64,000 nucleotides of DNA from Microvirga thermotolerans (GTDB lineage Bacteria; Pseudomonadota; Alphaproteobacteria; Rhizobiales; Beijerinckiaceae): positions 2,262,001 to 2,326,000 of the forward strand of contig NZ_CP045423.1 of NCBI RefSeq assembly GCF_009363855.1, in the 5' to 3' direction. Made by a program: the position numbers and the translations under genes. Position 1 is the first letter of the stretch. Every line of letters begins with the position of its first letter. Positions 1-64,000 of this stretch are shown piece after piece. Below the pieces are notes generated by a model. That model did not search any database. It was not told where the DNA came from and worked only from the letters and a program-made list of their open reading frames with translations.

Positions 1-1
1 C

Positions 2-85
2 TTCACGGGGGATTATCCGACCCCGCTGACCGATCTGGCCGTCGCGACGCCCCGCCGCCTTTCCCTCCTCGCCGAAGCGGACTGA
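2..85 (+). CDS. purF: Amidophosphoribosyltransferase, C-terminal end (partial)
   Basis: The last 27 codons of a gene that enters from outside the window; the stop is TGA at 83-85. The readable peptide starts FTGDYPTPLTD and ends LLAEAD. A Cys/Phe-Thr-Gly-(Asp/Glu)-Tyr-Pro-Thr segment close to the C-terminus is typical of PurF, the glutamine phosphoribosylpyrophosphate amidotransferase that opens de novo purine synthesis. It stops 7 bases before the next start codon, so it is probably co-transcribed with the SDR gene. In my recollection a purF-SDR pair recurs in Hyphomicrobiales. Identification rests on a short tail only. Confidence 0.7.
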   Translation, partial: FTGDYPTPLTDLAVATPRRLSLLAEAD

Positions 86-92
86 TCCCTCC

Positions 93-836
93 ATGAGCAA
101 GCCACTCTCCAACCGCGTCGCGGTCGTCACCGGCGCGTCCCGCGGCATCGGCCGGGCCGCCGCGCTCGCTTTGGCCGAAGCGGGCGCGCACGTCGTCGCC
201 CTCGCCCGTACCCAGGGAGCCCTCGAGTCCCTCGACGACGAGATCCGCGCCAGGGGCTCCACCGCGACCCTCGTTCCCGTGGACCTGAAGGATTTCGACG
301 CCCTCGACCGTCTCGGCGCCGCCATCCACGAGCGCTGGGGCAAGCTCGACATCCTGCTCGGCAATGCGGGCATCCTGGGCGAGCTCGCTCCCATCACCCA
401 CGTGGACCAGCCCGTCTGGGACGCGGTGATGGCGATCAACGTCACCGCCAACTACCGCCTGATCCGCTCCCTCGATCCGCTGCTGCGCGCCTCGGATGCG
501 GGCCGCGCGATCTTCGTCACCTCCGGCGCCGCGGACAAATGCACCGCCTACTGGGGCGTCTATGCCGTGTCCAAGGCGGCCCTGAACGCTCTGGTGCGGA
601 CCTATGCCGCGGAGACGGTGAAGACCCCGGTCCGGGTCATGCTCCTCAGCCCCGGCCCCCTGGCGACGGCCATGCGCCGCGCCGCCATGCCGGGCGAGGA
701 CCAGTCGACCCTCAGGAAGCCGGAGGATCTCGCGCCCCACGTGGTGAAGCTGGCGCTGCCGGACTGGACGGAAACGGGCAAGATCTACGACTTCGCCCAG
801 GGCGGGAAGGTGCTCACGCCGCAGATGCCGGCGTGA
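93..836 (+). CDS. SDR-family NAD(P)-dependent oxidoreductase
   Basis: A 247-residue classical short-chain dehydrogenase/reductase, probably cytosolic. It has the cofactor-binding TGASRGIG motif at residues 13-20, the NAG motif near 91-93, and the catalytic Tyr157-x3-Lys161 pair (YAVSK), with a Thr-Ser-Gly stretch upstream that supplies the active-site Ser. The length is normal for the classical subfamily. It follows the purF end by 7 bases, so it is the distal gene of that transcript, and a strong intrinsic terminator follows at 863-889. Substrate cannot be deduced; the purF linkage does not prove a role in purine metabolism. Confidence 0.9.
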   Translation: MSKPLSNRVAVVTGASRGIGRAAALALAEAGAHVVALARTQGALESLDDEIRARGSTATLVPVDLKDFDALDRLGAAIHERWGKLDILLGNAGILGELAPITHVDQPVWDAVMAINVTANYRLIRSLDPLLRASDAGRAIFVTSGAADKCTAYWGVYAVSKAALNALVRTYAAETVKTPVRVMLLSPGPLATAMRRAAMPGEDQSTLRKPEDLAPHVVKLALPDWTETGKIYDFAQGGKVLTPQMPA

Positions 837-862
837 ACGGTCCGTCATGCCTCGACCATCCC

Positions 863-889
863 GGGCGGCCGCCGAGGCCGCCCTTTTTT
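863..889 (+). terminator. Intrinsic terminator after purF-SDR
   Basis: A perfect 8-bp GC stem (863-870 with 876-883), a 5-base loop and six T residues, 27 bases after the SDR stop codon. It closes the purF-SDR transcript. Confidence 0.9.
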
Positions 890-960
890 CGGAAGGATGC
901 AATCGGCACAAGCCGGAAGTCTTCATCCAGAATTCAGGTTGCTCAAACTAGGCTGATGTT

Positions 961-1000
961 TGCCGCAAGATGAATTTCCTATTGCCGTCATCTTGCGGCA
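961..1000. promoter_or_regulatory. 13-bp perfect inverted repeat upstream of the SbmA/BacA-like gene
   Basis: TGCCGCAAGATGA at 961-973 is repeated exactly in inverted orientation at 988-1000, with a 14-base spacer. There is no T-run, so it is not a normal terminator. It lies 90-200 bases before the possible start codons of the downstream transporter, a normal place for an operator or a leader hairpin. The binding protein is unknown. The rest of 890-1156 shows nothing I recognise. Confidence 0.5.
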
Positions 1001-1156
1001 GCGCATCAACTGTCAGCGGAATACGAGACAATAATCACAAAAACTTCTTCCTGCCCGGCGACTGCCGTTTAGGGCAAGGCCGGTCCGGAAATGACGGCAG
1101 ACGGGAATGGCGCCGGAAGAGCAGCCTGCCCGGACTGCCGCCGTGGGGCAAAATCC

Positions 1157-2905
1157 ATGTATCTTCAGACCACCGCGCCGGCCGTCGAGCCGGCGCAACG
1201 CGGGCGGGCGCGCCTCGTCCGGACGATCTCGGCCGACAACGGAGCCCTGGCCTTCCTTCGGGATGTCTGGCTGCTCGCAAGGCCCTACTGGCAGTCGGAG
1301 GAGAAAGCCTACGCCCGCCGCATGCTGGCGCTGCTTCTCGCCATCAAGTTCGCGACGATCTGGATCTGCGTGCAGCAGAACCACTGGTACGCCGATTTCT
1401 ACGCGGCGATCGAGAGTCGTGAACTCGGGCGCTTCCTGAAGGAGGTCGGGATCTTCGGGCTGATCGCGACCGGTTTCGTAGGCTCCCTCGTCTACTCGCA
1501 CTGGGTGGCCGAAAGCCTGAAGCTGCGCTGGCGCGACTGGCTCGTCCGGCGTTACACGGAGGACTGGCTCTCCAACCGCGCCTATTATCGGCTGCAGCTC
1601 GGCGAGACGGAGGCCGTCAACCCGGATCAGCGGATCGTCGAGGACCTGGGCCTCTTCGCCGGGCAGACGGTCAATCTGGTGGTAGGCTTTCTCGACGTGT
1701 CCGTCAGCCTCTGCGCCTTCACCGCGATCCTGTGGGGTCTGAGCGGCACGATTACCGTCGCGGGCATATCGGTCGCCGGATACATGGTGTTCGCTGTCTT
1801 CGGCTACACGTTTCTCGCAAGCTGGCTCACCCATCTCATCGGCCATCCGCTCGCCCGGCTGCACACGGCGAACCAGAACCTCGAGAGCGACTTCCGCTTC
1901 GGGCTGGTGCGGCTGCGCGAGAATGCCGAGACGGTGGCCTTCTACCGTGGCGAGATGCGCGAAGCGGCCCTGCTCGACGAGCGCTGGGGAAAGGTGGTCC
2001 GGAACTTCTGGGGCATCCTGCGCAGGGAGCGGTCCATCGCCTGGTTCTCCCATTCCCACGGTCAGTTCAGCATCGTCCTGCCGTTCCTGCTCGCGGCGCC
2101 GCGCTATTTCAGCGGCCAGATCGCCTTCGCCCAGGTCATGCAGATCGCGGCGGCCTGCGGAGCGGTGCAGTCCTGCCTGAATTTCTTCATTACGAGCTAC
2201 GGCCAGATCGCGCAGTGGCGCGCCACGACGGACCGCCTCACGACCTTCCGCGCGCAGCTGGACGGGGCGCGGGAGACGCCCTCCTCTGCCGTGGAGACGA
2301 CACAGGGCGGCGACCGACTCGCCGTGCGCGGTCTCGATCTCCTGCTCCCGTCCTGCGCCCCTCTCGTCACGGGCCTCGATCTCAGCGTCGCGGCGGGCGA
2401 GGCGGTGCTGATCAAGGGATCGTCGGGAGCGGGCAAGAGCACCATGCTCCGGGCCATCGCGGGACTCTGGCCCTATGCGCGCGGACAGGTCTCCTTCATG
2501 GAAGGCGACGTGTTCTTCGTGCCCCAGAAGCCCTACCTGCCGCTCGGCACGCTGCGGCAAGCTGCGCTCTACCCGTCGGCGGAGGCCAGCGACGATGAGA
2601 TCCGGGAAGCCCTTGCCGCCGCGCGCCTCGCGCACCTCGCCGGCAGACTCGACGAGGTCGATCACTGGAGCCATCGTCTTTCGGGCGGCGAGCAGCAGCG
2701 CCTGGCCTTTGCTCGCCTGCTTCTCGCCAGACCCGCAACCGTCTTTCTCGACGAGGCGACCTCCGCGCTCGACGAGGAGACGGAGCGGCATCTCTACACG
2801 CTGCTGCGGGAGGCCCCCTGGAAACCGACCATCCTCAGCATCGGGCATCGCTCCACCCTGGACCGCTTTCACGACCGGACATTCGAGCTGAAGAGCGCAG
2901 CGTAG
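1157..2905 (+). CDS. SbmA/BacA-related ABC transporter with fused ATPase (YddA/BclA type)
   Basis: An inner-membrane half-transporter that joins a membrane domain related to SbmA/BacA (ABC_membrane_2 type) to a C-terminal nucleotide-binding domain. The membrane part carries the family-like NHWYADFY stretch near residue 70. The ATPase has Walker A GSSGAGKST near 421-429, signature LSGGEQQ near 506 and Walker B TVFLDEAT near 528. Relatives take up peptides, including antimicrobial or plant NCR peptides (BclA of Bradyrhizobium), or affect very-long-chain fatty acids. The start at 1157 has GGGG eight bases upstream; an in-frame ATG at 1091 would add 22 residues and has no better Shine-Dalgarno. 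It stands alone, convergent with der. The substrate is inference from the family. Confidence 0.85.
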   Translation: MYLQTTAPAVEPAQRGRARLVRTISADNGALAFLRDVWLLARPYWQSEEKAYARRMLALLLAIKFATIWICVQQNHWYADFYAAIESRELGRFLKEVGIFGLIATGFVGSLVYSHWVAESLKLRWRDWLVRRYTEDWLSNRAYYRLQLGETEAVNPDQRIVEDLGLFAGQTVNLVVGFLDVSVSLCAFTAILWGLSGTITVAGISVAGYMVFAVFGYTFLASWLTHLIGHPLARLHTANQNLESDFRFGLVRLRENAETVAFYRGEMREAALLDERWGKVVRNFWGILRRERSIAWFSHSHGQFSIVLPFLLAAPRYFSGQIAFAQVMQIAAACGAVQSCLNFFITSYGQIAQWRATTDRLTTFRAQLDGARETPSSAVETTQGGDRLAVRGLDLLLPSCAPLVTGLDLSVAAGEAVLIKGSSGAGKSTMLRAIAGLWPYARGQVSFMEGDVFFVPQKPYLPLGTLRQAALYPSAEASDDEIREALAAARLAHLAGRLDEVDHWSHRLSGGEQQRLAFARLLLARPATVFLDEATSALDEETERHLYTLLREAPWKPTILSIGHRSTLDRFHDRTFELKSAA

Positions 2906-2960
2906 AGCATGGAACGCATGAGCCGCAGCCGGCCCTGCCTGAAGACGCACGGTCGGAAAG

Positions 2961-3000
2961 CTCGAAGCATCGGATTCGCATTCACGTCCGATGCTTCGAG
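2961..3000. repeat. 14-bp-stem palindrome, dispersed-repeat family copy 1
   Basis: Perfect arms 2961-2974 and 2987-3000 around a 12-base loop, between two convergent genes. The core (GCATCGGA ... TCCGATGC) is shared with the copy at 62591-62624, and GAGCATCGG/CCGATGCTC arms occur at 39199-39248, so it belongs to a dispersed palindrome family. It could also end transcripts from both sides. Confidence 0.75.
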
Positions 3001-3005
3001 AGCGC

Positions 3006-4355
3006 CTATTTCCGATCCCTGTCGAACGGATTCTTTCCCATCCGGAGGGACACGCGGATCGGCACGCCGGGGAGGTCGAACGCCTCGCGGATGCCGTTGA
3101 CGAGATAGCGGGTATAGCTCTTCGGCAGGGCGTCGAGCTGGTTCCCGAAGATGGCGAAGTGCGGCGGGCGGGCCTTCACCTGCGTCATGTAGCGGATCTT
3201 GATCCGCCGTCCCGACACCGCCGGCGGCGGGTTGGTCTCGATCGCCTCGGCCAGCCACTGGTTGAGGCGGGCGGTGGGGATGCGCCGGTTCCAGGTCTCG
3301 TGCACCTGGACGACGGCCTTCATGAGGTTGTCGATGCCGCTGCCGGCGAGGCCGGAGAGCGGCACCACGGGGGCGCCCTTCACCTGGGGCAGGAGCCGGG
3401 CCGCCTTCTCCTTCAGCTCCTTCAGGAGCCCCGGCTGGTCCGCGACGAGATCCCACTTGTTGAGGCCGATGACGAGCGCCCGCCCCTCCTGCTCCACGAG
3501 GTCGACGATGGACAGGTCCTGCTTCTCGAAGGGAATTGTCGCGTCGAGGAGGACCACCACCACCTCCGCGAAGCGGACCGCCCGCAGGGCGTCGGCCACG
3601 GAGAGCTTCTCCAGCTTGTCCTCGACCCGGGCGCGCTTGCGCAGCCCCGCCGTGTCGAACAGCTTGAAGGGGCGGCCGCGCCAGGTCCAGTCGAGGGAGA
3701 TCGAATCGCGGGTGATGCCCGCCTCCGGGCCGGTGAGCAGGCGCTCCTCGCCCAGCATCCGGTTGACGAGGGTCGACTTGCCCGCATTCGGACGGCCCAC
3801 GATGGCGACCTGAAGGGGCTTGCCCGGCTCCTCTTCCTCGTCCTCCGTCTCGTCCCCCGGCTCGGGGAAATAGGGCATCAGGGCCTCGAAGAGGTCGGCC
3901 ATGCCCTCCCCGTGCTCGGCGGAGAGGGGGACCGGCTCGCCCAGGCCCAGGGAATAGGCCTCGTAGGCGCCGGCCAGACCGGCGCCGCCCTCCGCCTTGT
4001 TGGCGATCAGGATCACCGGCTTGCCGGAGCGGCGTACCAATTCCGCGAAGGGCCGGTCGGCGGGGAGGATGCCCACGCGGGCATCGATGACGAAGAGGAT
4101 GACGTCCGCATCCCCGATGGCGGCCTCGGTCTGGGCGCGCATGCGCCCGAGAAGGGACTCCTCGGTCGATTCCTCGAGGCCCGCCGTGTCGACGACGCGG
4201 AATTCCAGGTCGCCGAGGCGCGCCTCGCCTTCGCGCCGGTCGCGGGTCACCCCCGGCCGGTCGTCCACGAGGGCCAGCTTCTTGCCGACCAGCCGGTTGA
4301 ACAGGGTCGACTTGCCGACATTCGGCCGCCCGACAATGGCGACGGTAGGCGTCAT
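3006..4355 (-). CDS. der: Ribosome-assembly GTPase Der (EngA)
   Basis: A 449-residue essential GTPase that acts in 50S subunit maturation. It has two tandem GTPase domains: the first P-loop GRPNVGKS is at residues 9-16, the second GRPNAGKS near 186-193, with NKAE and NKWD as the two G4 motifs. A C-terminal KH-like domain follows (from about 360). The acidic linker between the G domains ([10 protein letters not shown]) is normal for the family. It lies 19 bases downstream of the TPR protein on the same strand. In many proteobacteria yfgM-bamB-der are neighbours; here bamB is absent from between them. Confidence 0.97.
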
Positions 4356-4374
4356 GTCCTGCCTCGCCTTCCTC

Positions 4375-5046
4375 TCACTGGGTCACGGGAACGGGACCGC
4401 CCGCCACGAGGGCAGTATACACTGCCAGGCGCTGCTTGAGGGCCGGCGGCGTCTCGCGGTCGGCGGCGATCTGGTCGAACCACTTGCCCGCATAGTCCAT
4501 GTCGCCGGCCTTCAGGCCGGAGAGGCCGAGGAGTTCGCGGGCCGAGTGGCGCCAGGGATTCTCGGGCGCGGCGAGCCGTTCGAGATCCGGACGGATCCTG
4601 GCCGGCTCGGCACTGTCGAGCCGCAGCCACGCGGCCCGCAGGCGGGCGAGATCCTGCCAGAGGGGGCTCAGGCGCCCGTCCTTGGCGAGGGCGTCGTAGG
4701 CGGAAGCGCCGTTCTCCGCGTTCTGCTGGCCCAGCTCGGCGGCCAGCCGGAAGCGGGCGAGCAGGCCATAGCCGCCGTCGCCTTCCCTGGCGAGGCTCTC
4801 GAGCGCGGCCTCGGCGTCCTTGCCCTTGTCCTCGCGGGAGAGCTTCAGGGCGTCCTCGTAGCGGACGGCGGCGGCCTGGGCCCGGGTTTCCTGCGAATGC
4901 TCCCAGTAGCGCCAGCCGCCGACGGCGGCCACGACAAGGACGGCGGCGCCGATGATGACCCCGTTGTAACGCTTCCAGATCTGGGCGATCTGGTCACGGC
5001 GATATTCCTCGTCGACCTCGCGGATGAACTCGTCGTTCGAAACCAT
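4375..5046 (-). CDS. YfgM-like tetratricopeptide membrane protein
   Basis: A 223-residue protein with a short cytosolic N-terminus, one transmembrane helix at about residues 29-46 ([16 protein letters not shown]) and a periplasmic helical region typical of the TPR_21/YfgM family. YfgM partners the SecYEG-PpiD machinery and protein quality control. The helices rich in Ala, Leu and Glu after residue 60 fit degenerate TPRs. It is directly upstream of der, the conserved position of yfgM. Function is by family and context; no catalytic motif is expected. Confidence 0.75.
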
Positions 5047-5162
5047 AAGTCTCCTGCGGCCGGGACCGCCTCCTCAATCGAAGTGGGTCGCCTAGCACAG
5101 CCCCCCGATGAAGGCGAGAGGCCGAATGCGCCCGGAGCGCCGCATCCGCCCCGAATCCGGCT

Positions 5163-5756
5163 TCACCCCCTGCCCGGCAGGGTCGGAACGCCGATCAGGA
5201 GCGGGTGCAGCCAGAAAGCGAAGGCGAGATAGATCGCCGTGCCCGCCCCGAGGGCCAGAAGGTCGTTCCGGGTATCGTGGCGGCCGGCCATCGGCGCGCC
5301 GTGCTCCGCCGCCACGTCCCGGCGCTTGGCGCCAATCCGCGCCAGTACCGCCCAGATCAGGAACGACCCGAACAGGAGGATCGAGCCGAGATCCCCGTTG
5401 GCGAGAAGATGGGCGAGGGCCCACGCCTTCACGCCGGCGAGCATCGGATGCCTGAGCGTGCGCCTGATCCGCCCCGGCAGGTAGGCTGCGGCAAGGGCGA
5501 CGAAGGCGAACCAGACGAGGAGCAGGGCGAGATGGCGGGTCCAGACCGGAGGGTCCCAGACCGGAATGTAGCCTTGGGCCCGGTAGCGGCCGAACCCGAT
5601 GGCAATCAACACGATCCCCGCCAGGGACAGGAGGGAATAGATGCCCTTGTAGGGCCCCTCCCCGAAACGGCCGACCAGCTCGGCGCGAGACTTGCGCGCC
5701 ATGCTGAAGGAATGGGTGCCGAGGAAAACGATCAGGCCAAGGATCAGCAGCGTCAC
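5163..5756 (-). CDS. nnrU: NnrU family membrane protein
   Basis: A small polytopic inner-membrane protein (about 197 residues, five or six predicted helices) of the NnrU family, named from nitrite/nitric-oxide reduction clusters. Features are an N-terminal LILGLIVFLGTHS helix and the RHPMLAGVKAWALAHLLANGD region, like isoprenylcysteine-methyltransferase/MAPEG-type proteins. The chosen start is a GTG at 5756, with GGGG eight bases upstream; longer in-frame starts exist up to 5792. No nir or nor gene is nearby, so a denitrification role is not supported here. The same fold occurs in carotenoid isomerase-like Z-ISO. Confidence 0.8.
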   Translation of the reverse strand: MTLLILGLIVFLGTHSFSMARKSRAELVGRFGEGPYKGIYSLLSLAGIVLIAIGFGRYRAQGYIPVWDPPVWTRHLALLLVWFAFVALAAAYLPGRIRRTLRHPMLAGVKAWALAHLLANGDLGSILLFGSFLIWAVLARIGAKRRDVAAEHGAPMAGRHDTRNDLLALGAGTAIYLAFAFWLHPLLIGVPTLPGRG

Positions 5757-6028
5757 GGTCACGTCCCCACGATGTGAGGCAGACCATAGCAAGGCCGGTC
5801 TCCGGCCGCCACCGGCGAAGGCGGCGCGGGGCAGGTGCGATCCTTGCCCCGGACGCGGCGGCGCGGATCATAACTTTCAAGGGCGCACCCCCCTTGTGAC
5901 ACGAATGCATAGGGGGTACTCGCCTTAAGTCGAGTATGGTCGGGGGGCTCGGGCTCTAGCGAAGAGACCGCAACTTCGTTAGCACACCCTGACAAAACCA
6001 ACGAACGAACGATCAGGGGAAGAACCGG

Positions 6029-6649
6029 ATGACAGCATTCCTGAAGCTGTCCCAGGCCATCGACGCATTGAACGAGCGCCTGGGAAAGACCGTGGCCTGG
6101 GCCATCGTCGTGGCCATCCTGGTCTCGGCGATCAACGCGATCATCCGGAGGGTCTTCGGCGTCTCGTCGAACGCCTGGCTCGAGCTGCAATGGTACCTGT
6201 TCGGAGCGGTGTTCATGCTCTGCTCGCCCTGGACCCTGAAGGTGAACGAGCACATCCGCATCGACATCGTCTCGAACATGCTCTCCAGGCGTAAGCGGGA
6301 CTGGATCGACCTGCTCGGCCACGTTTTCTTCCTGTTCCCCTTCGTGGCGATCATGCTCTGGCTGAGCGTGCCGTACTTCATCAAGTCCTACCAGTCCGGC
6401 GAGGTCTCCTCGAACGCGGGCGGCCTGCTGATCTGGCCGGCCAAGGGGATGATCCTTCTGGGTTTCATCTTCCTCGCCCTGCAGTGGCTGAGCGAGCTGA
6501 TCAAGCGCATCGCCATCATGCGCGGCGTCATCGCGGACGAGCACGCGCCGGTCCACAGCGCGGAGGCCGAGGCGGAGCGGCTCCTGCAGGAACTCGGCGA
6601 CGCGAACGCGCCTGCGCACGGCGAACCGCCCGGCGACGGCATCCGCTGA
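6029..6649 (+). CDS. dctQ: TRAP transporter small permease subunit (DctQ)
   Basis: A 206-residue inner-membrane protein with four hydrophobic helices, the family-typical ELQWYLFGAVFML segment near residue 50 and a long hydrophilic C-terminal tail. It pairs with the large permease 40 bases downstream to form the membrane part of a tripartite ATP-independent periplasmic transporter for an organic acid. GGGGAAG 6 bases before the ATG is the ribosome site. The 272 bases upstream (5757-6028) hold no gene; a weak CAAGGG/CCCTTG dyad at 5878-5896 is the only structure. No periplasmic DctP is encoded nearby. Confidence 0.92.
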   Translation: MTAFLKLSQAIDALNERLGKTVAWAIVVAILVSAINAIIRRVFGVSSNAWLELQWYLFGAVFMLCSPWTLKVNEHIRIDIVSNMLSRRKRDWIDLLGHVFFLFPFVAIMLWLSVPYFIKSYQSGEVSSNAGGLLIWPAKGMILLGFIFLALQWLSELIKRIAIMRGVIADEHAPVHSAEAEAERLLQELGDANAPAHGEPPGDGIR

Positions 6650-6689
6650 TCCCGCCGACGCCTCGCCACCCCTTCCGGAGTTTCCGTTC

Positions 6690-8573
6690 ATGGCCCAGCT
6701 GATTGCCCAGAACCTCGCGCCGATCATGTTCGCGGCGCTCGTCGTCTTCCTGCTCCTCGGCTATCCCGTCGCCTTCTCGCTGGCGGCGAACGGCCTGCTC
6801 TTCTTCTTCATCGCGGTGGAACTCGCTCCGCTCGCCCCCGAGAGCATCAACCTCTCCTGGCCCCTGCTCCAGGCCCTGCCCGACCGCATCTACGGCACCA
6901 TGTCGAACGAGGTGCTCCTGGCGGTGCCGTTCTTCACCTTCATGGGGTTGATCCTGGAACGCTCCGGCATGGCGGAGGACCTGCTCGACACCATCGGCCA
7001 GCTCTTCGGCCCGGTGCGCGGCGGCCTCGCCTACGCCGTGATCTTCGTGGGCGCGCTGCTCGCCGCCACCACAGGCGTCGTGGCGGCCTCGGTGATCTCC
7101 ATGGGCCTGATCTCGCTCCCCATCATGCTGCGCTACGGCTATGACCGGCGGCTCGCCTCCGGCGTCATCGCCGCCTCGGGCACCCTGGCGCAGATCATCC
7201 CGCCGTCCCTGGTGCTCATCGTCATGGCCGACCAGCTCGGCCGCTCCGTGGGCGACATGTACGAAGGCGCGTTCCTGCCTGGCCTGATCCTCTCGGGCCT
7301 CTACGCCGGCTACGTGCTGCTGATGTCGATCGTCTATCCCAAGTCGGCCCCCGGCCTGCCGCCGGAGGCGATCGGCTATCGCGAGCCCAACGGCGCGCGC
7401 GGCGTCTGGCAGCTCGGCATCCTCGTCGTCTTCTCCGGCCTCGTGGGCTACTACGTGCTCTCGCAGACCAGCACCAAGGCGGGCGCCGACTTCGTCATCC
7501 TGACCATCTGCGTTGCGACCGTGGTCGCCCTCATCTGCGCCCTCATGAACCGTATGCTCGGCGCGAAGCGCATCGCCATCTCGGCCGTCCTCACGGCCGC
7601 GCTGATCGCGCTCTACCTGGTCCTGCGCAACAACGGGAGCTCCCTGGCGCTCGCGCTCGAAATGGTAGCCGCCGGCGCGCTCTATGCGCTCGTCGTCGGC
7701 ATCCTCGAACGTTTCACCGGCTTCAGGCTGATGTCGCGGATGGCCGAGCAGGTGACGTTCGTGATGGTCCCCCCGCTCCTGCTCATCTTCCTCGTGCTCG
7801 GCACCATCTTCATCGGCCTTGCGACGCCGACGGAAGGCGGCGCCATGGGCGCCCTGGGCTCGGTCATCCTCGCGGCGGTGAAGCGCCGGCTCGACAACAA
7901 CCCGAACCGCTTCAACGTCACCCTCCTGCGCCAGGCAACGGAGGCGACCGCGAAACTTTCGGCCTTCGTGCTGTTCATCCTGATCGGCGCGCGCGTGTTC
8001 TCGCTCACCTTCTACGGCGTGAACGGCCACGTGTGGGTCGAGCACCTGCTGACCTCCCTGCCGGGCGGCCAGATCGGCTTCCTCGTCTTCGTGAACGTGC
8101 TCGTCTTCCTGCTCGCGTTCTTCCTCGACTTCTTCGAGCTGGCCTTCATCATCATCCCGCTCCTCGGCCCCGCCGCCGAGAAGCTCGGGATCGACCTGAT
8201 CTGGTTCGGTGTCATCCTGGGCGTGAACATGCAGACCTCGTTCATGCACCCGCCCTTCGGCTTCTCGCTGTTCTTCCTGCGCTCGGTCGCTCCGAAGGAG
8301 CCCTATATCGACCGGGTGACCGGCAAGCGGATGGAGCCCATCACCACGGGCCAGATCTACTGGGGCGCCATTCCCTTCGTGGTGATCCAGCTCATCATGG
8401 TCGCCATCGTCGTGCTCTTCCCGCAGATCGTGATGCACTACAAGGGATCCGCCACGAAGGTCGACCCGGCCGCCGTGCAGAAGAAGCTCGACGAGCTGCT
8501 GGTTCCCGGCATCGGCCCCGGCGGCGGCGATCTTCCCGGCCTCAACTTCGACGAGCCGCCGAAGATCCAGTAG
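6690..8573 (+). CDS. dctM: TRAP transporter large permease subunit (DctM), long form
   Basis: A 627-residue sodium-coupled transport subunit. Common DctM proteins are about 425-450 residues. This one belongs to the long subtype, with extra hydrophobic helices in the middle (about residues 230-350) before the second half begins near MAEQVTFVMVPPLLLIFL. Recognisable DctM signatures are the VPFFTFMGLILERSG segment near residue 80, ASGTLAQIIPPSLVLIVM near 170, and FLVLGTIFIGLATPTEGGAMGALG near 365. The C-terminus has an extended soluble tail rich in Gly and Pro. It is co-transcribed with dctQ and ended by the terminator at 8594-8621. The substrate is unknown without the binding protein. Confidence 0.92.
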   Translation: MAQLIAQNLAPIMFAALVVFLLLGYPVAFSLAANGLLFFFIAVELAPLAPESINLSWPLLQALPDRIYGTMSNEVLLAVPFFTFMGLILERSGMAEDLLDTIGQLFGPVRGGLAYAVIFVGALLAATTGVVAASVISMGLISLPIMLRYGYDRRLASGVIAASGTLAQIIPPSLVLIVMADQLGRSVGDMYEGAFLPGLILSGLYAGYVLLMSIVYPKSAPGLPPEAIGYREPNGARGVWQLGILVVFSGLVGYYVLSQTSTKAGADFVILTICVATVVALICALMNRMLGAKRIAISAVLTAALIALYLVLRNNGSSLALALEMVAAGALYALVVGILERFTGFRLMSRMAEQVTFVMVPPLLLIFLVLGTIFIGLATPTEGGAMGALGSVILAAVKRRLDNNPNRFNVTLLRQATEATAKLSAFVLFILIGARVFSLTFYGVNGHVWVEHLLTSLPGGQIGFLVFVNVLVFLLAFFLDFFELAFIIIPLLGPAAEKLGIDLIWFGVILGVNMQTSFMHPPFGFSLFFLRSVAPKEPYIDRVTGKRMEPITTGQIYWGAIPFVVIQLIMVAIVVLFPQIVMHYKGSATKVDPAAVQKKLDELLVPGIGPGGGDLPGLNFDEPPKIQ

Positions 8574-8593
8574 GCGGACCGGCGCGGAAAACG

Positions 8594-8621
8594 AAAAGGC
8601 AGGCTCCTGGCCTGCCTTTTT
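8594..8621. terminator. Bidirectional intrinsic terminator between dctM and an AKR gene
   Basis: A perfect 10-bp stem (8594-8603 with 8611-8620) with A-rich and T-rich outer ends, so it can terminate transcripts from both convergent genes. Confidence 0.9.
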
Positions 8622-8651
8622 GCCGTTCGGCTCCCTTCGGGGAGGGCCGTC

Positions 8652-9482
8652 TCAGAACGTCGCGGTCATCGGGTCCGGCCCGATCCGGCCGTCGGGCGAG
8701 TCGAGCCCGGCGATCCTCTCCATGTCCTCCGCGTCGAGCCGGAAGCCGAACACGTCGAGGTTCTCCACGATTCGGCCCGGCGTCACCGACTTCGGAATGA
8801 CGATCAGCCCGTTCTCGACGTGCCAGCGGATGATGACCTGCGCCGGGGAGCGGCGGTGCTTCTCGGCGACGGAGGCGATCACCGGGTCCCGGAGCAGGGT
8901 GCCCTGGCCGAGCGGACTCCAGGACTGGGTGACGATTCCGCGCCTCCTGTGAGCCTCGCGCAGGGCCTTCTGCTGGAAGCGCGGATGCAGCTCGATCTGG
9001 TTCAGGACCGGCACGACTCCGGTCTCGCCGATGATGCGGTCCAGGTGCTCGGCCTCGAAGTTCGACACGCCGATGGACCGCACCCGGCCCTCCTCCTTGA
9101 GGCGCACGAAGGCGCGCCAGGTGTCGAGGTAGCGGTCGCGGTGCGGCGCGGGCCAGTGGATGAGGTAGAGGTCCACCCGGTCGAGGCCGAGGCGCTTCAG
9201 GCTCTCCTCGTGGGCCCGGAGCGTGGAATCGTAGCCCTGATCGGCGTTCCACAGCTTCGTCGTGACGAACACCTCGTCGCGAGGGATGCCGGAGGACCGC
9301 AGACCCTCCCCGACGCCGCTCTCGTTCTCGTAGACCGCCGCGGTGTCCACATGGCGGTATCCTGCGTCGAGGGCGATCCGCACCGCGTCGATTGCGACGT
9401 CGTTCGGCGTCTGCCAGACGCCCAGCCCGACCTGCGGGATGGTATGGCCGTCGTGGAATGCGATCCGGGGCTGATGGGACAT
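8652..9482 (-). CDS. Aldo/keto reductase (2,5-diketo-D-gluconate reductase type)
   Basis: A 276-residue cytosolic NADPH-dependent carbonyl reductase of the AKR5 (DkgA/DkgB) type. The whole catalytic tetrad is present: Asp46 and Tyr51 in the HVDTAAVYENE motif, Lys76 in TTKLW and His109 in LIHWP. The cofactor region IPKSVTPGRIVENLDVF near residue 230 is also present. Length is normal. It is monocistronic. Its true substrate (ketose, methylglyoxal or other aldehydes) cannot be inferred. Confidence 0.93.
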   Translation of the reverse strand: MSHQPRIAFHDGHTIPQVGLGVWQTPNDVAIDAVRIALDAGYRHVDTAAVYENESGVGEGLRSSGIPRDEVFVTTKLWNADQGYDSTLRAHEESLKRLGLDRVDLYLIHWPAPHRDRYLDTWRAFVRLKEEGRVRSIGVSNFEAEHLDRIIGETGVVPVLNQIELHPRFQQKALREAHRRRGIVTQSWSPLGQGTLLRDPVIASVAEKHRRSPAQVIIRWHVENGLIVIPKSVTPGRIVENLDVFGFRLDAEDMERIAGLDSPDGRIGPDPMTATF

Positions 9483-9670
9483 GTGCTTCCTTTGCGCTGA
9501 GGATGCGAGCGCTCCCGCAGAACGGGAGGCTCGAGGGGATGGCGTCGAGCGGCTGCACCGCAGCCGCGAACGCGACCCAATCTAGCGTCCCTTACGGAAG
9601 CTCCAACCCCTTCAAGCGCAAGGAGTAATGGCAGGCGGCCCTGCCGCGTCGCCGGTGTCCCTGCCTGCCC

Positions 9671-11227
<1,557 letters not shown>

Positions 11228-11287
11228 GGGTCGGTCTGGGGTCGCGCGGGTGAAGGAGACGGATGCTCGATCCGGGTTTGGGCTGAC

Positions 11288-12586
11288 TTATGAACTTCTG
11301 AGGAGAACGGCAACGTAGAAGCCGTCCGTGCCGGTGCGGAGGGGGGTCATCTGCCAGCCGAGGGCGGTCGGGCGCAAGGCCGCTTCGAGGTCTCGCATCC
11401 CCGCCCCGGCCAAGACCTCGCCTCGGGAAAGGGCGGAAAAGCCCTCCCTGCGGGCAAGGAAGGCCGCGAGCGCCTCGTCGTTCTCCTCCGGCAGGATCGA
11501 GCACGTGACGTAGACGATGCGCCCTCCGGGCCGGACGAGCCCGGCCGCCCGGTCGAGCACCGCCTGCTGCTCCCTGCGGCGGACCTCCAGGCTGCCAGGC
11601 CTGAGCCGCCACTTGGCGTCCGGGTTGCGCCGCCAGGTTCCGACCCCCGTGCAGGGGGCGTCCACGAGGACGCAGTCGATCCGCCCGTCGAGGTCGGCGA
11701 CCGGGTCGGCGCCGCCCCGGGGTGTGCGCACCTGGACGTTGCGCACGCCCGCGCGGGCCAGCCGCTCGTGGATCGGCGCAAGGCGCCGCGCGTCGTTGTC
11801 CGTGGCGTAGATCTGGCCGTGGTTGTCCATCATCGCCGCGAGGGCGAGCGTCTTGCCGCCGCCGCCGGCGCACAGGTCGACGACCTGCTCGCCCGGCCGC
11901 ACCGCGGTCAGCAGCGCCGCGAGCTGGGAGCCCTCGTCCTGGATTTCGATCCAGCCCTTGAGGAATTCGGGTTCTGCCTGGATGGCAGGCCCGCGCCCGT
12001 CCTCGCCGGGCAGGATGCGCAGGCCGAGGGGCGAATGGGGGGTCTCGACGGCGCCGAGATGCGGCAGGGCGTCGTGCGCCCGCTCGCGGGAGGCGGCCCT
12101 GAGGGTGTTCACCCTGAGGTCGACGGGGGCCCGCGCCGTGAGCGCCTGCATCTCGGCCACGAGATCCTCGCCGAGGAGGCGCTCCAGGGAGGGCTGGATC
12201 CATTCCGGAAAGTCGCCTGCGGCGGCCGCGGGCGCTCCGTCGAGGGTGCCCTTCGAAAGCCGGTCCCGCTCCGCCTCGCTCAGGGGCTCCGGCGCGAAGC
12301 GCTCGCCGGAGAAAAGCTTCGCAACGGCGTCGGCATCGAGGCCGCGCTGAAGGCGCAGCATTCCGAGCATCACGGCCCGGGGCGTTCCCTCGCCCATGAT
12401 CCAGGCCGCCGACGCCTTCCGGCGCAGGGCGTCATAGACCAGGCTCGCGATGGCGGCCCGGTCCTTCGAACCGGCGAAGCGGTGGGAGAGGCCCCAGTCC
12501 TTCAGGGCGTCGGCCGCCGGGCGGCGGCGGGCGTCGATGTCGGAAAGCACCTCGATGGCGGCGGCGATGCGGGCTGCAGGTGTCAT
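11288..12586 (-). CDS. RsmB/NOP-family RNA (cytosine-5)-methyltransferase
   Basis: A 432-residue SAM-dependent RNA m5C methyltransferase. An N-terminal NusB-like helical region (about 1-130) precedes the Rossmann domain with the SAM motif VVDLCAGGGGKTLALA. Both catalytic cysteines are present: motif IV VDAPCTGVGTWRRNPD near residue 312 and motif VI VTCSILPEEN near 360. The target is probably 16S rRNA, by family. The ATG at 12586 is chosen; a GTG six codons upstream is possible. It lies upstream of guaA on the same strand. Exact ortholog status to E. coli RsmB (C967) is unproven. Confidence 0.9.
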   Translation of the reverse strand: MTPAARIAAAIEVLSDIDARRRPAADALKDWGLSHRFAGSKDRAAIASLVYDALRRKASAAWIMGEGTPRAVMLGMLRLQRGLDADAVAKLFSGERFAPEPLSEAERDRLSKGTLDGAPAAAAGDFPEWIQPSLERLLGEDLVAEMQALTARAPVDLRVNTLRAASRERAHDALPHLGAVETPHSPLGLRILPGEDGRGPAIQAEPEFLKGWIEIQDEGSQLAALLTAVRPGEQVVDLCAGGGGKTLALAAMMDNHGQIYATDNDARRLAPIHERLARAGVRNVQVRTPRGGADPVADLDGRIDCVLVDAPCTGVGTWRRNPDAKWRLRPGSLEVRRREQQAVLDRAAGLVRPGGRIVYVTCSILPEENDEALAAFLARREGFSALSRGEVLAGAGMRDLEAALRPTALGWQMTPLRTGTDGFYVAVLLRSS

Positions 12587-12721
12587 AGGAAAACAACACT
12601 CCACCTTGGCCGTGGAAAAGACACAATGTTACCAATTTTCATTCCAGATCCGGATCGAAGTCGGAAGGGCGCGTGCATGGGGCACGCGGATATCCACTCG
12701 GGCTTCCTGGAGCTTCCGGAA

Positions 12722-12874
12722 ATGTCGATCAAGCTCACTCGCATCCTCGTCGTCGGGCTCACTCTCGCTGTCGCGGCCTGCGCCACCACCCCGCCTCCGG
12801 CCGCCGACCTCAACCCGCCGCCGCGCAAGACGGCGGATGCGAAGACGCAGCTGGAAAGCGGCCGCAAATACTGA
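12722..12874 (+). CDS. Small lipoprotein, 50 residues
   Basis: A tiny exported protein: basic N-terminus MSIKLTR, a hydrophobic stretch, and the lipobox AVAAC with Cys20, followed by a Thr/Pro-rich tail (ATTPPPAADLNPPPR). The mature lipoprotein would have only about 31 residues. A good ribosome site (GGAG, 9 bases before the ATG) supports translation. An in-frame upstream ATG would give a longer product without a proper signal sequence. It is convergent with the MAPEG gene. Function is unknown; short entericidin-like and outer-membrane-anchored peptides look similar. Confidence 0.7.
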   Translation: MSIKLTRILVVGLTLAVAACATTPPPAADLNPPPRKTADAKTQLESGRKY

Positions 12875-12932
12875 AACGTCGTCGCGGGATGGACATCCGA
12901 TCCGTCCCGCGCAACGAAGAACCTCAAGGGCT

Positions 12933-12950
12933 CGGACGGCAGACCGTCCG
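12933..12950. terminator. Hairpin between convergent lipoprotein and MAPEG genes
   Basis: A 7-bp perfect stem with a 4-base loop, located 58 bases after the lipoprotein stop and 6 bases from the MAPEG stop. It lacks a T-run, so terminator function is tentative. Confidence 0.4.
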
Positions 12951-12956
12951 GCCCGC

Positions 12957-13388
12957 TCACACGCCGAGCTCCGAGGCGAAGATCCTCAGGGCGAAGACGA
13001 TCCACATCACGATCAGGACCACCACGCCGAGGGCGAAGGCCATGAAGCGCTGCGGCACCCGGTTCGTCGTCACGTGGATTCCCGCGTGGACCATGCGCGT
13101 GACGACGAAGACCCAGGACATGACCACGAAGACCAGGTCCGCCTTCTTCGTGATGAGGGCCAGGGCCACCAGCACGTAGAACAGGACCGGGACCTCGAGC
13201 TGGTTGTGGTAGGCGTTGGACACTTGGACGATCCGGGGCGGCCAGTTGCGCTCGCCGAGGGCGATGTCCCGCATCTTCACCTCGCCGGATCGGACGGCCG
13301 CGGACCGGGCGCTCCCCGTCCAGAGGAGAAGGAGGAAGGTGAGACCGACCTGGACGAAGACCGGCAGGAGAACGGCGGTGATGCTCAT
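12957..13388 (-). CDS. MAPEG family membrane protein
   Basis: A 143-residue inner-membrane protein with four helices, of the MAPEG family (membrane-associated proteins in eicosanoid and glutathione metabolism; Pfam PF01124). It shows the RxxNAYxNQLE-type core as VSNAYHNQLEVPVLFYVLVALAL near residue 60 and the RMVHAGIH segment near 110, corresponding to the conserved Arg/His pattern of the family. Bacterial members are mostly uncharacterised. It starts 32 bases downstream of guaB and is probably co-transcribed. Confidence 0.85.
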   Translation of the reverse strand: MSITAVLLPVFVQVGLTFLLLLWTGSARSAAVRSGEVKMRDIALGERNWPPRIVQVSNAYHNQLEVPVLFYVLVALALITKKADLVFVVMSWVFVVTRMVHAGIHVTTNRVPQRFMAFALGVVVLIVMWIVFALRIFASELGV

Positions 13389-13420
13389 GGATGCCCCCTT
13401 GAAAAGCCCTGAAGCCGCAA

Positions 13421-16521
<3,101 letters not shown>

Positions 16522-16557
16522 GCTCGGCCGGACTGAGACGGAAACCGGGAGGCTCCC

Positions 16558-17415
16558 ATGGACCAGCGCATCATCGATCTCTACGACCAGTTCACCCATG
16601 GCGGCATGAACCGCCGGACGTTCCTCGACCGCCTGGCGGCCCTCGCCGGCAGCGCCGCCGCGGCAGCCGCCCTGCTCCCGGTGCTCCAGAACGACTATGC
16701 CATGGCCGACACCGTGGACGAGAAGGACCCGCGCATCGCGGCCGAAACGCTCGACATTCCCGGCGTCCAGGGCCTCAGGGGCTATCTCGTCCGCCCGAAG
16801 TCGGGCGGCGACCGGCTGCCGACGGTCCTCGTGATCCACGAGAACCGGGGCCTCAACCCGCACATCAAGGACGTGACCCGCCGCCTCGCGACGGAAGGCT
16901 TCATCGCCCTCGGGCTCGATTATCTCTCGCCCATGGGCGGCACCCCGGCCGACGAGGACAAGGGCCGGGAGATGATCGGCCAGCTGAAGCAGCCCGACGT
17001 CATCGCCTCCGGCAAGGCGGCCGTGGCCTACTTGAAGGGCCTGCCGGGCGGGAACGGGAAGGTCGGAGCGGTCGGCTTCTGCTGGGGCGGCGGCGCGGTG
17101 AACAATCTGGCGGTGGCCGATCCCGACCTGGCGGCCGGGGTTGCCTATTACGGCGCGCAGCCGAAGGCGGAGGACGTGCCGAAGATCGGGGCGGCGCTCC
17201 TCCTGCACTATGCGGGCCTCGACGAGCGCATCAACGCGGGCATCCCGGCCTACGAGGACGCGCTCCGGAAGGCGGGCAAAACCTATGAGCTCTACGTCTA
17301 CGAAGACGCGAACCACGCCTTCAACAACGACACCAACGCCGCCCGCTACGACAAGAAGGCCGCCGATCTTGCCTGGAGCCGCACGGTGGCCTTCCTGAAG
17401 AAGCACCTTGCCTGA
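16558..17415 (+). CDS. Dienelactone hydrolase family protein with Tat-like leader
   Basis: A 285-residue alpha/beta hydrolase of the dienelactone hydrolase (carboxymethylenebutenolidase) family. The triad is Cys in GFCWGGG (near residue 178), Asp in GLDERI (near 222) and His in DANHAF (near 255). Unusually, it carries an N-terminal twin-arginine-like stretch (NRRTFLDRLAAL, from residue 18) followed by an Ala-rich hydrophobic segment, so the enzyme may be exported folded through Tat. This resembles the YghX/DLH subgroup with leader. It sits alone, 36 bases after the MFS gene on the same strand. The natural ester or lactone substrate is unknown. Confidence 0.88.
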   Translation: MDQRIIDLYDQFTHGGMNRRTFLDRLAALAGSAAAAAALLPVLQNDYAMADTVDEKDPRIAAETLDIPGVQGLRGYLVRPKSGGDRLPTVLVIHENRGLNPHIKDVTRRLATEGFIALGLDYLSPMGGTPADEDKGREMIGQLKQPDVIASGKAAVAYLKGLPGGNGKVGAVGFCWGGGAVNNLAVADPDLAAGVAYYGAQPKAEDVPKIGAALLLHYAGLDERINAGIPAYEDALRKAGKTYELYVYEDANHAFNNDTNAARYDKKAADLAWSRTVAFLKKHLA

Positions 17416-17490
17416 CCGGAGGCGCTCCCATCGTCTCGTCTTGAGAGAGGCGGACACGGAAGCAGCGGGAGTGGGCTCGACGCTTCCACC

Positions 17491-17633
17491 GTCATTCCGG
17501 GTTCGCGAAGCGAAACCCGGAATCCAGAAACGTCAACGCTCGGTATGGAGAGCTGTCGCGGCCGCTGCGCCCCGTTCTTCGATGTCGTGGTTATGGGTTC
17601 CGGGCCCAGCGCCTTGCGCTGTCCCGGAATGAC
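17491..17633. repeat. REP-like palindromic repeat pair
   Basis: Two hairpins: ATTCCGGGTTCGC (17494-17506) with its near-complement 17510-17523, and TTCCGGG/CCCGGAA arms (17598-17604, 17623-17629) around an inner AGCGC/GCGCT stem. The outermost ends, GTCATTCCGGG (17491-17501) and CCCGGAATGAC (17623-17633), are exact inverse copies. This is the layout of a bacterial interspersed REP pair. It fills most of the 253-bp gap between the hydrolase and the dehydrogenase; no gene is present there. Confidence 0.75.
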
Positions 17634-17668
17634 GCCGCGGGCGCGATGGATCTCGCTCCCACGTGGGG

Positions 17669-18622
17669 CTATGAAGCCTTCCCCGGCTCGTCCTCGAAGG
17701 GCTCGACGGGCACCCGGCGGCCGATGGTGAAGGCGTCGGCGACGAGGCGGAGCGGAGCGTCGTCGATCTCCGGTCGCCTCTCGTCGAGGAGGGTCTCGAA
17801 GCGGCGGTAGATTCCCGGATATTCCTCGGGAGCTTCCTCGACCACGAGGGAGCCGTCGATTTCCAGACGGCTGCCGCCGTGGGACAGCTTGAGCCGCGGG
17901 CCGCCCTCGCAGTCGATCTCGATGTCCCAGGTCTGCGGCCCGGTCTGCCGCCAGTCGAACACGCCCCTGAGGTCGGCGTTCTCGGCCCCGGTCGAGAAGG
18001 TGATGTCGGCGGCGATGGGGGCATCCCGGTTGGCGGGAAACAGGAGGTCCGCCTTCCTGATGAAGACCGGCACCGGCATGATCTTGGTCACGATGGACAG
18101 GGCGTTGATGCCGGGATCGAAGACGCCGAACCCGCCCGCCTGCCAGATCCATTGCTGACCCGGATGCCAGTGCCGCACGTCCTCCTTCCAGGTGACGAGA
18201 AGGCGCGACACCCGGCGTCCCGCCAGGGTATCCCGGGCCACGTCCACGCCCCGGTTGTACTGCGCGTGCCAGGTCGTGAAGGCGACCTTCCGCATCTCGC
18301 CGGAGATCCGGCGCAGGTCCTCGAGCTCGCTCAAGGTGGCGGCGGGCGGCTTCTCGAGGAGAACGTGCTTGCCCGCCTCAAGGGCGTCGCGCGCGATGAC
18401 GTGCCGGACCTGCGGCGGCGTGCAGATGGCGACGGCGTCGAGCTCCGGCACCTCGCGGAGCATCGTCCGGTAGTCGGTGAAGGTGTGCCGGGCCTCGTCG
18501 GGCGTCAGGCCGCGCTGGCTCGCCACCGCCGTCAGCTCGAAGTTCGGATTGCTCCGGATCGCGGGCAGGTGCTGGTCCTGCGCGATCTTGCCGAAGCCGA
18601 TGATGCCGATCCTGTAGACCAT
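17669..18622 (-). CDS. Gfo/Idh-family L-arabinose/D-galactose 1-dehydrogenase
   Basis: A 317-residue NAD(P)-dependent sugar dehydrogenase. The Rossmann domain has GIIGFGKIAQDQHLP near residue 6, and the LLEKPP motif near 97 carries the conserved catalytic Lys of the Gfo/Idh/MocA family. The segment WHPGQQWIWQAGG and FDPGINALSI near 152-175 closely resembles what I recall of Azospirillum brasilense L-arabinose 1-dehydrogenase and galactose 1-dehydrogenases, enzymes of non-phosphorylative pentose/galactose oxidation. No lactonase, dehydratase or sugar transporter gene is adjacent, so it may be a scattered pathway member. It lies 36 bases after rlmE on the same strand. Confidence 0.8.
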   Translation of the reverse strand: MVYRIGIIGFGKIAQDQHLPAIRSNPNFELTAVASQRGLTPDEARHTFTDYRTMLREVPELDAVAICTPPQVRHVIARDALEAGKHVLLEKPPAATLSELEDLRRISGEMRKVAFTTWHAQYNRGVDVARDTLAGRRVSRLLVTWKEDVRHWHPGQQWIWQAGGFGVFDPGINALSIVTKIMPVPVFIRKADLLFPANRDAPIAADITFSTGAENADLRGVFDWRQTGPQTWDIEIDCEGGPRLKLSHGGSRLEIDGSLVVEEAPEEYPGIYRRFETLLDERRPEIDDAPLRLVADAFTIGRRVPVEPFEDEPGKAS

Positions 18623-18658
18623 CCCTGCCCTCCCCGGCGCCGCCGGGCAAACCGGGCG

Positions 18659-19378
18659 TCAGGCCGGCGGCATCTTGCCTGCGCCGCCACGGAAACCGGT
18701 GGCCATCACGTAGAGTTCCGCCGAATCCGCGCGGCTCGCCGCAGGCTTCACATGCCGCACGGTGGCGAAATCGCGCTTGAGGTCGGCGAGAAGCTGGCTC
18801 TCCGTTCCCCCCTGGAAGACCTTGGCGATGAAGGCGCCCCCCGGCGCCAGGATCTCCCGGGCGAAGTCGATGGCGGCTTCCGCGAGGCCCATGATGCGCA
18901 GGTGATCGGTCTTCTTGTGGCCGGTGGTGTTGGCGGCCATGTCGGACATGACGATGTCCGCCGGGCCGCCGAGCATCTCGATGAGCCTTGCGGGCGCCGA
19001 CTCGTCGAGGAAGTCGAGCTGGATGAACTCCACCCCCGGCAGGGGATCGATGGGCAGGAGATCGATTCCGACGACCTTGCCCTTCGGCCCGACCTTCCGG
19101 GCGGCGATCTGCGACCAGCCGCCGGGGGCGGCGCCCAGGTCCACCACCCGCTGCCCCGGCTTGAGGATGTGGTACTTCTCGTCGATCTCCAGGAGCTTGA
19201 ACGCCGCGCGCGAGCGGTATCCCTCGCGCTTCGCCCGCGCCACATAAGGATCGTTCAGCTGCCGCTCCAGCCATTTCTGCGACGAGAGCGAGCGCTTGTG
19301 CGCGGTCTTCACCCGCTGCTTGAGGGTGCGCGTTCCGGATCCGGATTTCGGGGTGCTCACCGACGGTTCTCCCGCCAC
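18659..19378 (-). CDS. rlmE: 23S rRNA 2'-O-methyltransferase RlmE (FtsJ/RrmJ)
   Basis: A 239-residue SAM-dependent methyltransferase that modifies U2552 of 23S rRNA. It has the SAM-binding motif [16 protein letters not shown] near residue 80 and the K-D-K-E catalytic set: Lys in SRAAFKLLE, Asp in [11 protein letters not shown], Lys in FIAKVFQGG and Glu in [11 protein letters not shown]. An N-terminal basic extension of about 40 residues binds RNA. Its start overlaps the ppx/gppA stop by 22 bases, which suggests translational coupling. Confidence 0.95.
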
Positions 19379-20484
19379 ACGCTGTCTTCACGCATCATGT
19401 TCATGAGAATTCCTTCGCGCAGGCCCCGGTCGGCGATGCGCAGCCGCTCGGACGGAAAGGCGCGGCGGATCGCTTCCAGGATGGCGCAGCCCGCGAGCAC
19501 GAGATCCGCTCTCTCCCGGCCGATGCAGGGATTGGCGGCGCGCTCCTGGAAATCGGACCGGAGAAGGCGCTCGATGACGGCGGTGATGTCCCCGTTGCGC
19601 ATCCACATGCCGTCGACGCGCCGGCGGTCGTAGCGGGAGAGGCGGAGATGGATGCCGCCGACGGTCGTGACGGTGCCGGACGTGCCGAGGAGGTGGAAAT
19701 TCGCCGCGCGGCCCGCCTCCGCCGCCACGAGGGAGAAATCGAGGAGGAGCTCCGAGACCTCCTCCACCATGCCCTCGAAGATCTCGGGGGTCACCTCGAT
19801 GCCCCCGTGGCGCTCCGCCAGGGTGACCACGCCGACCGGCAGGGAATCCCAGGCGCGGATGCGCTTGCACGGGTCGGCGAACATGTGAGGCGCCACGCCG
19901 TCGAGCCAGGCGATCTCGGTCGAGCCGCCGCCGATGTCGAAGACGATGACCGATTCCGCCTTCGGGTCGGCCAGGGAGGCGCAGCCCGTCACGGCAAGGT
20001 AGGCCTCCGTCTTGCGGTCGACGATCTCGAGTTCGAGATCGAGGTCGCTGCGCACGCGCTCGATGAAGGCCGGACCGTTCGCCGCCAGGCGGCACGCCTC
20101 CGTCGCCACCAGCCGCGCGCGCAGCACGTCCTTGGCCGCCATCTTGTCGCGGCAGATCCGCAGGGCATCGAGGGTCCGCTCGATGGCGTCCTCGCTCAGA
20201 TGGTTGCCGAATCCCAACCCCTCGCCGAGGCGGACGATCCGCGAAAAGGCGTCCACCACGCGAAACCCGAAATGGGCGGGCTCGGCGATGAGCAGGCGGC
20301 AGTTGTTGGTGCCGAGATCGAGGGCGGCATAGCTGCGCGACGGGCGCCGCCGCCCGTGTCGCCGCCCCGCCGCGGCAGGGGAGCGGCTCCCGCGCCATGG
20401 CGAGTCCGTCACGCGCTCCGCGAGCGGATTCGATCGGTCCCCCTCGGCTTCGGCGATCGCATCGTACTTAACGGTCAAAACCAT
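19357..20484 (-). CDS. Exopolyphosphatase/pppGpp phosphatase (Ppx/GppA) family
   Basis: A 375-residue protein of the sugar kinase/actin/Hsp70 fold that hydrolyses polyphosphate or pppGpp. Phosphate-binding motifs are present: [14 protein letters not shown] near residue 53, [11 protein letters not shown] near 187 and [12 protein letters not shown] near 270. It is the short form without the C-terminal HD domain. The first 50 residues are hydrophilic, Arg-rich and low-complexity, so the true start may be a little further in. It overlaps rlmE by 22 bases, a pair I have seen in other Hyphomicrobiales. Whether it prefers polyphosphate or pppGpp cannot be told. Confidence 0.9.
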
Positions 20485-20600
20485 ATCCCTGGCATCGGAT
20501 GGATGCCTGTTTGGAATCGACAGTACCAACCCCCCCGACCCTCTGCCAAGGGCGGCAGCGTGGATCGCAACGGGTTTTGAACGGCGCAGCCAGGGGAGAT

Positions 20601-21785
20601 TCAGAGGGAAAGGCCGCGCAGGCGCTCGGTCAGGCCGGTCAGCACATCGGCGCTCACGTTCGCGAAGGCGACCCGCAGGTGGCGCTCCTGGCCGGGGCCG
20701 AAATAGCTGCCCGGCAGGCACAGCACACCGCGCTCCGTGGCGAGCTTCTCCGCCACCGCCTGCGCGGAGGCATCCGGAAAGGGGTGGCGCAGATAGGCGA
20801 AATACGCGCCGGCCGATTCGATGCGCCATTCCGGCAGGGGCTCCAGGGCCCGCCGGAACGTGGCGGCCCGCCCGTTGATCTCGGCCCGGTTCGCCTCGCG
20901 CCAGCCGCGCAGGGCGTCGATGGCCCAGGGCAGGACCGCCTGGGCCGTCCGCGGCGGGCAGATCTGGATGCAGTCGAGGATCTTGGCGACCTGCTCGACG
21001 AGCCCGGCATCCGCCGTGATCGCGCCCATCCGATGCCCCGGAATCGCGTAGGATTTCGAGAAGGAGTAGAGCTGGATCACCGTCCCGCGCCAGCCGTCGG
21101 TTGCGAACAGGCCGTGGGCGCGGTTCACACCGGATGGCAGGAAGTCTCTGTAAGTCTCGTCGATAACGAGGAAAATTCCCCGCCTGCGGCACAGCTCGGC
21201 GAAGGCCTCGATCACGTGCGCCGGGTAGACCGCCCCCGTGGGGTTGTTCGGCGTGACGAGGACGAGGGCCTTGACCTTTCGGTCGATCAGCGCCTCCGCA
21301 TCCTCGACCCGGGGCACGAACCCCGCCTCCGGGCGGCAAGGCAGGGGCCGCGCCTCGATGCCCAGCATGTCGAGGCTCATCTGGTGATTGAAGTACCAGG
21401 GCGTCGGCAGCAGCACCGCGTCGCCGTGGCGGGCGAGGAGCATCATGGTGGCGAAGAACGCCATGTTGCACCCGGCGGTGAGCGCCGTGTCCGCGGATCC
21501 GATCCGCCCCTCGTAGAGGCGGGACAGCTCGGCCGCATAGGCCTCCCGCAGGTCCGCATCGCCGTTGATCGGACCGTACTGCGCCCCGGCGGGCGAGCCC
21601 GCGGCGGCGGCCAGGCGCTCCAGCATGTCCGGATGGGGCGCGCTCCCGGGGACCGCCTGCGACAGGTTGATCGGCGGCCCATAGCCGCCGGCATAGCGCT
21701 TCATCCAGGCCTGCGCCTCCGGGATCGGAGGGCTGCCGACATCCGCGACCAGGGGGTTGATGGGACTGAGGACGGCGCTCGCCAT
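20601..21785 (-). CDS. Class I/II pyridoxal-phosphate aminotransferase
   Basis: A 394-residue fold-type I aminotransferase. The PLP Lys lies in SFSKSYAIPGHR (about residue 243), and the VTPNNPTGAVYP and VIDETYRDFLP motifs near 175 and 205 are typical of aspartate-aminotransferase-like enzymes. A C-terminal Arg in HLRVAFANV can bind the substrate carboxylate. It lies 116 bases after efp on the same strand with a hairpin between. Amino-acid specificity cannot be set from the sequence. Confidence 0.9.
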   Translation of the reverse strand: MASAVLSPINPLVADVGSPPIPEAQAWMKRYAGGYGPPINLSQAVPGSAPHPDMLERLAAAAGSPAGAQYGPINGDADLREAYAAELSRLYEGRIGSADTALTAGCNMAFFATMMLLARHGDAVLLPTPWYFNHQMSLDMLGIEARPLPCRPEAGFVPRVEDAEALIDRKVKALVLVTPNNPTGAVYPAHVIEAFAELCRRRGIFLVIDETYRDFLPSGVNRAHGLFATDGWRGTVIQLYSFSKSYAIPGHRMGAITADAGLVEQVAKILDCIQICPPRTAQAVLPWAIDALRGWREANRAEINGRAATFRRALEPLPEWRIESAGAYFAYLRHPFPDASAQAVAEKLATERGVLCLPGSYFGPGQERHLRVAFANVSADVLTGLTERLRGLSL

Positions 21786-21810
21786 GGAAGAGATTCACCT
21801 CGGAACGAGA

Positions 21811-21854
21811 AAGGATGGGTTTCCGGCGAAGCTTCACCGAAAAAGCCCATCCTT
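21811..21854 (-). terminator. Hairpin after efp
   Basis: AAGGATGGG (21811-21819) pairs perfectly with CCCATCCTT (21846-21854), with an extra TTT/AAA extension inside. On the minus strand it follows the efp stop by 47 bases and is followed by a short T-rich run. It probably ends the efp transcript or weakens readthrough into the aminotransferase. Confidence 0.5.
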
Positions 21855-21901
21855 CAAGAAGGATTTCCCGGCCGTGGGCCGGGCGTGCCCGAAGGGCGCG
21901 C

Positions 21902-22468
21902 TCAGTCCTTGGCGCGTTCCACGTAGGAGCCGTCCTCGGTCATGATCACGACCCGGGTGCCGGCGGTGATGTGGGGCGGCACCATGGTGCGCACGCCGTT
22001 GGAGAGAATGGCGGGCTTGTAGGAGGAGGAGGCGGTCTGCCCCTTCACCACCGGCTCGGTCTCGACGATCTCGAGGGTGACGCGGGCGGGCAGTTCGATG
22101 GCGATCGGCACCCCGTTGTGGACGGAGAGCATCACGGCCATGCCTTCCTGGAGGTAGGCCTTCTGGTCGCCGATGATGTCCTCCGGCACGGCCACCTGCT
22201 CGTAGGTCTCCGGGTTCATGAAGTGGAAGCCTTCGCCGTCCTCGTAGAGGAAGGTGTATTCCCGGTCCTCCACGAAGGCGCGCTCCACCTGCTCCGTGGT
22301 GCGGTAGCGCTCGGACACCTTCACGCCGTCCGAGATGCGGCGCATGTCGAGCTGGGTCACCGGGGTGCCCTTGCCGGGATGGATGTTCTGGGCGGTGAGG
22401 ACCACATAGAGCTTGCCGTCGATGTCGACGACGTTGCCTTTGCGGAGCGTAGAGGCGATGACCTTCAC
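21902..22468 (-). CDS. efp: Translation elongation factor P
   Basis: A 188-residue three-domain OB-fold protein that rescues ribosomes stalled at polyproline. The N-terminal KOW-like domain carries the loop [10 protein letters not shown], with Lys33 as the residue expected to receive beta-lysine. The domain II/III region includes the characteristic [20 protein letters not shown]-terminus. The start is GTG at 22468, judged by domain alignment. It is divergent from epmA and epmB, which encode the enzymes that modify Lys33. Confidence 0.97.
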
Positions 22469-22613
22469 GGGAAGCTTTCCTTGTGACAGATAGGCACGTC
22501 CCGAGGCCGGGCTGTCCAGCCCCCTCGGGACGCTCGAAAACGTTTTCGGTGCCGCACTAACCCATCTTCGCGAAAATCGCCAGCCTGACCGCACGAACCC
22601 CGAAGGCCGCCCC

Positions 22614-23684
22614 TTGAACAGGACCGACGCCCCGCCTGCCCCCTCCCCCTGGTGGACGCCCCATGTCCACGCGGACCGGCGCCCCTTTCTTCTCGCCCGC
22701 AACCGGATCCAGGCGGCCTTCCGGCGCTTCTTCGACGAGCGCGGCTTCGTGGAGGTGGACACGGCCACGCTTCAGGTCTCCCCCGGCAACGAGGCGCATC
22801 TGCACGCCTTCGCCACGCAGGCCGTCGGGCCCGGCGGGTCGCGGACGCCGCTCTACCTCCACACCTCCCCGGAATTCGCCTGCAAGAAGCTGCTCGCGGC
22901 GGGCGAGGCGCGGATTTCCTGCTTCGCCCATGTCTACCGCAACCGGGAGCGCGGTCCCCTGCACCACCCGGAATTCACCATGCTCGAATGGTACCGGGCA
23001 GGCGAAACCTACGAGGCGCTGATGCGGGATGCGGCCGAGCTTCTGGCGCTCGCCGCCGACACCGTCGGCGCGCGGACCTTCACGTTCCGGGGCCATGCGG
23101 TCGATCCGTTCCGGGAGCCGGAGCGGCTGAGCGTCGCGGAAGCGTTCCTCCGCTTCGCCGGCATCGACCTTCTCGCCTCCGTCGACCGCAGCGGGGCGAC
23201 CGACCGGGAGCGCCTCGCGGCCTCCCTGGAGGAGGCCGGCCTGCGGGTCGCGCCCGACGATACCTGGTCCGACCTCTTCAGCCGGGTGATCGTGGAGAAG
23301 GTGGAGCCGAACCTCGGCCGGGGCCGCGCCACCATTCTCGACCGCTATCCGGTGGCGGAGGCCGCCCTCGCCCGCCCTGCGGCCGACGACCCTCGCGTGG
23401 CGGAGCGGTTCGAGCTCTATGCCTGCGGCGTCGAACTGGCCAATGCCTTCGGCGAACTGACCGACCCGGCGGAGCAGCGCGTCCGGTTCGAGGCCGAGAT
23501 GGCCGAGAAGATGCGCGTCTACGGAGAGCGCTATCCCCTGGACGAGGACTTCCTGGCGGCGCTCGCCCTCATGCCGCAGGCGAGCGGGATCGCCCTGGGC
23601 TTCGACCGGCTCGCGATGCTCGCGACCGGCGCGACGCGCATCGACCAGGTGATCTGGGCCCCCGTTCCGGAGACGGCCCCGTGA
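22614..23684 (+). CDS. epmA: EF-P--(R)-beta-lysine ligase EpmA (GenX/PoxA)
   Basis: A 356-residue class II lysyl-tRNA-synthetase-like enzyme without an anticodon-binding domain. It activates (R)-beta-lysine and joins it to EF-P Lys33. Class II motif 2 ([19 protein letters not shown] near residue 105) and motif 3 ([12 protein letters not shown] near 330) are present, along with the [11 protein letters not shown] segment. The start is TTG at 22614, with AAGG upstream; no ATG in this frame fits the fold. The stop overlaps the epmB start (GTGA), so the two are translationally coupled. Confidence 0.95.
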
Positions 23685-24754
23685 GCGGAGCGAGGAACCC
23701 CGCGAAGACGCTCCACACCCCTGCGGAGCTGGTCGAGGCCGGACTGATGCCGCCCGAGCGGCTGGCCGCGATCGAGAAGGTGGCCGAGCGCTACGCCATC
23801 GCGATCAGCCCCGCCATGGCCCGGCTGATCGCCCCGGACGATCCGGAGGATCCCATTGCGCGCCAGTTCGTGCCCGATGCGGCGGAGCTCGCGGCGACGC
23901 CGGAGGAGCGGGAGGATCCCATCGGCGATCTCGCCCATTCCCCGGTGGAGGGCATCGTCCACCGGTACCTCGACCGTGTCCTGCTCAAGGCCGTGCATGT
24001 CTGCCCGGTCTATTGCCGTTTCTGCTTCCGCCGCGAGATGGTGGGGCCGCAGGGGCTCGGCACCCTCGCGCCGGAGGCCCTCGACAGGGCCTTCGCCTAT
24101 ATCGCCGCACACCCGGAAATCTGGGAGGTGATCCTCACGGGAGGCGACCCGCTGGTGCTTTCGGCCAGGCGCCTTGCCGAGCTGATGCGGCGGCTTTCCG
24201 CCATCCCCCACGTGAAGATCGTCCGCGTTCACACCCGCGTCCCGGTCGTCGAGCCGGAGAGGGTCGACGGGGGGATGATCGAGGCCCTGAAGGCGAGCGG
24301 GAAGGCCGTGTATGTGGCGCTTCACGCCAACCACCCGCGCGAGCTGACGGATGCCGCCCGTGCCGCCTGCGCCCGGCTCGCGGATGCGGGCATCGCCATG
24401 GTGAGCCAGTCCGTGCTCCTGCGCGGGGTCAACGACGACCCGGACGTGCTGGCCGATCTGATGCGCGCCTTCGTGGAGGCGCGGGTGAAGCCCTACTACC
24501 TGCACCATCCCGACCTCGCCCCGGGGACGAGCCATTTCCGCCTGTCGATCGAGGAGGGCCGCGCCCTGGTGGCGTCCCTGCGCGGGCGGATCTCGGGCCT
24601 GTGCCAGCCGACCTACATCCTCGACATCCCGGGCGGGCACGGCAAGGCGGCGATCGGCCCGGATGCGCTGCGCGATGCGGGCGAAGGTCGCTACGAAGTC
24701 TCGGATTTCCGCGGTCGCGTCCATTCCTATCCGCCGGATCCCGCAATGGGCTAA
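23681..24754 (+). CDS. epmB: EF-P lysine 2,3-aminomutase EpmB (YjeK)
   Basis: A 357-residue radical SAM enzyme that converts lysine to (R)-beta-lysine, the donor for EpmA. The cluster-binding motif is Cys108-x3-Cys112-x2-Cys115 (CPVYCRFC). EVILTGGDPLVLS near 148 is the SAM-contact motif, and the PLP Lys lies in the C-terminal IPGGHGKAAI segment, as in KamA-type enzymes. It lacks the long KamA C-terminal oligomerisation tail, as expected for YjeK. The GTG start at 23681 overlaps the epmA stop. Confidence 0.95.
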   Translation: MSGARNPAKTLHTPAELVEAGLMPPERLAAIEKVAERYAIAISPAMARLIAPDDPEDPIARQFVPDAAELAATPEEREDPIGDLAHSPVEGIVHRYLDRVLLKAVHVCPVYCRFCFRREMVGPQGLGTLAPEALDRAFAYIAAHPEIWEVILTGGDPLVLSARRLAELMRRLSAIPHVKIVRVHTRVPVVEPERVDGGMIEALKASGKAVYVALHANHPRELTDAARAACARLADAGIAMVSQSVLLRGVNDDPDVLADLMRAFVEARVKPYYLHHPDLAPGTSHFRLSIEEGRALVASLRGRISGLCQPTYILDIPGGHGKAAIGPDALRDAGEGRYEVSDFRGRVHSYPPDPAMG

Positions 24755-24837
24755 AATGCAGCCGGCGGCCCGTTGACGCGGATCAACGCAGGACGACGCC
24801 GCAACGGCGATAGTCTCCGCGCTCACGGAGGTGCAGG

Positions 24838-27567
24838 GTGCGGGAAGCGATGGACCGGTTTCGAGCGGCACGGCCCTCGCCGTTGCGGGATGGTCGGGAG
24901 CCGGCAAAGGCCCCGCCCTGGCATGCCCTTCCCGTCGCGAAAGTGCTCGAAACGCTCGGCACTTCCGAAGACGGCCTGCCGCCGGAGGAAGCCGCCGAGC
25001 GCCTGCGCCGCTTCGGCCCCAATGTCCTGCCGGCGCCGCCGGGACGGTCGATCCTCGCCATCGTCCTCGGCCAGCTGCGCAGCCCCCTGATCCATCTCCT
25101 GCTCGCTGCGGCCCTCATTTCCCTCTGGCTGAGGCAGTTCGACGATGCCGGATTCATCGTGCTCGTTCTCGCGATCAACACCGCCATCGGCGCCATCCAG
25201 GAATGGCGGGCGGAGGCCAACACGGCGGCGCTCCGCTCCGCGATCCATACCGCAAGCCGCGTGATGCGCGGCGGGACGGTCGAACGCATCGACGCGGCCG
25301 GGCTGGTGCCCGGGGACTTCGTCCTGCTCGAGGCCGGGGAGCGGGTGCCTGCGGACCTTCGCCTCCTCAAGTCTGCCGACCTGCAGACGAACGAGACGAC
25401 GCTGACGGGCGAATCCCTGCCCGTCGACAAGGCCGCCCTCGAGACGCTCGCCCCCGAAACGCCTCTCGCCGACCGGCTGACCATGCTGTTTGCCGGCACG
25501 ACGGTCCAGCGCGGGCGCGCGGAAGGCGTGGTGGTGGGGACCGGGCGGGGGACGGAGATCGGCCGAATCGCGCAGACCCTCGAGGAGCCTTCGTCCGCCC
25601 CGCCCCTCACCCGGCGGCTCGAACGGTTCACGCGGATTCTCGGGACGGTATCCCTGCTGCTCGTGGCGGGCATCGTGATGCTCGAACTCCTGCGCGGGGA
25701 CGACCTCCAGGAGACTTTTTTCGTGGCCGTGGCGCTCGCCGTCTCGATCATCCCGGAGGGCCTGCCCGTCGCGGTCACGGTGGCGCTCTCCGTCGCCACG
25801 CGCAACATGGCCCGCCGCAACGTGATCGTCCGGCACCTCCCCGCCGTCGAGGGGCTCGGGGCCTGCACCGTCATCGCCACCGACAAGACCGGAACCCTCA
25901 CCGTCAACCAGCTCACGGCGAAATGCGTCTGGCTGCCCGGCAGCGGCGCCGTCGAGGTGGGAGGCGAGGGCCTCTCCGTCGAGGGCGGCTTCACCAGGGG
26001 CGGCCTTCCCTTGCACGAGGAACACCACCCCTCGCTGCGGTCCCTCGGCATATCGAGCGCCCTTTGCAACGATGCGAACTTCGACCCGGCTGCCGGCGGG
26101 GACGGCGGTGCGAGCGGAGATACGGTGGACCTGGCGTTTCTGGTGCTCGCCGCCAAGGCCGCCCTCGACGTGGCGCGCCTTCGCCGGGACCATCCGCGCG
26201 TGGCGGAAATCCCATTCGCGGCGGAGCGGAAGCTCGCCGCGAGCCTCAACCGCCACGAACGCGCTCACCACCTGCACGTGAAGGGCGCGGCGGAGGTCGT
26301 CGTGCCCCTGTGCCACGGGCAGGACAATGCCGCGGCCCTCACCGCCGCCGAGAGCATGGCCGCCCGCGGCTATCGCGTGCTCGCCGTCGCGACGAAACGG
26401 GTGGAGGGCGACGCGTCGGGCGAATGGCTGCTGCGGGACGAGGATCTCGGCGGGCTCACCCTGCTGGGGCTGGTCGGCTTCATCGACCCGCTGCGGCCGG
26501 AGGCCAAGGAGGCGGTCGCCCGGTGCCGCGGCGCGGGAATCGCGGTGAAGATGATCACCGGCGATCACCCCGCGACCGCGCTCGCGATCGCCCGCGAACT
26601 CGGCATCGCCGAAAGCCCGCGGGAGGTGGCGACCGGACGCGGCCTTGCCGACCTTTCCGGCGAGCCGGAGCGGATTGCGGCCCTCGTCTCCGCGGCCGCG
26701 GTGTTCGCCCGGGTCGAGCCGGCGCAGAAAATGCAGATCGTCGATGCGCTCCAGGCCTCCGGGCATGTGGTCGCCATGACGGGCGACGGCGTCAACGACG
26801 CTCCCGCCCTCCACCGGGCGGACCTGGGCGTCGCGATGGGCCTCGGCGGCACCGACGTGGCGCGGGACGCCTCGGACCTCGTTCTCGCCGACGACAATTT
26901 CGCGTCCATCGTCGCGGGGGTCGAGGAAGGCCGCGCCGCCTACGCCAACATCCGCAAGGTCATCTATCTCCTCATCAGCACCGGCGCGGCGGAGGTCGTC
27001 GTGTTCCTGCTCGCGGTCGCGACCGGGCTTCCCGTGCCGCTCACCGCGATCCAGCTCCTCTGGCTCAACCTGGTGACCAATGGCGGGCAGGACGTGGCCC
27101 TCGCCTTCGAGCGCCGGGAACCAGGCCTCCTCGACCGGCCCCCGCGCTCGCCGGCGGAGGCGATCTTCGATCGCCTCATGATCCGGCAGGTGGCGCTCTC
27201 CGGCATCTATACGGGCGCCGTCGCCTACCTTTTCTTCGCGTGGCTGATCGGACGGGGCATGGGCGAGTTCGAGGCGCGCAACCTCCTTCTCTTCCTCATG
27301 GTGGCCTTCGAGAACGTCCACGTCTTCAACTGCCGCTCGGAACACCGCTCCGCCTTCCGGATCCCGCTTCGCGACAACTGGCCCCTGCTGGTCGCCGTCG
27401 CCGGCGCACAGGCGGTCCACATCGGGGCGGCCTTCCTGCCCGGCCTCCGCGACGTCCTCGCCATCCGGCCCATCTCCGTCGAGATGTGGCTCCTCCTCGT
27501 CCCCATCGCCGGCTCGGTGCTGCTGGTGATGGAGGCGGACAAGCGGCTGCGCGGGAGGAGAGCCTGA
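24838..27567 (+). CDS. P2-type cation-transporting ATPase
   Basis: A 909-residue inner-membrane pump with about ten helices. It has an N-terminal cation-ATPase domain, actuator TGES near residue 190, helix-4 motif PEGLP near 306, phosphorylation motif DKTGTLT near 347 and hinge TGDGVNDAP near 647. The helix-6 region reads NLVTNGGQDVALAFE, where Ca2+ pumps usually have NLVTDG, so ion choice is uncertain (Ca2+, Na+, K+, Mg2+ or H+). The GTG start is fixed by GGAGG at 24827-24831, six bases upstream; an ATG four codons later is less well placed. It follows epmB by 83 bases and converges on arfB. Confidence 0.92.
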   Translation: MREAMDRFRAARPSPLRDGREPAKAPPWHALPVAKVLETLGTSEDGLPPEEAAERLRRFGPNVLPAPPGRSILAIVLGQLRSPLIHLLLAAALISLWLRQFDDAGFIVLVLAINTAIGAIQEWRAEANTAALRSAIHTASRVMRGGTVERIDAAGLVPGDFVLLEAGERVPADLRLLKSADLQTNETTLTGESLPVDKAALETLAPETPLADRLTMLFAGTTVQRGRAEGVVVGTGRGTEIGRIAQTLEEPSSAPPLTRRLERFTRILGTVSLLLVAGIVMLELLRGDDLQETFFVAVALAVSIIPEGLPVAVTVALSVATRNMARRNVIVRHLPAVEGLGACTVIATDKTGTLTVNQLTAKCVWLPGSGAVEVGGEGLSVEGGFTRGGLPLHEEHHPSLRSLGISSALCNDANFDPAAGGDGGASGDTVDLAFLVLAAKAALDVARLRRDHPRVAEIPFAAERKLAASLNRHERAHHLHVKGAAEVVVPLCHGQDNAAALTAAESMAARGYRVLAVATKRVEGDASGEWLLRDEDLGGLTLLGLVGFIDPLRPEAKEAVARCRGAGIAVKMITGDHPATALAIARELGIAESPREVATGRGLADLSGEPERIAALVSAAAVFARVEPAQKMQIVDALQASGHVVAMTGDGVNDAPALHRADLGVAMGLGGTDVARDASDLVLADDNFASIVAGVEEGRAAYANIRKVIYLLISTGAAEVVVFLLAVATGLPVPLTAIQLLWLNLVTNGGQDVALAFERREPGLLDRPPRSPAEAIFDRLMIRQVALSGIYTGAVAYLFFAWLIGRGMGEFEARNLLLFLMVAFENVHVFNCRSEHRSAFRIPLRDNWPLLVAVAGAQAVHIGAAFLPGLRDVLAIRPISVEMWLLLVPIAGSVLLVMEADKRLRGRRA

Positions 27568-27622
27568 AGTTCCGTTCCCGCGAAACGGCTGGAGCAGGTG
27601 GACCGGGACGTCCGGCGCGCCC

Positions 27623-28045
27623 TCAGTCGAAGACCGGCTTCGCCGTTCGCCCCTTCTTGATCTCCGAGCGGCGGCCCTTCGCTTCGAGCCGGCGCTTCCT
27701 GGAGGCGAGCGTCGGTTTCGTGGGCTTGCGCGGCTTCGGGCGCTCCGTGGCCTGGCGGATCAGCTCGACGAGGCGGGCGAGCGCATCCTCGCGGTTGCGC
27801 TCCTGCGTCCGGAAGCGCTGCGCCGTGATGACGAGAACGCCCTCGTTCGTGAGGCGCCTCCCGGCGATCCGCTCCAGGCGCGCCTTCACATCCTCCGGCA
27901 GGGACGGCGAGTGGCGCACGTCGAAGCGGAGCTGGACGGCGGACTCCACCTTGTTGACGTTCTGCCCGCCGGGTCCGGAGGCGCGGATGAAGCTCTCCTG
28001 AAGCTCTGCTTCATCGAGCGCGATGCCGTTCGTGACATGGATCAT
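27623..28045 (-). CDS. arfB: Alternative ribosome-rescue factor ArfB (YaeJ)
   Basis: A 140-residue codon-independent peptidyl-tRNA hydrolase that frees ribosomes stalled on broken messages. The catalytic GGQ is at residues 26-28 in ASGPGGQNVNKVES, as in class I release factors, and no stop-codon-recognition domain is present. The basic C-terminal tail (KPRKPTKPTLASRKRRLEAKG region) is the part that inserts into the empty mRNA channel. Longer in-frame starts exist upstream but are outside the fold. It is divergent from the AEC transporter. Confidence 0.95.
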   Translation of the reverse strand: MIHVTNGIALDEAELQESFIRASGPGGQNVNKVESAVQLRFDVRHSPSLPEDVKARLERIAGRRLTNEGVLVITAQRFRTQERNREDALARLVELIRQATERPKPRKPTKPTLASRKRRLEAKGRRSEIKKGRTAKPVFD

Positions 28046-28196
28046 GGAAGCCTCGGGCGGGACATGAGGGGAAGGTGGAGCACGTGCGCTCCTTGTCCAA
28101 TGAGGGCTAAACCTGCGCTTGTCGACCTCCGCGATACGTTCTAAGCGGCTCCCACCCCTCCATCGCCGGGCATGCCCCGGCCTCCCAAGCGCTTCC

Positions 28197-29120
28197 ATGT
28201 CCGCCGTCTTCGCCAGCCTGATTCCCACCTTCCTCATCATCGCCACGGGCTGGCTCGCCCGCGCCACGAACTTCGTGGACGAACAGCAATGGGGCGGCCT
28301 CGAGCGGGTCACCTACACGATCTTCTTTCCGGCCCTGATCGTCGACACGCTCTCCCGCGCGGACCTGGCCTCCGTACCCGTCTTGGGCGTCGGCGGGGCC
28401 CTCGCGGGCGCCATCCTGCTCATGGCGCTCGCGGCGCTGGCGCTCCGCCCCCTGCTGGAGCGCCGCCTCGGCATCGACGGGCCGAGCTTCACCTCGATCT
28501 TCCAGGGGGCGACCCGCTGGAACACCTTCATCGGGCTCGCGGTCGCGGGAAGCCTGTTCGGGCAGCGCGGCATCGCCCTGATCGCGGTGGCGATCGCGGC
28601 GATGGTGCCGCTCCTCAACCTCATGGCCTTCTACGTGTTCATCCGCTACGCGGGCCGGCCGCGGCAGAGCCCCTACGACATCCTCCGCTCCTTCGTCACC
28701 AACCCGTTCATCTGGTCCTGCGCCCTGGGGCTGGCGCTCAACCTCCTCGCCCCGCCCCTGCCCAAGCCCCTGGCCATGTTCATCGAGATGACCGGCCGCG
28801 CCGCCCTCGCCGCCGGCCTTCTGGTCGTCGGCGCCGGCCTCGACGTGCGGCGCCTCGCCCGTCCGGGCCCCGCCCACTTCCTCGCCGCCGCGCTGAAGCT
28901 CCTCGTCCTCCCCGCCACCGCCGTCGTCCTGGCCCGGCTCGCGGGGGTGACGGGCGACGACCTGACGGTGACCGTCGTCGCGTCCTCGGTTCCCTCCGCC
29001 AGCGCCGCCTATGTGTTGGCACGGCAGATGGGCGGCAACGCGCCCCTCATGGCGGAGATCCTCACCCTCCAGACCCTCCTTGCCATGGTCTCCATGCCCC
29101 TCCTGATCGCGTTCCTCTGA
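28197..29120 (+). CDS. AEC-family auxin-efflux-carrier-like transporter
   Basis: A 307-residue protein with about ten hydrophobic helices of the auxin efflux carrier (AEC) family in the BART superfamily. Features are the N-terminal SLIPTFLIIATGWLAR helix and the family-conserved ERVTYTIFFPALIV segment near 37, plus the last-third ASSVPSASAAYVLARQMGG motif. Bacterial members export or import malonate, malate or other organic acids. Substrate unknown. The ATG at 28197 directly precedes helix 1; upstream in-frame ATGs would add a polar Arg-rich leader. Confidence 0.88.
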   Translation: MSAVFASLIPTFLIIATGWLARATNFVDEQQWGGLERVTYTIFFPALIVDTLSRADLASVPVLGVGGALAGAILLMALAALALRPLLERRLGIDGPSFTSIFQGATRWNTFIGLAVAGSLFGQRGIALIAVAIAAMVPLLNLMAFYVFIRYAGRPRQSPYDILRSFVTNPFIWSCALGLALNLLAPPLPKPLAMFIEMTGRAALAAGLLVVGAGLDVRRLARPGPAHFLAAALKLLVLPATAVVLARLAGVTGDDLTVTVVASSVPSASAAYVLARQMGGNAPLMAEILTLQTLLAMVSMPLLIAFL

Positions 29121-29151
29121 CCTTTTGCAACCTAAGCGTTCATTTGTGATC

Positions 29152-29181
29152 TTGTATTATTTCGGGTTGTGCTGCTATCTA
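29152..29181 (+). promoter_or_regulatory. Candidate sigma-70 promoter before the small gene at 29217
   Basis: TTGTAT (29152-29157) and TATCTA (29176-29181) are 18 bases apart in an unusually AT-rich patch. An inverted repeat CGGGTTG (29163-29169) / CAACCCG (29186-29192) spans the -10 region and could be an operator. Confidence 0.4.
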
Positions 29182-29216
29182 GACGCAACCCGAGAACAGG
29201 TCACCGAACGCGCCCC

Positions 29217-29447
29217 ATGTCCAAGCCACCGCTCCGCGCCCGCAAGCCATCCTCACCCTCGAAAGCGGCACCGGCCCAGGCGTCCCGGGCCGAGGCCTCG
29301 GCGGCGGAGACGGCGCGCTACATCGCGGAGTTCACGGCGGAGCTGTCGTTCCTGGCCCGCCGCTCGAACCTGGAAGTCCTGGCCTATCTCCTCGACATGG
29401 CGCGCCTGGAGGCGACCCGCGCCGTTCAGGGAGAAGGCAGGCCCTGA
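29217..29447 (+). CDS. Small conserved-looking protein, 76 residues, unknown
   Basis: I do not recognise a named family. The N-terminal 27 residues are basic and Pro/Ser/Ala-rich (MSKPPLRARKPSSPSKAAP). The rest forms two amphipathic helices (AETARYIAEFTAELSFLARRS and LEVLAYLLDMARLEATRAV) that could pair as a helical hairpin. No membrane segment or cysteine is present. It has its own candidate promoter and a normal codon pattern, so it is probably real. A DNA-binding or adaptor role is possible, but nothing shows it. Confidence 0.65.
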   Translation: MSKPPLRARKPSSPSKAAPAQASRAEASAAETARYIAEFTAELSFLARRSNLEVLAYLLDMARLEATRAVQGEGRP

Positions 29448-29543
29448 TCCAGGAAGGCGCTGGCATCTCCACGGAATCGGCAGCTGCTTGGGAACGTGAT
29501 CGGCCGCGAAGGCAGACGGGAACCCCCCCGCTCTTCCTGAAAT

Positions 29544-30752
29544 TCAGCGTCCGGCGACGAGCGACACGGCGTTGCCGCCATGGCGCTCCAGCCGCCCTGC
29601 GATCTCGAGCTCCAGCAGAGCGGTCTGGACGAGGCCGATGGGCAGGCCCGACAGGCGGACGAGGTCGTCCACCGGCACCGGAGAGGGACCGAGGAGTTCG
29701 ATGAGGCCCGCCTGGGCCGAGGCGGCCTCCGGCTCCTCGCCCGGCCCCGGCCCTGCGTCCCGAGGCACGGCGCCGACCGGCGGCCGCGGAACGTCCGGCA
29801 GGTCGAGTTCGTCCCAAAGTTCCTCCGTCACGGACAGGGAGCGCGGCTCCTCAGCGCCCGCATCGGGACGCAGGCCGGTCGCAATGAGGGGCTCCAGAAC
29901 CGCCGTGACGTGCTCGACGTCCGCGCAGAGGGTCGCTCCCTCCCGGATCAGGTCGTTCGTGCCCTCGGCGCGGGGATCGAGCGGCGAGCCCGGCACGGCG
30001 AAGACCTCGCGTCCCTGCTCCAGGGCGAACCGCGCGGTGATGAGCGAGCCGGAACGGCGCGCCGCCTCCACCACCACGACCCCATAGCAGAGGCCGGACA
30101 CGATCCTGTTCCGGCGCGGGAAGTCCCGCCCGCGGGGCTCCCAGCCGAAAGGCATCTCGGAGACGATGGCCCCGCCCCGCTCGACGATCTCCCTCGCGAG
30201 GGGCTCGTTCTCGGCGGGATAGATCCTATCGTGTCCGCCCGCGAGAACGGCGATGGCGCCCGTATCCAGGCTTGCCCGGTGGGCACGGGTGTCGATGCCG
30301 CGGGCGAGGCCGGAGGCAACCGCGTAGCCGGCCTGCCCGAGCTCGCGCGCCAGCCGCTCCGCGAAGGCGAGCCCGGCGGCGGACGCGTTGCGCGACCCGA
30401 CGATGGCGACGGCAGGCCTGGAGAAGAGCGCGCAGGATCCGCGCACGGCGATGAGTGGCGGCGCGGTGTCGATCGCCTGGAGCGCCTTCGGATAGTCGGG
30501 CTCGCCCATGGCCACGAAGCGGACGCCGAGGCGCGCCGCGGCGGCCATCTCCTTCTCGGCCTCCTCGCGGCTCGCCACCTTGAGCATGAGGCGCCCGCCC
30601 TGCCGGGCGAGGTCGGGCAGGGCCTCCAGGGCGGCGGATGCGCCGCCGAACCGGTTCACGAGGGCGCGGAAGGTCCGCGGCCCCACCTTCTCGGAGCGGA
30701 TGAGGCGCAGCCAGTCGAGCCGCTGCTCGTCGGTGAGGCGGGTTCCGCTCAT
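29544..30752 (-). CDS. dprA: DNA-processing protein DprA
   Basis: A 402-residue protein that loads RecA on incoming single-stranded DNA during transformation. The extended Rossmann domain has [10 protein letters not shown] near residue 110, [13 protein letters not shown] near 140 and the FPRRNRI signature near 205. A C-terminal winged-helix (DML1/Z-alpha type) domain is present at about 335-402, after a Pro/Glu-rich linker. The start overlaps the plsY stop (ATGA). Presence of dprA alone does not show natural competence; it is nearly universal. Confidence 0.95.
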
Positions 30753-31351
30753 CCCTTCTGCCCGATCTTGCCTTCCGTGCCGGCGACGAGGCGGCTGATG
30801 TTCTCGCTGTGCTTCCACCAGAGGAGCACGACCAGGATGAGGATGACGCCCGCCATCTTGGGCTCGCCCAAGGCCCAGAGCACCGGAGGCGTGGCCGCCG
30901 TCGCCACCAGGGCCGCGAGGGAGGAGTAGCGCTTCAGGTAGGCCACCGAGAGCCAGATGAGGGCGAAGATCAGGGCCGCGAGGGGCATGAGGCCGATGAG
31001 GACGCCGATGAAGGTCGCGACGCCCTTGCCGCCCTTGAACCCGAGCCACACGGGATAAAGGTGGCCGAGGAAGGCGCCCAGCGCCGCGACGGTTGCGAGA
31101 TCCTGTCCCCACAGTCCGGCGACGACCACCGCCACGGTGCCCTTGAGCGCGTCGCCGACGAGCGTCGCGGCCGCCAGACCCTTGCGCCCCGTCCGCAGGA
31201 CGTTGGTGGCGCCGATATTGCCCGAGCCGACCTTCCGGATGTCGCCGAGCCCCGCCATGCGGGTGAAGATCACCCCGAAGGGGATCGATCCGAGCAGATA
31301 GCCGAAAACCAGGGCGATCAGCAGGTGGAAGAGGTGGATATCGTCCGGCAT
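30749..31351 (-). CDS. plsY: Acyl-phosphate:glycerol-3-phosphate acyltransferase PlsY
   Basis: A 200-residue inner-membrane enzyme that makes lysophosphatidic acid from acyl-phosphate and glycerol-3-phosphate. The three family loops are present: [12 protein letters not shown] near residue 42 (motif 1), [11 protein letters not shown] near 104 (motif 2) and KHSENISRL near 180 (motif 3). About five or six helices. It overlaps dprA by 4 bases and follows the PyrC-like gene by 25 bases, so pyrB-pyrC'-plsY-dprA form one unit. Confidence 0.96.
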
Positions 31352-31376
31352 TCGCGTCTCTTCGCTTTCGGTCCGT

Positions 31377-32672
31377 TCACGTCGGGCGGCGGTCGAACAC
31401 GATCCTGCCCGCAACCATCGTCATCGTCACCTGTCCTTCCAGACGGGCTTCGTCGAAAGGCGTGTTCTTCGACAGGGATCTGAGTTCGCGCTTGTCGAGC
31501 ACATAGGGCGCCTCGGGATCGAACACGATCAGGTCGGCCGGGGCGCCCCGCGCGAGCCGCCCGCCCGGAAGACCCAGGATTTCCGCGGGTCTCGTGGACA
31601 TGGCCCGCAGGATCAGGGAAAGCGGGACCTGTCCGGAATGGACGAGGCGCAGGGCGGCGGACAGCAGCGTTTCGAGGCCGACGGCCCCGTTGGCCGCCTC
31701 CGCGAAGGGCAGCCGCTTGGTCTCCACATCCTGTGGATTGTGGTCCGAGACGATCACGTCGACGACGCCTGCCGCAAGGGCGGCGATCATCGCCTGCCGG
31801 TCGTCCTCGTGCCTCAGGGGCGGCGAGAGCTTGAGGAAGGTGCGGTAGTCGCCGATGTCGTTCTCGTTGAGCGCCAGGTTGTTGATGGAGACCCCGCAGG
31901 TGACGGGCAGTCCCCTCTCCTTCGCCGCCTGCACGATCTCCACCGAATCGGCGCAGGAGATCATGGCCGCGTGGTAGCGCCCGCCCGTGAGCCGCACGAG
32001 GCGGATGTCCCGTTCCAGCATCACGGTCTCGGCCTCGCGGGGAATCCCGGGGAGGCCAAGGCGGGTGGCGAACTCGCCCTCGTTCATCACGCCCGCCCCC
32101 ACGAGGTCGGGATCCTCCACGTGGTGGACGATCAGGGCGTCGAAGTCGCGGGCATAGGTGAGCGCGCGGCGCATGACCTGGGCATTGGTGACGGAGCGCG
32201 CCCCGTCCGTGAAGGCGATGGCCCCGGCCTCGCGCAGAAGGCCGATCTCCGCCATCTCCTGGCCCTTGAGACCTTTCGTCAGCGCCGCCGCCGGGCGGAC
32301 ATGGACGATGGAGGTGTCCCTGGCCCGCCGCATGACGAAATCGACGATGGCGGGATCGTCGAGCACGGGATTGGTGTCGGGCATGGACACGAGGGTGGTG
32401 ACGCCGCCCGCCGCCGCCGCCTCGCCGGCGCTCTTCAGGGTCTCGCGGTGCGCCGCGCCCGGCTCGCCGACGAAGGTGCGCATGTCGATGAGCCCGGGCG
32501 CGAGGACCTGCCCGCCGCAATCGACGACCTCGGCCTCCGCCGCCGCCGTGACCGCCGGCCCGAGATCGGCGACGAGGCCGTCCCGCACGAGCACGCCGCC
32601 GCGGCCCTCGCGGCCGCTGGCCGGATCGACGAGGCGCGCATTCGTGAACAGGATGGGACGGTCGGTCGTCAC
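31377..32672 (-). CDS. Non-catalytic dihydroorotase-like subunit (PyrC'/PyrX type)
   Basis: A 431-residue amidohydrolase-fold protein of the class I dihydroorotase family, encoded 49 bases after pyrB. Metal ligands are missing. Where active enzymes have DxHxH before the EPG motif, this has D63-M-R-T-F-V-G-EPG, so both His are replaced (Arg65, Phe67). The later HH pair reads NN in [11 protein letters not shown], and DHAPH reads DHNPQ. It therefore probably cannot hydrolyse dihydroorotate and instead supports the PyrB dodecamer, as the Pseudomonas PyrC' subunit does. An active pyrC should lie elsewhere. The GTG start has AAGGAG seven bases upstream. Many databases would call it pyrC. Confidence 0.85.
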
Positions 32673-32721
32673 AGATCTTCTCCTTAATCCCTCTCTCCGC
32701 CGCGGGAGGGAGTTCTTCCCT

Positions 32722-33669
32722 TCACCTGTTCGGCAGGTGGCTCGCCAGGGCTTCGAGGACGGCCATGCGGACGGCAACACCCATCTCGACCTGCTCCCGG
32801 ATCAGGGACTGCGCCCCGTCCGCCACTTCCGAGGCGATCTCGACGCCCCGGTTCATCGGGCCCGGATGCATCACCAGGGCGCCCGGCTTGGCGTAGGAGA
32901 GCTTCTCCTGGTCGAGGCCGTAGAAGCGGAAGTATTCCTTCACGGAGGGCACGAACGAGCCGTTCATCCGCTCCAGCTGAAGGCGCAGCATCATCACGAT
33001 GTCGGCCCCGTCGAGACCCTTGCGCATGTCCGTGAAGGTCTCGAAGCCGAGCCGGCCGATATCCGGGGGCAGAAGGGTCGAGGGCGCGACGAGACGGACC
33101 CGCGCGCCCAGGGCGGCGAGCAGGATCATGTTGGAGCGCGCGACCCGCGAATGCAGGATGTCGCCGCAGATCGCGACGGTCAGCCCCTGGATCCGGCCCT
33201 TGTTGCGGCGGATGGTGAGCGCGTCCAGCAGGGCCTGCGTCGGGTGCTCGTGGGCTCCGTCCCCCGCATTCACCACCGAGCAGTCGACCTTCTGTGCGAG
33301 GAGATGGACCGCGCCCGCCGCGTGATGGCGCACGACGATGAGGTCGGGACGCATGGCGTTCAGGGTCGCCGCCATGTCGATCAGCGTCTCGCCCTTCTTC
33401 ACGGAGGAGGAGGCCACCGACATGTTCATCACGTCCGCGCCGAGCCGCTTTCCCGCGATCTCGAAGGAGGATTGGGTGCGCGTGGACGGCTCGAAGAAGA
33501 GGTTGATCTGCGTCCGCCCCCTGAGGGTCGACTTCTTCTTCTCGACCTGGCGGCTCACCTCCACCTGCGCCTCGGCGAGGTCGAGCAGGGCCTCGATGTC
33601 CAACGGGGAAAGCCCCTCGATTCCGAGAAGGTGGCGGTGGGGGAAAACGGAGGGGTGCGCGGCATTCAT
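32722..33669 (-). CDS. pyrB: Aspartate carbamoyltransferase catalytic subunit
   Basis: A 315-residue enzyme that makes carbamoyl-aspartate in pyrimidine synthesis. Carbamoyl-phosphate site [13 protein letters not shown] is near residue 58, with [13 protein letters not shown] near 140 and the C-terminal [12 protein letters not shown] near 270. No regulatory pyrI is adjacent; the PyrC-like protein probably completes the holoenzyme. The ATG at 33669 is preferred. It has no clear ribosome site but lies only 12 bases after a good -10 box, so the message may be leaderless. An ATG at 33714 would lie upstream of that promoter. Confidence 0.96.
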
Positions 33670-33681
33670 CTTAAAAAGATG

Positions 33682-33710
33682 GCTATAGGCGGAGTCGGTG
33701 GGGGCGGCAA
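33682..33710 (-). promoter_or_regulatory. pyrB promoter, possibly producing a leaderless mRNA
   Basis: Read on the minus strand: -35 TTGCCG (33705-33710), 17-base spacer, -10 TATAGC (33682-33687). The pyrB ATG begins 12 bases further on, leaving a leader of about five bases at most. Confidence 0.55.
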
Positions 33711-33850
33711 GCATGCTCCTTCGGACCCGCTCCTGCCCTCCGGACGGGCGAGGATCGGCGCCGGCGCTTCGCGGAGGTTGCCCTCGCCCCCTGTGCGGCC
33801 GATGATCCCCTCGGGCGGGCGCGGGAAGCCCGCACGCGGAGCTCGGTACA

Positions 33851-35506
33851 ATGCAGAGCGGCAATCGCTTCGGGACCCACGAGGTCTTCAACCAGTCGCC
33901 GCCCTTCGGCGACCTGAACCTGATCGCGGCGGACCGCACGCTCCTCTCCGCGCTTTCCGCCAACGGAGTAGATGCGCAGACGGAGGGGCTGGAAGCCTTC
34001 GGAGAGGCCTGGGGCTCGGCGGAGCGTCTCGACCTCGGCCGGCTCGCCAACGAGAATCCCCCGAAGCTGCGCACTTTCGACTCCCGGGGCTTCCGGATCG
34101 ACGGGGTCGAGTTCCACCCGGCCTATCACGCGCTCATGCGGGCCAGCATCGCGGACGGCCTGCATGCCTCGACCTGGGAAGGGAGCTCCCCTGACCGCCC
34201 CACCGGCCGGGGCCACGTGGCGCGGGCGGCGCGCATCTACACCGTCGCGGGCGTGGAAAGCGGGCATGTCTGTCCCGTCACCATGACCCACGCCTCGGTC
34301 GCCGCCCTCGCGGCCTCGCCCGCGCTGCTGAAGGAATGGCTCCCGCGGATCCTCTCCCGCGCCTACGATTCCCGGTTCGTCCCCTTCTGGGAGAAGACCG
34401 GCGTGACCCTCGGCATGGGCATGACGGAGAAGCAGGGCGGCACGGACGTCCGTGCCAACACCACCCGGGCCGAACCGGCAGCCGGGGACGAGTACAGGCT
34501 GACCGGCCACAAGTGGTTCATGTCCGCCCCCATGTGCGACGCCTTCCTGGTGCTGGCGCAGGCTCCGGGCGGGCTGACCTGCTTCCTCGTCCCGCGCTTC
34601 CGGCCGGACGGCTCCCTCAACGCCCTTCGCCTGCAGCGGCTCAAGGACAAGCTCGGCAACCGCTCCAACGCCTCCTCCGAGGTGGAGTTCGAGCGTGCCT
34701 TCGCCTGGCGGGTCGGCGAGGAAGGGCGCGGGGTGCGGACGATCATCGACATGGTCCAGCTCACCCGCCTCGACTGCGCCGTGGCCTCGGCCGGGCTGGT
34801 GCGGATGGGCCTCGCCCTCGCCCTCCACCATGCACGGCACCGCAGCGTCTTCCAGAAGAAGCTCGTCGACCAGCCGGCCATGCGCATGGTCCTGGCGGAC
34901 CTCGCCCTGGAGAACGAGGCCATGACCGCCCTCGCCCTGCGCCTGGCGCGCAGCTTCGACGGTGCGCCGGACGATGCCGGCGAGGCGGGATATGCGCGGC
35001 TCGTCATCCCCGCGGCCAAGTTCGGCATCTGCAAGGCGGCGCCCCGGCTCCTCTACGAGGCCATGGAATGCCTGGGCGGCAACGGCTACGTCGAGGAGAG
35101 CCCCCTGCCCCGCCTCTACCGGGAGGCTCCCGTCAACGCGATCTGGGAAGGCTCCGGCAACGTGATCGCCCTCGACATCCTCCGCGCGGAGACCCGGGAG
35201 CCCGAAGCGGCCACCGCCGCCCTGGAAGGCCTGATGGCCGGGATCGCGGACCTGCCCGGGGCGCGGGACGCGGCCCGGGACATCCTCCTCGCCCTGCATT
35301 CCGCCGAGGCCGAGGCCAGGGCGCGGCTGATCGCCGACCGGCTCTACACCCTCGCCGCGACGGCCGCCCTCGCGGAGGCCGCCCCTCCGGAAATCGTGGA
35401 GGTCTATGCCCTGACCCGGCTCGCCCGGCCCTCCCGGACGATCGGGGCGAACGAGGTGGACCCGGCCGTAAAAGCCTTGCTGGACAGGGCTTTCGTCACC
35501 ATATGA
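33851..35506 (+). CDS. AidB-like acyl-CoA dehydrogenase family flavoprotein
   Basis: A 551-residue protein of the acyl-CoA dehydrogenase superfamily, AidB/isovaleryl-like branch. The N-terminal [20 protein letters not shown] is the AidB-type domain that is absent from ordinary beta-oxidation enzymes. The FAD-binding region [15 protein letters not shown] near 195 and [13 protein letters not shown] near 218 match AidB. The C-terminal half has the [29 protein letters not shown] stretch of the family. E. coli AidB binds DNA and is induced by alkylation damage; its enzymatic role is unsettled. It is divergent from pyrB and stands between pyrB and topA, where I would not expect it from related gene orders. 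Confidence 0.88.
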
Positions 35507-35645
35507 GGGGAGCGGAAACCGGTCGGATTTGACTTGTCCGCGATCATCCACCACTTATCCCGCCCCGCGACGGTCGAGCGCCGGCCGTCGTTTTCGCCGT
35601 CGTTTCGAGCTTCGTTGAGCTCGCGGCTACGTTAGGAAGTCGCCC

Positions 35646-38366
35646 ATGAAAGTCGTCGTCGTCGAGTCGCCTGCCAAGGCCAAGACGATCAACAAGTATC
35701 TCGGCAAGGACTACGAGGTTCTGGCCTCCTTCGGGCATATCCGCGATCTGCCCGCCAAGGACGGCTCGGTCGACCCGGAGGACGACTTCAGGATGGTCTG
35801 GACCCTGGAGGACCGGGGCTCCAAGCGCCTGTCCGAGATCGCGAAGGCGATCAAGGGTGCGGAAAAGCTCATCCTCGCCACCGACCCGGACCGGGAGGGC
35901 GAGGCGATTTCCTGGCACGTGGTCGAGGCCCTACGCGAGAAGCGCGCCCTCAAGGACCTTCCCGTCGAGCGGGTGACGTTCAACGCCATCACCAAGGACG
36001 CGGTGCAGACGGCTTTGCGCCAGCCGCGGGAGATCGACCAGGCTCTCGTCGATGCCTACATGGCGCGCCGCGCCCTCGACTATCTGGTCGGCTTCACCCT
36101 TTCGCCCGTGCTCTGGCGCAAGCTGCCGGGCGCCCGCTCGGCAGGGCGCGTGCAGTCGGTGGCCCTGCGCCTCGTCTGCGACCGCGAGCTGGAGATCGAG
36201 ACCTTCAAGTCGCAGGAATACTGGTCCCTGATCGCGACCCTCGCGACGAAGGACGGCGGCATCTTCGACGCCAGGCTCGTCGGCGCCGACGGCAAGCGGA
36301 TCCAGCGCCTCGACATCGGCACCGGCGCGGAGGCCGAGGCCTTCAAGCGCGACCTGGAGCTCGCCACCTTCACGGTCGCGAACGTGGAGGCCAAGCCCGC
36401 CAAGCGCCACCCCTACCCGCCGTTCACCACCTCGACCCTCCAGCAGGAGGCTTCCCGCAAGCTCGGCTTCGCCCCCGCCCAGACCATGCGCATCGCCCAG
36501 CGGCTCTACGAGGGCGTGGACATCGGCGGCGAGACGGTCGGACTCATCACCTACATGCGAACCGACGGCGTCGACATGGCGCCGGAGGCCGTGCAGGCCG
36601 CCCGCCGGGTGATCGGGAAGGAATACGGCGAGCGCTACGTCCCCGGCGTTCCGCGCCGCTACACGACCAAGGCGAAGAACGCCCAGGAAGCCCACGAGGC
36701 GATCCGCCCGACCGACATGGGGCGGCTGCCGAAGCAGGTGGCGAAGTACCTCGAGCCCGAGCAGGCGAAGCTCTACGACCTGATCTGGACCCGCACGATC
36801 GCGAGCCAGATGGAATCGGCGGAGCTCGAGCGCACGACGGCCGACATCGCGGCCCAGGTCGGGCCCCGCAGGCTCGACCTGCGCGCCACCGGCCAGGTGG
36901 TGAAGTTCGACGGCTTCCTGACCCTCTACAACGAGAGCAGGGACGACGAGGGCGACGAGGACGAGGGCCGCCTGCCCCCCATGAAGGCCGGCGATCCCCT
37001 GGAACGGCGCCGCATCGTCGCGAACCAGCACTTCACAGAGCCGCCGCCGCGCTACTCGGAGGCGAGCCTCGTCAAGCGCATGGAGGAGCTCGGCATCGGC
37101 CGGCCCTCGACCTATGCGGCCGTGCTCCAGACCCTGCGCGACCGGGAATACGTGCGCATCGAGAAGAAGCGCCTCGTCCCGGAGGACAAGGGCCGCATCG
37201 TCACGGCCTTCCTGGAGAGCTTCTTCCGCCGCTACGTGGAGTACGACTTCACCGCCGATCTGGAGGAGCAGCTCGACCGCATCTCCAACAGCGAGATCGA
37301 CTGGAAGCAGGTGCTGCGCGACTTCTGGCGCGATTTCTCCGCCGCCATCGCCGAGACGAAGGAGCTGCGCACGACCGAGGTGCTCGACGCTCTCAACGAG
37401 CTGCTCGGCCCGCACATTTTCCCGGACCGGGGCGACGGGACCAATCCGCGCGCCTGCCCGAGCTGCGGCACGGGGCAACTCTCCCTGAAGCTCGGAAAGT
37501 TCGGCGCCTTCATCGGCTGTTCCAACTATCCCGAGTGCAAGTACACCCGCCAGCTCGCGGCCTCCGGCGTGGAAGGCGACGGGGAAGGCGCTTCGGAGAA
37601 CGGCGGCACGCCGGGCGTGAAGGTGCTCGGCGAGGATCCGGAAACGGGGCTTCAGGTCACCCTCCGCGACGGACGCTTCGGCCCGTTCGTGCAGCTCGGC
37701 GAGGGCGAGAAGCCGAAGCGCTCGTCGCTGCCGAGAGGCCTGTCCCCGGCCCTGGTCGACCTCGACAAGGCGCTCAAGCTCCTCGCGCTGCCGCGGACGG
37801 TGGCCGTGCACCCGGAGACGGGCGAGCCGATCCTCGCCAATATCGGCCGCTACGGCCCCTACGTGCAGCACGGCAAGACCTATGCCAACCTGGGCAAGGA
37901 CGACGACGTGCTCGAGATCGGCCCCAACCGGGCGATCGACCTCATCGTCGCCAAGGAGAGCGGGGCCGGCGGCTTCCGCCGCGGCGCGGCCGATCCCGGC
38001 CGGCCCCTGGGCGAGGACCCCGAAACGGGCAAGCCCATCGTGGTGAAGGCGGGACGCTTCGGCCCCTACGTGACCGACGGCGAGACCAACGCCACCCTGC
38101 CGAAGACCGTCGCGGCCGAGGCGGTGACGCTCGAGGAGGCCGTCGCTCTCCTCAACGCCCGCCGGGCCGCGGGCGGCACCAAGAAGGCGGCGCGGGGCCG
38201 CAAGACGGCGGCGAAGAAGGCTCCCGCCAAGAAGGCCGCCTCCAAGAAGGCCGCCGGAGAGAAGAGCGCCACGAAGAAGGCGGCCACGAAGACCGCCTCC
38301 AAGGCGGCGGTTGCCAGGAAGCCCGCTTCCCGCAAAGCTTCCGCGAAGGCCGCCAAGGCCTCCTGA
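35646..38366 (+). CDS. topA: DNA topoisomerase I with Lys/Ala-rich tail
   Basis: A 906-residue type IA topoisomerase that relaxes negative supercoils. It has an N-terminal Toprim domain (VVESPAKAKTINKYLG at the start, DPDREGEAISWH near 80), catalytic Tyr at about 303 in GLITYMRTDG, and one four-Cys zinc finger (CPSCGTG ... CSNYPEC, about 603-630). Three C-terminal Toprim repeats follow, each with a GRFGPFV/GRYGPYV motif. The last 60 residues are a histone H1-like basic tail of KKA/AKK repeats, which can bind DNA or RNA polymerase. It is followed after 8 bases by mgtC. 35507-35645 holds no gene and only weak promoter-like matches. Confidence 0.97.
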   Translation: MKVVVVESPAKAKTINKYLGKDYEVLASFGHIRDLPAKDGSVDPEDDFRMVWTLEDRGSKRLSEIAKAIKGAEKLILATDPDREGEAISWHVVEALREKRALKDLPVERVTFNAITKDAVQTALRQPREIDQALVDAYMARRALDYLVGFTLSPVLWRKLPGARSAGRVQSVALRLVCDRELEIETFKSQEYWSLIATLATKDGGIFDARLVGADGKRIQRLDIGTGAEAEAFKRDLELATFTVANVEAKPAKRHPYPPFTTSTLQQEASRKLGFAPAQTMRIAQRLYEGVDIGGETVGLITYMRTDGVDMAPEAVQAARRVIGKEYGERYVPGVPRRYTTKAKNAQEAHEAIRPTDMGRLPKQVAKYLEPEQAKLYDLIWTRTIASQMESAELERTTADIAAQVGPRRLDLRATGQVVKFDGFLTLYNESRDDEGDEDEGRLPPMKAGDPLERRRIVANQHFTEPPPRYSEASLVKRMEELGIGRPSTYAAVLQTLRDREYVRIEKKRLVPEDKGRIVTAFLESFFRRYVEYDFTADLEEQLDRISNSEIDWKQVLRDFWRDFSAAIAETKELRTTEVLDALNELLGPHIFPDRGDGTNPRACPSCGTGQLSLKLGKFGAFIGCSNYPECKYTRQLAASGVEGDGEGASENGGTPGVKVLGEDPETGLQVTLRDGRFGPFVQLGEGEKPKRSSLPRGLSPALVDLDKALKLLALPRTVAVHPETGEPILANIGRYGPYVQHGKTYANLGKDDDVLEIGPNRAIDLIVAKESGAGGFRRGAADPGRPLGEDPETGKPIVVKAGRFGPYVTDGETNATLPKTVAAEAVTLEEAVALLNARRAAGGTKKAARGRKTAAKKAPAKKAASKKAAGEKSATKKAATKTASKAAVARKPASRKASAKAAKAS

Positions 38367-38374
38367 GGAGCGCG

Positions 38375-38866
38375 ATGGAGCAGGCACTGGATCATTTGCC
38401 GCCGGAAGCGGCCGAGATGGCGCTGCGCCTCGTGGTGGCCACCGCAGCGGGGATGGTCATCGGCCTGAACCGGGACCTGAGGGACAAGCCCATCGGCATG
38501 CGGACCCTCGGCCTCGTCGCCCTCAGCTCCGCCCTGCTGGTCCTCTCCGGCTCGGTCTACAAGGGTCTGATCTACGACCAGGACGCGGTGAGCCGCGTGA
38601 TCCAGGGCATCCTGACCGGGCTCGGCTTCCTCGGCGCGGGCGTGATCCTGAGGGACCGGAACCGCATGGAGGTCCAGGGGCTCACGACGGCGGCGACCGT
38701 CTGGGTGGCCGCTGCCCTGGGCGTGACGGCCGGGCTAGGCGCCTGGCTGATCACGGGACTCGGATGCGCGATCGCGCTCGTCCTGCTCGTAGTGGGAAAG
38801 CCCGTTGAGGGCGTGCTGAACCGGGTTCTCGGAAGCCGGAATCCCGGCAAGGGAACCGGCGGTTAG
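38375..38866 (+). CDS. MgtC/SapB family membrane protein
   Basis: A 163-residue inner-membrane protein with four or five helices, restricted to the N-terminal MgtC membrane domain. It lacks the C-terminal ACT-like domain of Salmonella MgtC. Motifs are GLNRDLRDKPIGMRTLGLVAL near 33 and GLGFLGAGVILRDRN near 87, with AATVWVAAALG near 110. MgtC proteins affect the F1Fo ATPase and growth at low Mg2+. GAGGAG just before the ATG is a good ribosome site, 8 bases after topA, so the two are likely co-transcribed. No Mg2+ leader is visible. Confidence 0.9.
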   Translation: MEQALDHLPPEAAEMALRLVVATAAGMVIGLNRDLRDKPIGMRTLGLVALSSALLVLSGSVYKGLIYDQDAVSRVIQGILTGLGFLGAGVILRDRNRMEVQGLTTAATVWVAAALGVTAGLGAWLITGLGCAIALVLLVVGKPVEGVLNRVLGSRNPGKGTGG

Positions 38867-39057
38867 CCGACCATGAGATAGAGGGCGGCGAACGCCACGA
38901 CGGCGAGACCGGCGAGGAACACGCCCAGGGGCAGACCGTTGCGCGACGCCGGTGCGAGGGTCTCGGGTTCCTCGAAGGCGAACGCCTCCCCGGCCGTGCG
39001 GGCCGCACGGCTCAGATGGAGCTGTTGTGCCGTTCCCAGGGTCGTCCGCATCGTCAC
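38863..39057 (-). CDS. Small single-pass membrane protein, 64 residues, unknown
   Basis: A short protein with a polar Arg/Glu-containing N-terminal half and one C-terminal transmembrane helix (LGVFLAGLAVVAFAALYLMV). A GTG start has GGAG seven bases upstream, which supports translation; an ATG two codons later is possible. It is convergent with mgtC and overlaps its last 4 bases. No homologous family is recognised. Tail-anchored small proteins of this type often modulate membrane complexes, but no partner is evident. Confidence 0.55.
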   Translation of the reverse strand: MTMRTTLGTAQQLHLSRAARTAGEAFAFEEPETLAPASRNGLPLGVFLAGLAVVAFAALYLMVG

Positions 39058-39198
39058 CGCGAGTCTCCGTTAAGCGTTCGCTAAGCCTAACCGTCCAACG
39101 TGAACAAGAGCTAAACTGTTCCGCCTGTCCGAGGAAGATGTCCATTGGGAGGGAAGGACGACACGAAAGGGCTTCCCCGTCAGGTGATTTTGTGGCTT

Positions 39199-39308
39199 GA
39201 GCATCGGCCCCAAAAGTGGAATCCACTTTTGGGTTTGATCCGATGCTCTCTCCTTGGGAAAGGCGCATCGTCCGGGCGGAAAACCGGACCCACTTTTCCG
39301 CACGATGC
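39199..39308. repeat. Double palindrome, dispersed-repeat family copy 2
   Basis: The first unit has outer arms GAGCATCGG (39199-39207) and CCGATGCTC (39240-39248) around an inner perfect stem CCAAAAGTGGA/TCCACTTTTGG (39210-39232). The second unit has GCATCGT (39265-39271) and ACGATGC (39302-39308) around CGGAAAA/TTTTCCG. The element occupies most of the 308-bp gap between the small membrane gene and parE. The two-unit layout matches the copy at 62526-62624. Confidence 0.8.
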
Positions 39309-39329
39309 CCCTGTGCTTCATGATCGCAC

Positions 39330-39358
39330 TTCACGTTTACGTTTTGTTCTCGTATGAA
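39330..39358 (+). promoter_or_regulatory. Candidate parE promoter
   Basis: TTCACG (39330-39335), 17 bases, TATGAA (39353-39358), with the first parE ATG only 7 bases later. If used, the mRNA would start at or next to the ATG. Confidence 0.4.
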
Positions 39359-39365
39359 TTGAAGA

Positions 39366-41483
39366 ATGAAAACCAATGCCAAGAAACGCGAATCAGCACG
39401 GACGAAAGTCCCCATGACCGATAACGACGATCTCTTCGGCGGCGCTCCGGCGCCCGCCAAGCGGGCCGGCGCGGCCTCGGGCCGGAGCGCACCCTCGGCT
39501 GCACGGACGTCCCGGCCGGCGCCGCAGGGCACCCCGGGCGAGAGCGGCTACGACGCCTCCGCCATCGAGGTGCTGGAGGGGCTCGAGCCGGTCCGGCGCC
39601 GCCCCGGCATGTATATCGGCGGCACCGACGAGAAGGCCCTGCACCACCTCTTCGCCGAGGTGATCGACAACTCCATGGACGAGGCAGTCGCCGGCCATGC
39701 GAGCTTCATCGAGGTGGAGCTGGAGGAAGGGAACTGGCTCTCCGTGACCGACAACGGGCGCGGCATCCCGGTCGACCCGCATCCGAAGTTCCCGAAGAAG
39801 TCGGCCCTCGAAGTGATCATGACCACCCTCCACGCAGGCGGCAAGTTCGACTCGAAGGTCTACGAGACCTCGGGCGGCCTGCACGGCGTCGGCGTGTCGG
39901 TGGTGAACGCCCTGTCCGAAACCCTGGAGGTGGAGGTCGCCCGCGGCCAGACCCTCTACCGGCAGGTCTTCTCGCGGGGCGTCCCGAAGACCGGGCTGGA
40001 GACCGTCGGCCGGGTCCTGAACCGCCGCGGCACGAGGGTGCGCTTCAAGCCGGACGCGCAGATCTTCGGCAAGGACGCCCATTTCCAGCCGCGCCGCCTG
40101 TTCAAGATGGCGCGCTCGAAGGCCTACCTCTTCGGGGGCGTCGAGATCCGCTGGAAATGCGCGCCCTCGCTCCTGGAGGGCATCGACAACGTGCCTGCGG
40201 AGGCGACCTTCAGGTTCCCGAACGGCCTGAGGGACTACCTGCTCCACGACATCGAGGGCAAGGAGCTGGTCACGGACCAGATCTTCGCCGGCAAGGTCAC
40301 GAAACCCGGCAGCCACGGCTCCCTGGAATGGGCGGTCGCCTGGATGACGCAGGAGGACGGGTTCTCTACCTCCTACTGCAACACGGTCCCGACACCCGAG
40401 GGCGGCACCCACGAGAACGGCCTGCGCATCGCGCTGCTGCGCGCCCTGCGCGACCACGCGGAGCGCGTGGGCCAGGCGAAGCGCATGGCGGCGGTGACCA
40501 CCGACGACGTGATGGCGACCTGCGCCTCCATGCTGTCGGTCTTCATCCGGGAGCCGGAGTTCCAGGGCCAGACCAAGGACAAGCTGGCGACCGTGGAGGC
40601 GGGCCGCATCGTCGAGGCCGCGATCCGCGATTCCTTCGATCACTGGCTCGCGGCCTCCCCGCAGCAGGCCAACAAGCTGCTCGACTGGGTGATCGACCGG
40701 GCCGAGGAGCGCCTGCGGCGGCGCCAGGAGAAGGAGGTCGCCCGCAAGACCGCGACCCGCAAGCTGCGCCTGCCCGGCAAGCTCGCGGATTGCACGAATG
40801 CGGGCGCCAAGGGCTCCGAGCTGTTCATCGTCGAGGGCGACTCGGCTGGCGGCTCCGCCAAGCAGGCGCGGGACCGGGCGACGCAGGCGGTGCTGCCGCT
40901 CCGCGGCAAGATCCTCAACGTGGCCTCGGCCGGACGGGACAAGCTGCACCAGAACCAGCAGCTCGCGGACCTCGTCCAGGCGCTCGGCTGCGGCACGGGC
41001 TCCCATTACCGCGACGGGGACCTCCGCTACGAGAAGGTCATCATCATGACCGACGCGGACGTGGACGGCGCCCACATCGCCTCGCTGCTCATCACCTTCT
41101 TCTACCGGCAGATGCCCCGCCTCATCGACGGGGGGCATCTCTATCTCGCCGTCCCGCCCCTCTACCGGCTGACCCAGGGCACCAAGACCGCCTATGCCCG
41201 CGACGACGCGGACCGGGACCGGCTGCTCAGGACCGTGTTCAAGGGCAACGGCAAGGTGGAGATCGGCCGCTTCAAGGGCCTTGGCGAAATGCTGCCGAGC
41301 CAGCTGAAGGAGACCACCATGGACCCGAAGAAGCGCCTGCTCCTGAAGGTCGTGGTCGAGGCCGAGGAGCGCCCGGAGACCGGGGAGACGGTCGAGCGCC
41401 TCATGGGCAACAAGCCGGAGGCCCGCTTCACCTTCATCCAGGAGCGCGCCGCCTTCGCCGACGAGGCGGCCCTCGACATCTGA
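39366..41483 (+). CDS. parE: DNA topoisomerase IV subunit B
   Basis: A 705-residue ATPase subunit of the decatenating topoisomerase IV. It has a GHKL ATPase domain with EVIDNSMDEAVAG near 90, VTDNGRGIP near 125 and GGLHGVGVSVVNAL near 165. The transducer follows, then a Toprim domain with LFIVEGDSAGGSAKQARDR near 490 and the MTDADVDGAHIASLL metal site near 560. It lacks the insert found in GyrB of many proteobacteria, which supports ParE. The first 50 residues are a variable Ala/Pro-rich leader; an alternative ATG is at 39414. It stands alone and ends at the palindrome 41500-41519. Confidence 0.95.
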   Translation: MKTNAKKRESARTKVPMTDNDDLFGGAPAPAKRAGAASGRSAPSAARTSRPAPQGTPGESGYDASAIEVLEGLEPVRRRPGMYIGGTDEKALHHLFAEVIDNSMDEAVAGHASFIEVELEEGNWLSVTDNGRGIPVDPHPKFPKKSALEVIMTTLHAGGKFDSKVYETSGGLHGVGVSVVNALSETLEVEVARGQTLYRQVFSRGVPKTGLETVGRVLNRRGTRVRFKPDAQIFGKDAHFQPRRLFKMARSKAYLFGGVEIRWKCAPSLLEGIDNVPAEATFRFPNGLRDYLLHDIEGKELVTDQIFAGKVTKPGSHGSLEWAVAWMTQEDGFSTSYCNTVPTPEGGTHENGLRIALLRALRDHAERVGQAKRMAAVTTDDVMATCASMLSVFIREPEFQGQTKDKLATVEAGRIVEAAIRDSFDHWLAASPQQANKLLDWVIDRAEERLRRRQEKEVARKTATRKLRLPGKLADCTNAGAKGSELFIVEGDSAGGSAKQARDRATQAVLPLRGKILNVASAGRDKLHQNQQLADLVQALGCGTGSHYRDGDLRYEKVIIMTDADVDGAHIASLLITFFYRQMPRLIDGGHLYLAVPPLYRLTQGTKTAYARDDADRDRLLRTVFKGNGKVEIGRFKGLGEMLPSQLKETTMDPKKRLLLKVVVEAEERPETGETVERLMGNKPEARFTFIQERAAFADEAALDI

Positions 41484-41499
41484 TCCGAAGAGAACGGGA

Positions 41500-41519
41500 A
41501 GCCGCCCGGCCGGGCGGCT
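41500..41519. terminator. Palindromic hairpin between parE and the convergent small gene
   Basis: A perfect GC palindrome, arms AGCCGCCC and GGGCGGCT, 17 bases after the parE stop and 18 before the next convergent stop. It has no T-run; a two-way termination role is inferred from position. Confidence 0.5.
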
Positions 41520-41537
41520 GTCCTCACCGGCCTGCAC

Positions 41538-41873
41538 TCACCGGCCCGGCCGCCGGTAGGAGGACTTCCGGGGCGCGTCGGTCCCCGTCGCCGTCTGGAT
41601 GCAGGTGAGCACCTCGACATAGCTCGGATAGCCGCCGACGCTCGTCTCCTCCACGCAGCGCCTGCGCAGCGGCTCCGCGACCGCATCCCACTGCTTCGCG
41701 AGGTCCGCGCGCGCTTCCGTCTCCTCCTTCATGCAGGTCTGCTGGGGAGCGGTGTCGCTGGGATCGAGGGCGACGGCGGCCTTGCAGGTCGACTGGATGT
41801 CGAGGACCGGGACCTCCGCCGCCACGACGGGGGTGGCGAGGAGGAAGAGCGGGATGGCGGCCAGACGCAGCAT
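41538..41873 (-). CDS. Exported small protein with four cysteines, unknown
   Basis: A 111-residue protein with a clear Sec signal peptide (MLRLAAIPLFLLATPVVAAE, cleavage after an AxA-like site near residue 19). The mature part of about 92 residues is mostly helical, with four Cys residues (about 30, 47, 73, 91) that could form two disulfides in the periplasm. C-terminus Arg-rich (SSYRRPGR). It resembles small periplasmic proteins of Hyphomicrobiales without known role. Convergent with parE. Confidence 0.75.
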   Translation of the reverse strand: MLRLAAIPLFLLATPVVAAEVPVLDIQSTCKAAVALDPSDTAPQQTCMKEETEARADLAKQWDAVAEPLRRRCVEETSVGGYPSYVEVLTCIQTATGTDAPRKSSYRRPGR

Positions 41874-42038
41874 GGTTTCCTCCTCGGGTCATGCGGGACA
41901 ACCGGGCCCGCGCAGCCGCGCATGGGGCGGCCTCGCCTCTCTCCTATCACAACCGGCATCCCGGGGAACGCGATCGGATGCCTCCGCTACGGGCGATCTA
42001 CCTCCAAAGGGTCGGCTGAAAATTTTTTGGAAACTTGC

Positions 42039-42064
42039 GGAACCCTACACCCTGCTTCAACGTT
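42039..42064 (+). promoter_or_regulatory. EcfG (general stress sigma factor) type promoter
   Basis: GGAAC (42039-42043), 17-base spacer, CGTT (42061-42064). The alphaproteobacterial EcfG/SigT consensus is GGAAC-N16/17-CGTT. CGTT lies within a 14-base palindrome CTTCAAC/GTTGAAG (42055-42068). Confidence 0.55.
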
Positions 42065-42069
42065 GAAGG

Positions 42070-42136
42070 GCATCACCGGCCTATTCTGCCCCCACGGGCC
42101 GGTCCCTCAAAGGCTCCCGAAAGGGGCCTTTTTTTT
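42070..42136 (+). ncRNA. Candidate small RNA, about 65 nucleotides
   Basis: This gene-free segment starts right after an EcfG-type promoter, contains a CCGGCC/GGCCGG hairpin (42077-42082, 42097-42102) and ends in a strong intrinsic terminator (42109-42136). No protein frame with a ribosome site fits inside, and the rnr start is 166 bases further on. The arrangement promoter-hairpin-terminator is that of an sRNA. The alternative is a transcription attenuator in a long rnr leader. I cannot match it to a named alpha-proteobacterial sRNA family. Confidence 0.5.
42109..42136 (+). terminator. Intrinsic terminator of the candidate sRNA
   Basis: AAAGGC (42109-42114) pairs with GCCTTT, and CCC with GGG, across one bulged T and a GAAA tetraloop; eight T residues follow (42129-42136). 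The T-run sets the direction as plus strand, yet no plus-strand protein gene lies between parE and this point. Confidence 0.85.
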
Positions 42137-42232
42137 GCCCTGCCGCGCCCCTTCCGGATCCGAAACCCCGCCTCGCGCGTCGTCATGGGCAGGGCCGAGC
42201 TTGCGCCTATGCGGAACCGGAGCCCGCGTTCT

Positions 42233-42262
42233 GGGGCCGGCGCTCTAGCCGAGGCCGGCCCC
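42233..42262. promoter_or_regulatory. GC hairpin in the rnr leader
   Basis: GGGGCCGGC (42233-42241) and GCCGGCCCC (42254-42262), a 9-bp perfect stem 40 bases before the rnr start. It could act on rnr mRNA stability or translation. Confidence 0.4.
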
Positions 42263-42302
42263 GCGTGCCACAAGAACCCTATGACTGCGAAGAGTTATCT
42301 CC

Positions 42303-44621
42303 TTGGCTAAGCGCTCCAAACCGTCTCCCGCGCCCCTCCCCTCCCGCGAGGAGGTGATCGCCTTCATCGCCAGCGCCCACGGCAAGGTCGGCAAGCGGGA
42401 GATCGCCCGCGCCTTCAACGTGCAGGGCGGCGACCGGATCTGGCTCAAGCAACTCCTGAAGGATCTGGAGATCGAAGGCGTCGTCGACCGGCGCGGCAAG
42501 ACCGTCCACAAGGCGGGCCAGCTCCCCCCCGTGGTCCTCGCCGACATCAAGCGCCGGGACCGGGACGGGGAGCTGGTGGCCGAGCCGACGGAGTGGGACG
42601 AGGAGGAGCACGGCCCGGTCCCGACCATCGTCATCGTCCCGCCCCGCAAGCCGCGCCCGGGCATGCCCGTTGCCGGCGTCGGCGACCGGGCGCTCCTGCG
42701 GGTCGACCCGCTGAAGCCCGGAGACATCCACCGCTATGCGGGCCGGGTGACGAAGATCGTCGCGAAGAAGCAGGCACAGGTCCTCGGCATCTTCCGCGCG
42801 CTGCCGGAGGGCGGCGGCCGCCTCGTCCCCGTGGACAAGAAGGCCCGCGACCAGGAGCTCCCGATCCGGCCCGGCGACGAGGCCGAGGCCCTCGACGGCG
42901 ATCTCGTCTCCGCCTCCATAGTGAAGCACGGCCGGTTCGGGCTGCCCCACGCGAAGGTCAGGGAGCGGCTCGGGTCCGTAAAGTCGGAGAAGGCCGTCAG
43001 CCTCATCGCGATCCATGCGCACAACATCCCGAACGAATTTTCCAAGGAGGCCCTGGCGGAGGCGGAACGGGCACAGCCCGTCGCCCTGGACGGGCGCGAG
43101 GACTGGCGCGACGTTCCCCTCGTCACCATCGACCCGCCCGATGCGAAGGACCACGACGACGCGGTCCACGCGGTCCGGGACGAGGACCCTCACAATGCGG
43201 GCGGCTTCATCGTCACCGTCGCCATCGCCGACGTGGCGGCCTATGTACGGCCCGGCTCCGCCCTCGACCGGGAAGCCTTGGAGCGGGGCAATTCGGTCTA
43301 TTTCCCGGACCGGGTCGTGCCCATGCTGCCGGAGCGGATTTCCAACGACCTCTGTTCCCTGCGCCCGCACCAGCCCCGCCCTGCCCTCGCCGTCCGGATG
43401 GTGCTCGGCCCCGACGGGCGCAAGAAGAGCCACAGCTTCCACCGGGTCATGATGCGCTCCGCAGCAAAGCTGTCCTACAGCCAGGCGCAGGCGGCTATCG
43501 ACGGCCGGCCCGACGAGATCACCGGCCCCATCCTCGATCCGATCCTCAGGCCCCTCTGGGCCGCCTACGAGACCGCGAAGAAGGCCCGCGACGTCCGCGA
43601 GCCGCTTTTCCTCGACCTGCCGGAGCGCAAGATCGTGCTCAAGCCCGACGGCACCGTCGACAGGGTCTTCGTGCCCGAGCGGCTGGAGGCCCATCGGCTC
43701 ATCGAGGAGTTCATGATCCTGGCGAACGTCGCCGCAGCGGAGACCCTGGAGAAGGCCCAGTCGGACCTGATCTATCGCGTCCACGACGAGCCTTCCCTTG
43801 AGAAGATGCGGGCACTGAGCGAGGTTCTGGCCTCCATCGGCCTCAAGCTCCCCGCCCAGGGCGCCCTGAGGCCGGAGCTGTTCAACCGGATCCTGCGCGG
43901 CGTCGAAGGGTCCGAGCACCAGCTCTTCATCAACGAGGTGGTGCTGCGCTCCCAGTCCCAGGCGGAATACTCCGCCGAGAACTACGGCCATTTCGGCCTG
44001 AACCTGAGGCGCTACGCCCACTTCACCTCCCCGATCCGCCGCTATGCGGACCTCGTCGTGCACCGGGCGCTCATCCGCGCCCTCAGGCTGGGGAGCGACG
44101 GCCTGCCGGCGGACACGACCCGGGCGGAGCTGATCGAGATCAGCGCGCGGATTTCCGCGGCGGAGCGGCGAGCCATGGCCGCGGAGCGTGAGACAATCGA
44201 CCGCCTGATCGCCCACTTCCTCGCCGACCGGATCGGCGCCACATTCGAGGGGCAGATCTCCGGCGTCACCAAGGCCGGCCTCTTCATCAAGCTCAACGAG
44301 ACCGGCGCGGACGGTTTCGTCCCCGCCGGCACCATCGGCGCCGATTATTACCGCTACGACGAGAGGACCCACTCCCTCCGCGGCGAGCGGACCGGCGAGA
44401 CCTATCGCCTCGGCGACCGGGTGCGCGTCAAGCTGGTGGAGGCCGCCCCCGTCGCCGGGGCCCTGCGCTTCGAGCTTTTGTCCGAGGGGCGCTACAGCCA
44501 CCGTCCCGCGGGCGGCGCGAAGGCGCGCGGAGGCAAGGCCTCGAAGGCCGCCAAGAAGACGGAGAAGCCCGGGCGCCGCGCCGCGCCCAAGGTGAGGGTG
44601 AAACGGCGCGGACGCGCCTGA
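42303..44621 (+). CDS. rnr: Ribonuclease R
   Basis: A 772-residue processive 3'-5' exoribonuclease able to degrade structured RNA. An N-terminal winged-helix and two cold-shock OB domains (to about 240) precede the RNB domain with the catalytic acidic motif TIDPPDAKDHDDAVH near 277. A C-terminal S1 domain (FEGQISGVTKAGLF near 650) and a Lys/Arg-rich tail follow. The start is TTG at 42303; no in-frame ATG or GTG lies between it and the upstream stop codon. A 9-codon ATG frame (42281-42310) overlaps the start. The order topA ... rnr-DUF983-NUDIX-rpmG fits Hyphomicrobiales. Confidence 0.95.
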   Translation: MAKRSKPSPAPLPSREEVIAFIASAHGKVGKREIARAFNVQGGDRIWLKQLLKDLEIEGVVDRRGKTVHKAGQLPPVVLADIKRRDRDGELVAEPTEWDEEEHGPVPTIVIVPPRKPRPGMPVAGVGDRALLRVDPLKPGDIHRYAGRVTKIVAKKQAQVLGIFRALPEGGGRLVPVDKKARDQELPIRPGDEAEALDGDLVSASIVKHGRFGLPHAKVRERLGSVKSEKAVSLIAIHAHNIPNEFSKEALAEAERAQPVALDGREDWRDVPLVTIDPPDAKDHDDAVHAVRDEDPHNAGGFIVTVAIADVAAYVRPGSALDREALERGNSVYFPDRVVPMLPERISNDLCSLRPHQPRPALAVRMVLGPDGRKKSHSFHRVMMRSAAKLSYSQAQAAIDGRPDEITGPILDPILRPLWAAYETAKKARDVREPLFLDLPERKIVLKPDGTVDRVFVPERLEAHRLIEEFMILANVAAAETLEKAQSDLIYRVHDEPSLEKMRALSEVLASIGLKLPAQGALRPELFNRILRGVEGSEHQLFINEVVLRSQSQAEYSAENYGHFGLNLRRYAHFTSPIRRYADLVVHRALIRALRLGSDGLPADTTRAELIEISARISAAERRAMAAERETIDRLIAHFLADRIGATFEGQISGVTKAGLFIKLNETGADGFVPAGTIGADYYRYDERTHSLRGERTGETYRLGDRVRVKLVEAAPVAGALRFELLSEGRYSHRPAGGAKARGGKASKAAKKTEKPGRRAAPKVRVKRRGRA

Positions 44622-44635
44622 TCCGAGGAAGCACG

Positions 44636-45109
44636 ATGGATTCCTTCCCACAGCCTGTCCGGCCCGCGGCGGTCGGGCGCATCGAGGCCATGAAGCGCGG
44701 CTTCAGCTGCCGCTGCCCCGCCTGCGGACAGGGACGGCTCTTCCGCGGCTTCCTCAAGGTCGTGGATTCCTGCGAAGCCTGCGGCGTGGAAATGCACCAT
44801 CACCGGGCCGACGACCTTCCCCCCTACGTGGTCATGTTCATCGTCGGCCACCTCGTCGGCTACGGGATCCTGATGTCGGAAACCCGCTTCGAGTGGCCCC
44901 TGTGGGTGCATCTCGCCGTATGGCCCGCCCTGACGCTCGCCCTCTGCCTTCTCCTCATGCAACCCGTCAAGGGTGCTGTCGTCGGGCTGCAATACGCGCT
45001 AGGCATGCATGGATTCGGCACGGCCCGCGCCCGCGCGGCCAGGACAGGGGAGATCGAGCGTGACGGCGATGCTGGAGCAGATGAATCGCCGCGCCTTGGA
45101 GGCGCGTGA
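44636..45109 (+). CDS. DUF983 zinc-ribbon membrane protein
   Basis: A 157-residue protein with two CxxC knuckles (CRCPACGQG near 22-30 and CEACGVEMH near 43) forming a zinc ribbon, followed by two transmembrane helices (YVVMFIVGHLVGYGIL and LWVHLAVWPALTLALCLLLM). The RADDLPPYVVMFIVGH stretch is the family hallmark. Function is unknown in the whole family. It is placed 14 bases after rnr and overlaps the NUDIX gene by 50 bases, so the three are probably translated from one message. Confidence 0.88.
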   Translation: MDSFPQPVRPAAVGRIEAMKRGFSCRCPACGQGRLFRGFLKVVDSCEACGVEMHHHRADDLPPYVVMFIVGHLVGYGILMSETRFEWPLWVHLAVWPALTLALCLLLMQPVKGAVVGLQYALGMHGFGTARARAARTGEIERDGDAGADESPRLGGA

Positions 45110-45803
45110 CCCGGCCTACGCGAAGGTCGTTCCCCGGGACGCGGCCACCCTCATCATCGTGGACCGCAAGGGACGCCAGCCGAAGGTGCTCATGGGGCGC
45201 CGCCATGCCTCGCACCGGTTCATGCCGGGCGTGTTCGTCTTCCCCGGCGGGCGCATCGAGGCGGGCGACCGGTCCATGTCCGTCGCAGGCACCCTTCACC
45301 CCCGGGCGGAGCAGTCCCTGATGGCGCGGGTCTCGCGCCCCTCGGCGCAGCGCTGCCGCGCACTGGCGCTCGCCGCGATCCGCGAGACCTTCGAGGAGAC
45401 GGGCATCCTTCTCGGCACGAAGGAATACGGGCCGCCCGAGCGGGTCCCCGAGGGCACCTGGGCGGCCTTCCGGGATCGGGGCGTCCTCCCCGATCTCGAG
45501 GCGCTCCAGGTGGTGGCGCGGGCCATCACCCCGCCCCGGCAGGTGAGGCGCTTCGACACCCGGTTCTTCGCCGTCGACCGGACGGCCATCGCCGACGAGA
45601 TCGAAGGGGTCATCGGCCCCGAATCCGAGCTCGTGGAGACGGCCTGGGTCACCCTGGAGCGGGCGAAGAGCCTCGACCTGATCCCGATCACGAAAGTGAT
45701 CCTGGAGGAGCTTGAGGCCCGGATCGCGCAGGGATTCGCCCACGAACTGCCGGTTCCCTTCTACTACCAGAAGCGCGGCCGCTTCATGCGGGAGGAAATC
45801 TAG
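45060..45803 (+). CDS. NUDIX hydrolase, NUDT19-like
   Basis: A 247-residue pyrophosphatase domain protein. The Nudix box is split: FVFPGGRIEAGD near residue 63 and the helix AAIRETFEETGILLG near 113 are about 50 residues apart, with an insert between, as in NUDT19/NUDT7-like acyl-CoA hydrolases. The catalytic REtxEExG Glu residues are intact. The GTG start at 45060 has GGGGAG seven bases upstream and lies inside the DUF983 gene; other starts (ATG 45069, 45081) are possible. A CoA-ester or dinucleotide substrate is inference from the subfamily. Confidence 0.85.
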   Translation: MTAMLEQMNRRALEARDPAYAKVVPRDAATLIIVDRKGRQPKVLMGRRHASHRFMPGVFVFPGGRIEAGDRSMSVAGTLHPRAEQSLMARVSRPSAQRCRALALAAIRETFEETGILLGTKEYGPPERVPEGTWAAFRDRGVLPDLEALQVVARAITPPRQVRRFDTRFFAVDRTAIADEIEGVIGPESELVETAWVTLERAKSLDLIPITKVILEELEARIAQGFAHELPVPFYYQKRGRFMREEI

Positions 45804-45953
45804 GGGAATTCCCGGCCCGACGCCGGAAACCCTTGACGGGAGAGGCGCAATCGGGCATGGAGCGGAAGGATTTTCTCGGCCGGGCTCGCCCGGCCTTTGC
45901 GTTTCGGCCAGGATTCATCCCGCCGAAGCACCGGACTTATACGAGGTTTGACC

Positions 45954-46121
45954 ATGGCCAAAGCCGCAACCATCAAAGTGAAGCTCGTCTCCACCGCCGA
46001 CACGGGCTACTTCTACGTGACGAAGAAGAACTCGCGCACGATGACCGACAAGCTCTCCATGAAGAAGTACGACCCGGTCGCGAAGAAGCACGTCGAGTTC
46101 AAGGAAGCCAAGATTAAGTAA
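45954..46121 (+). CDS. rpmG: 50S ribosomal protein L33
   Basis: A 55-residue ribosomal protein, the usual size, with the L33 pattern [19 protein letters not shown] and C-terminal [19 protein letters not shown]. No CxxC pairs are present, so it is the zinc-independent (C-minus) form. The 150-base gap upstream holds a TTGACG box near 45833 but no clear -10. A strong terminator follows at 46150-46180. Confidence 0.98.
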
Positions 46122-46149
46122 GCTCCTCTTCGGACTTGCACGGAATGCG

Positions 46150-46180
46150 AAAACCGCCCCGTTTCGGGCGGTTTTTCTTT
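46150..46180. terminator. Intrinsic terminator after rpmG
   Basis: A 10-bp stem (46150-46159 with 46166-46175), A-rich on one side and T-rich on the other, followed by TTTTTCTTTT. It serves rpmG and probably the convergent EamA gene. Confidence 0.92.
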
Positions 46181-46211
46181 TGCCGCCGGCCAGGAACCAC
46201 GCCGGGGCGGC

Positions 46212-47147
46212 TCAGGGCCTCCCGCGGCCGGGGAGAAGGCGGACGAGGTCGAAGGCGGTGAGGAGGCCGAGGGTGCAGGTGGCGATGCCCAGAACCTCCA
46301 GGAGGCTCGGCCATTCCCCGAGCAGCGGAATCGCCAGCAGCAGGGCGCCGGACGGGACCAGGGCCGGGAAGAGCGCCGCCTCCCCCGCCCCGAGCCGCGA
46401 AACCGCCTTGGCGATGGCCACCGTCGCCAGGCAGCCGCCGAGAACGCCCTGGAAGAACGCCTGGGCGAGCCAGGATTCCGGCGCGGCCGCGCCGCGCCCC
46501 TCCCCCAGCAGGAACAGCGGCAGGAAGAACAGCGCGGAGAGCATCGAGACCTGACCGATGCCGACCACCGGGTCGACCTTCCAGCGGCCGAGAAGGTAGG
46601 TGAAGGTCCCCCAGAGGGTGCCGGCGACCGCGAAGCAGAGATCCCCGAGCCAGACGCCGCCCGGAGCCTCCGGTCCCCGGCCCGCCTGGTCCGCGGCGAT
46701 CAGCGACAATCCGGCCATCAGGACCGCCATTCCCACGAGCCGCAGGACCGGCGGTCGGCGGCCGTCGAGCTTCCAGGCGAGCGCGTTCGCGCTGACCATG
46801 GTCGCTCCGGACGTCAGGACCACCGCATGGGAGAGAGGAGCGAGCCCGAAGGCCGTGTTGATGAGGAGACCGAAAAAGGGCCCGGCCAGAACGGTAAGGG
46901 ACAGGACGCGGCCCCAGCCGAGCCCATGGCCGCGCCCGCGCAGCAGCACGAGAGGTGCGAGGATCGAAGCGGCCACGCCGAAGCGAAGCATCGACATGTC
47001 CACCGGCGTGAGGCCGTCCATGCGCCCGAGGCGGGATCCCACGTTGTACCCGGTCCAGGCGAGGGCCGCGGTCAGGCCCCAGAGGATCCCGATGGCGAGC
47101 GAGGCCCAGTTCCTCGCCTGAACGCGGTTGGTCGGAGCCGGTGGCAT
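46212..47147 (-). CDS. EamA/DMT-family transporter
   Basis: A 311-residue inner-membrane protein with about ten helices in two EamA repeats (drug/metabolite transporter superfamily). The first repeat ends near residue 150, and the second contains the conserved GEAALFPALVPSGALLLAIPLLGEWPS region with the Pro and Glu typical of EamA. It has GAAGG nine bases before the ATG. It is last in the minus-strand block, 121 bases after the metallo-beta-lactamase-fold gene, with a hairpin between, so it may not belong to the IclR regulon. Substrate unknown. Confidence 0.88.
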   Translation of the reverse strand: MPPAPTNRVQARNWASLAIGILWGLTAALAWTGYNVGSRLGRMDGLTPVDMSMLRFGVAASILAPLVLLRGRGHGLGWGRVLSLTVLAGPFFGLLINTAFGLAPLSHAVVLTSGATMVSANALAWKLDGRRPPVLRLVGMAVLMAGLSLIAADQAGRGPEAPGGVWLGDLCFAVAGTLWGTFTYLLGRWKVDPVVGIGQVSMLSALFFLPLFLLGEGRGAAAPESWLAQAFFQGVLGGCLATVAIAKAVSRLGAGEAALFPALVPSGALLLAIPLLGEWPSLLEVLGIATCTLGLLTAFDLVRLLPGRGRP

Positions 47148-47211
47148 GCGTCGAGACCTTCAGGCTGGGACTGCGTGCGGCCCCGCCGGGGACCGGACCA
47201 TGAGCGGACCG

Positions 47212-47228
47212 GGCGGCCGGAGGCCGCC
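47212..47228 (-). terminator. Hairpin after the MBL-fold gene
   Basis: GGCGGCC and GGCCGCC arms with a 3-base loop, 40 bases after the MBL-fold stop. No T-run. It may mark the end of the catabolic operon. Confidence 0.35.
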
Positions 47229-47268
47229 TCGGGAGACATCCGGCGCCAGGGCGTTCGGGAGCGTCCCC

Positions 47269-48231
47269 TCAGCCCTGCAGCGCGGCCCACATTTCGCGGT
47301 CGCGCTGGGCGGTCCAGATGACGGGATGGTCGATGCCGGAGGCCTCGTCGAAGGCACGGGACACGTTGAAGGGCAGGCAGTGCTCGTAGATGGCGAAGGC
47401 GCCGAACTTCGGGTCCATCGCCTCGCGCACCGCGGCGAAGGTCTCCTTCAGCGAGCGGCCGCGGGCGACGGACAGCTCGGCGGCGCCGTAGAGGCTCGTC
47501 ACGAAGTCGCGGGTCATGGCGACGGCCTCGCGCACCGGGCGGCGGCCCTGCAGCGCGTCGCCGCGGCCCGGGGCGATCGCCTTGGGGTCGAAGCCCAGGA
47601 TCGCATCGAGCGTGCGCGGCCAGGCGCGCAGATGCGCGTCGCCGCAATAGCAGGCGGAATGGTACTCCACGAGGTCGCCGGTGAACATCACCTCCGCGTC
47701 CGGCACCCAGGCGACGATGTCGCCCGCCGTGTGCCCGGCGCCGAGATGCATCAGCCTCACCTCGCGCCGGCCGAGGAACACCGACAGGCTGCGCTCGAAG
47801 GTCAGGGTCGGCCAGGTGAGGCCTTCGGGAATGCTGCTGGCGCCGCGGAAGAGGCGCGGGAAGCGGCCGATCTCCGACTCCTTGTCCTGCTGGCCCCGCT
47901 CGACGATGAGATCGTAGGTGGCCCGGGAGGCGAGGATGCCCTGCGCGTTGTAGGCGGAGGCGCCCAGCACCCGCACCGCGTGATAGTGCGAGAGCACCAC
48001 GTACTTGATCGGCTTGTCGGTGACGCGGCGCACCCGCGCGATCACGTCCTCCGCCATGGCGGGGGTGGCCTGGGTGTCGATCACCATGCAGCTGTCGTCG
48101 CCGACGATCACGCCGGTGTTCGGGTCGCCCTCCGCCGTGTAGGCGTAAAGACCCGGCCCGATCTCCGTAAACGACACCCTCTTCTCCGAAAGATCTCCCG
48201 TCGACGCAAAGGCTTTGGCTGTCATCGTCAT
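47269..48231 (-). CDS. Metallo-beta-lactamase-fold hydrolase with degenerate metal motif
   Basis: A 320-residue MBL-fold protein, the last gene of the catabolic cluster. Where the superfamily has HxHxDH it has His82-Tyr-His84-Ala-Val86-Arg87, so the Asp and third His of the second metal site are absent. Later ligands remain plausible (GAGHTAGD, TGDLVEYHSA). I recall close relatives that also read HYHAVRVLGA, so this is a subfamily trait, not a random loss. It may bind one metal or none. The ATG at 48231 overlaps the reductase stop (ATGA), a sign of coupled translation. It could open a lactone or cleave an ester or diketone; this is unproven. Confidence 0.8.
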   Translation of the reverse strand: MTMTAKAFASTGDLSEKRVSFTEIGPGLYAYTAEGDPNTGVIVGDDSCMVIDTQATPAMAEDVIARVRRVTDKPIKYVVLSHYHAVRVLGASAYNAQGILASRATYDLIVERGQQDKESEIGRFPRLFRGASSIPEGLTWPTLTFERSLSVFLGRREVRLMHLGAGHTAGDIVAWVPDAEVMFTGDLVEYHSACYCGDAHLRAWPRTLDAILGFDPKAIAPGRGDALQGRRPVREAVAMTRDFVTSLYGAAELSVARGRSLKETFAAVREAMDPKFGAFAIYEHCLPFNVSRAFDEASGIDHPVIWTAQRDREMWAALQG

Positions 48232-49433
48232 GCTTCTCCCATCTGACGGCGCACGCCCGTAAGGCTTTCGAGGGCGCCGTCCCTGTGCTTCAGTTTTTCC
48301 ATGAGGGGCGCCCGCTTCGCGAGCCAGGGCCCATGCTGGACCGGCCACCCCTCGAACCCGAGGTCGTAGCCCAGCGCATGGGCCGCGTGATGCGCCCAGT
48401 AGGGATCGTAGAGCGCCTGGCGCCCGACGGCGATCAGGTCGGCCCCGCCCTCTTCCAGGATCGATTCCGCCTGCGGCCCGTCGAGGATCACGCCGACTGC
48501 CTGCGTCATCACCTCCGCCTCGCGGCGGATGCGCTCCGAGAACGGCACCTGGAAGCCGAGCCCGCGCGGGACGTTCATGTTGCGCGTCTCGTCCGACAGC
48601 CCGCCGGACGAACAGTCGATCACGTCGACGCCCACGGCCTTCAGCTCGCGGGCGAGGACGACCGAATCGTCCAGCCCCCAGCCGTCGGCCGTTCCGTCCA
48701 CGGCCGAGATGCGCACGAAGAGCGGCTTGCCCTCCGGCCAGACCGCCCGCACGTCGCGCGCGATCTCGATGGCGAGGCGCATGCGGTTCTCGCGCGAGCC
48801 GCCATAGGCGTCGTCGCGAAGGTTCGCGTGGGGCGAGAGGAACGAGGCCACCAGATAGCCGTGTCCGAAATGCAGCTCCAGCACGTCGAAACCAGCCCGG
48901 TCCGCCCGCTCGGCGGCGGCGGCGAACATCCGCCGGATCTCCGCGATCCCCTCACGATCGAGGGCGTCCGGCACCGACCACTCCGGCCCGGCGGCGACGG
49001 CGCTCGGGCCGACGCGCCGCCACGGCTCGCCCGTGGCACGGAGCTGCTCCACGGTGAGCGCACGGCCGCCCTCCCACAGGGCCTGCGAGCCCGCCTTGCG
49101 CCCCGCATGGGCGAGCTGCACGCCGATGGCGGCGCCGTTCGCATGCACGAAGTCGACAATGCTCTTGAAGGGGGCAACCTGCGCGTCCGACCAGAGGCCG
49201 ACGTCGCGGATGCCGATGCGCGCGCCTGGCTCGACCGCGGTGCTTTCGACGAAGATCAGCCCCGCCCCGCCCAGGGCGAACTTTCCGAGATGAACCAGAT
49301 GCCAGGCACCGGCCACTCCGCCGGGCTCGGCGGAATGCTGGCACATGGGCGAGACGACGACCCGGTTCTTCAGCGTCACGTCCCGGACCGTCAGGGGCGT
49401 GAACAGGCGCGGGGGTCCATGGTCGGGACTCAT
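48228..49433 (-). CDS. Old Yellow Enzyme-type NADH:flavin oxidoreductase (YqjM-like)
   Basis: A 401-residue FMN-dependent TIM-barrel ene-reductase. The YqjM/NamA signature is present: VVVSPMCQHSAEP with the redox-tuning Cys near residue 29, HAGRKA near 105 and the substrate-binding His pair in LHFGHGYLVASFLSPHAN near 192. The C-terminal half has the FMN phosphate loop near LIAVGRQALYDPYWAHHAA. Such enzymes reduce activated C=C bonds of enones. GGGAGG six bases before the ATG at 49433 decides the start; upstream in-frame ATGs lack one. It follows the flavin dehydrogenase by 40 bases and overlaps the MBL-fold gene. Confidence 0.93.
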   Translation of the reverse strand: MSPDHGPPRLFTPLTVRDVTLKNRVVVSPMCQHSAEPGGVAGAWHLVHLGKFALGGAGLIFVESTAVEPGARIGIRDVGLWSDAQVAPFKSIVDFVHANGAAIGVQLAHAGRKAGSQALWEGGRALTVEQLRATGEPWRRVGPSAVAAGPEWSVPDALDREGIAEIRRMFAAAAERADRAGFDVLELHFGHGYLVASFLSPHANLRDDAYGGSRENRMRLAIEIARDVRAVWPEGKPLFVRISAVDGTADGWGLDDSVVLARELKAVGVDVIDCSSGGLSDETRNMNVPRGLGFQVPFSERIRREAEVMTQAVGVILDGPQAESILEEGGADLIAVGRQALYDPYWAHHAAHALGYDLGFEGWPVQHGPWLAKRAPLMEKLKHRDGALESLTGVRRQMGEA

Positions 49434-49473
49434 CGCTCGCCTCCCGACGGGGCTTGGTCCGATGCCATCGCCG

Positions 49474-51210
49474 CTACGCCGCCGGACGGTCGGCGGCGGG
49501 ACGGTCCTGCGTCCCGACACCGGCCAGGTGCCGGCCCGCGATGTAGCCGAAGGTCATGGCGGGCCCGAGGGTAATGCCCCCGCCGGGATAGTTGCCGCCC
49601 ATGATGCTGGCCATGTCGTTGCCGACCGCATAAAGGCCGGGGATCGCCTGCCCGTTCGCATCGACCACGCGCGCATCCGCATCGGTCTTGAGGCCGGCGA
49701 AGGTGCCCAGGTCGCCGGGCACCACCTTGACCGCATAGAACGGTCCGCGCTCGATGGGACCCACGCAGGGGTTGGGCTTGTGGTCCGGATCGCCCAGATA
49801 GCGATTGTACGCGGTGCTGCCGCGCCGGAACTGCGGGTCCTCGCCCCTGCGCGCATCGCGGTTGTAGGTCTCGACCGTCTGCCCGAGCGCCGCCGGGTCG
49901 ATGCCCGCCTTCGCGGCGAGTTCGCGCAGGGTCCGCCCCTTGAGGAGATACCCGTTCTGCAGGTAGGGCGCGAGCGGCACCGGGAACGGCTTCACGAAGC
50001 CGAGGCCGTAGCGCCGGATCGTCGGGTGGTCGACGATGAGCCACGCCGCCTTCTCCGGATCGTCGCCGCAGGCGCTCACCATCGCCTGGACGAAATCGTG
50101 ATAGGAGTTGGACTCGTTGGTGAAGCGCTTGCCGCGCTTCGTCACCGCGATCACGCCCGGCTTGCCGCGGTCGATGAAGTGCGGGAACGGACCGTGCGTC
50201 CCGTCGCGGCGCGGCACCAGCGACACGGGAACCCAGGCGGCCGCGTTCGGCAGCCCTTCCGCGGCGCGTCCGCCGACCCGCTCGCCCAGGCGGATGCCGT
50301 CGCCGGTGTTGCCGGGAGGAGCGGGCGACCAGTGCTCGGCGCCCGTCGGAGCGTGGGGAAAGAGTTCCTTGCGGCGCAGCACGTCCTGCGGGAATCCGCC
50401 GGCCGCGAGCACGACGCCGCAGCGGGTGCGCACTTCCACAATGCCCTGCTCCGTCTCCACCAGGGCGCCCTTCACGGCGCCGTTCTCCACGATCAGGTCC
50501 TTCACCGGCGAGGAGGTCCAGATCGGGATGTTCTGGTCGATGGCCGACTTCGCGAGCCGCCCGATGAGGGCGTTGCCGTTGGTCAGGCGCATGGCCCGGC
50601 CGTGGGAGACGAGATCCCGCGCGTATTTCGCGAGCAGCACGCCCACATAGGCCGCGGACTTGACCGAGCGCGTCACGTTGAAGAAGTGGAGAAGCTCCTT
50701 GCCGGACCCGATCATCATGCCAAGGAAGGTAATCTCCCGCAGCGGCGGCCGCAGGCGCGCGATCTCCTTGCCGAGCCTGCGCCCGTCATAGGGCGTGGCG
50801 ACGATGGAGCGCCCGCCCGACGTGCCGCCCGGTGCGTCCGGGTGGTAGTCGGAGAAGGCCGGGCCGAGGGTGAAATCCATCTCGGTGTTCTCCTGGAAGA
50901 ACTCCACCATCTTGGGGCCGTTCTCCAGGAAGGCGTCGACCCGCGCGGCATCGAAGTGATTTCCGGCCTCGTGCTGGAGGTAGGTGCGGGCCGCCTCGCG
51001 CGAATCCTTGAAGCCCTCCTTCTGCGCCAGCGGATTGCAGGGGATCCACATCCAGCCGCCGGAGCGCGCCGTCGTTCCGCCGAAGACGGGCTCCTTCTCG
51101 GCGATGATCACGTCGAGGCCGTGAAGACGGGCCGTCAGGGCGGTCGAGAAGCCGCCGGCGCCGGACCCCACCACAAGAACATCGCACGTTACGGATTTCG
51201 TCGGCTTCAT
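49474..51210 (-). CDS. FAD-dependent dehydrogenase, 3-ketosteroid-dehydrogenase (KstD)-like
   Basis: A 578-residue flavoprotein. The FAD-binding GSGAGG is at residues 15-20, then EKEPVFGGTTARSGGWMWIPCN near 40-62, as in KstD and other fumarate-reductase/succinate-dehydrogenase-like flavoproteins. The C-terminus GGNYPGGGITLGPAMTFGYIAGRHLA matches the KstD-type cap around the active site. KstD enzymes take hydrogens from carbons next to a ring ketone. Start at 51210 has GAGGAG nearby; a longer start at 51270 would begin inside the presumed promoter. The inverted CGAA-N4-TTCG pair lies 63-103 bases upstream. A steroid substrate is not implied. Confidence 0.88.
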   Translation of the reverse strand: MKPTKSVTCDVLVVGSGAGGFSTALTARLHGLDVIIAEKEPVFGGTTARSGGWMWIPCNPLAQKEGFKDSREAARTYLQHEAGNHFDAARVDAFLENGPKMVEFFQENTEMDFTLGPAFSDYHPDAPGGTSGGRSIVATPYDGRRLGKEIARLRPPLREITFLGMMIGSGKELLHFFNVTRSVKSAAYVGVLLAKYARDLVSHGRAMRLTNGNALIGRLAKSAIDQNIPIWTSSPVKDLIVENGAVKGALVETEQGIVEVRTRCGVVLAAGGFPQDVLRRKELFPHAPTGAEHWSPAPPGNTGDGIRLGERVGGRAAEGLPNAAAWVPVSLVPRRDGTHGPFPHFIDRGKPGVIAVTKRGKRFTNESNSYHDFVQAMVSACGDDPEKAAWLIVDHPTIRRYGLGFVKPFPVPLAPYLQNGYLLKGRTLRELAAKAGIDPAALGQTVETYNRDARRGEDPQFRRGSTAYNRYLGDPDHKPNPCVGPIERGPFYAVKVVPGDLGTFAGLKTDADARVVDANGQAIPGLYAVGNDMASIMGGNYPGGGITLGPAMTFGYIAGRHLAGVGTQDRPAADRPAA

Positions 51211-51272
51211 GGCGCTCCTCACCTCGCCCCCGGGCTCTTCGGCCTCGCTGGAGCGCTTTCGATTCAGCATTT

Positions 51273-51313
51273 GCGAATGCGTTCGTTAATTTGTTTTAGA
51301 CGAACGCATTCGC
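51273..51313. promoter_or_regulatory. IclR-type operator pair upstream of the KstD-like gene
   Basis: GCGAATGCGTTCGT (51273-51286) and its exact inverse ACGAACGCATTCGC (51300-51313), 13 bases apart. Each arm is itself a dyad CGAA-N4-TTCG. The same 14-mer recurs at 52898 and, less exactly, at 58941. Confidence 0.65.
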
Positions 51314-51360
51314 TATTTCAAGATACCCGCGACATCTTCCGCGGCCCTCGGCCGCTTTCG

Positions 51361-52050
51361 TCAGACCACCTCGTGCACGTCCACGAGGAATGTCGTGATC
51401 TCGGAGATGAAGCTGAGCGCGTGCGTCTGCGAGACGTCGGCCGCCGGAGAGCGGAAGGCTGCCTCGATGTCGGCGACGGAGCGGAACCAGAGCTCGACGA
51501 TCCCGTCGATGGGCAGGGCCTCGTAGGAGGAGGGAGCCCCGAGGCCGGCGCTGCGGTCCACCACGAGGTTCTGCGTGTAGCCCATGAGATTGGGGAACTT
51601 CTTCACCGCCTCCGCGTGGAAGCCCCACCACTCGTCCCTGAACGCCTCCGGCGTCAGGCCGGGTTTCCGGGTGAGGATAGACATGCGCTTCACGAGGGGC
51701 CCGGCAGAGGGGTCCACCGGAACCACCACGTTCGGCACCGTCGTCACCAGCCCGGTATCGCCGACGAAGGTCACGTGGTCTCGCGCGACATCCGCATAGG
51801 CCTCCGACGCGACGGCGCGGTTCATGTCCTCGACGCTGTCGAACCACAGCTGGGAGATCCCGTCGATGGACCATGTGCCGCGCGCATGGTCGATAGCGAG
51901 CTGGCGCCGGTCGGTCACATGGTTCTGAACGTAGCGCCTCAGGCCCGGCAGCCGCGCCGCCAGCGGGCCGTGCACCTTGCGCCAGTGCTCGCGAAAGGAG
52001 GCTTCGCTCGTTCCCGGCCTGCGGGTCAAAAGGCCCATCCGCACGATCAT
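51361..52050 (-). CDS. Two-repeat EthD-domain protein
   Basis: A 229-residue cytosolic protein made of two tandem EthD-like ferredoxin-fold (dimeric alpha/beta barrel) units, about residues 1-115 and 120-229. Each unit starts with a KRMSILTRKPG / VRMGLLTRRPG strand, then SEASFREHWRKVHGP or TPEAFRDEWWGFHAE, and ends with a WFDSVEDM or WFRSVADIE helix. Two fused units could form the normal dimer in one chain. EthD proteins accompany catabolic genes; some have lyase/cyclase-like activity on polyketides or ring products. It lies 10 bases after the SDR gene and is co-transcribed. Confidence 0.85.
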   Translation of the reverse strand: MIVRMGLLTRRPGTSEASFREHWRKVHGPLAARLPGLRRYVQNHVTDRRQLAIDHARGTWSIDGISQLWFDSVEDMNRAVASEAYADVARDHVTFVGDTGLVTTVPNVVVPVDPSAGPLVKRMSILTRKPGLTPEAFRDEWWGFHAEAVKKFPNLMGYTQNLVVDRSAGLGAPSSYEALPIDGIVELWFRSVADIEAAFRSPAADVSQTHALSFISEITTFLVDVHEVV

Positions 52051-52060
52051 GCCCGCCTCC

Positions 52061-52810
52061 TCACACCGCCAGATAACCGCCGTCGACGACGAGAGTGGTG
52101 CCCGTCACGTAGCTCGACATGCTGGATGCGAGGAACACGGTGGGCCCGACGAGTTCCTCCGGCTCGCCGAAGCGGCCGAGGGGGATGCGGGAGAGGAAGC
52201 GCTTCGCCCGCTCCGGGTCGTTGCGGGTCGCCTCCGTCATCGGCGTGTTGAGCGTGCCGGGGGCGATGGCGTTCACCCGCACGCCGTCCTTGGCGAGTTC
52301 CTGCGCGAGGTTCTGGGTCAGCATGCGCACGGCCGCCTTCGAGGTCGAATAGCTGATCGAGGTCGAGGTCGACACGAAGGAGGCGATGGAGGCCATGTTG
52401 ATCACCGTACCCTTCGTGGCCCTGAGGGCGGAGACGAAGGCGAGGGTGACGTTCAGCGTGCCGTCGAGATTGACCTGCATCGCGGCGTTCCAGGAACGCC
52501 GCACGTCGGGACTGTCGATGGTGTTGCGCGGGCAGATTCCCGCGTTGTTGACGAGGATCGAGACCTGTCCGATCGAGGCTTCGACCTCCCGGGCGAGCGC
52601 CTGGCAGGCCTCCGCGTCCGCAACGTCGAGCGCGTAGGACCAGGCTTCGCCGCCCTTGGCGATAATGTCCTGGGCGGTCCGCGCCGCCGCATCGCCGTTC
52701 AGATCGGTGACGATCACCCGCGCCCCTTCCGCTGCGAGGCCGCGGGCGATGGCGGCCCCGTTCCCCTGCCCCGCTCCCGTCACAAGTGCGATTCGCCCTT
52801 CCAGCAGCAT
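52061..52810 (-). CDS. SDR-family oxidoreductase of the catabolic cluster
   Basis: A 249-residue classical SDR, probably NAD-preferring because an Asp (TDLNGD, residue 36 region) ends the second strand. It has the cofactor motif TGAGQGNG at 11-18, NNAG near 88 and catalytic Tyr154-x3-Lys158 (YSTSK) with a Ser upstream. The C-terminus VTGTTLVVDGGYL is typical of FabG-like alcohol dehydrogenases. It could oxidise a ring hydroxyl to a ketone for the KstD-like enzyme. First gene of the SDR-EthD unit; the operator-like site at 52898-52931 is about 90 bases upstream. Confidence 0.92.
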   Translation of the reverse strand: MLLEGRIALVTGAGQGNGAAIARGLAAEGARVIVTDLNGDAAARTAQDIIAKGGEAWSYALDVADAEACQALAREVEASIGQVSILVNNAGICPRNTIDSPDVRRSWNAAMQVNLDGTLNVTLAFVSALRATKGTVINMASIASFVSTSTSISYSTSKAAVRMLTQNLAQELAKDGVRVNAIAPGTLNTPMTEATRNDPERAKRFLSRIPLGRFGEPEELVGPTVFLASSMSSYVTGTTLVVDGGYLAV

Positions 52811-52897
52811 CGTTCCAGCTCCCTTGTCCGATCTTGGAATGCACCCGTCCCTGGCCTCGTGCGGCGTCGCGGGCCCTTTTCGACAGATAAGCATATG

Positions 52898-52931
52898 ACG
52901 AACACGTTCGCCAATAGCGAATGCGTTTCGT
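52898..52931. promoter_or_regulatory. IclR-type operator pair upstream of the SDR-EthD unit
   Basis: ACGAACACGTTCGC (52898-52911) and, inverted, GCGAATGCGTTTCGT (52917-52931, one extra base), separated by CAATA/five bases. The CGAA-N4-TTCG dyad matches the sites at 51273-51313. It lies about 90 bases before the SDR start, between that gene and iclR. Confidence 0.6.
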
Positions 52932-53031
52932 CTTCCAAATATCCGGCCGGAGTCCGCCTGAGAACGGCGAAAGCCGCGCCGGTCCTCTGCCCGGCGCGGC
53001 GGCGCGAACGGTGCGAACGAAACGTGGGCGC

Positions 53032-53970
53032 TCAGGCGGAGCGCCTGCGCCTTCCCGGACTTGCTGCCTGCGCAGGAGCGGCTTCGGGCTCCGCAACCGC
53101 CTCGACGGCATGCGGCGTGTAGCCGAGCTCCGCCGACAGCCTGCGGGTGAATGCCAGCAGCGTCTTCGCGTCGGCGCTGTCCGGCCCGACGTCGAGCACG
53201 CCGGTCGGCCCGATGAGGGTGATGGCGAGCTGCATCTGTCCGCTGTGATCGAAGACCGGCGCGGCGAGCGCGTTGATGCCGGTCACAGGCTTGCTTTCCG
53301 TGGGCGCGTAGCCAAGGCGCTTCGCCTTCTCGACCTCCGCCTCGAGCTCCTTGCGCGAGGTCGGCGTGCCGACGCTCTGGATGCGTGCGCCCTTGCGCAG
53401 CTCCTCGGCCAGCTGCGCCTCGACGATCTTGGACGGCATGAAGGCCGCGAAGATCTTGCCGGTGGCGGTGCCGGTGATCGAATAGACGGTTCCGGCGCGC
53501 ACGTTGACGTGGACCTGGTCGTTGCCCTCCTGGACCTGGACGATGGTCGGGCCGTGCGTGCCCCACACGGCGATCGTCACCATCAGGCCCGTCTCCTCCG
53601 CAAGCTCCACGACCGCGGCGCCCGCAAGCCGCAGCGGGTCGAAGCTCCGCATCCGGGCGATCCCGAGCTGGAGGGCGAAAGGTCCGAGACGATAGCGCCC
53701 GCTCCCCGCATCCTGCTCCACGAGCTGGATCTTGCGGAAGCTCAGGAGGTAGGCGTGAGCCTGGGCGGGCGCGACCTCGGCCATGGCGGCGAGCTCCCGC
53801 AGCATCAGCGGCCTGCCCGCCCGCACGAGCGCCGAGAGGATTCTTCCGCCGACCTCGACCGATTGCACGCCGCGTCCGTCGATGCTCATGGACCGCCCCG
53901 CCTCCTTCGCCTTGCCCGTGGCGGCGGATGCCGTCCGCCCGACGGCAGGGGCCGTCTCACGCCGCGCCAT
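53032..53970 (-). CDS. IclR-family transcriptional regulator
   Basis: A 312-residue regulator, longer than the usual 250-270 because of a 35-residue polar leader and an Ala/Arg-rich tail. A winged helix-turn-helix spans about residues 36-90 (VEVGGRILSALV, MLRELAAMAEVAPAQAHAYLLSF), followed by the effector-binding IclR domain with its TGKIFAAF segment near 175. The ATG at 53970 has GGAG six bases upstream, and overlaps livF by 14 bases; an ATG at 53889 is the shorter option. Being the last gene of the importer operon, it probably senses the imported compound or an intermediate and controls the three CGAA-N4-TTCG promoters. Confidence 0.9.
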   Translation of the reverse strand: MARRETAPAVGRTASAATGKAKEAGRSMSIDGRGVQSVEVGGRILSALVRAGRPLMLRELAAMAEVAPAQAHAYLLSFRKIQLVEQDAGSGRYRLGPFALQLGIARMRSFDPLRLAGAAVVELAEETGLMVTIAVWGTHGPTIVQVQEGNDQVHVNVRAGTVYSITGTATGKIFAAFMPSKIVEAQLAEELRKGARIQSVGTPTSRKELEAEVEKAKRLGYAPTESKPVTGINALAAPVFDHSGQMQLAITLIGPTGVLDVGPDSADAKTLLAFTRRLSAELGYTPHAVEAVAEPEAAPAQAASPGRRRRSA

Positions 53971-54679
53971 GGGACACTCCGAGATAGGCGGCCCGCACCT
54001 TCGGGTCGTGAAGGAGCTGCCGCCCGGTTCCCGACAATGTAACACTGCCCGTCTCGAGCACATAGGCCCGGTCGGCGATGGCGAGCGCCATGTTCGCCAT
54101 CTGCTCGACGAGCAGGATGGTGATGCCGGACCGGCGCAGGGAGGCGATGATGTCGAAGATCTCCTGGATGATCTTCGGCGCGAGGCCCAGGGACGGCTCG
54201 TCGAGGAGAAGCAGGCGGGGCTTGCTCATCAGGGCCCGCGCGATGGCGAGCATCTGCTGCTCGCCCCCCGAGAGCGTCACGGCGAGCTGGTCGCGGCGCT
54301 CCTTCAGGCGGGGAAAGAGCCTGAACTGCTCCTCGATCTCGGCCTCCAGGGCATCGTTCGGCAGGCGGCGGAAATAGGCTCCCAGGGTGAGGTTGTCGTA
54401 GACGGTCTGGTCGGGAAAGACCTGCCGTCCCTCCGGCGACAGGGCGATGCCCCGTGCGACCCGGCGATGCGGCGCAAGCCGCGACACGTCCTCGCCCTCG
54501 AACACGATGCGCCCGGCGCCCACCGGCATCAGGCCGGCGATTCCCTTGAGAAGCGTGCTCTTGCCCGCGCCGTTGCCGCCCACGATGGCGACCACCTCCC
54601 CCGCCGAGACCTCGATGGAGGCGCCGCGCACGGCCGTGATCGGGCCGTAGGCGAGATCAACGTTCTGAAGTGTCAGCAT
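53957..54679 (-). CDS. livF: ABC importer ATPase, LivF type
   Basis: A 240-residue nucleotide-binding subunit of a hydrophobic/branched-chain-amino-acid-type (HAAT) importer. Walker A GGNGAGKST is at residues 34-42, signature LSGGEQQM near 136 and Walker B LLLLDEPSLGLAP near 155, with the LivF-typical LSPEGRQVFP near 80. GGGAGG seven bases before the ATG marks the start. It lies 14 bases after the LivM-LivG gene and overlaps iclR. The substrate is likely the cluster's catabolic substrate, not an amino acid. Confidence 0.95.
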   Translation of the reverse strand: MLTLQNVDLAYGPITAVRGASIEVSAGEVVAIVGGNGAGKSTLLKGIAGLMPVGAGRIVFEGEDVSRLAPHRRVARGIALSPEGRQVFPDQTVYDNLTLGAYFRRLPNDALEAEIEEQFRLFPRLKERRDQLAVTLSGGEQQMLAIARALMSKPRLLLLDEPSLGLAPKIIQEIFDIIASLRRSGITILLVEQMANMALAIADRAYVLETGSVTLSGTGRQLLHDPKVRAAYLGVSHGAA

Positions 54680-54693
54680 CTCGCTCCCTCCCC

Positions 54694-56478
54694 TCAGGCC
54701 GCCTCGACGGTCGTGCCGAGATAGGCTTCCATGACCCGCGGATCCGCCTGGACCTTGCTCGGCGCGCCCTCGGCGATCTTCTGCCCGTAATCGAGGACGA
54801 TCACGTGGTCCGAGATGGACATGACCAAGTCCATGTGGTGCTCGATCAGGAGAATGGTGATGCCCTCGTCGCGAATTCGCACCAGGAGCTGGCCGAGTTC
54901 CGCCGTCTCCTGCGGGTTCAATCCGGCGGCGGGCTCGTCGAGGAGGAGGAGCAGCGGCTCCGACGCCAGGGCCCTCGCCAGCTCGACCCGGCGCTGGAGG
55001 CCGTAGGCGAGGCTGCCCGCCGGCGCGTCGGCGTATTGCGACAGGCCCGTGAAGGCGAGGATCCCGTTCACCTTCTCCAGCGCCTTCGCCTCTTCGCGCC
55101 ACGCCTTCGGCAGGCCGAGCAGGGAGGAGAGGAAGCCGTTGCGCATCCGCGAATGCTGGCCGAGCAGGACGTTCTCGCGGACCGACAGATCCTTGAAGAG
55201 GCGGAGGTTCTGGAAGGTGCGGGCAACCCCGTGCCGGCAGATGTCGTGGACCGTCTGGCGCGTGATGTCGGAGCCCAGAAAGGTGACCTTGCCGCGATCC
55301 GGCTGGATGATGCCGGTGAGCATGTTGATGAAGGTGCTCTTGCCGGCGCCGTTCGGCCCGATGAGCGCATGGATGTGGCCCTCGGTCAGCAGGACCGAGA
55401 CGTCCTTCGCCGGCACCACGCCGCCGAAGGCCTTGTTCAGGGCTTCGGCGCTGAGCAGCCCCGCCGAAGCCGACTTGGGAACCGCCCGCGTCGGCAGCCT
55501 CGGCGCGGCCCGGCCTGCGCCCGGCGACAGAGCGGAAGCGCCGTGCGATCCGACCCCCAGCTTCCGGAACAGGCTGCCGAACACTCCGGCCAACCCTTTC
55601 GGCATCGCATAGAGGGCGAACAGCAGGAGCGCGCCGTTGACGAAGTGCTCGATCCAGGTCCAGCGCGCCACGAGCGCGCCGATGATGACCAGCGTCACCG
55701 AACCGAGCAGCGGGCCGTAGAGGGATCCGCTGCCTCCGAAGAGGACGAGCAGGAGGATGAACACCGACAGGTGGAAGTTGATGAAGTCGGAATTGATGTA
55801 CTGGTTCTGCTGGGCCACCAGGGCGCCGGCGAGGCCGCAGGTGACGGCTGCGATGACGAAGGCCAGCACCTTGTAGCGATAAACGGCGACGCCTACCGCG
55901 CCCGCGGCGATCTCGTCGGCCTGGAGGGACAGGAAGGCGCGTCCGTAGCGCCCGCGCAGGAGATTGCGCAGCAGAAGATGGGTGACGAGGCACAGCAGCA
56001 GGCCGAACCAGACCCACTGGACCATCGTGAACGGCACGCCTCCGATGTGGAGCGGCTGGATCGCGTAGATTCCCATGGCGCCGCCGAACACCTCGGAGCC
56101 CTCCGTCACCAGCTTCTCGATGACGATGCCGAAGGCGAGGGTCACCATGGCGAGGCTCGGCCCCCGCACCCGCAGGGAGGGCACGGCGATCAGGATGCCG
56201 AAGAAGGCCGAGACTGCGCAGGCCAGGACGAGGGCGATCCAGGGACCGACTTCGTAGCGGGTGGTGAGCAGCGCGACCGCATAGGCGCCCGCCGCGAAGA
56301 GGCCGGCCTGGCCGAGGGATTTCTGGCCGGCGAAGCCCAGCAGCACGTTCATGCCCGCGGCGCACAGGAAGTAGACGCAGATCATGAACAGCGTGCGCAG
56401 ATAGAATTCATTCTGGATGAACGAGGCGGCCGCCGCCAGGACGGCCACGAGCGCGACGGATCCGATGATGTGGCGCAT
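54694..56478 (-). CDS. Fused LivM permease - LivG ATPase
   Basis: A 594-residue fusion of two HAAT importer subunits. Residues 1 to about 320 are a LivM permease with around ten helices and the conserved MNVLLGFAGQKSLGQAGLFAAGAYA near 45. After a Pro/Ala-rich linker, residues about 345-594 are a LivG ATPase with Walker A GPNGAGKST near 374, GVARTFQNLRLFKDLSVRENVL near 415, the LivG-type signature LAYGLQRRVELARAL and Walker B LLLLLDEPAAGLNPQE. The ATG at 56478 is 5 bases after livH. Fusion fixes a 1:1 permease-ATPase ratio; such fusions exist elsewhere in the family. Confidence 0.93.
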   Translation of the reverse strand: MRHIIGSVALVAVLAAAASFIQNEFYLRTLFMICVYFLCAAGMNVLLGFAGQKSLGQAGLFAAGAYAVALLTTRYEVGPWIALVLACAVSAFFGILIAVPSLRVRGPSLAMVTLAFGIVIEKLVTEGSEVFGGAMGIYAIQPLHIGGVPFTMVQWVWFGLLLCLVTHLLLRNLLRGRYGRAFLSLQADEIAAGAVGVAVYRYKVLAFVIAAVTCGLAGALVAQQNQYINSDFINFHLSVFILLLVLFGGSGSLYGPLLGSVTLVIIGALVARWTWIEHFVNGALLLFALYAMPKGLAGVFGSLFRKLGVGSHGASALSPGAGRAAPRLPTRAVPKSASAGLLSAEALNKAFGGVVPAKDVSVLLTEGHIHALIGPNGAGKSTFINMLTGIIQPDRGKVTFLGSDITRQTVHDICRHGVARTFQNLRLFKDLSVRENVLLGQHSRMRNGFLSSLLGLPKAWREEAKALEKVNGILAFTGLSQYADAPAGSLAYGLQRRVELARALASEPLLLLLDEPAAGLNPQETAELGQLLVRIRDEGITILLIEHHMDLVMSISDHVIVLDYGQKIAEGAPSKVQADPRVMEAYLGTTVEAA

Positions 56479-56483
56479 GCGAA

Positions 56484-57407
56484 CTACACCTTGTCGACGG
56501 CGGCCTGGCCGAAGAGGCCTGCCGGGCGGAACGCCAGAACCAGAATGATCAGCCCGAAGACGACGATCTCGCGCCACTGCGCCTGCCAGAGGCCGACGGC
56601 CGATTCGAACACACCGAGGATGAAGCCGCCGTAGATGCAGCCGCGCGGGTTGTTGAGGCCGCCGATGATGGCGCCCGAGAAGGCCTTGAGCGCGAAGCCC
56701 ATGCCCATGAACAGGGACGCCGAGGCGATGGGCGCGATGAGGACGCCCGCCACGCCGGCGAGCCCGCTGGACAGGGCGAAGGCGCCGACCATGACCAGGG
56801 TGACGTTGATGCCCATGAGGCTCGCGGTCTGCGGCGAATGGGCCACCGCCATCATCGCCTTGCCGATCCGCGACCGGCGCATCACCAGGTCGAGGGCGAG
56901 CATGATGAGGATGGCGCAGGCGAGCACCAGCAACTCCTGCGGCCGGACGCCCGCTCCGCCGATGCGAAGGACGTCGTCGCCGAGCGGCGACGGCACCATG
57001 ACCGGCGCGGGCCCCCAGACGGCGAGGCCGAGGCTCTGGAGGATCACGCCGAAGCCGATGGTGCTCATCACCCAGTTCATGCCGCCCTTGCCCGCGAAGG
57101 GCCGGACCGCAAGCAGGAAGATGAGGATTCCCATGAAGCCGGCGACCACGCCCGCGACGATCACCGCCGCCGGATAGCGCCACCCGGCCGCAGCCTCGCC
57201 CGGCACGGCGGTCGTCGCGCTCGCGAGACCGGACAGGAGGAGGAGCACCGTCACGCCCACGAAGGCGCCGAAGGAGATGAACTCGCCCTGCGCGAAGTTG
57301 AGCGTCTTGGTGGTCGTGAAGGTGATGCTGAAACCCAGGGCGATCAGGGCGTAGACGCCCCCGACCGCGAGACCGCTCAGCAGGGTCTGGATGTAGACGT
57401 CCAGCAT
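56484..57407 (-). CDS. livH: ABC importer permease, LivH type
   Basis: A 307-residue inner-membrane permease with about eight helices. It opens with the typical QTLLSGLAVGGVYALIALGFSITF and TLNFAQGEFISFGAFVG, and has the late FALKAFSGAIIGGLNNPRGCIYGGFILG that contacts the ATPase. It forms the translocation pathway with the LivM half of the fused subunit. It lies 74 bases after the binding-protein gene, with a hairpin between, and 5 bases before the fusion gene. Confidence 0.95.
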   Translation of the reverse strand: MLDVYIQTLLSGLAVGGVYALIALGFSITFTTTKTLNFAQGEFISFGAFVGVTVLLLLSGLASATTAVPGEAAAGWRYPAAVIVAGVVAGFMGILIFLLAVRPFAGKGGMNWVMSTIGFGVILQSLGLAVWGPAPVMVPSPLGDDVLRIGGAGVRPQELLVLACAILIMLALDLVMRRSRIGKAMMAVAHSPQTASLMGINVTLVMVGAFALSSGLAGVAGVLIAPIASASLFMGMGFALKAFSGAIIGGLNNPRGCIYGGFILGVFESAVGLWQAQWREIVVFGLIILVLAFRPAGLFGQAAVDKV

Positions 57408-57433
57408 GGGCGCGCTCCAACGGTGGAGAATCC

Positions 57434-57465
57434 CGGACCCGTCGGACCGGAGACCGGCGGGTCCG
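57434..57465 (-). promoter_or_regulatory. Hairpin between binding protein and livH
   Basis: CGGACCC (57434-57440) pairs with GGGTCCG (57459-57465), with an inner CCGG-containing loop. Without a T-run, it may protect the 3' end of the binding-protein message so that this subunit is made in excess. Confidence 0.4.
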
Positions 57466-57481
57466 TTTCGATACGAAGAGC

Positions 57482-58678
57482 TTATTGCGCGAAGTCGGAA
57501 GGCTTGAGCGCCTTCACCACGTCGTCGCTGTAGGAGACGAGCTTGCCGTCCTTCCAGCGCGTCCACCGGTAGTCGGCAGCGGTGAGGGCCTCATGTTCGG
57601 CCGGCGAGAAGGGCTTGTTGTAGGTCTTCATGATGCCTTCCACCGGAGCCTGGAGGTTCTCCAGCGCCTCGCGCATCTTGGCGCCGTCCGTGCTGCCCGC
57701 CTGCTTGATCGCAGCCGCGGTGATCATGAGGGCGTCGTAGCAGTGAGCCGCGAAGCTGAAGGCGCTCTTAGACGCCATTTTGGGAGCGAGGCGGTCGTAG
57801 AGCTGCTGCTGCTTCGGCGTACGGTCTTCCGTGATCGTGCGCATGAAGATCGGCTTCTCGGCGAGGGCCTTGCCCGCCGTGTCGAAGAAGCTCGCGTTGT
57901 CCGACGACCACGAGGTGAGCGTCAGGGGGAAGTAGTCGATCTTCTCCATGCTGCGGACGAGCTGGCCGATCGGCGTGCCCTGCGCCCAGACGAGAACCGT
58001 GTCTACGCCCGCCGCCTTCATCTTGTTGAGCTGCGAGGTCATGTCGGTGTCGTTCACGCCGAACTTCTCCACCGCGACCGACTTCAGCCCCTTGGCCTCC
58101 GCAAGTTCCTGGAGGTCCTTGAGGCCGCCCTGGCCGTAGCCGGTGGTCTCGACCAGGAAGCCGACCTTCTTCGTGGAGGGATTGTTCTTGGCATAGGCGA
58201 TGAGGCCCGCGACCTGCGCCCGGTCCACCATCGACACGCGGAACATGTAGTTCTCGGCATTGGCGCTGCCGGGCTTGGTGATGTCGGTCGCCGAGCCGAT
58301 ACAGCCGATGGAGGGGTTCTTCTTCTGGTTCGGAATGTGCTTCCAGGCGAGCGCGTTGCCGGAATTGGTCGGACCAAGCACGGCGACGACCTTCTCGTTG
58401 TCGATCAGGTCGCTCATGTTCTGGATCGACTTCGGCGGCTGGGAAAGATCGTCGCGCACCACGAGCGTCAGCTTGCGGCCGAGGACGCCGCCCGCCGCGT
58501 TGATGTCGTCGATGGCGGCCTGGATGCCGAGCACGCCCGCCTGCCCGCTCTGCGCGGACGGCGACGCCGAGAGATCGCCGTTGAAGCCGATCTTGATCTC
58601 TTGCGCGTAGGCTGCCGACGAAACGGCGAGAGCGCCGCTCAGCAGGATTGCTTTCAGGGCTGCGTTCTTAGGCGTCAT
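57482..58678 (-). CDS. ABC importer periplasmic binding protein, LivJ/Peripla_BP_6 type
   Basis: A 398-residue periplasmic protein with a Sec signal peptide cleaved after AAYA (residues 22-25), so the mature form starts QEIKIGF. The two-lobed type I fold shows GQAGVLGIQAAIDDINAAGG near 45, VLGPTNSGNALAW near 98 and VETTGYGQGGL near 180. Related binding proteins in HAAT systems carry aromatic acids, amides or urea-like compounds as often as amino acids. It leads the operon SBP-livH-livMG-livF-iclR, with an imperfect IclR-type site about 265 bases upstream. Confidence 0.92.
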   Translation of the reverse strand: MTPKNAALKAILLSGALAVSSAAYAQEIKIGFNGDLSASPSAQSGQAGVLGIQAAIDDINAAGGVLGRKLTLVVRDDLSQPPKSIQNMSDLIDNEKVVAVLGPTNSGNALAWKHIPNQKKNPSIGCIGSATDITKPGSANAENYMFRVSMVDRAQVAGLIAYAKNNPSTKKVGFLVETTGYGQGGLKDLQELAEAKGLKSVAVEKFGVNDTDMTSQLNKMKAAGVDTVLVWAQGTPIGQLVRSMEKIDYFPLTLTSWSSDNASFFDTAGKALAEKPIFMRTITEDRTPKQQQLYDRLAPKMASKSAFSFAAHCYDALMITAAAIKQAGSTDGAKMREALENLQAPVEGIMKTYNKPFSPAEHEALTAADYRWTRWKDGKLVSYSDDVVKALKPSDFAQ

Positions 58679-58718
58679 GTATCCATCCCTCTTCGGATTC
58701 TGTTCGGTTCCGGCTCAT

Positions 58719-58740
58719 GGCCCGTCCGGTTGAACGGGCC
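58719..58740 (-). promoter_or_regulatory. Leader hairpin of the importer operon
   Basis: GGCCCGT (58719-58725) and ACGGGCC (58734-58740), in the presumed long 5' leader 41-62 bases before the binding-protein start. No riboswitch family is recognised. The rest of the 428-bp gap 58679-59106 contains the operator-like site at 58941 and a hairpin at 59022. Confidence 0.3.
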
Positions 58741-58940
58741 CAAGGCCGCGGCGAGACCTGCGACAGGTCGTTCGCCCATCAGGCTGCGAAAGGTTGAACC
58801 GAAGGGAGGGATCGCGCGCCGGCGCATGTCGCCCATGGCGGCGGCCGAGAACCGGCCGTCCCGGATGCTAGGCGTTCCTTCCCATCAGCTTCTTGTTGTT
58901 GGCACTCCTTTGTCAGAGCTTCCCTAACTGGTAGCTCACA

Positions 58941-58970
58941 ACGAACGCGTTTGCAATAGACAAACGCCTG
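58941..58970. promoter_or_regulatory. Imperfect IclR-type site upstream of the importer operon
   Basis: ACGAACGCGTTTGC (58941-58954) matches the 51300 site at 12 of 14 positions; it is followed by CAATA, as at 52912. GTTTG-CAATAGA-CAAAC (58949-58965) forms an additional dyad. It is the only copy between fahA and the binding-protein gene. Confidence 0.5.
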
Positions 58971-59021
58971 GAGCCTCCGCCGATGGGGGCCGGAGTTGAG
59001 GGAAGGCAGCGCAAGCGATAA

Positions 59022-59045
59022 TGGCGCCGCATCACGGCGGCGCCA
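59022..59045 (-). terminator. Hairpin after fahA
   Basis: TGGCGCCGC and GCGGCGCCA, a perfect 9-bp stem with a 6-base loop, 61 bases after the fahA stop. The T-run is poor; a terminator or 3' end-protecting role is likely from position. Confidence 0.45.
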
Positions 59046-59106
59046 CTCGCGGAGGATCCGTCTCGGCTCCGGATCGTCTCGGGACCGGTCGTGCGACGAG
59101 GATCTC

Positions 59107-60414
59107 TCAGCCGGCGGGAAGGATGACGGCCCGGCATTCGCCGAAGCCGATGGAGGCATACCCGTCGCGGCGCCCGCGGGCGCGAAGGATCACTTCGTCC
59201 CCGTCCAGGAGGAAGCGGCGCTCCTCGCCCGAGGCGAGGACGACGGGGTTCTTTCCGCCCTGCGTCGTCTCCAGAATGCTGCCGCAGCTCGTCAGGTCCG
59301 GCCCCGAGATCGTCCCGGTGCCGAGCAGGTCGCCCGGCTGCAGGTTGCAGCCGTTCGAGGTGTGGTGCGCGATCATCTGCGCGACCGTCCAGTACATGTG
59401 CCGTGCGTTGGACAGGGCGAGGCGATGGGGCGGCAGCCCCTTCTCGCGCAGTCCCGGCGTGATGAGGAGAACCTCGAGTTCGAGGTCGAGCGCCCCCGCC
59501 TTCTTGTCGGCCTCGTCGATGAGATAGGGCAGCGGTTCCGGATCGCCCTCCGGCCGGCGGGGCTGGGGAATCCGGAAGGGGGCCAGCGCCTCAGGGGTGA
59601 CGATCCAGGGCGAGACGGTGCTCGCGAAATTCTTGGCGAGGAAGGGGCCGAGGGGCTGGTATTCCCAGGCCTGGATGTCCCGCGCGGACCAGTCGTTCAG
59701 GAGGCAGTAGCCACCCACATGCGCAGAGGCCTCCGCCACCGGGATCGGCTCGCCGAGACCGTTGCCCGGACCGACCCAGACGCCGAGTTCGAGCTCGTAG
59801 TCGAGCCGCTGGCTCGGTCCGAAGCCAGGCGCCGCCGCATCCGGCGGCTTCGTCTGCCCGCGCGGCCTCTTCACCGGAGTCCCGGAGGGCCGGATCGAGG
59901 AGGCGCGGCCGTGGTAGCCGATGGGAATGTGCTTGTAGTTCGGCAGGAGCGGATTGTCGGGGCGGAACTGCTTGCCGACATTCGTGGCGTGGTGGATGCC
60001 GACGTAGAAGTCGGTGTAGTCGCCGATCCGCGCAGGCAGATGCAGCGTGCAGTCGGCGGCGGCGTGCAGGCACGCCTCCGCCCTGCCCCGGTCCGGGCTG
60101 TCCTTGGCGAGGACCTCGGAAAGCCTGGCCCGCAGGGCCCGACGCGGCCCCGCGCCGAGGGCGAGGAACCCGTTGAGCGCCGGGCCCGAGGCGGCCTCCG
60201 CCGCTTGTGCCGCCTCCCCCGTGAAGAGGCCGGCCGCGAGGGCGGCCGGCAGGTCGAGGATGCTGTCGCCGATGGCGACCCCGCCCCGGGGCCCGCCGTT
60301 CCGGGGACTGAACACCCCGAGCGGCAGGTTCTGGATCGGGAAGTCGGGATGGCCGTTGGCCGAGTGCACCCAGCTTTCGCGCTTCGGATCGTGGGTTTGA
60401 TCGAGCTGAACCAT
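59107..60414 (-). CDS. fahA: Fumarylacetoacetase
   Basis: A 435-residue enzyme that splits fumarylacetoacetate to fumarate and acetoacetate, the last step of tyrosine/homogentisate breakdown. An N-terminal SH3-like domain (to about 120) is followed by the FAH domain with DFYVGIHHATNVGKQFRPD near 145, containing the catalytic His, LDYELELGVWVG near 205 with metal ligands, and LLNDWSARDIQAWEYQPLGPFL near 240. It is 8 bases after hmgA and co-transcribed. A maleylacetoacetate isomerase (maiA) is not in the window. Confidence 0.96.
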   Translation of the reverse strand: MVQLDQTHDPKRESWVHSANGHPDFPIQNLPLGVFSPRNGGPRGGVAIGDSILDLPAALAAGLFTGEAAQAAEAASGPALNGFLALGAGPRRALRARLSEVLAKDSPDRGRAEACLHAAADCTLHLPARIGDYTDFYVGIHHATNVGKQFRPDNPLLPNYKHIPIGYHGRASSIRPSGTPVKRPRGQTKPPDAAAPGFGPSQRLDYELELGVWVGPGNGLGEPIPVAEASAHVGGYCLLNDWSARDIQAWEYQPLGPFLAKNFASTVSPWIVTPEALAPFRIPQPRRPEGDPEPLPYLIDEADKKAGALDLELEVLLITPGLREKGLPPHRLALSNARHMYWTVAQMIAHHTSNGCNLQPGDLLGTGTISGPDLTSCGSILETTQGGKNPVVLASGEERRFLLDGDEVILRARGRRDGYASIGFGECRAVILPAG

Positions 60415-60422
60415 CGACCGGC

Positions 60423-61781
60423 TTATCTCTTGTTCGGGTTGAAGTGCTTGTTGAGCTTGCGGCCGTAGGCTCCGTAGTCCTTCTGCAGCGACTCCGTCTG
60501 CGCCGCGAAGGCCGTCACGCGCTGCGGGAAGCGGGTCTCGAACATGAAGGCCATCGTCCCCTCCAGCTTGTGCGGCTTGAGCTCGACATTGCTCGCCTTC
60601 TCGAACGCGTCCACGTCCGGCCCGTGCGGCAGCATGGTGTTGTGCAGCGACATGCCGCCGGGCACGAAGCCGCCGCCGGTCTTGGCGTCGTACACGCCGT
60701 AGATCAGCCCCATGAACTCGCTCATGACGTTCATGTGGTACCACGGCGGACGGAAGGTGTTCTCGGCGACGAGCCAGCGGTCCGGGAAGATGACGAAGTC
60801 GACGTTCGCGGTGCCGGGCGTTTCCGAAGGCGAGGTCAGCACCGTGAAGATCGAGGGATCCGCGTGGTCGTACAGGACCGGCCCGACCGGCGAGTAGCGG
60901 CGCAGGTCGTACTTGTAGGGCGCGTAGTTGCCGTGCCACGCCACCACGTCCAGCGGCGAGTGCTCGATGTCCGCCACCCACAGGGAGCCGCCCCACTTCA
61001 CGTAGAGCTTCGACGGCGCGTCCTTGTCCTCGTAGGCCGCAACGGGGGTGAGGAAGTCGCGCGGGTTGGCCAGGCAGTTGGCACCGATGGGCCCGCGCTC
61101 CGGCAGGGTGAAGGCGCCGCCGTAGTTCTCGCAGATATAGCCCCGCGCCGGCCCGTCGTGCAGCTCGACGCGGATCTTCATGCCGCGCGGGATGACGGCG
61201 ATCTCGCCCGGCTCGATGTCGATGATGCCGAACTCGGTCCAGAGCCTGATGGAGCCCTGCTGGGCGACGAACAGCATCTCGCCGTCGGCATTGTAGAAAT
61301 ACTCGTCCACCATGGAGCGGGTGATGAGGTAGACATGGGTGCCCATGCCGGCCTGCGTGGCCGCATCGCCCGCTGTGGTGATGGTGCGGATGCCTTCGAG
61401 GAAGGACACCTGTCCCTCGGGCAGCGGAATCGGGTCCCACCGCATGGGGCCGATCGGCACCTCCACCTCCGGTGCGGGAGCGGTCCGCCAGAGGCCGATA
61501 TCGGCCTTTCGGAACTCGCTCCAATGACTCACGGTCGGACGGATACGGTAGAGCCACGAGCGCTCGTTGGTGGTGCGTGGCGCCGTGAAGGGCGAGCCGG
61601 AGAGCTGCTCCGCATAAAGGCCGTAAGGGCATTTCTGCGGCGAGTTGCGGCCGACGGGCAGTGCGCCGGGCAGCGCCTCGGTCTCGAAGCCGTTGCCGAA
61701 GCCGGACATGTAGCCGGGCTGCAGGGCGGTCTCCTGCAGGACGGCGGCCTGGGTCTTGAAGGACGGATTCTGGACATTCAT
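60423..61781 (-). CDS. hmgA: Homogentisate 1,2-dioxygenase
   Basis: A 452-residue Fe(II) dioxygenase that cleaves the ring of homogentisate to maleylacetoacetate. The cupin C-terminal domain carries the metal ligands in the [18 protein letters not shown] region (His, Glu) and [10 protein letters not shown] (His), corresponding to human His335, Glu341 and His371. An early [21 protein letters not shown] motif is the family start. AGGAGG eight bases before the ATG at 61781 decides against a GTG three codons earlier. It is divergent from the marR gene, with an operator-like site between. Confidence 0.97.
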
Positions 61782-61799
61782 GGTCGTCACCTCCTAGAA

Positions 61800-61832
61800 T
61801 TGGTCCAACTTGTAACCGTTACTTTTGTAACC
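61800..61832. promoter_or_regulatory. MarR/HmgR-type operator between hmgA and marR
   Basis: GTAACCGTTAC (61812-61822), a dyad with one central base, plus a third half-site GTAAC at 61827-61831 and a TTGGTCCAA dyad at 61800-61808. It lies in the 60-bp divergent gap, so the MarR protein can control both hmgA-fahA and itself. Confidence 0.6.
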
Positions 61833-61841
61833 AACAACGCC

Positions 61842-62276
61842 ATGGCAACCCTTCAGCTCGAGCGGTTTCTCCCCTATCGCCTCAACCGGATCGGCGCCGC
61901 GATCTCGCAGGATTTCCGCTCGGTCTACGGCCCGCATCACGACCTCACGATTCCGGAATGGCGCGTGCTGGCGACCCTCGGGCAATCGGACGGGATCAGC
62001 GCCAAGGCCATCGGCCGCCACTCCTCCATGCACAAGACCAAGGTGAGTCGCGCCGTGCGGGCTCTGGAGGAGCGGCGCTGGCTGAAGCGGGAGGAGAGCG
62101 AGGAGGACCGGCGGGAGGAGCTTCTCACCCTCACGGCGCTCGGTCGCAGGGTGTATCAGCAGATCGTGCCGAAGGCGCTGGCCTTCGAGAAGCGGATCCT
62201 CGAGGAACTCGGAGCGGAAGCGGGTCCGTTCCTGTCCGCGCTCGACCGGATCGAGAAGATTCTCGGCGTGCCCTGA
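61842..62276 (+). CDS. MarR-family regulator of the homogentisate genes
   Basis: A 144-residue winged-helix regulator. N-terminal dimer helix LERFLPYRLNRIGAAIS precedes the HTH (LTIPEWRVLATLGQSDGISAKAIGRHSSMHKTKVSRAVRALE, about 38-80) and a wing with EESEEDRREELLTLT near 90. The DxR motif in the wing is intact. By divergent position with hmgA it is probably the HmgR-like repressor released by homogentisate or a later intermediate. A hairpin at 62327-62365 probably ends the message. Confidence 0.9.
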   Translation: MATLQLERFLPYRLNRIGAAISQDFRSVYGPHHDLTIPEWRVLATLGQSDGISAKAIGRHSSMHKTKVSRAVRALEERRWLKREESEEDRREELLTLTALGRRVYQQIVPKALAFEKRILEELGAEAGPFLSALDRIEKILGVP

Positions 62277-62326
62277 GAGGCCGAACCGGCAGGTCCGAAG
62301 GCGACGGGCGCCGCCTGAAAATGACG

Positions 62327-62365
62327 AGCCCGGGAGGGCAGTCCATCCGTGCCGTCTCCCGGGCT
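62327..62365 (+). terminator. Hairpin after the marR gene
   Basis: AGCCCGGGAG (62327-62336) with CTCCCGGGCT (62356-62365), continued inside by GGCA/TGCC; a long GC stem 50 bases after the stop, without a T-run. The remainder of 62277-62646 holds only the dispersed repeat below. Confidence 0.5.
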
Positions 62366-62525
62366 TGCCCGCTGCCGCTGCAGAAAGCAGCTGTCGACAA
62401 GAGTGCGCCCCGGTGCCCGAACGCGCAACGGTGATGACTGGGTAATCAGAACGGGCGCCCGGCCCGCGTGCCGCGCCTGCGGAGGATCCGCCCGGCGGGC
62501 GGATTCCGGTCCCGTTGAGAGGCTA

Positions 62526-62624
62526 GAGCATCGAGCGCAAAAGTGGGAACCGGTTTTGCGCGAAAAGATGCTCGAAATCAAAAGCCTGGCGCATCGGACG
62601 TGAGTTCGCGTTCGCGTCCGATGC
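62526..62624. repeat. Double palindrome, dispersed-repeat family copy 3
   Basis: First unit: GAGCATC (62526-62532) with GATGCTC (62568-62574), inner CGCAAAA/TTTTGCG (62536-62542, 62554-62560). Second unit: GCATCGGACG (62591-62600) with CGTCCGATGC (62615-62624). The first unit shares AAAAGTGGGA-type core with the copy at 39199, and the second shares arms with the copy at 2961. Confidence 0.8.
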
Positions 62625-62646
62625 TCTAAGGGGAGCGTTCCGCGCC

Positions 62647-62856
62647 CTACGCGACCTTCTCCATGGTCTCGGGCAGCGCAGGAGCCTGTTCGCGCCGCTC
62701 CTTGCGGGCCCGGAGCTGGGCGAGCTGCCCCTCGATCATCCGGAGCAGCGGAAGATGCTTCTCGCCATGCTCCGCGACGACGGAGGACAGGACCTCCAGG
62801 GCCTTCGTCAGGCGCTCTTCCGTGATCGTATCCTGCGTATTCCAATGGCCGCTCAT
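62647..62856 (-). CDS. Small conserved-looking helical protein, 69 residues, unknown
   Basis: A short soluble protein with a long amphipathic helix (LTKALEVLSSVVAEHGEKHLP, then LLRMIEGQLAQLRARKERREQ) that could form a coiled coil. It has no Cys and no membrane segment. The ATG at 62856 has GGAGG nine bases upstream; an in-frame frame extends 30 codons further but its sequence is unlike the rest. No family recognised. It lies beside the repeat copy 3. Confidence 0.6.
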   Translation of the reverse strand: MSGHWNTQDTITEERLTKALEVLSSVVAEHGEKHLPLLRMIEGQLAQLRARKERREQAPALPETMEKVA

Positions 62857-63107
62857 GGAAAGAACCCTCCCGTCGCTGGCGGAGACAATGTGGGAGGAGC
62901 ATGGCCGCGGAATAGTAAAAGTTTCGTAGAAGGTCCCCACCGTCACCCGGTTGTGTCGAGGGAATACATGCCGTCAACGGTCTATAGGCTTGTTACGGGA
63001 AGGATTTCGCAGCCATCCGACAGCCTATGACTAGACGGAGCGGCGACAATTTTCAGGAACGGTTAAGCATAACGCCATTTTCCGCACCGGCATCCTTCAG
63101 AAGAGGC

Positions 63108-63139
63108 GCCAAGCCGATCGCACCGCGGATCGGCTTGGC
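63108..63139. repeat. 12-bp perfect inverted repeat in the gene-free interval
   Basis: GCCAAGCCGATC (63108-63119) and GATCGGCTTGGC (63128-63139), 8-base loop, no T-run. It is the first of several hairpins in 62857-63546, a 690-bp stretch without any convincing gene. Confidence 0.6.
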
Positions 63140-63275
63140 ACAGGATCCGGCTCTCGGCCATGGGCGGATCCGGCGCGTGGCACCCGGACCGCACCTGCAA
63201 GCCACGCGTGAGTCCGTGGGGGCCGGAAGGGCGCCCCTACCGATGGCTGGAGAGATTCGCAAGAAGGAGAGAGGT

Positions 63276-63325
63276 GGCCAGCTGGCGACGGTGTTGAGGA
63301 GGCAACGTCCCGCCTCCAGCTGGCC
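63276..63325. repeat. Nested inverted repeats in the gene-free interval
   Basis: GGCCAGCTGG (63276-63285) with CCAGCTGGCC (63316-63325), and inside it GGAGGC (63298-63303) with GCCTCC (63312-63317); the two share a couple of bases and may be alternative folds. A further CTCCGCT/AGCGGAG palindrome lies at 63382-63397. Confidence 0.5.
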
Positions 63326-63546
63326 GAGCCTACGAAGTCCCAGGAGATGCGGCGGACCTGAGCATCCGTAGGGCATGCCTGCTCCGCTCTAGCGGAGGAT
63401 CTGGCATGAACATATAGGAAACATTCGGGAGCGCAAGCGCGCAAAGGGGCCCAAATGCGGGAATTTGGCGGAGGCTAGCACGAGAATTGTGGAAAACAAG
63501 AATCGTTTTGCGGAAAAAATCGAACCAAAGCCGCACGCCCGACCGA

Positions 63547-63930
63547 TCAGGACCGGGGCGCATCGGCGTCGAGATAGGTCTTCACGGTGGCCAGGAACTT
63601 GGCCACGGAGATGGGCTTGGAGAGATAGGCCTCGCAACCTCCCTCGCGGATCCGTTCCTCGTCCCCCTTCATGGCGAAGGCGGTGATCGCGATGACGGGG
63701 ATCGACTTCAGCTCCTCGTCCGCCTTGAGCCAGCGGGTGACCTCCAGGCCCGAGACCTCCGGCAGCTGGATGTCCATGAGGATCAGGTCCGGCTTGTGGG
63801 CCCTTGCCAGCTCCATGGCCTCGATGCCATGCCCGGTCTTGAGGGTGGCATAGCCGTGCGCCTCGAGGAGATCGTTGAAAAGCTTCATGTTGAGTTCGTT
63901 GTCCTCAACGATGAGCACGGTCTTCTTCAT
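63547..63930 (-). CDS. divK: Single-domain response regulator DivK
   Basis: A 127-residue receiver domain with no output domain. Phosphorylation site Asp53 lies in [16 protein letters not shown]; acidic pocket Glu9-Asp10, switch Thr in [15 protein letters not shown] and Lys in YLSKPISV are intact. The [13 protein letters not shown] and [16 protein letters not shown] stretches are nearly diagnostic of DivK, which controls DivJ/PleC and DivL-CckA-CtrA signalling to set polarity and division in alphaproteobacteria. pleD, often downstream, is absent here. The upstream 70 bases to the window end show no gene I can name. Confidence 0.95.
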
Positions 63931-64000
63931 TGCCGCTGTCCCAGGGCTCCCAACCGGCTTCCCCGGCCTGCCACTTCATCCGATGATGACCGTAGATTGA

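Follow-up and report, generated by a model that had tools for sequence, protein, structure and literature searches.

Does the space between parE and rnr in Microvirga thermotolerans hold the gene of a stress-induced small RNA, and if so, of what kind? We analysed a window of 64,000 nucleotides, the whole stretch of DNA to which the positions below refer. In the ORF list of the window, parE ends at 41483. The rnr gene (RNase R) starts at 42303 and a minus-strand ORF of 111 amino acids starts at 41873. The gap between these two starts is 429 bases, the size given in the initial annotation. The 111-aa ORF (41541-41873, minus strand) has a signal-like N-terminus and no Pfam match, and few relatives carry it at their loci. 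The candidate sRNA gene lies at 2.304 Mb of the genome, and the ecfG-nepR-phyR genes lie at about 1.399 Mb. The locus is laid out as follows:

42020-42028, plus strand: A/T tract 5' of the -35 box, possibly an UP-like element
42039-42064, plus strand: sigma-EcfG-type promoter, with the -35 box GGAAC at 42039-42043, a 17-base spacer and the -10 box CGTT at 42061-42064
42071-42136, plus strand: predicted sRNA of about 66 nt, with a presumed start 6-8 bases past CGTT
42075-42082 paired with 42096-42103, plus strand: 5' hairpin with an 8-bp stem, from the fold prediction and the pairing in aligned rows
42083-42095, plus strand: C-rich loop AUUCUGCCCCCAC of 13 nt, the proposed mRNA-binding seed
42104-42108, plus strand: CCCUC linker, single-stranded in the fold, possibly a second anti-Shine-Dalgarno patch
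42109-42136, plus strand: intrinsic terminator, with the stem at 42109-42131, a GAAA tetraloop at 42119-42122 and eight T (the U-tract) at 42129-42136

The promoter GGAAC-N17-CGTT and the GAAA-tetraloop terminator with its eight T residues are present exactly where the initial annotation had put them. The hairpin that it had placed at 42077-42102 also exists, but its bounds had to be corrected, the stem spanning 42075-42103.

How much does the promoter match mean? In the window, the pattern GGAAC-N17-CGTT has 3 sites where 0.78 would be expected, and 3 of 100 shuffles contain as many. Thus, the match by itself proves little. Genome-wide, the pattern occurs 104 times versus 35 for the pattern read backwards. 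The promoter stands above chance because it is conserved in the loci of relatives. It is in place at all 30 loci retrieved by DNA similarity. At 16 of these the similarity match starts 3' of the promoter, so that the promoter was not selected for there. All 42 loci checked, one per Microvirga genome, combine the promoter and the C-rich loop with an rnr gene that follows on the same strand. Among 29 loci, pairwise identity is 47-48% in the promoter spacer and 97% in the 34-base RNA core, which was chosen by a pattern containing the loop, so that its identity is somewhat selected. In the same number of loci, the 45 bases 5' of the -35 box contain on average 65% A+T (range 53-82%). A chance promoter was rejected, as the promoter is kept both in the Microvirga loci and in other genera, in the strong matches of the RNA model R1 described below. 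About 40 bases past a second GGAAC-N17-CGTT site in the window (39097-39122, minus strand), a 64-aa ORF begins (start 39057). Its product has a hydrophobic C-terminus and matches no Pfam family; it may be a stress-induced small membrane protein.

The predicted transcript, 65-69 nt long across 29 loci, appears to be a structured RNA. The fold of the 66-nt RNA has z = -2.76, and 3 of 200 shuffles are equally good. In 28 distinct Microvirga rows, helix 1 is paired in 100% of cells, and no two-sided stem changes were found within these rows. When other genera were included (20 rows), two-sided changes were seen in 4 of the 8 stem pairs, a result matched by 2 of 500 shuffles; the control with sliding partners yields at most 1 pair. 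The CTGCCCCCAC columns of the loop are invariant in 29 sequences, and the loop is retained in divergent genera. In the 29-row alignment, TCCCTC of the linker region is mostly conserved, and the terminator stem and T run are complete in every row, with a variable terminator loop. The initial annotation had let its claim depend on the conservation of promoter and terminator in relatives; both are conserved, and the claim stands. Comparison of the loci likewise supports the independent unit of about 65 nt, with an EcfG promoter and its own terminator, that it had predicted. Mechanical ORFs do cross the region, and the promoter pattern with its three chance-like matches in the window could suggest a chance promoter and terminator, or else a small protein gene. 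However, 25 of the 29 predicted transcripts lack ATG, GTG and TTG altogether, the other four have such a triplet within the terminator loop only, and the stem and the loop are kept where the promoter spacer has diverged. We consider this explanation very improbable.

The position of rnr allows another interpretation. It lies on the same strand 3' of the promoter and loop at all 42 loci, parE being within the locus at 34. A cis-acting leader or attenuator of rnr, with EcfG transcription entering rnr and the terminator acting as a gate, would fit this arrangement and the usual spacing of about 175 bases: the distance from loop to rnr is 137-180 bases at 35 of the 42 loci. But at the other 7 it is 209-1214 bases, with about 1.2 kb in two of them, and the tie to rnr is thus usual, not strict. 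The terminator, complete in all aligned rows, also argues against a leader, as do siblings and other-genus relatives that have the same promoter away from rnr. The variable distances and the copies elsewhere led us to reject the leader as the main reading, and we regard it as unlikely.

We assessed how far the RNA is distributed beyond the genome of M. thermotolerans. In this analysis Microvirga was assigned to the Methylobacteriaceae. Of 61 genomes searched at the DNA level, 35 gave a match: the own genome and 34 of the 36 other Microvirga genomes; none of the 24 from other genera of the order did. The scan of named genomes, from which the record of the window itself may be missing, yielded 40 stretches with promoter and loop, 38 of them from Microvirga and the others from Salinarimonas ramus and Rhizobiales bacterium YIM 77505. 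Two models were used. R1 is an RNA-only model trained on Microvirga parE-rnr copies alone. R2 was trained with the promoter and with copies from the general stress (GSR) locus of genus g60; its scores for these are therefore by construction. R2 matches 48/48 Microvirga genomes, with a copy of at least 60 bits in 47; the best copy in the remaining one (G026) has 40.4 bits. G002, G006, G007, G984 and G985 carry R2 copies above 60 bits in addition to the 42 genomes whose neighbouring genes were checked. Among the first 30 fetched R1 loci, GGAAC-N16/17-CGTT is found 28-46 bases upstream in 18, including all 16 that score at least 33 bits, and is absent upstream of the 12 weak matches. At 27 further order-wide R1 loci (L061-L087, below about 31 bits) no promoter was found (0/27), and we interpret these loci as chance terminators. 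Class-wide, R2 reaches E <= 0.001 in 3 of 385 genomes, the third of which (G817, 30.9 bits) lacks an exact GGAAC box. Its other matches include a site of unexplained nature (L158, 26.3 bits) and the EcfG promoter of a protein gene (L114, 21.6 bits). Neighbouring genera thus contain homologues of the RNA whose stems have changed on both sides.

The own genome contains ecfG, nepR and phyR at one locus, and near them we found two further RNAs of like design. The second copy (genome positions 1403932-1403998, minus strand; R2 35.6 bits) has an EcfG promoter, a hairpin over AAUGCCCCC and a terminator. It lies behind a PRC-barrel gene, about 3.9 kb past the phyR end, and among the fetched regions this arrangement was also found in five other Microvirga genomes (G016, G029, G012, G034 and G991). 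The third RNA (1400235-1400320, minus strand; L114:8235-8320, minus strand) has the same type of promoter and lies tail to tail with phyR. Nine of 10 inspected GSR loci have such a phyR-adjacent RNA, whose core reads CCGGCC...CUGGUCCUCCCC...AUUCCCCUUGUGCAU.GGCCGG, and pattern matches were obtained in several g33 genomes. In the Rfam scan of its L114 region, no family reaches the gathering score. Both RNAs have an EcfG promoter, a similar stem and exposed cytosines, and both are within a few kb of ecfG-nepR-phyR. Most likely, the parE-rnr sRNA belongs with them to a set of three general-stress siblings in the genome, a set that the initial annotation had missed.

Are the siblings related by descent? 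A strict sibling pattern gave 39 matches in 25 of 198 family genomes versus 9 for the reversed pattern, and 3 versus 1 in the own genome; a few of the 39 matches are unlike this RNA. R1 scores 39 and 33 bits (E 2.5e-9 and 2.7e-7) on the GSR-locus copies of g60, and since it was trained on Microvirga parE-rnr copies only, this link is not circular. On the own-genome siblings R1 gives 19.7 and 18.5 bits, and on a site outside the set 18.9 bits; at such level scores convergence could also explain the likeness and descent is unproved. Because the siblings share the promoter, the stem and the ACCU linker, their common descent is likely, to judge from sequence; their loops differ outside the cytosines. 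The eleven second-copy regions of Microvirga (L154-L164) comprise five at the GSR locus, five of the UUUGCCCCUAC type and one (L161) not assigned to either kind. In some Microvirga genomes, RNAs of the UUUGCCCCUACGG type with an EcfG promoter are located away from the GSR genes (L088-L092). Related hairpins with UUUGCCCCUACGG loops and terminators have no EcfG promoter upstream (L094, L095, L097, L099, L101 and L102) and may be sisters under another sigma factor.

We compared the RNA with known sRNAs. According to excerpts of PMC5869019, GsrN of Caulobacter crescentus (ccna_R0081) is SigT-dependent, and its C-rich 5' loop pairs with katG, the best-known target, and with other G-rich RNAs. Like GsrN, the Microvirga RNA has a consensus EcfG/SigT promoter directly upstream, a C-rich 5' loop predicted to be single-stranded and an intrinsic terminator. 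Unlike GsrN, it is about 66 nt long instead of 106, has a different hairpin and comes as three siblings instead of one. The Rfam family RF01529 (CC3552) is probably the GsrN family, as suggested by length, promoter and place: in a genome encoding a PhyR with 80% identity to PDB 3n0r, it scores 101.3 bits 3' of an EcfG promoter near the GSR locus. This match (L210) and C. vibrioides, which scored above the cut-off, are the positive controls. At our site RF01529 gave no match up to E = 10, and its best match across the own genome, located elsewhere, has 21 bits versus the cut-off of 50. A direct GsrN orthologue was thus rejected, since the covariance model stays below the gathering score at the site and genome-wide, and the sRNA is not assigned to GsrN despite its GsrN-like plan. 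For katG itself (TIGR00198), no match was found in the own genome; it is missing from 43 of 48 Microvirga genomes and found in 5.

Position gives a mixed picture. In the excerpts of PMC5869019, GsrN-like RNAs are recognised by three parameters, among them signs of intergenic transcription and proximity to sigT-phyR; two of our siblings lie close to these genes, and the parE-rnr sRNA does not, being distal to the GSR locus like C. crescentus gsrN itself. The putative GsrN homologues of Rhizobiaceae, R. palustris and B. diazoefficiens were predicted by position (PMC5869019) and are likened here by description. Our RNA shares with them an EcfG-type site and an exposed C-rich loop, and proximity to the GSR locus is shared by the two siblings only. 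Methylobacterium is not mentioned in that paper (0 occurrences). RFMSmelA075/A099 of Sinorhizobium and RS0680a of Rhodobacter are also similar, having several copies per genome, a link to stress and anti-Shine-Dalgarno hairpin loops, as excerpts of PMC3927594 describe. Compared by description, these transcripts differ from ours in their 2-4 hairpin modules with an anti-Shine-Dalgarno motif in each, and the excerpts do not mention an EcfG promoter for them.

The initial annotation could assign no described sRNA family, and in the Rfam scan none reaches its gathering score at the site. The best sub-threshold match is Atu_C8 (18.9 bits versus 50); 6C (18.8 versus 47) and suhB/mmgR (16.6 versus 41) also stay below. 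In the portions of open-licence PMC full texts covered by our search, no account of this RNA was found. Judged by comparison, the sRNA gene is real, conserved, EcfG-driven and of a known kind, and it is undescribed in the literature searched. Elsewhere in the window, at 63271-63376 on the minus strand, there is a match to the EcpR1 sRNA (RF02500) with 69.8 bits versus the gathering score of 60.

Genome comparison shows the promoter, the RNA with its structure, the terminator, the siblings and the GSR locus. We think it quite probable that the product is a sigma-EcfG-driven, trans-acting stress sRNA whose CUGCCCCCAC loop would pair with G-rich mRNA leaders; transcription, stress induction, a role of Hfq, the targets and the direction of regulation are what we infer for it. 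Under stress, PhyR would release sigma-EcfG from NepR. Transcription by RNA polymerase with EcfG would run from about 42071 to the end of the terminator at 42136. In the RNA, a stable stem would expose the 13-nt loop and its CUGCCCCCAC; the CCCUC linker and a U-tail suited to Hfq would follow. The loop would pair with G-rich sequences near the ribosome-binding sites or in the leaders of several mRNAs, and this pairing would alter their translation or stability. Since two siblings adjoin phyR-nepR-ecfG, one signal would raise all three as a set with overlapping targets. GsrN, as described in excerpts of PMC5869019, is a precedent for an EcfG-type sRNA that acts by pairing through its C-rich loop.

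In the excerpts of literature found, the alphaproteobacterial general stress response is mostly described as transcription, with GsrN as the worked example of an RNA arm. A deeply conserved multi-copy set of EcfG-driven sRNAs offers a concrete gene in Methylobacteriaceae, where a post-transcriptional step has been proposed: according to excerpts of PMC4814048, EcfG3 of M. extorquens increases with transcription unchanged, and involvement of a small RNA has been suggested. The family described here would be a candidate for this RNA. It is possible, and we put it forward as a tentative idea that is more doubtful than not, that at least three EcfG-driven siblings (the parE-rnr, PRC-barrel and phyR copies) form a shared post-transcriptional arm of the GSR in Microvirga and its neighbours. 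This arm would descend independently of GsrN, and its C-rich loops would dampen the translation of many mRNAs; secondary EcfG paralogues such as EcfG3 may be among the targets. The set also bears on the question of a single or a repeated origin of stress sRNAs with C-rich loops.

We also searched for targets. Genomic sites complementary to the loop 10-mer number 9 versus 15 in the reversed control, and of the 8 that lie elsewhere than in the gene itself, none can be placed clearly at a start codon. In the duplex test with 15 leaders, none beats the shuffled leaders; for the best, nepR, 84 of 300 shuffles are as low. That no conserved mRNA target emerged from these two tests, together with the nearly invariant loop and the multiple copies, could indicate titration of a protein, for example an RNA-binding protein recognising the C-rich loop, instead of mRNA pairing. 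However, the sibling loops differ outside the cytosines, and the pairing of a C-rich loop with G-rich mRNA has the worked precedent described in the excerpts of PMC5869019. Titration therefore seems to us improbable, and we prefer pairing with mRNA leaders. The motif GGGGGCA is present at 10 sites in the window, one of which is the gene's own antisense. At 13398-13392 on the minus strand it is located three bases 5' of the ATG of a MAPEG-family ORF (start 13388), downstream of the IMP dehydrogenase gene. This GGGGGCA could pair with UGCCCCC of the loop, which is only a lead.
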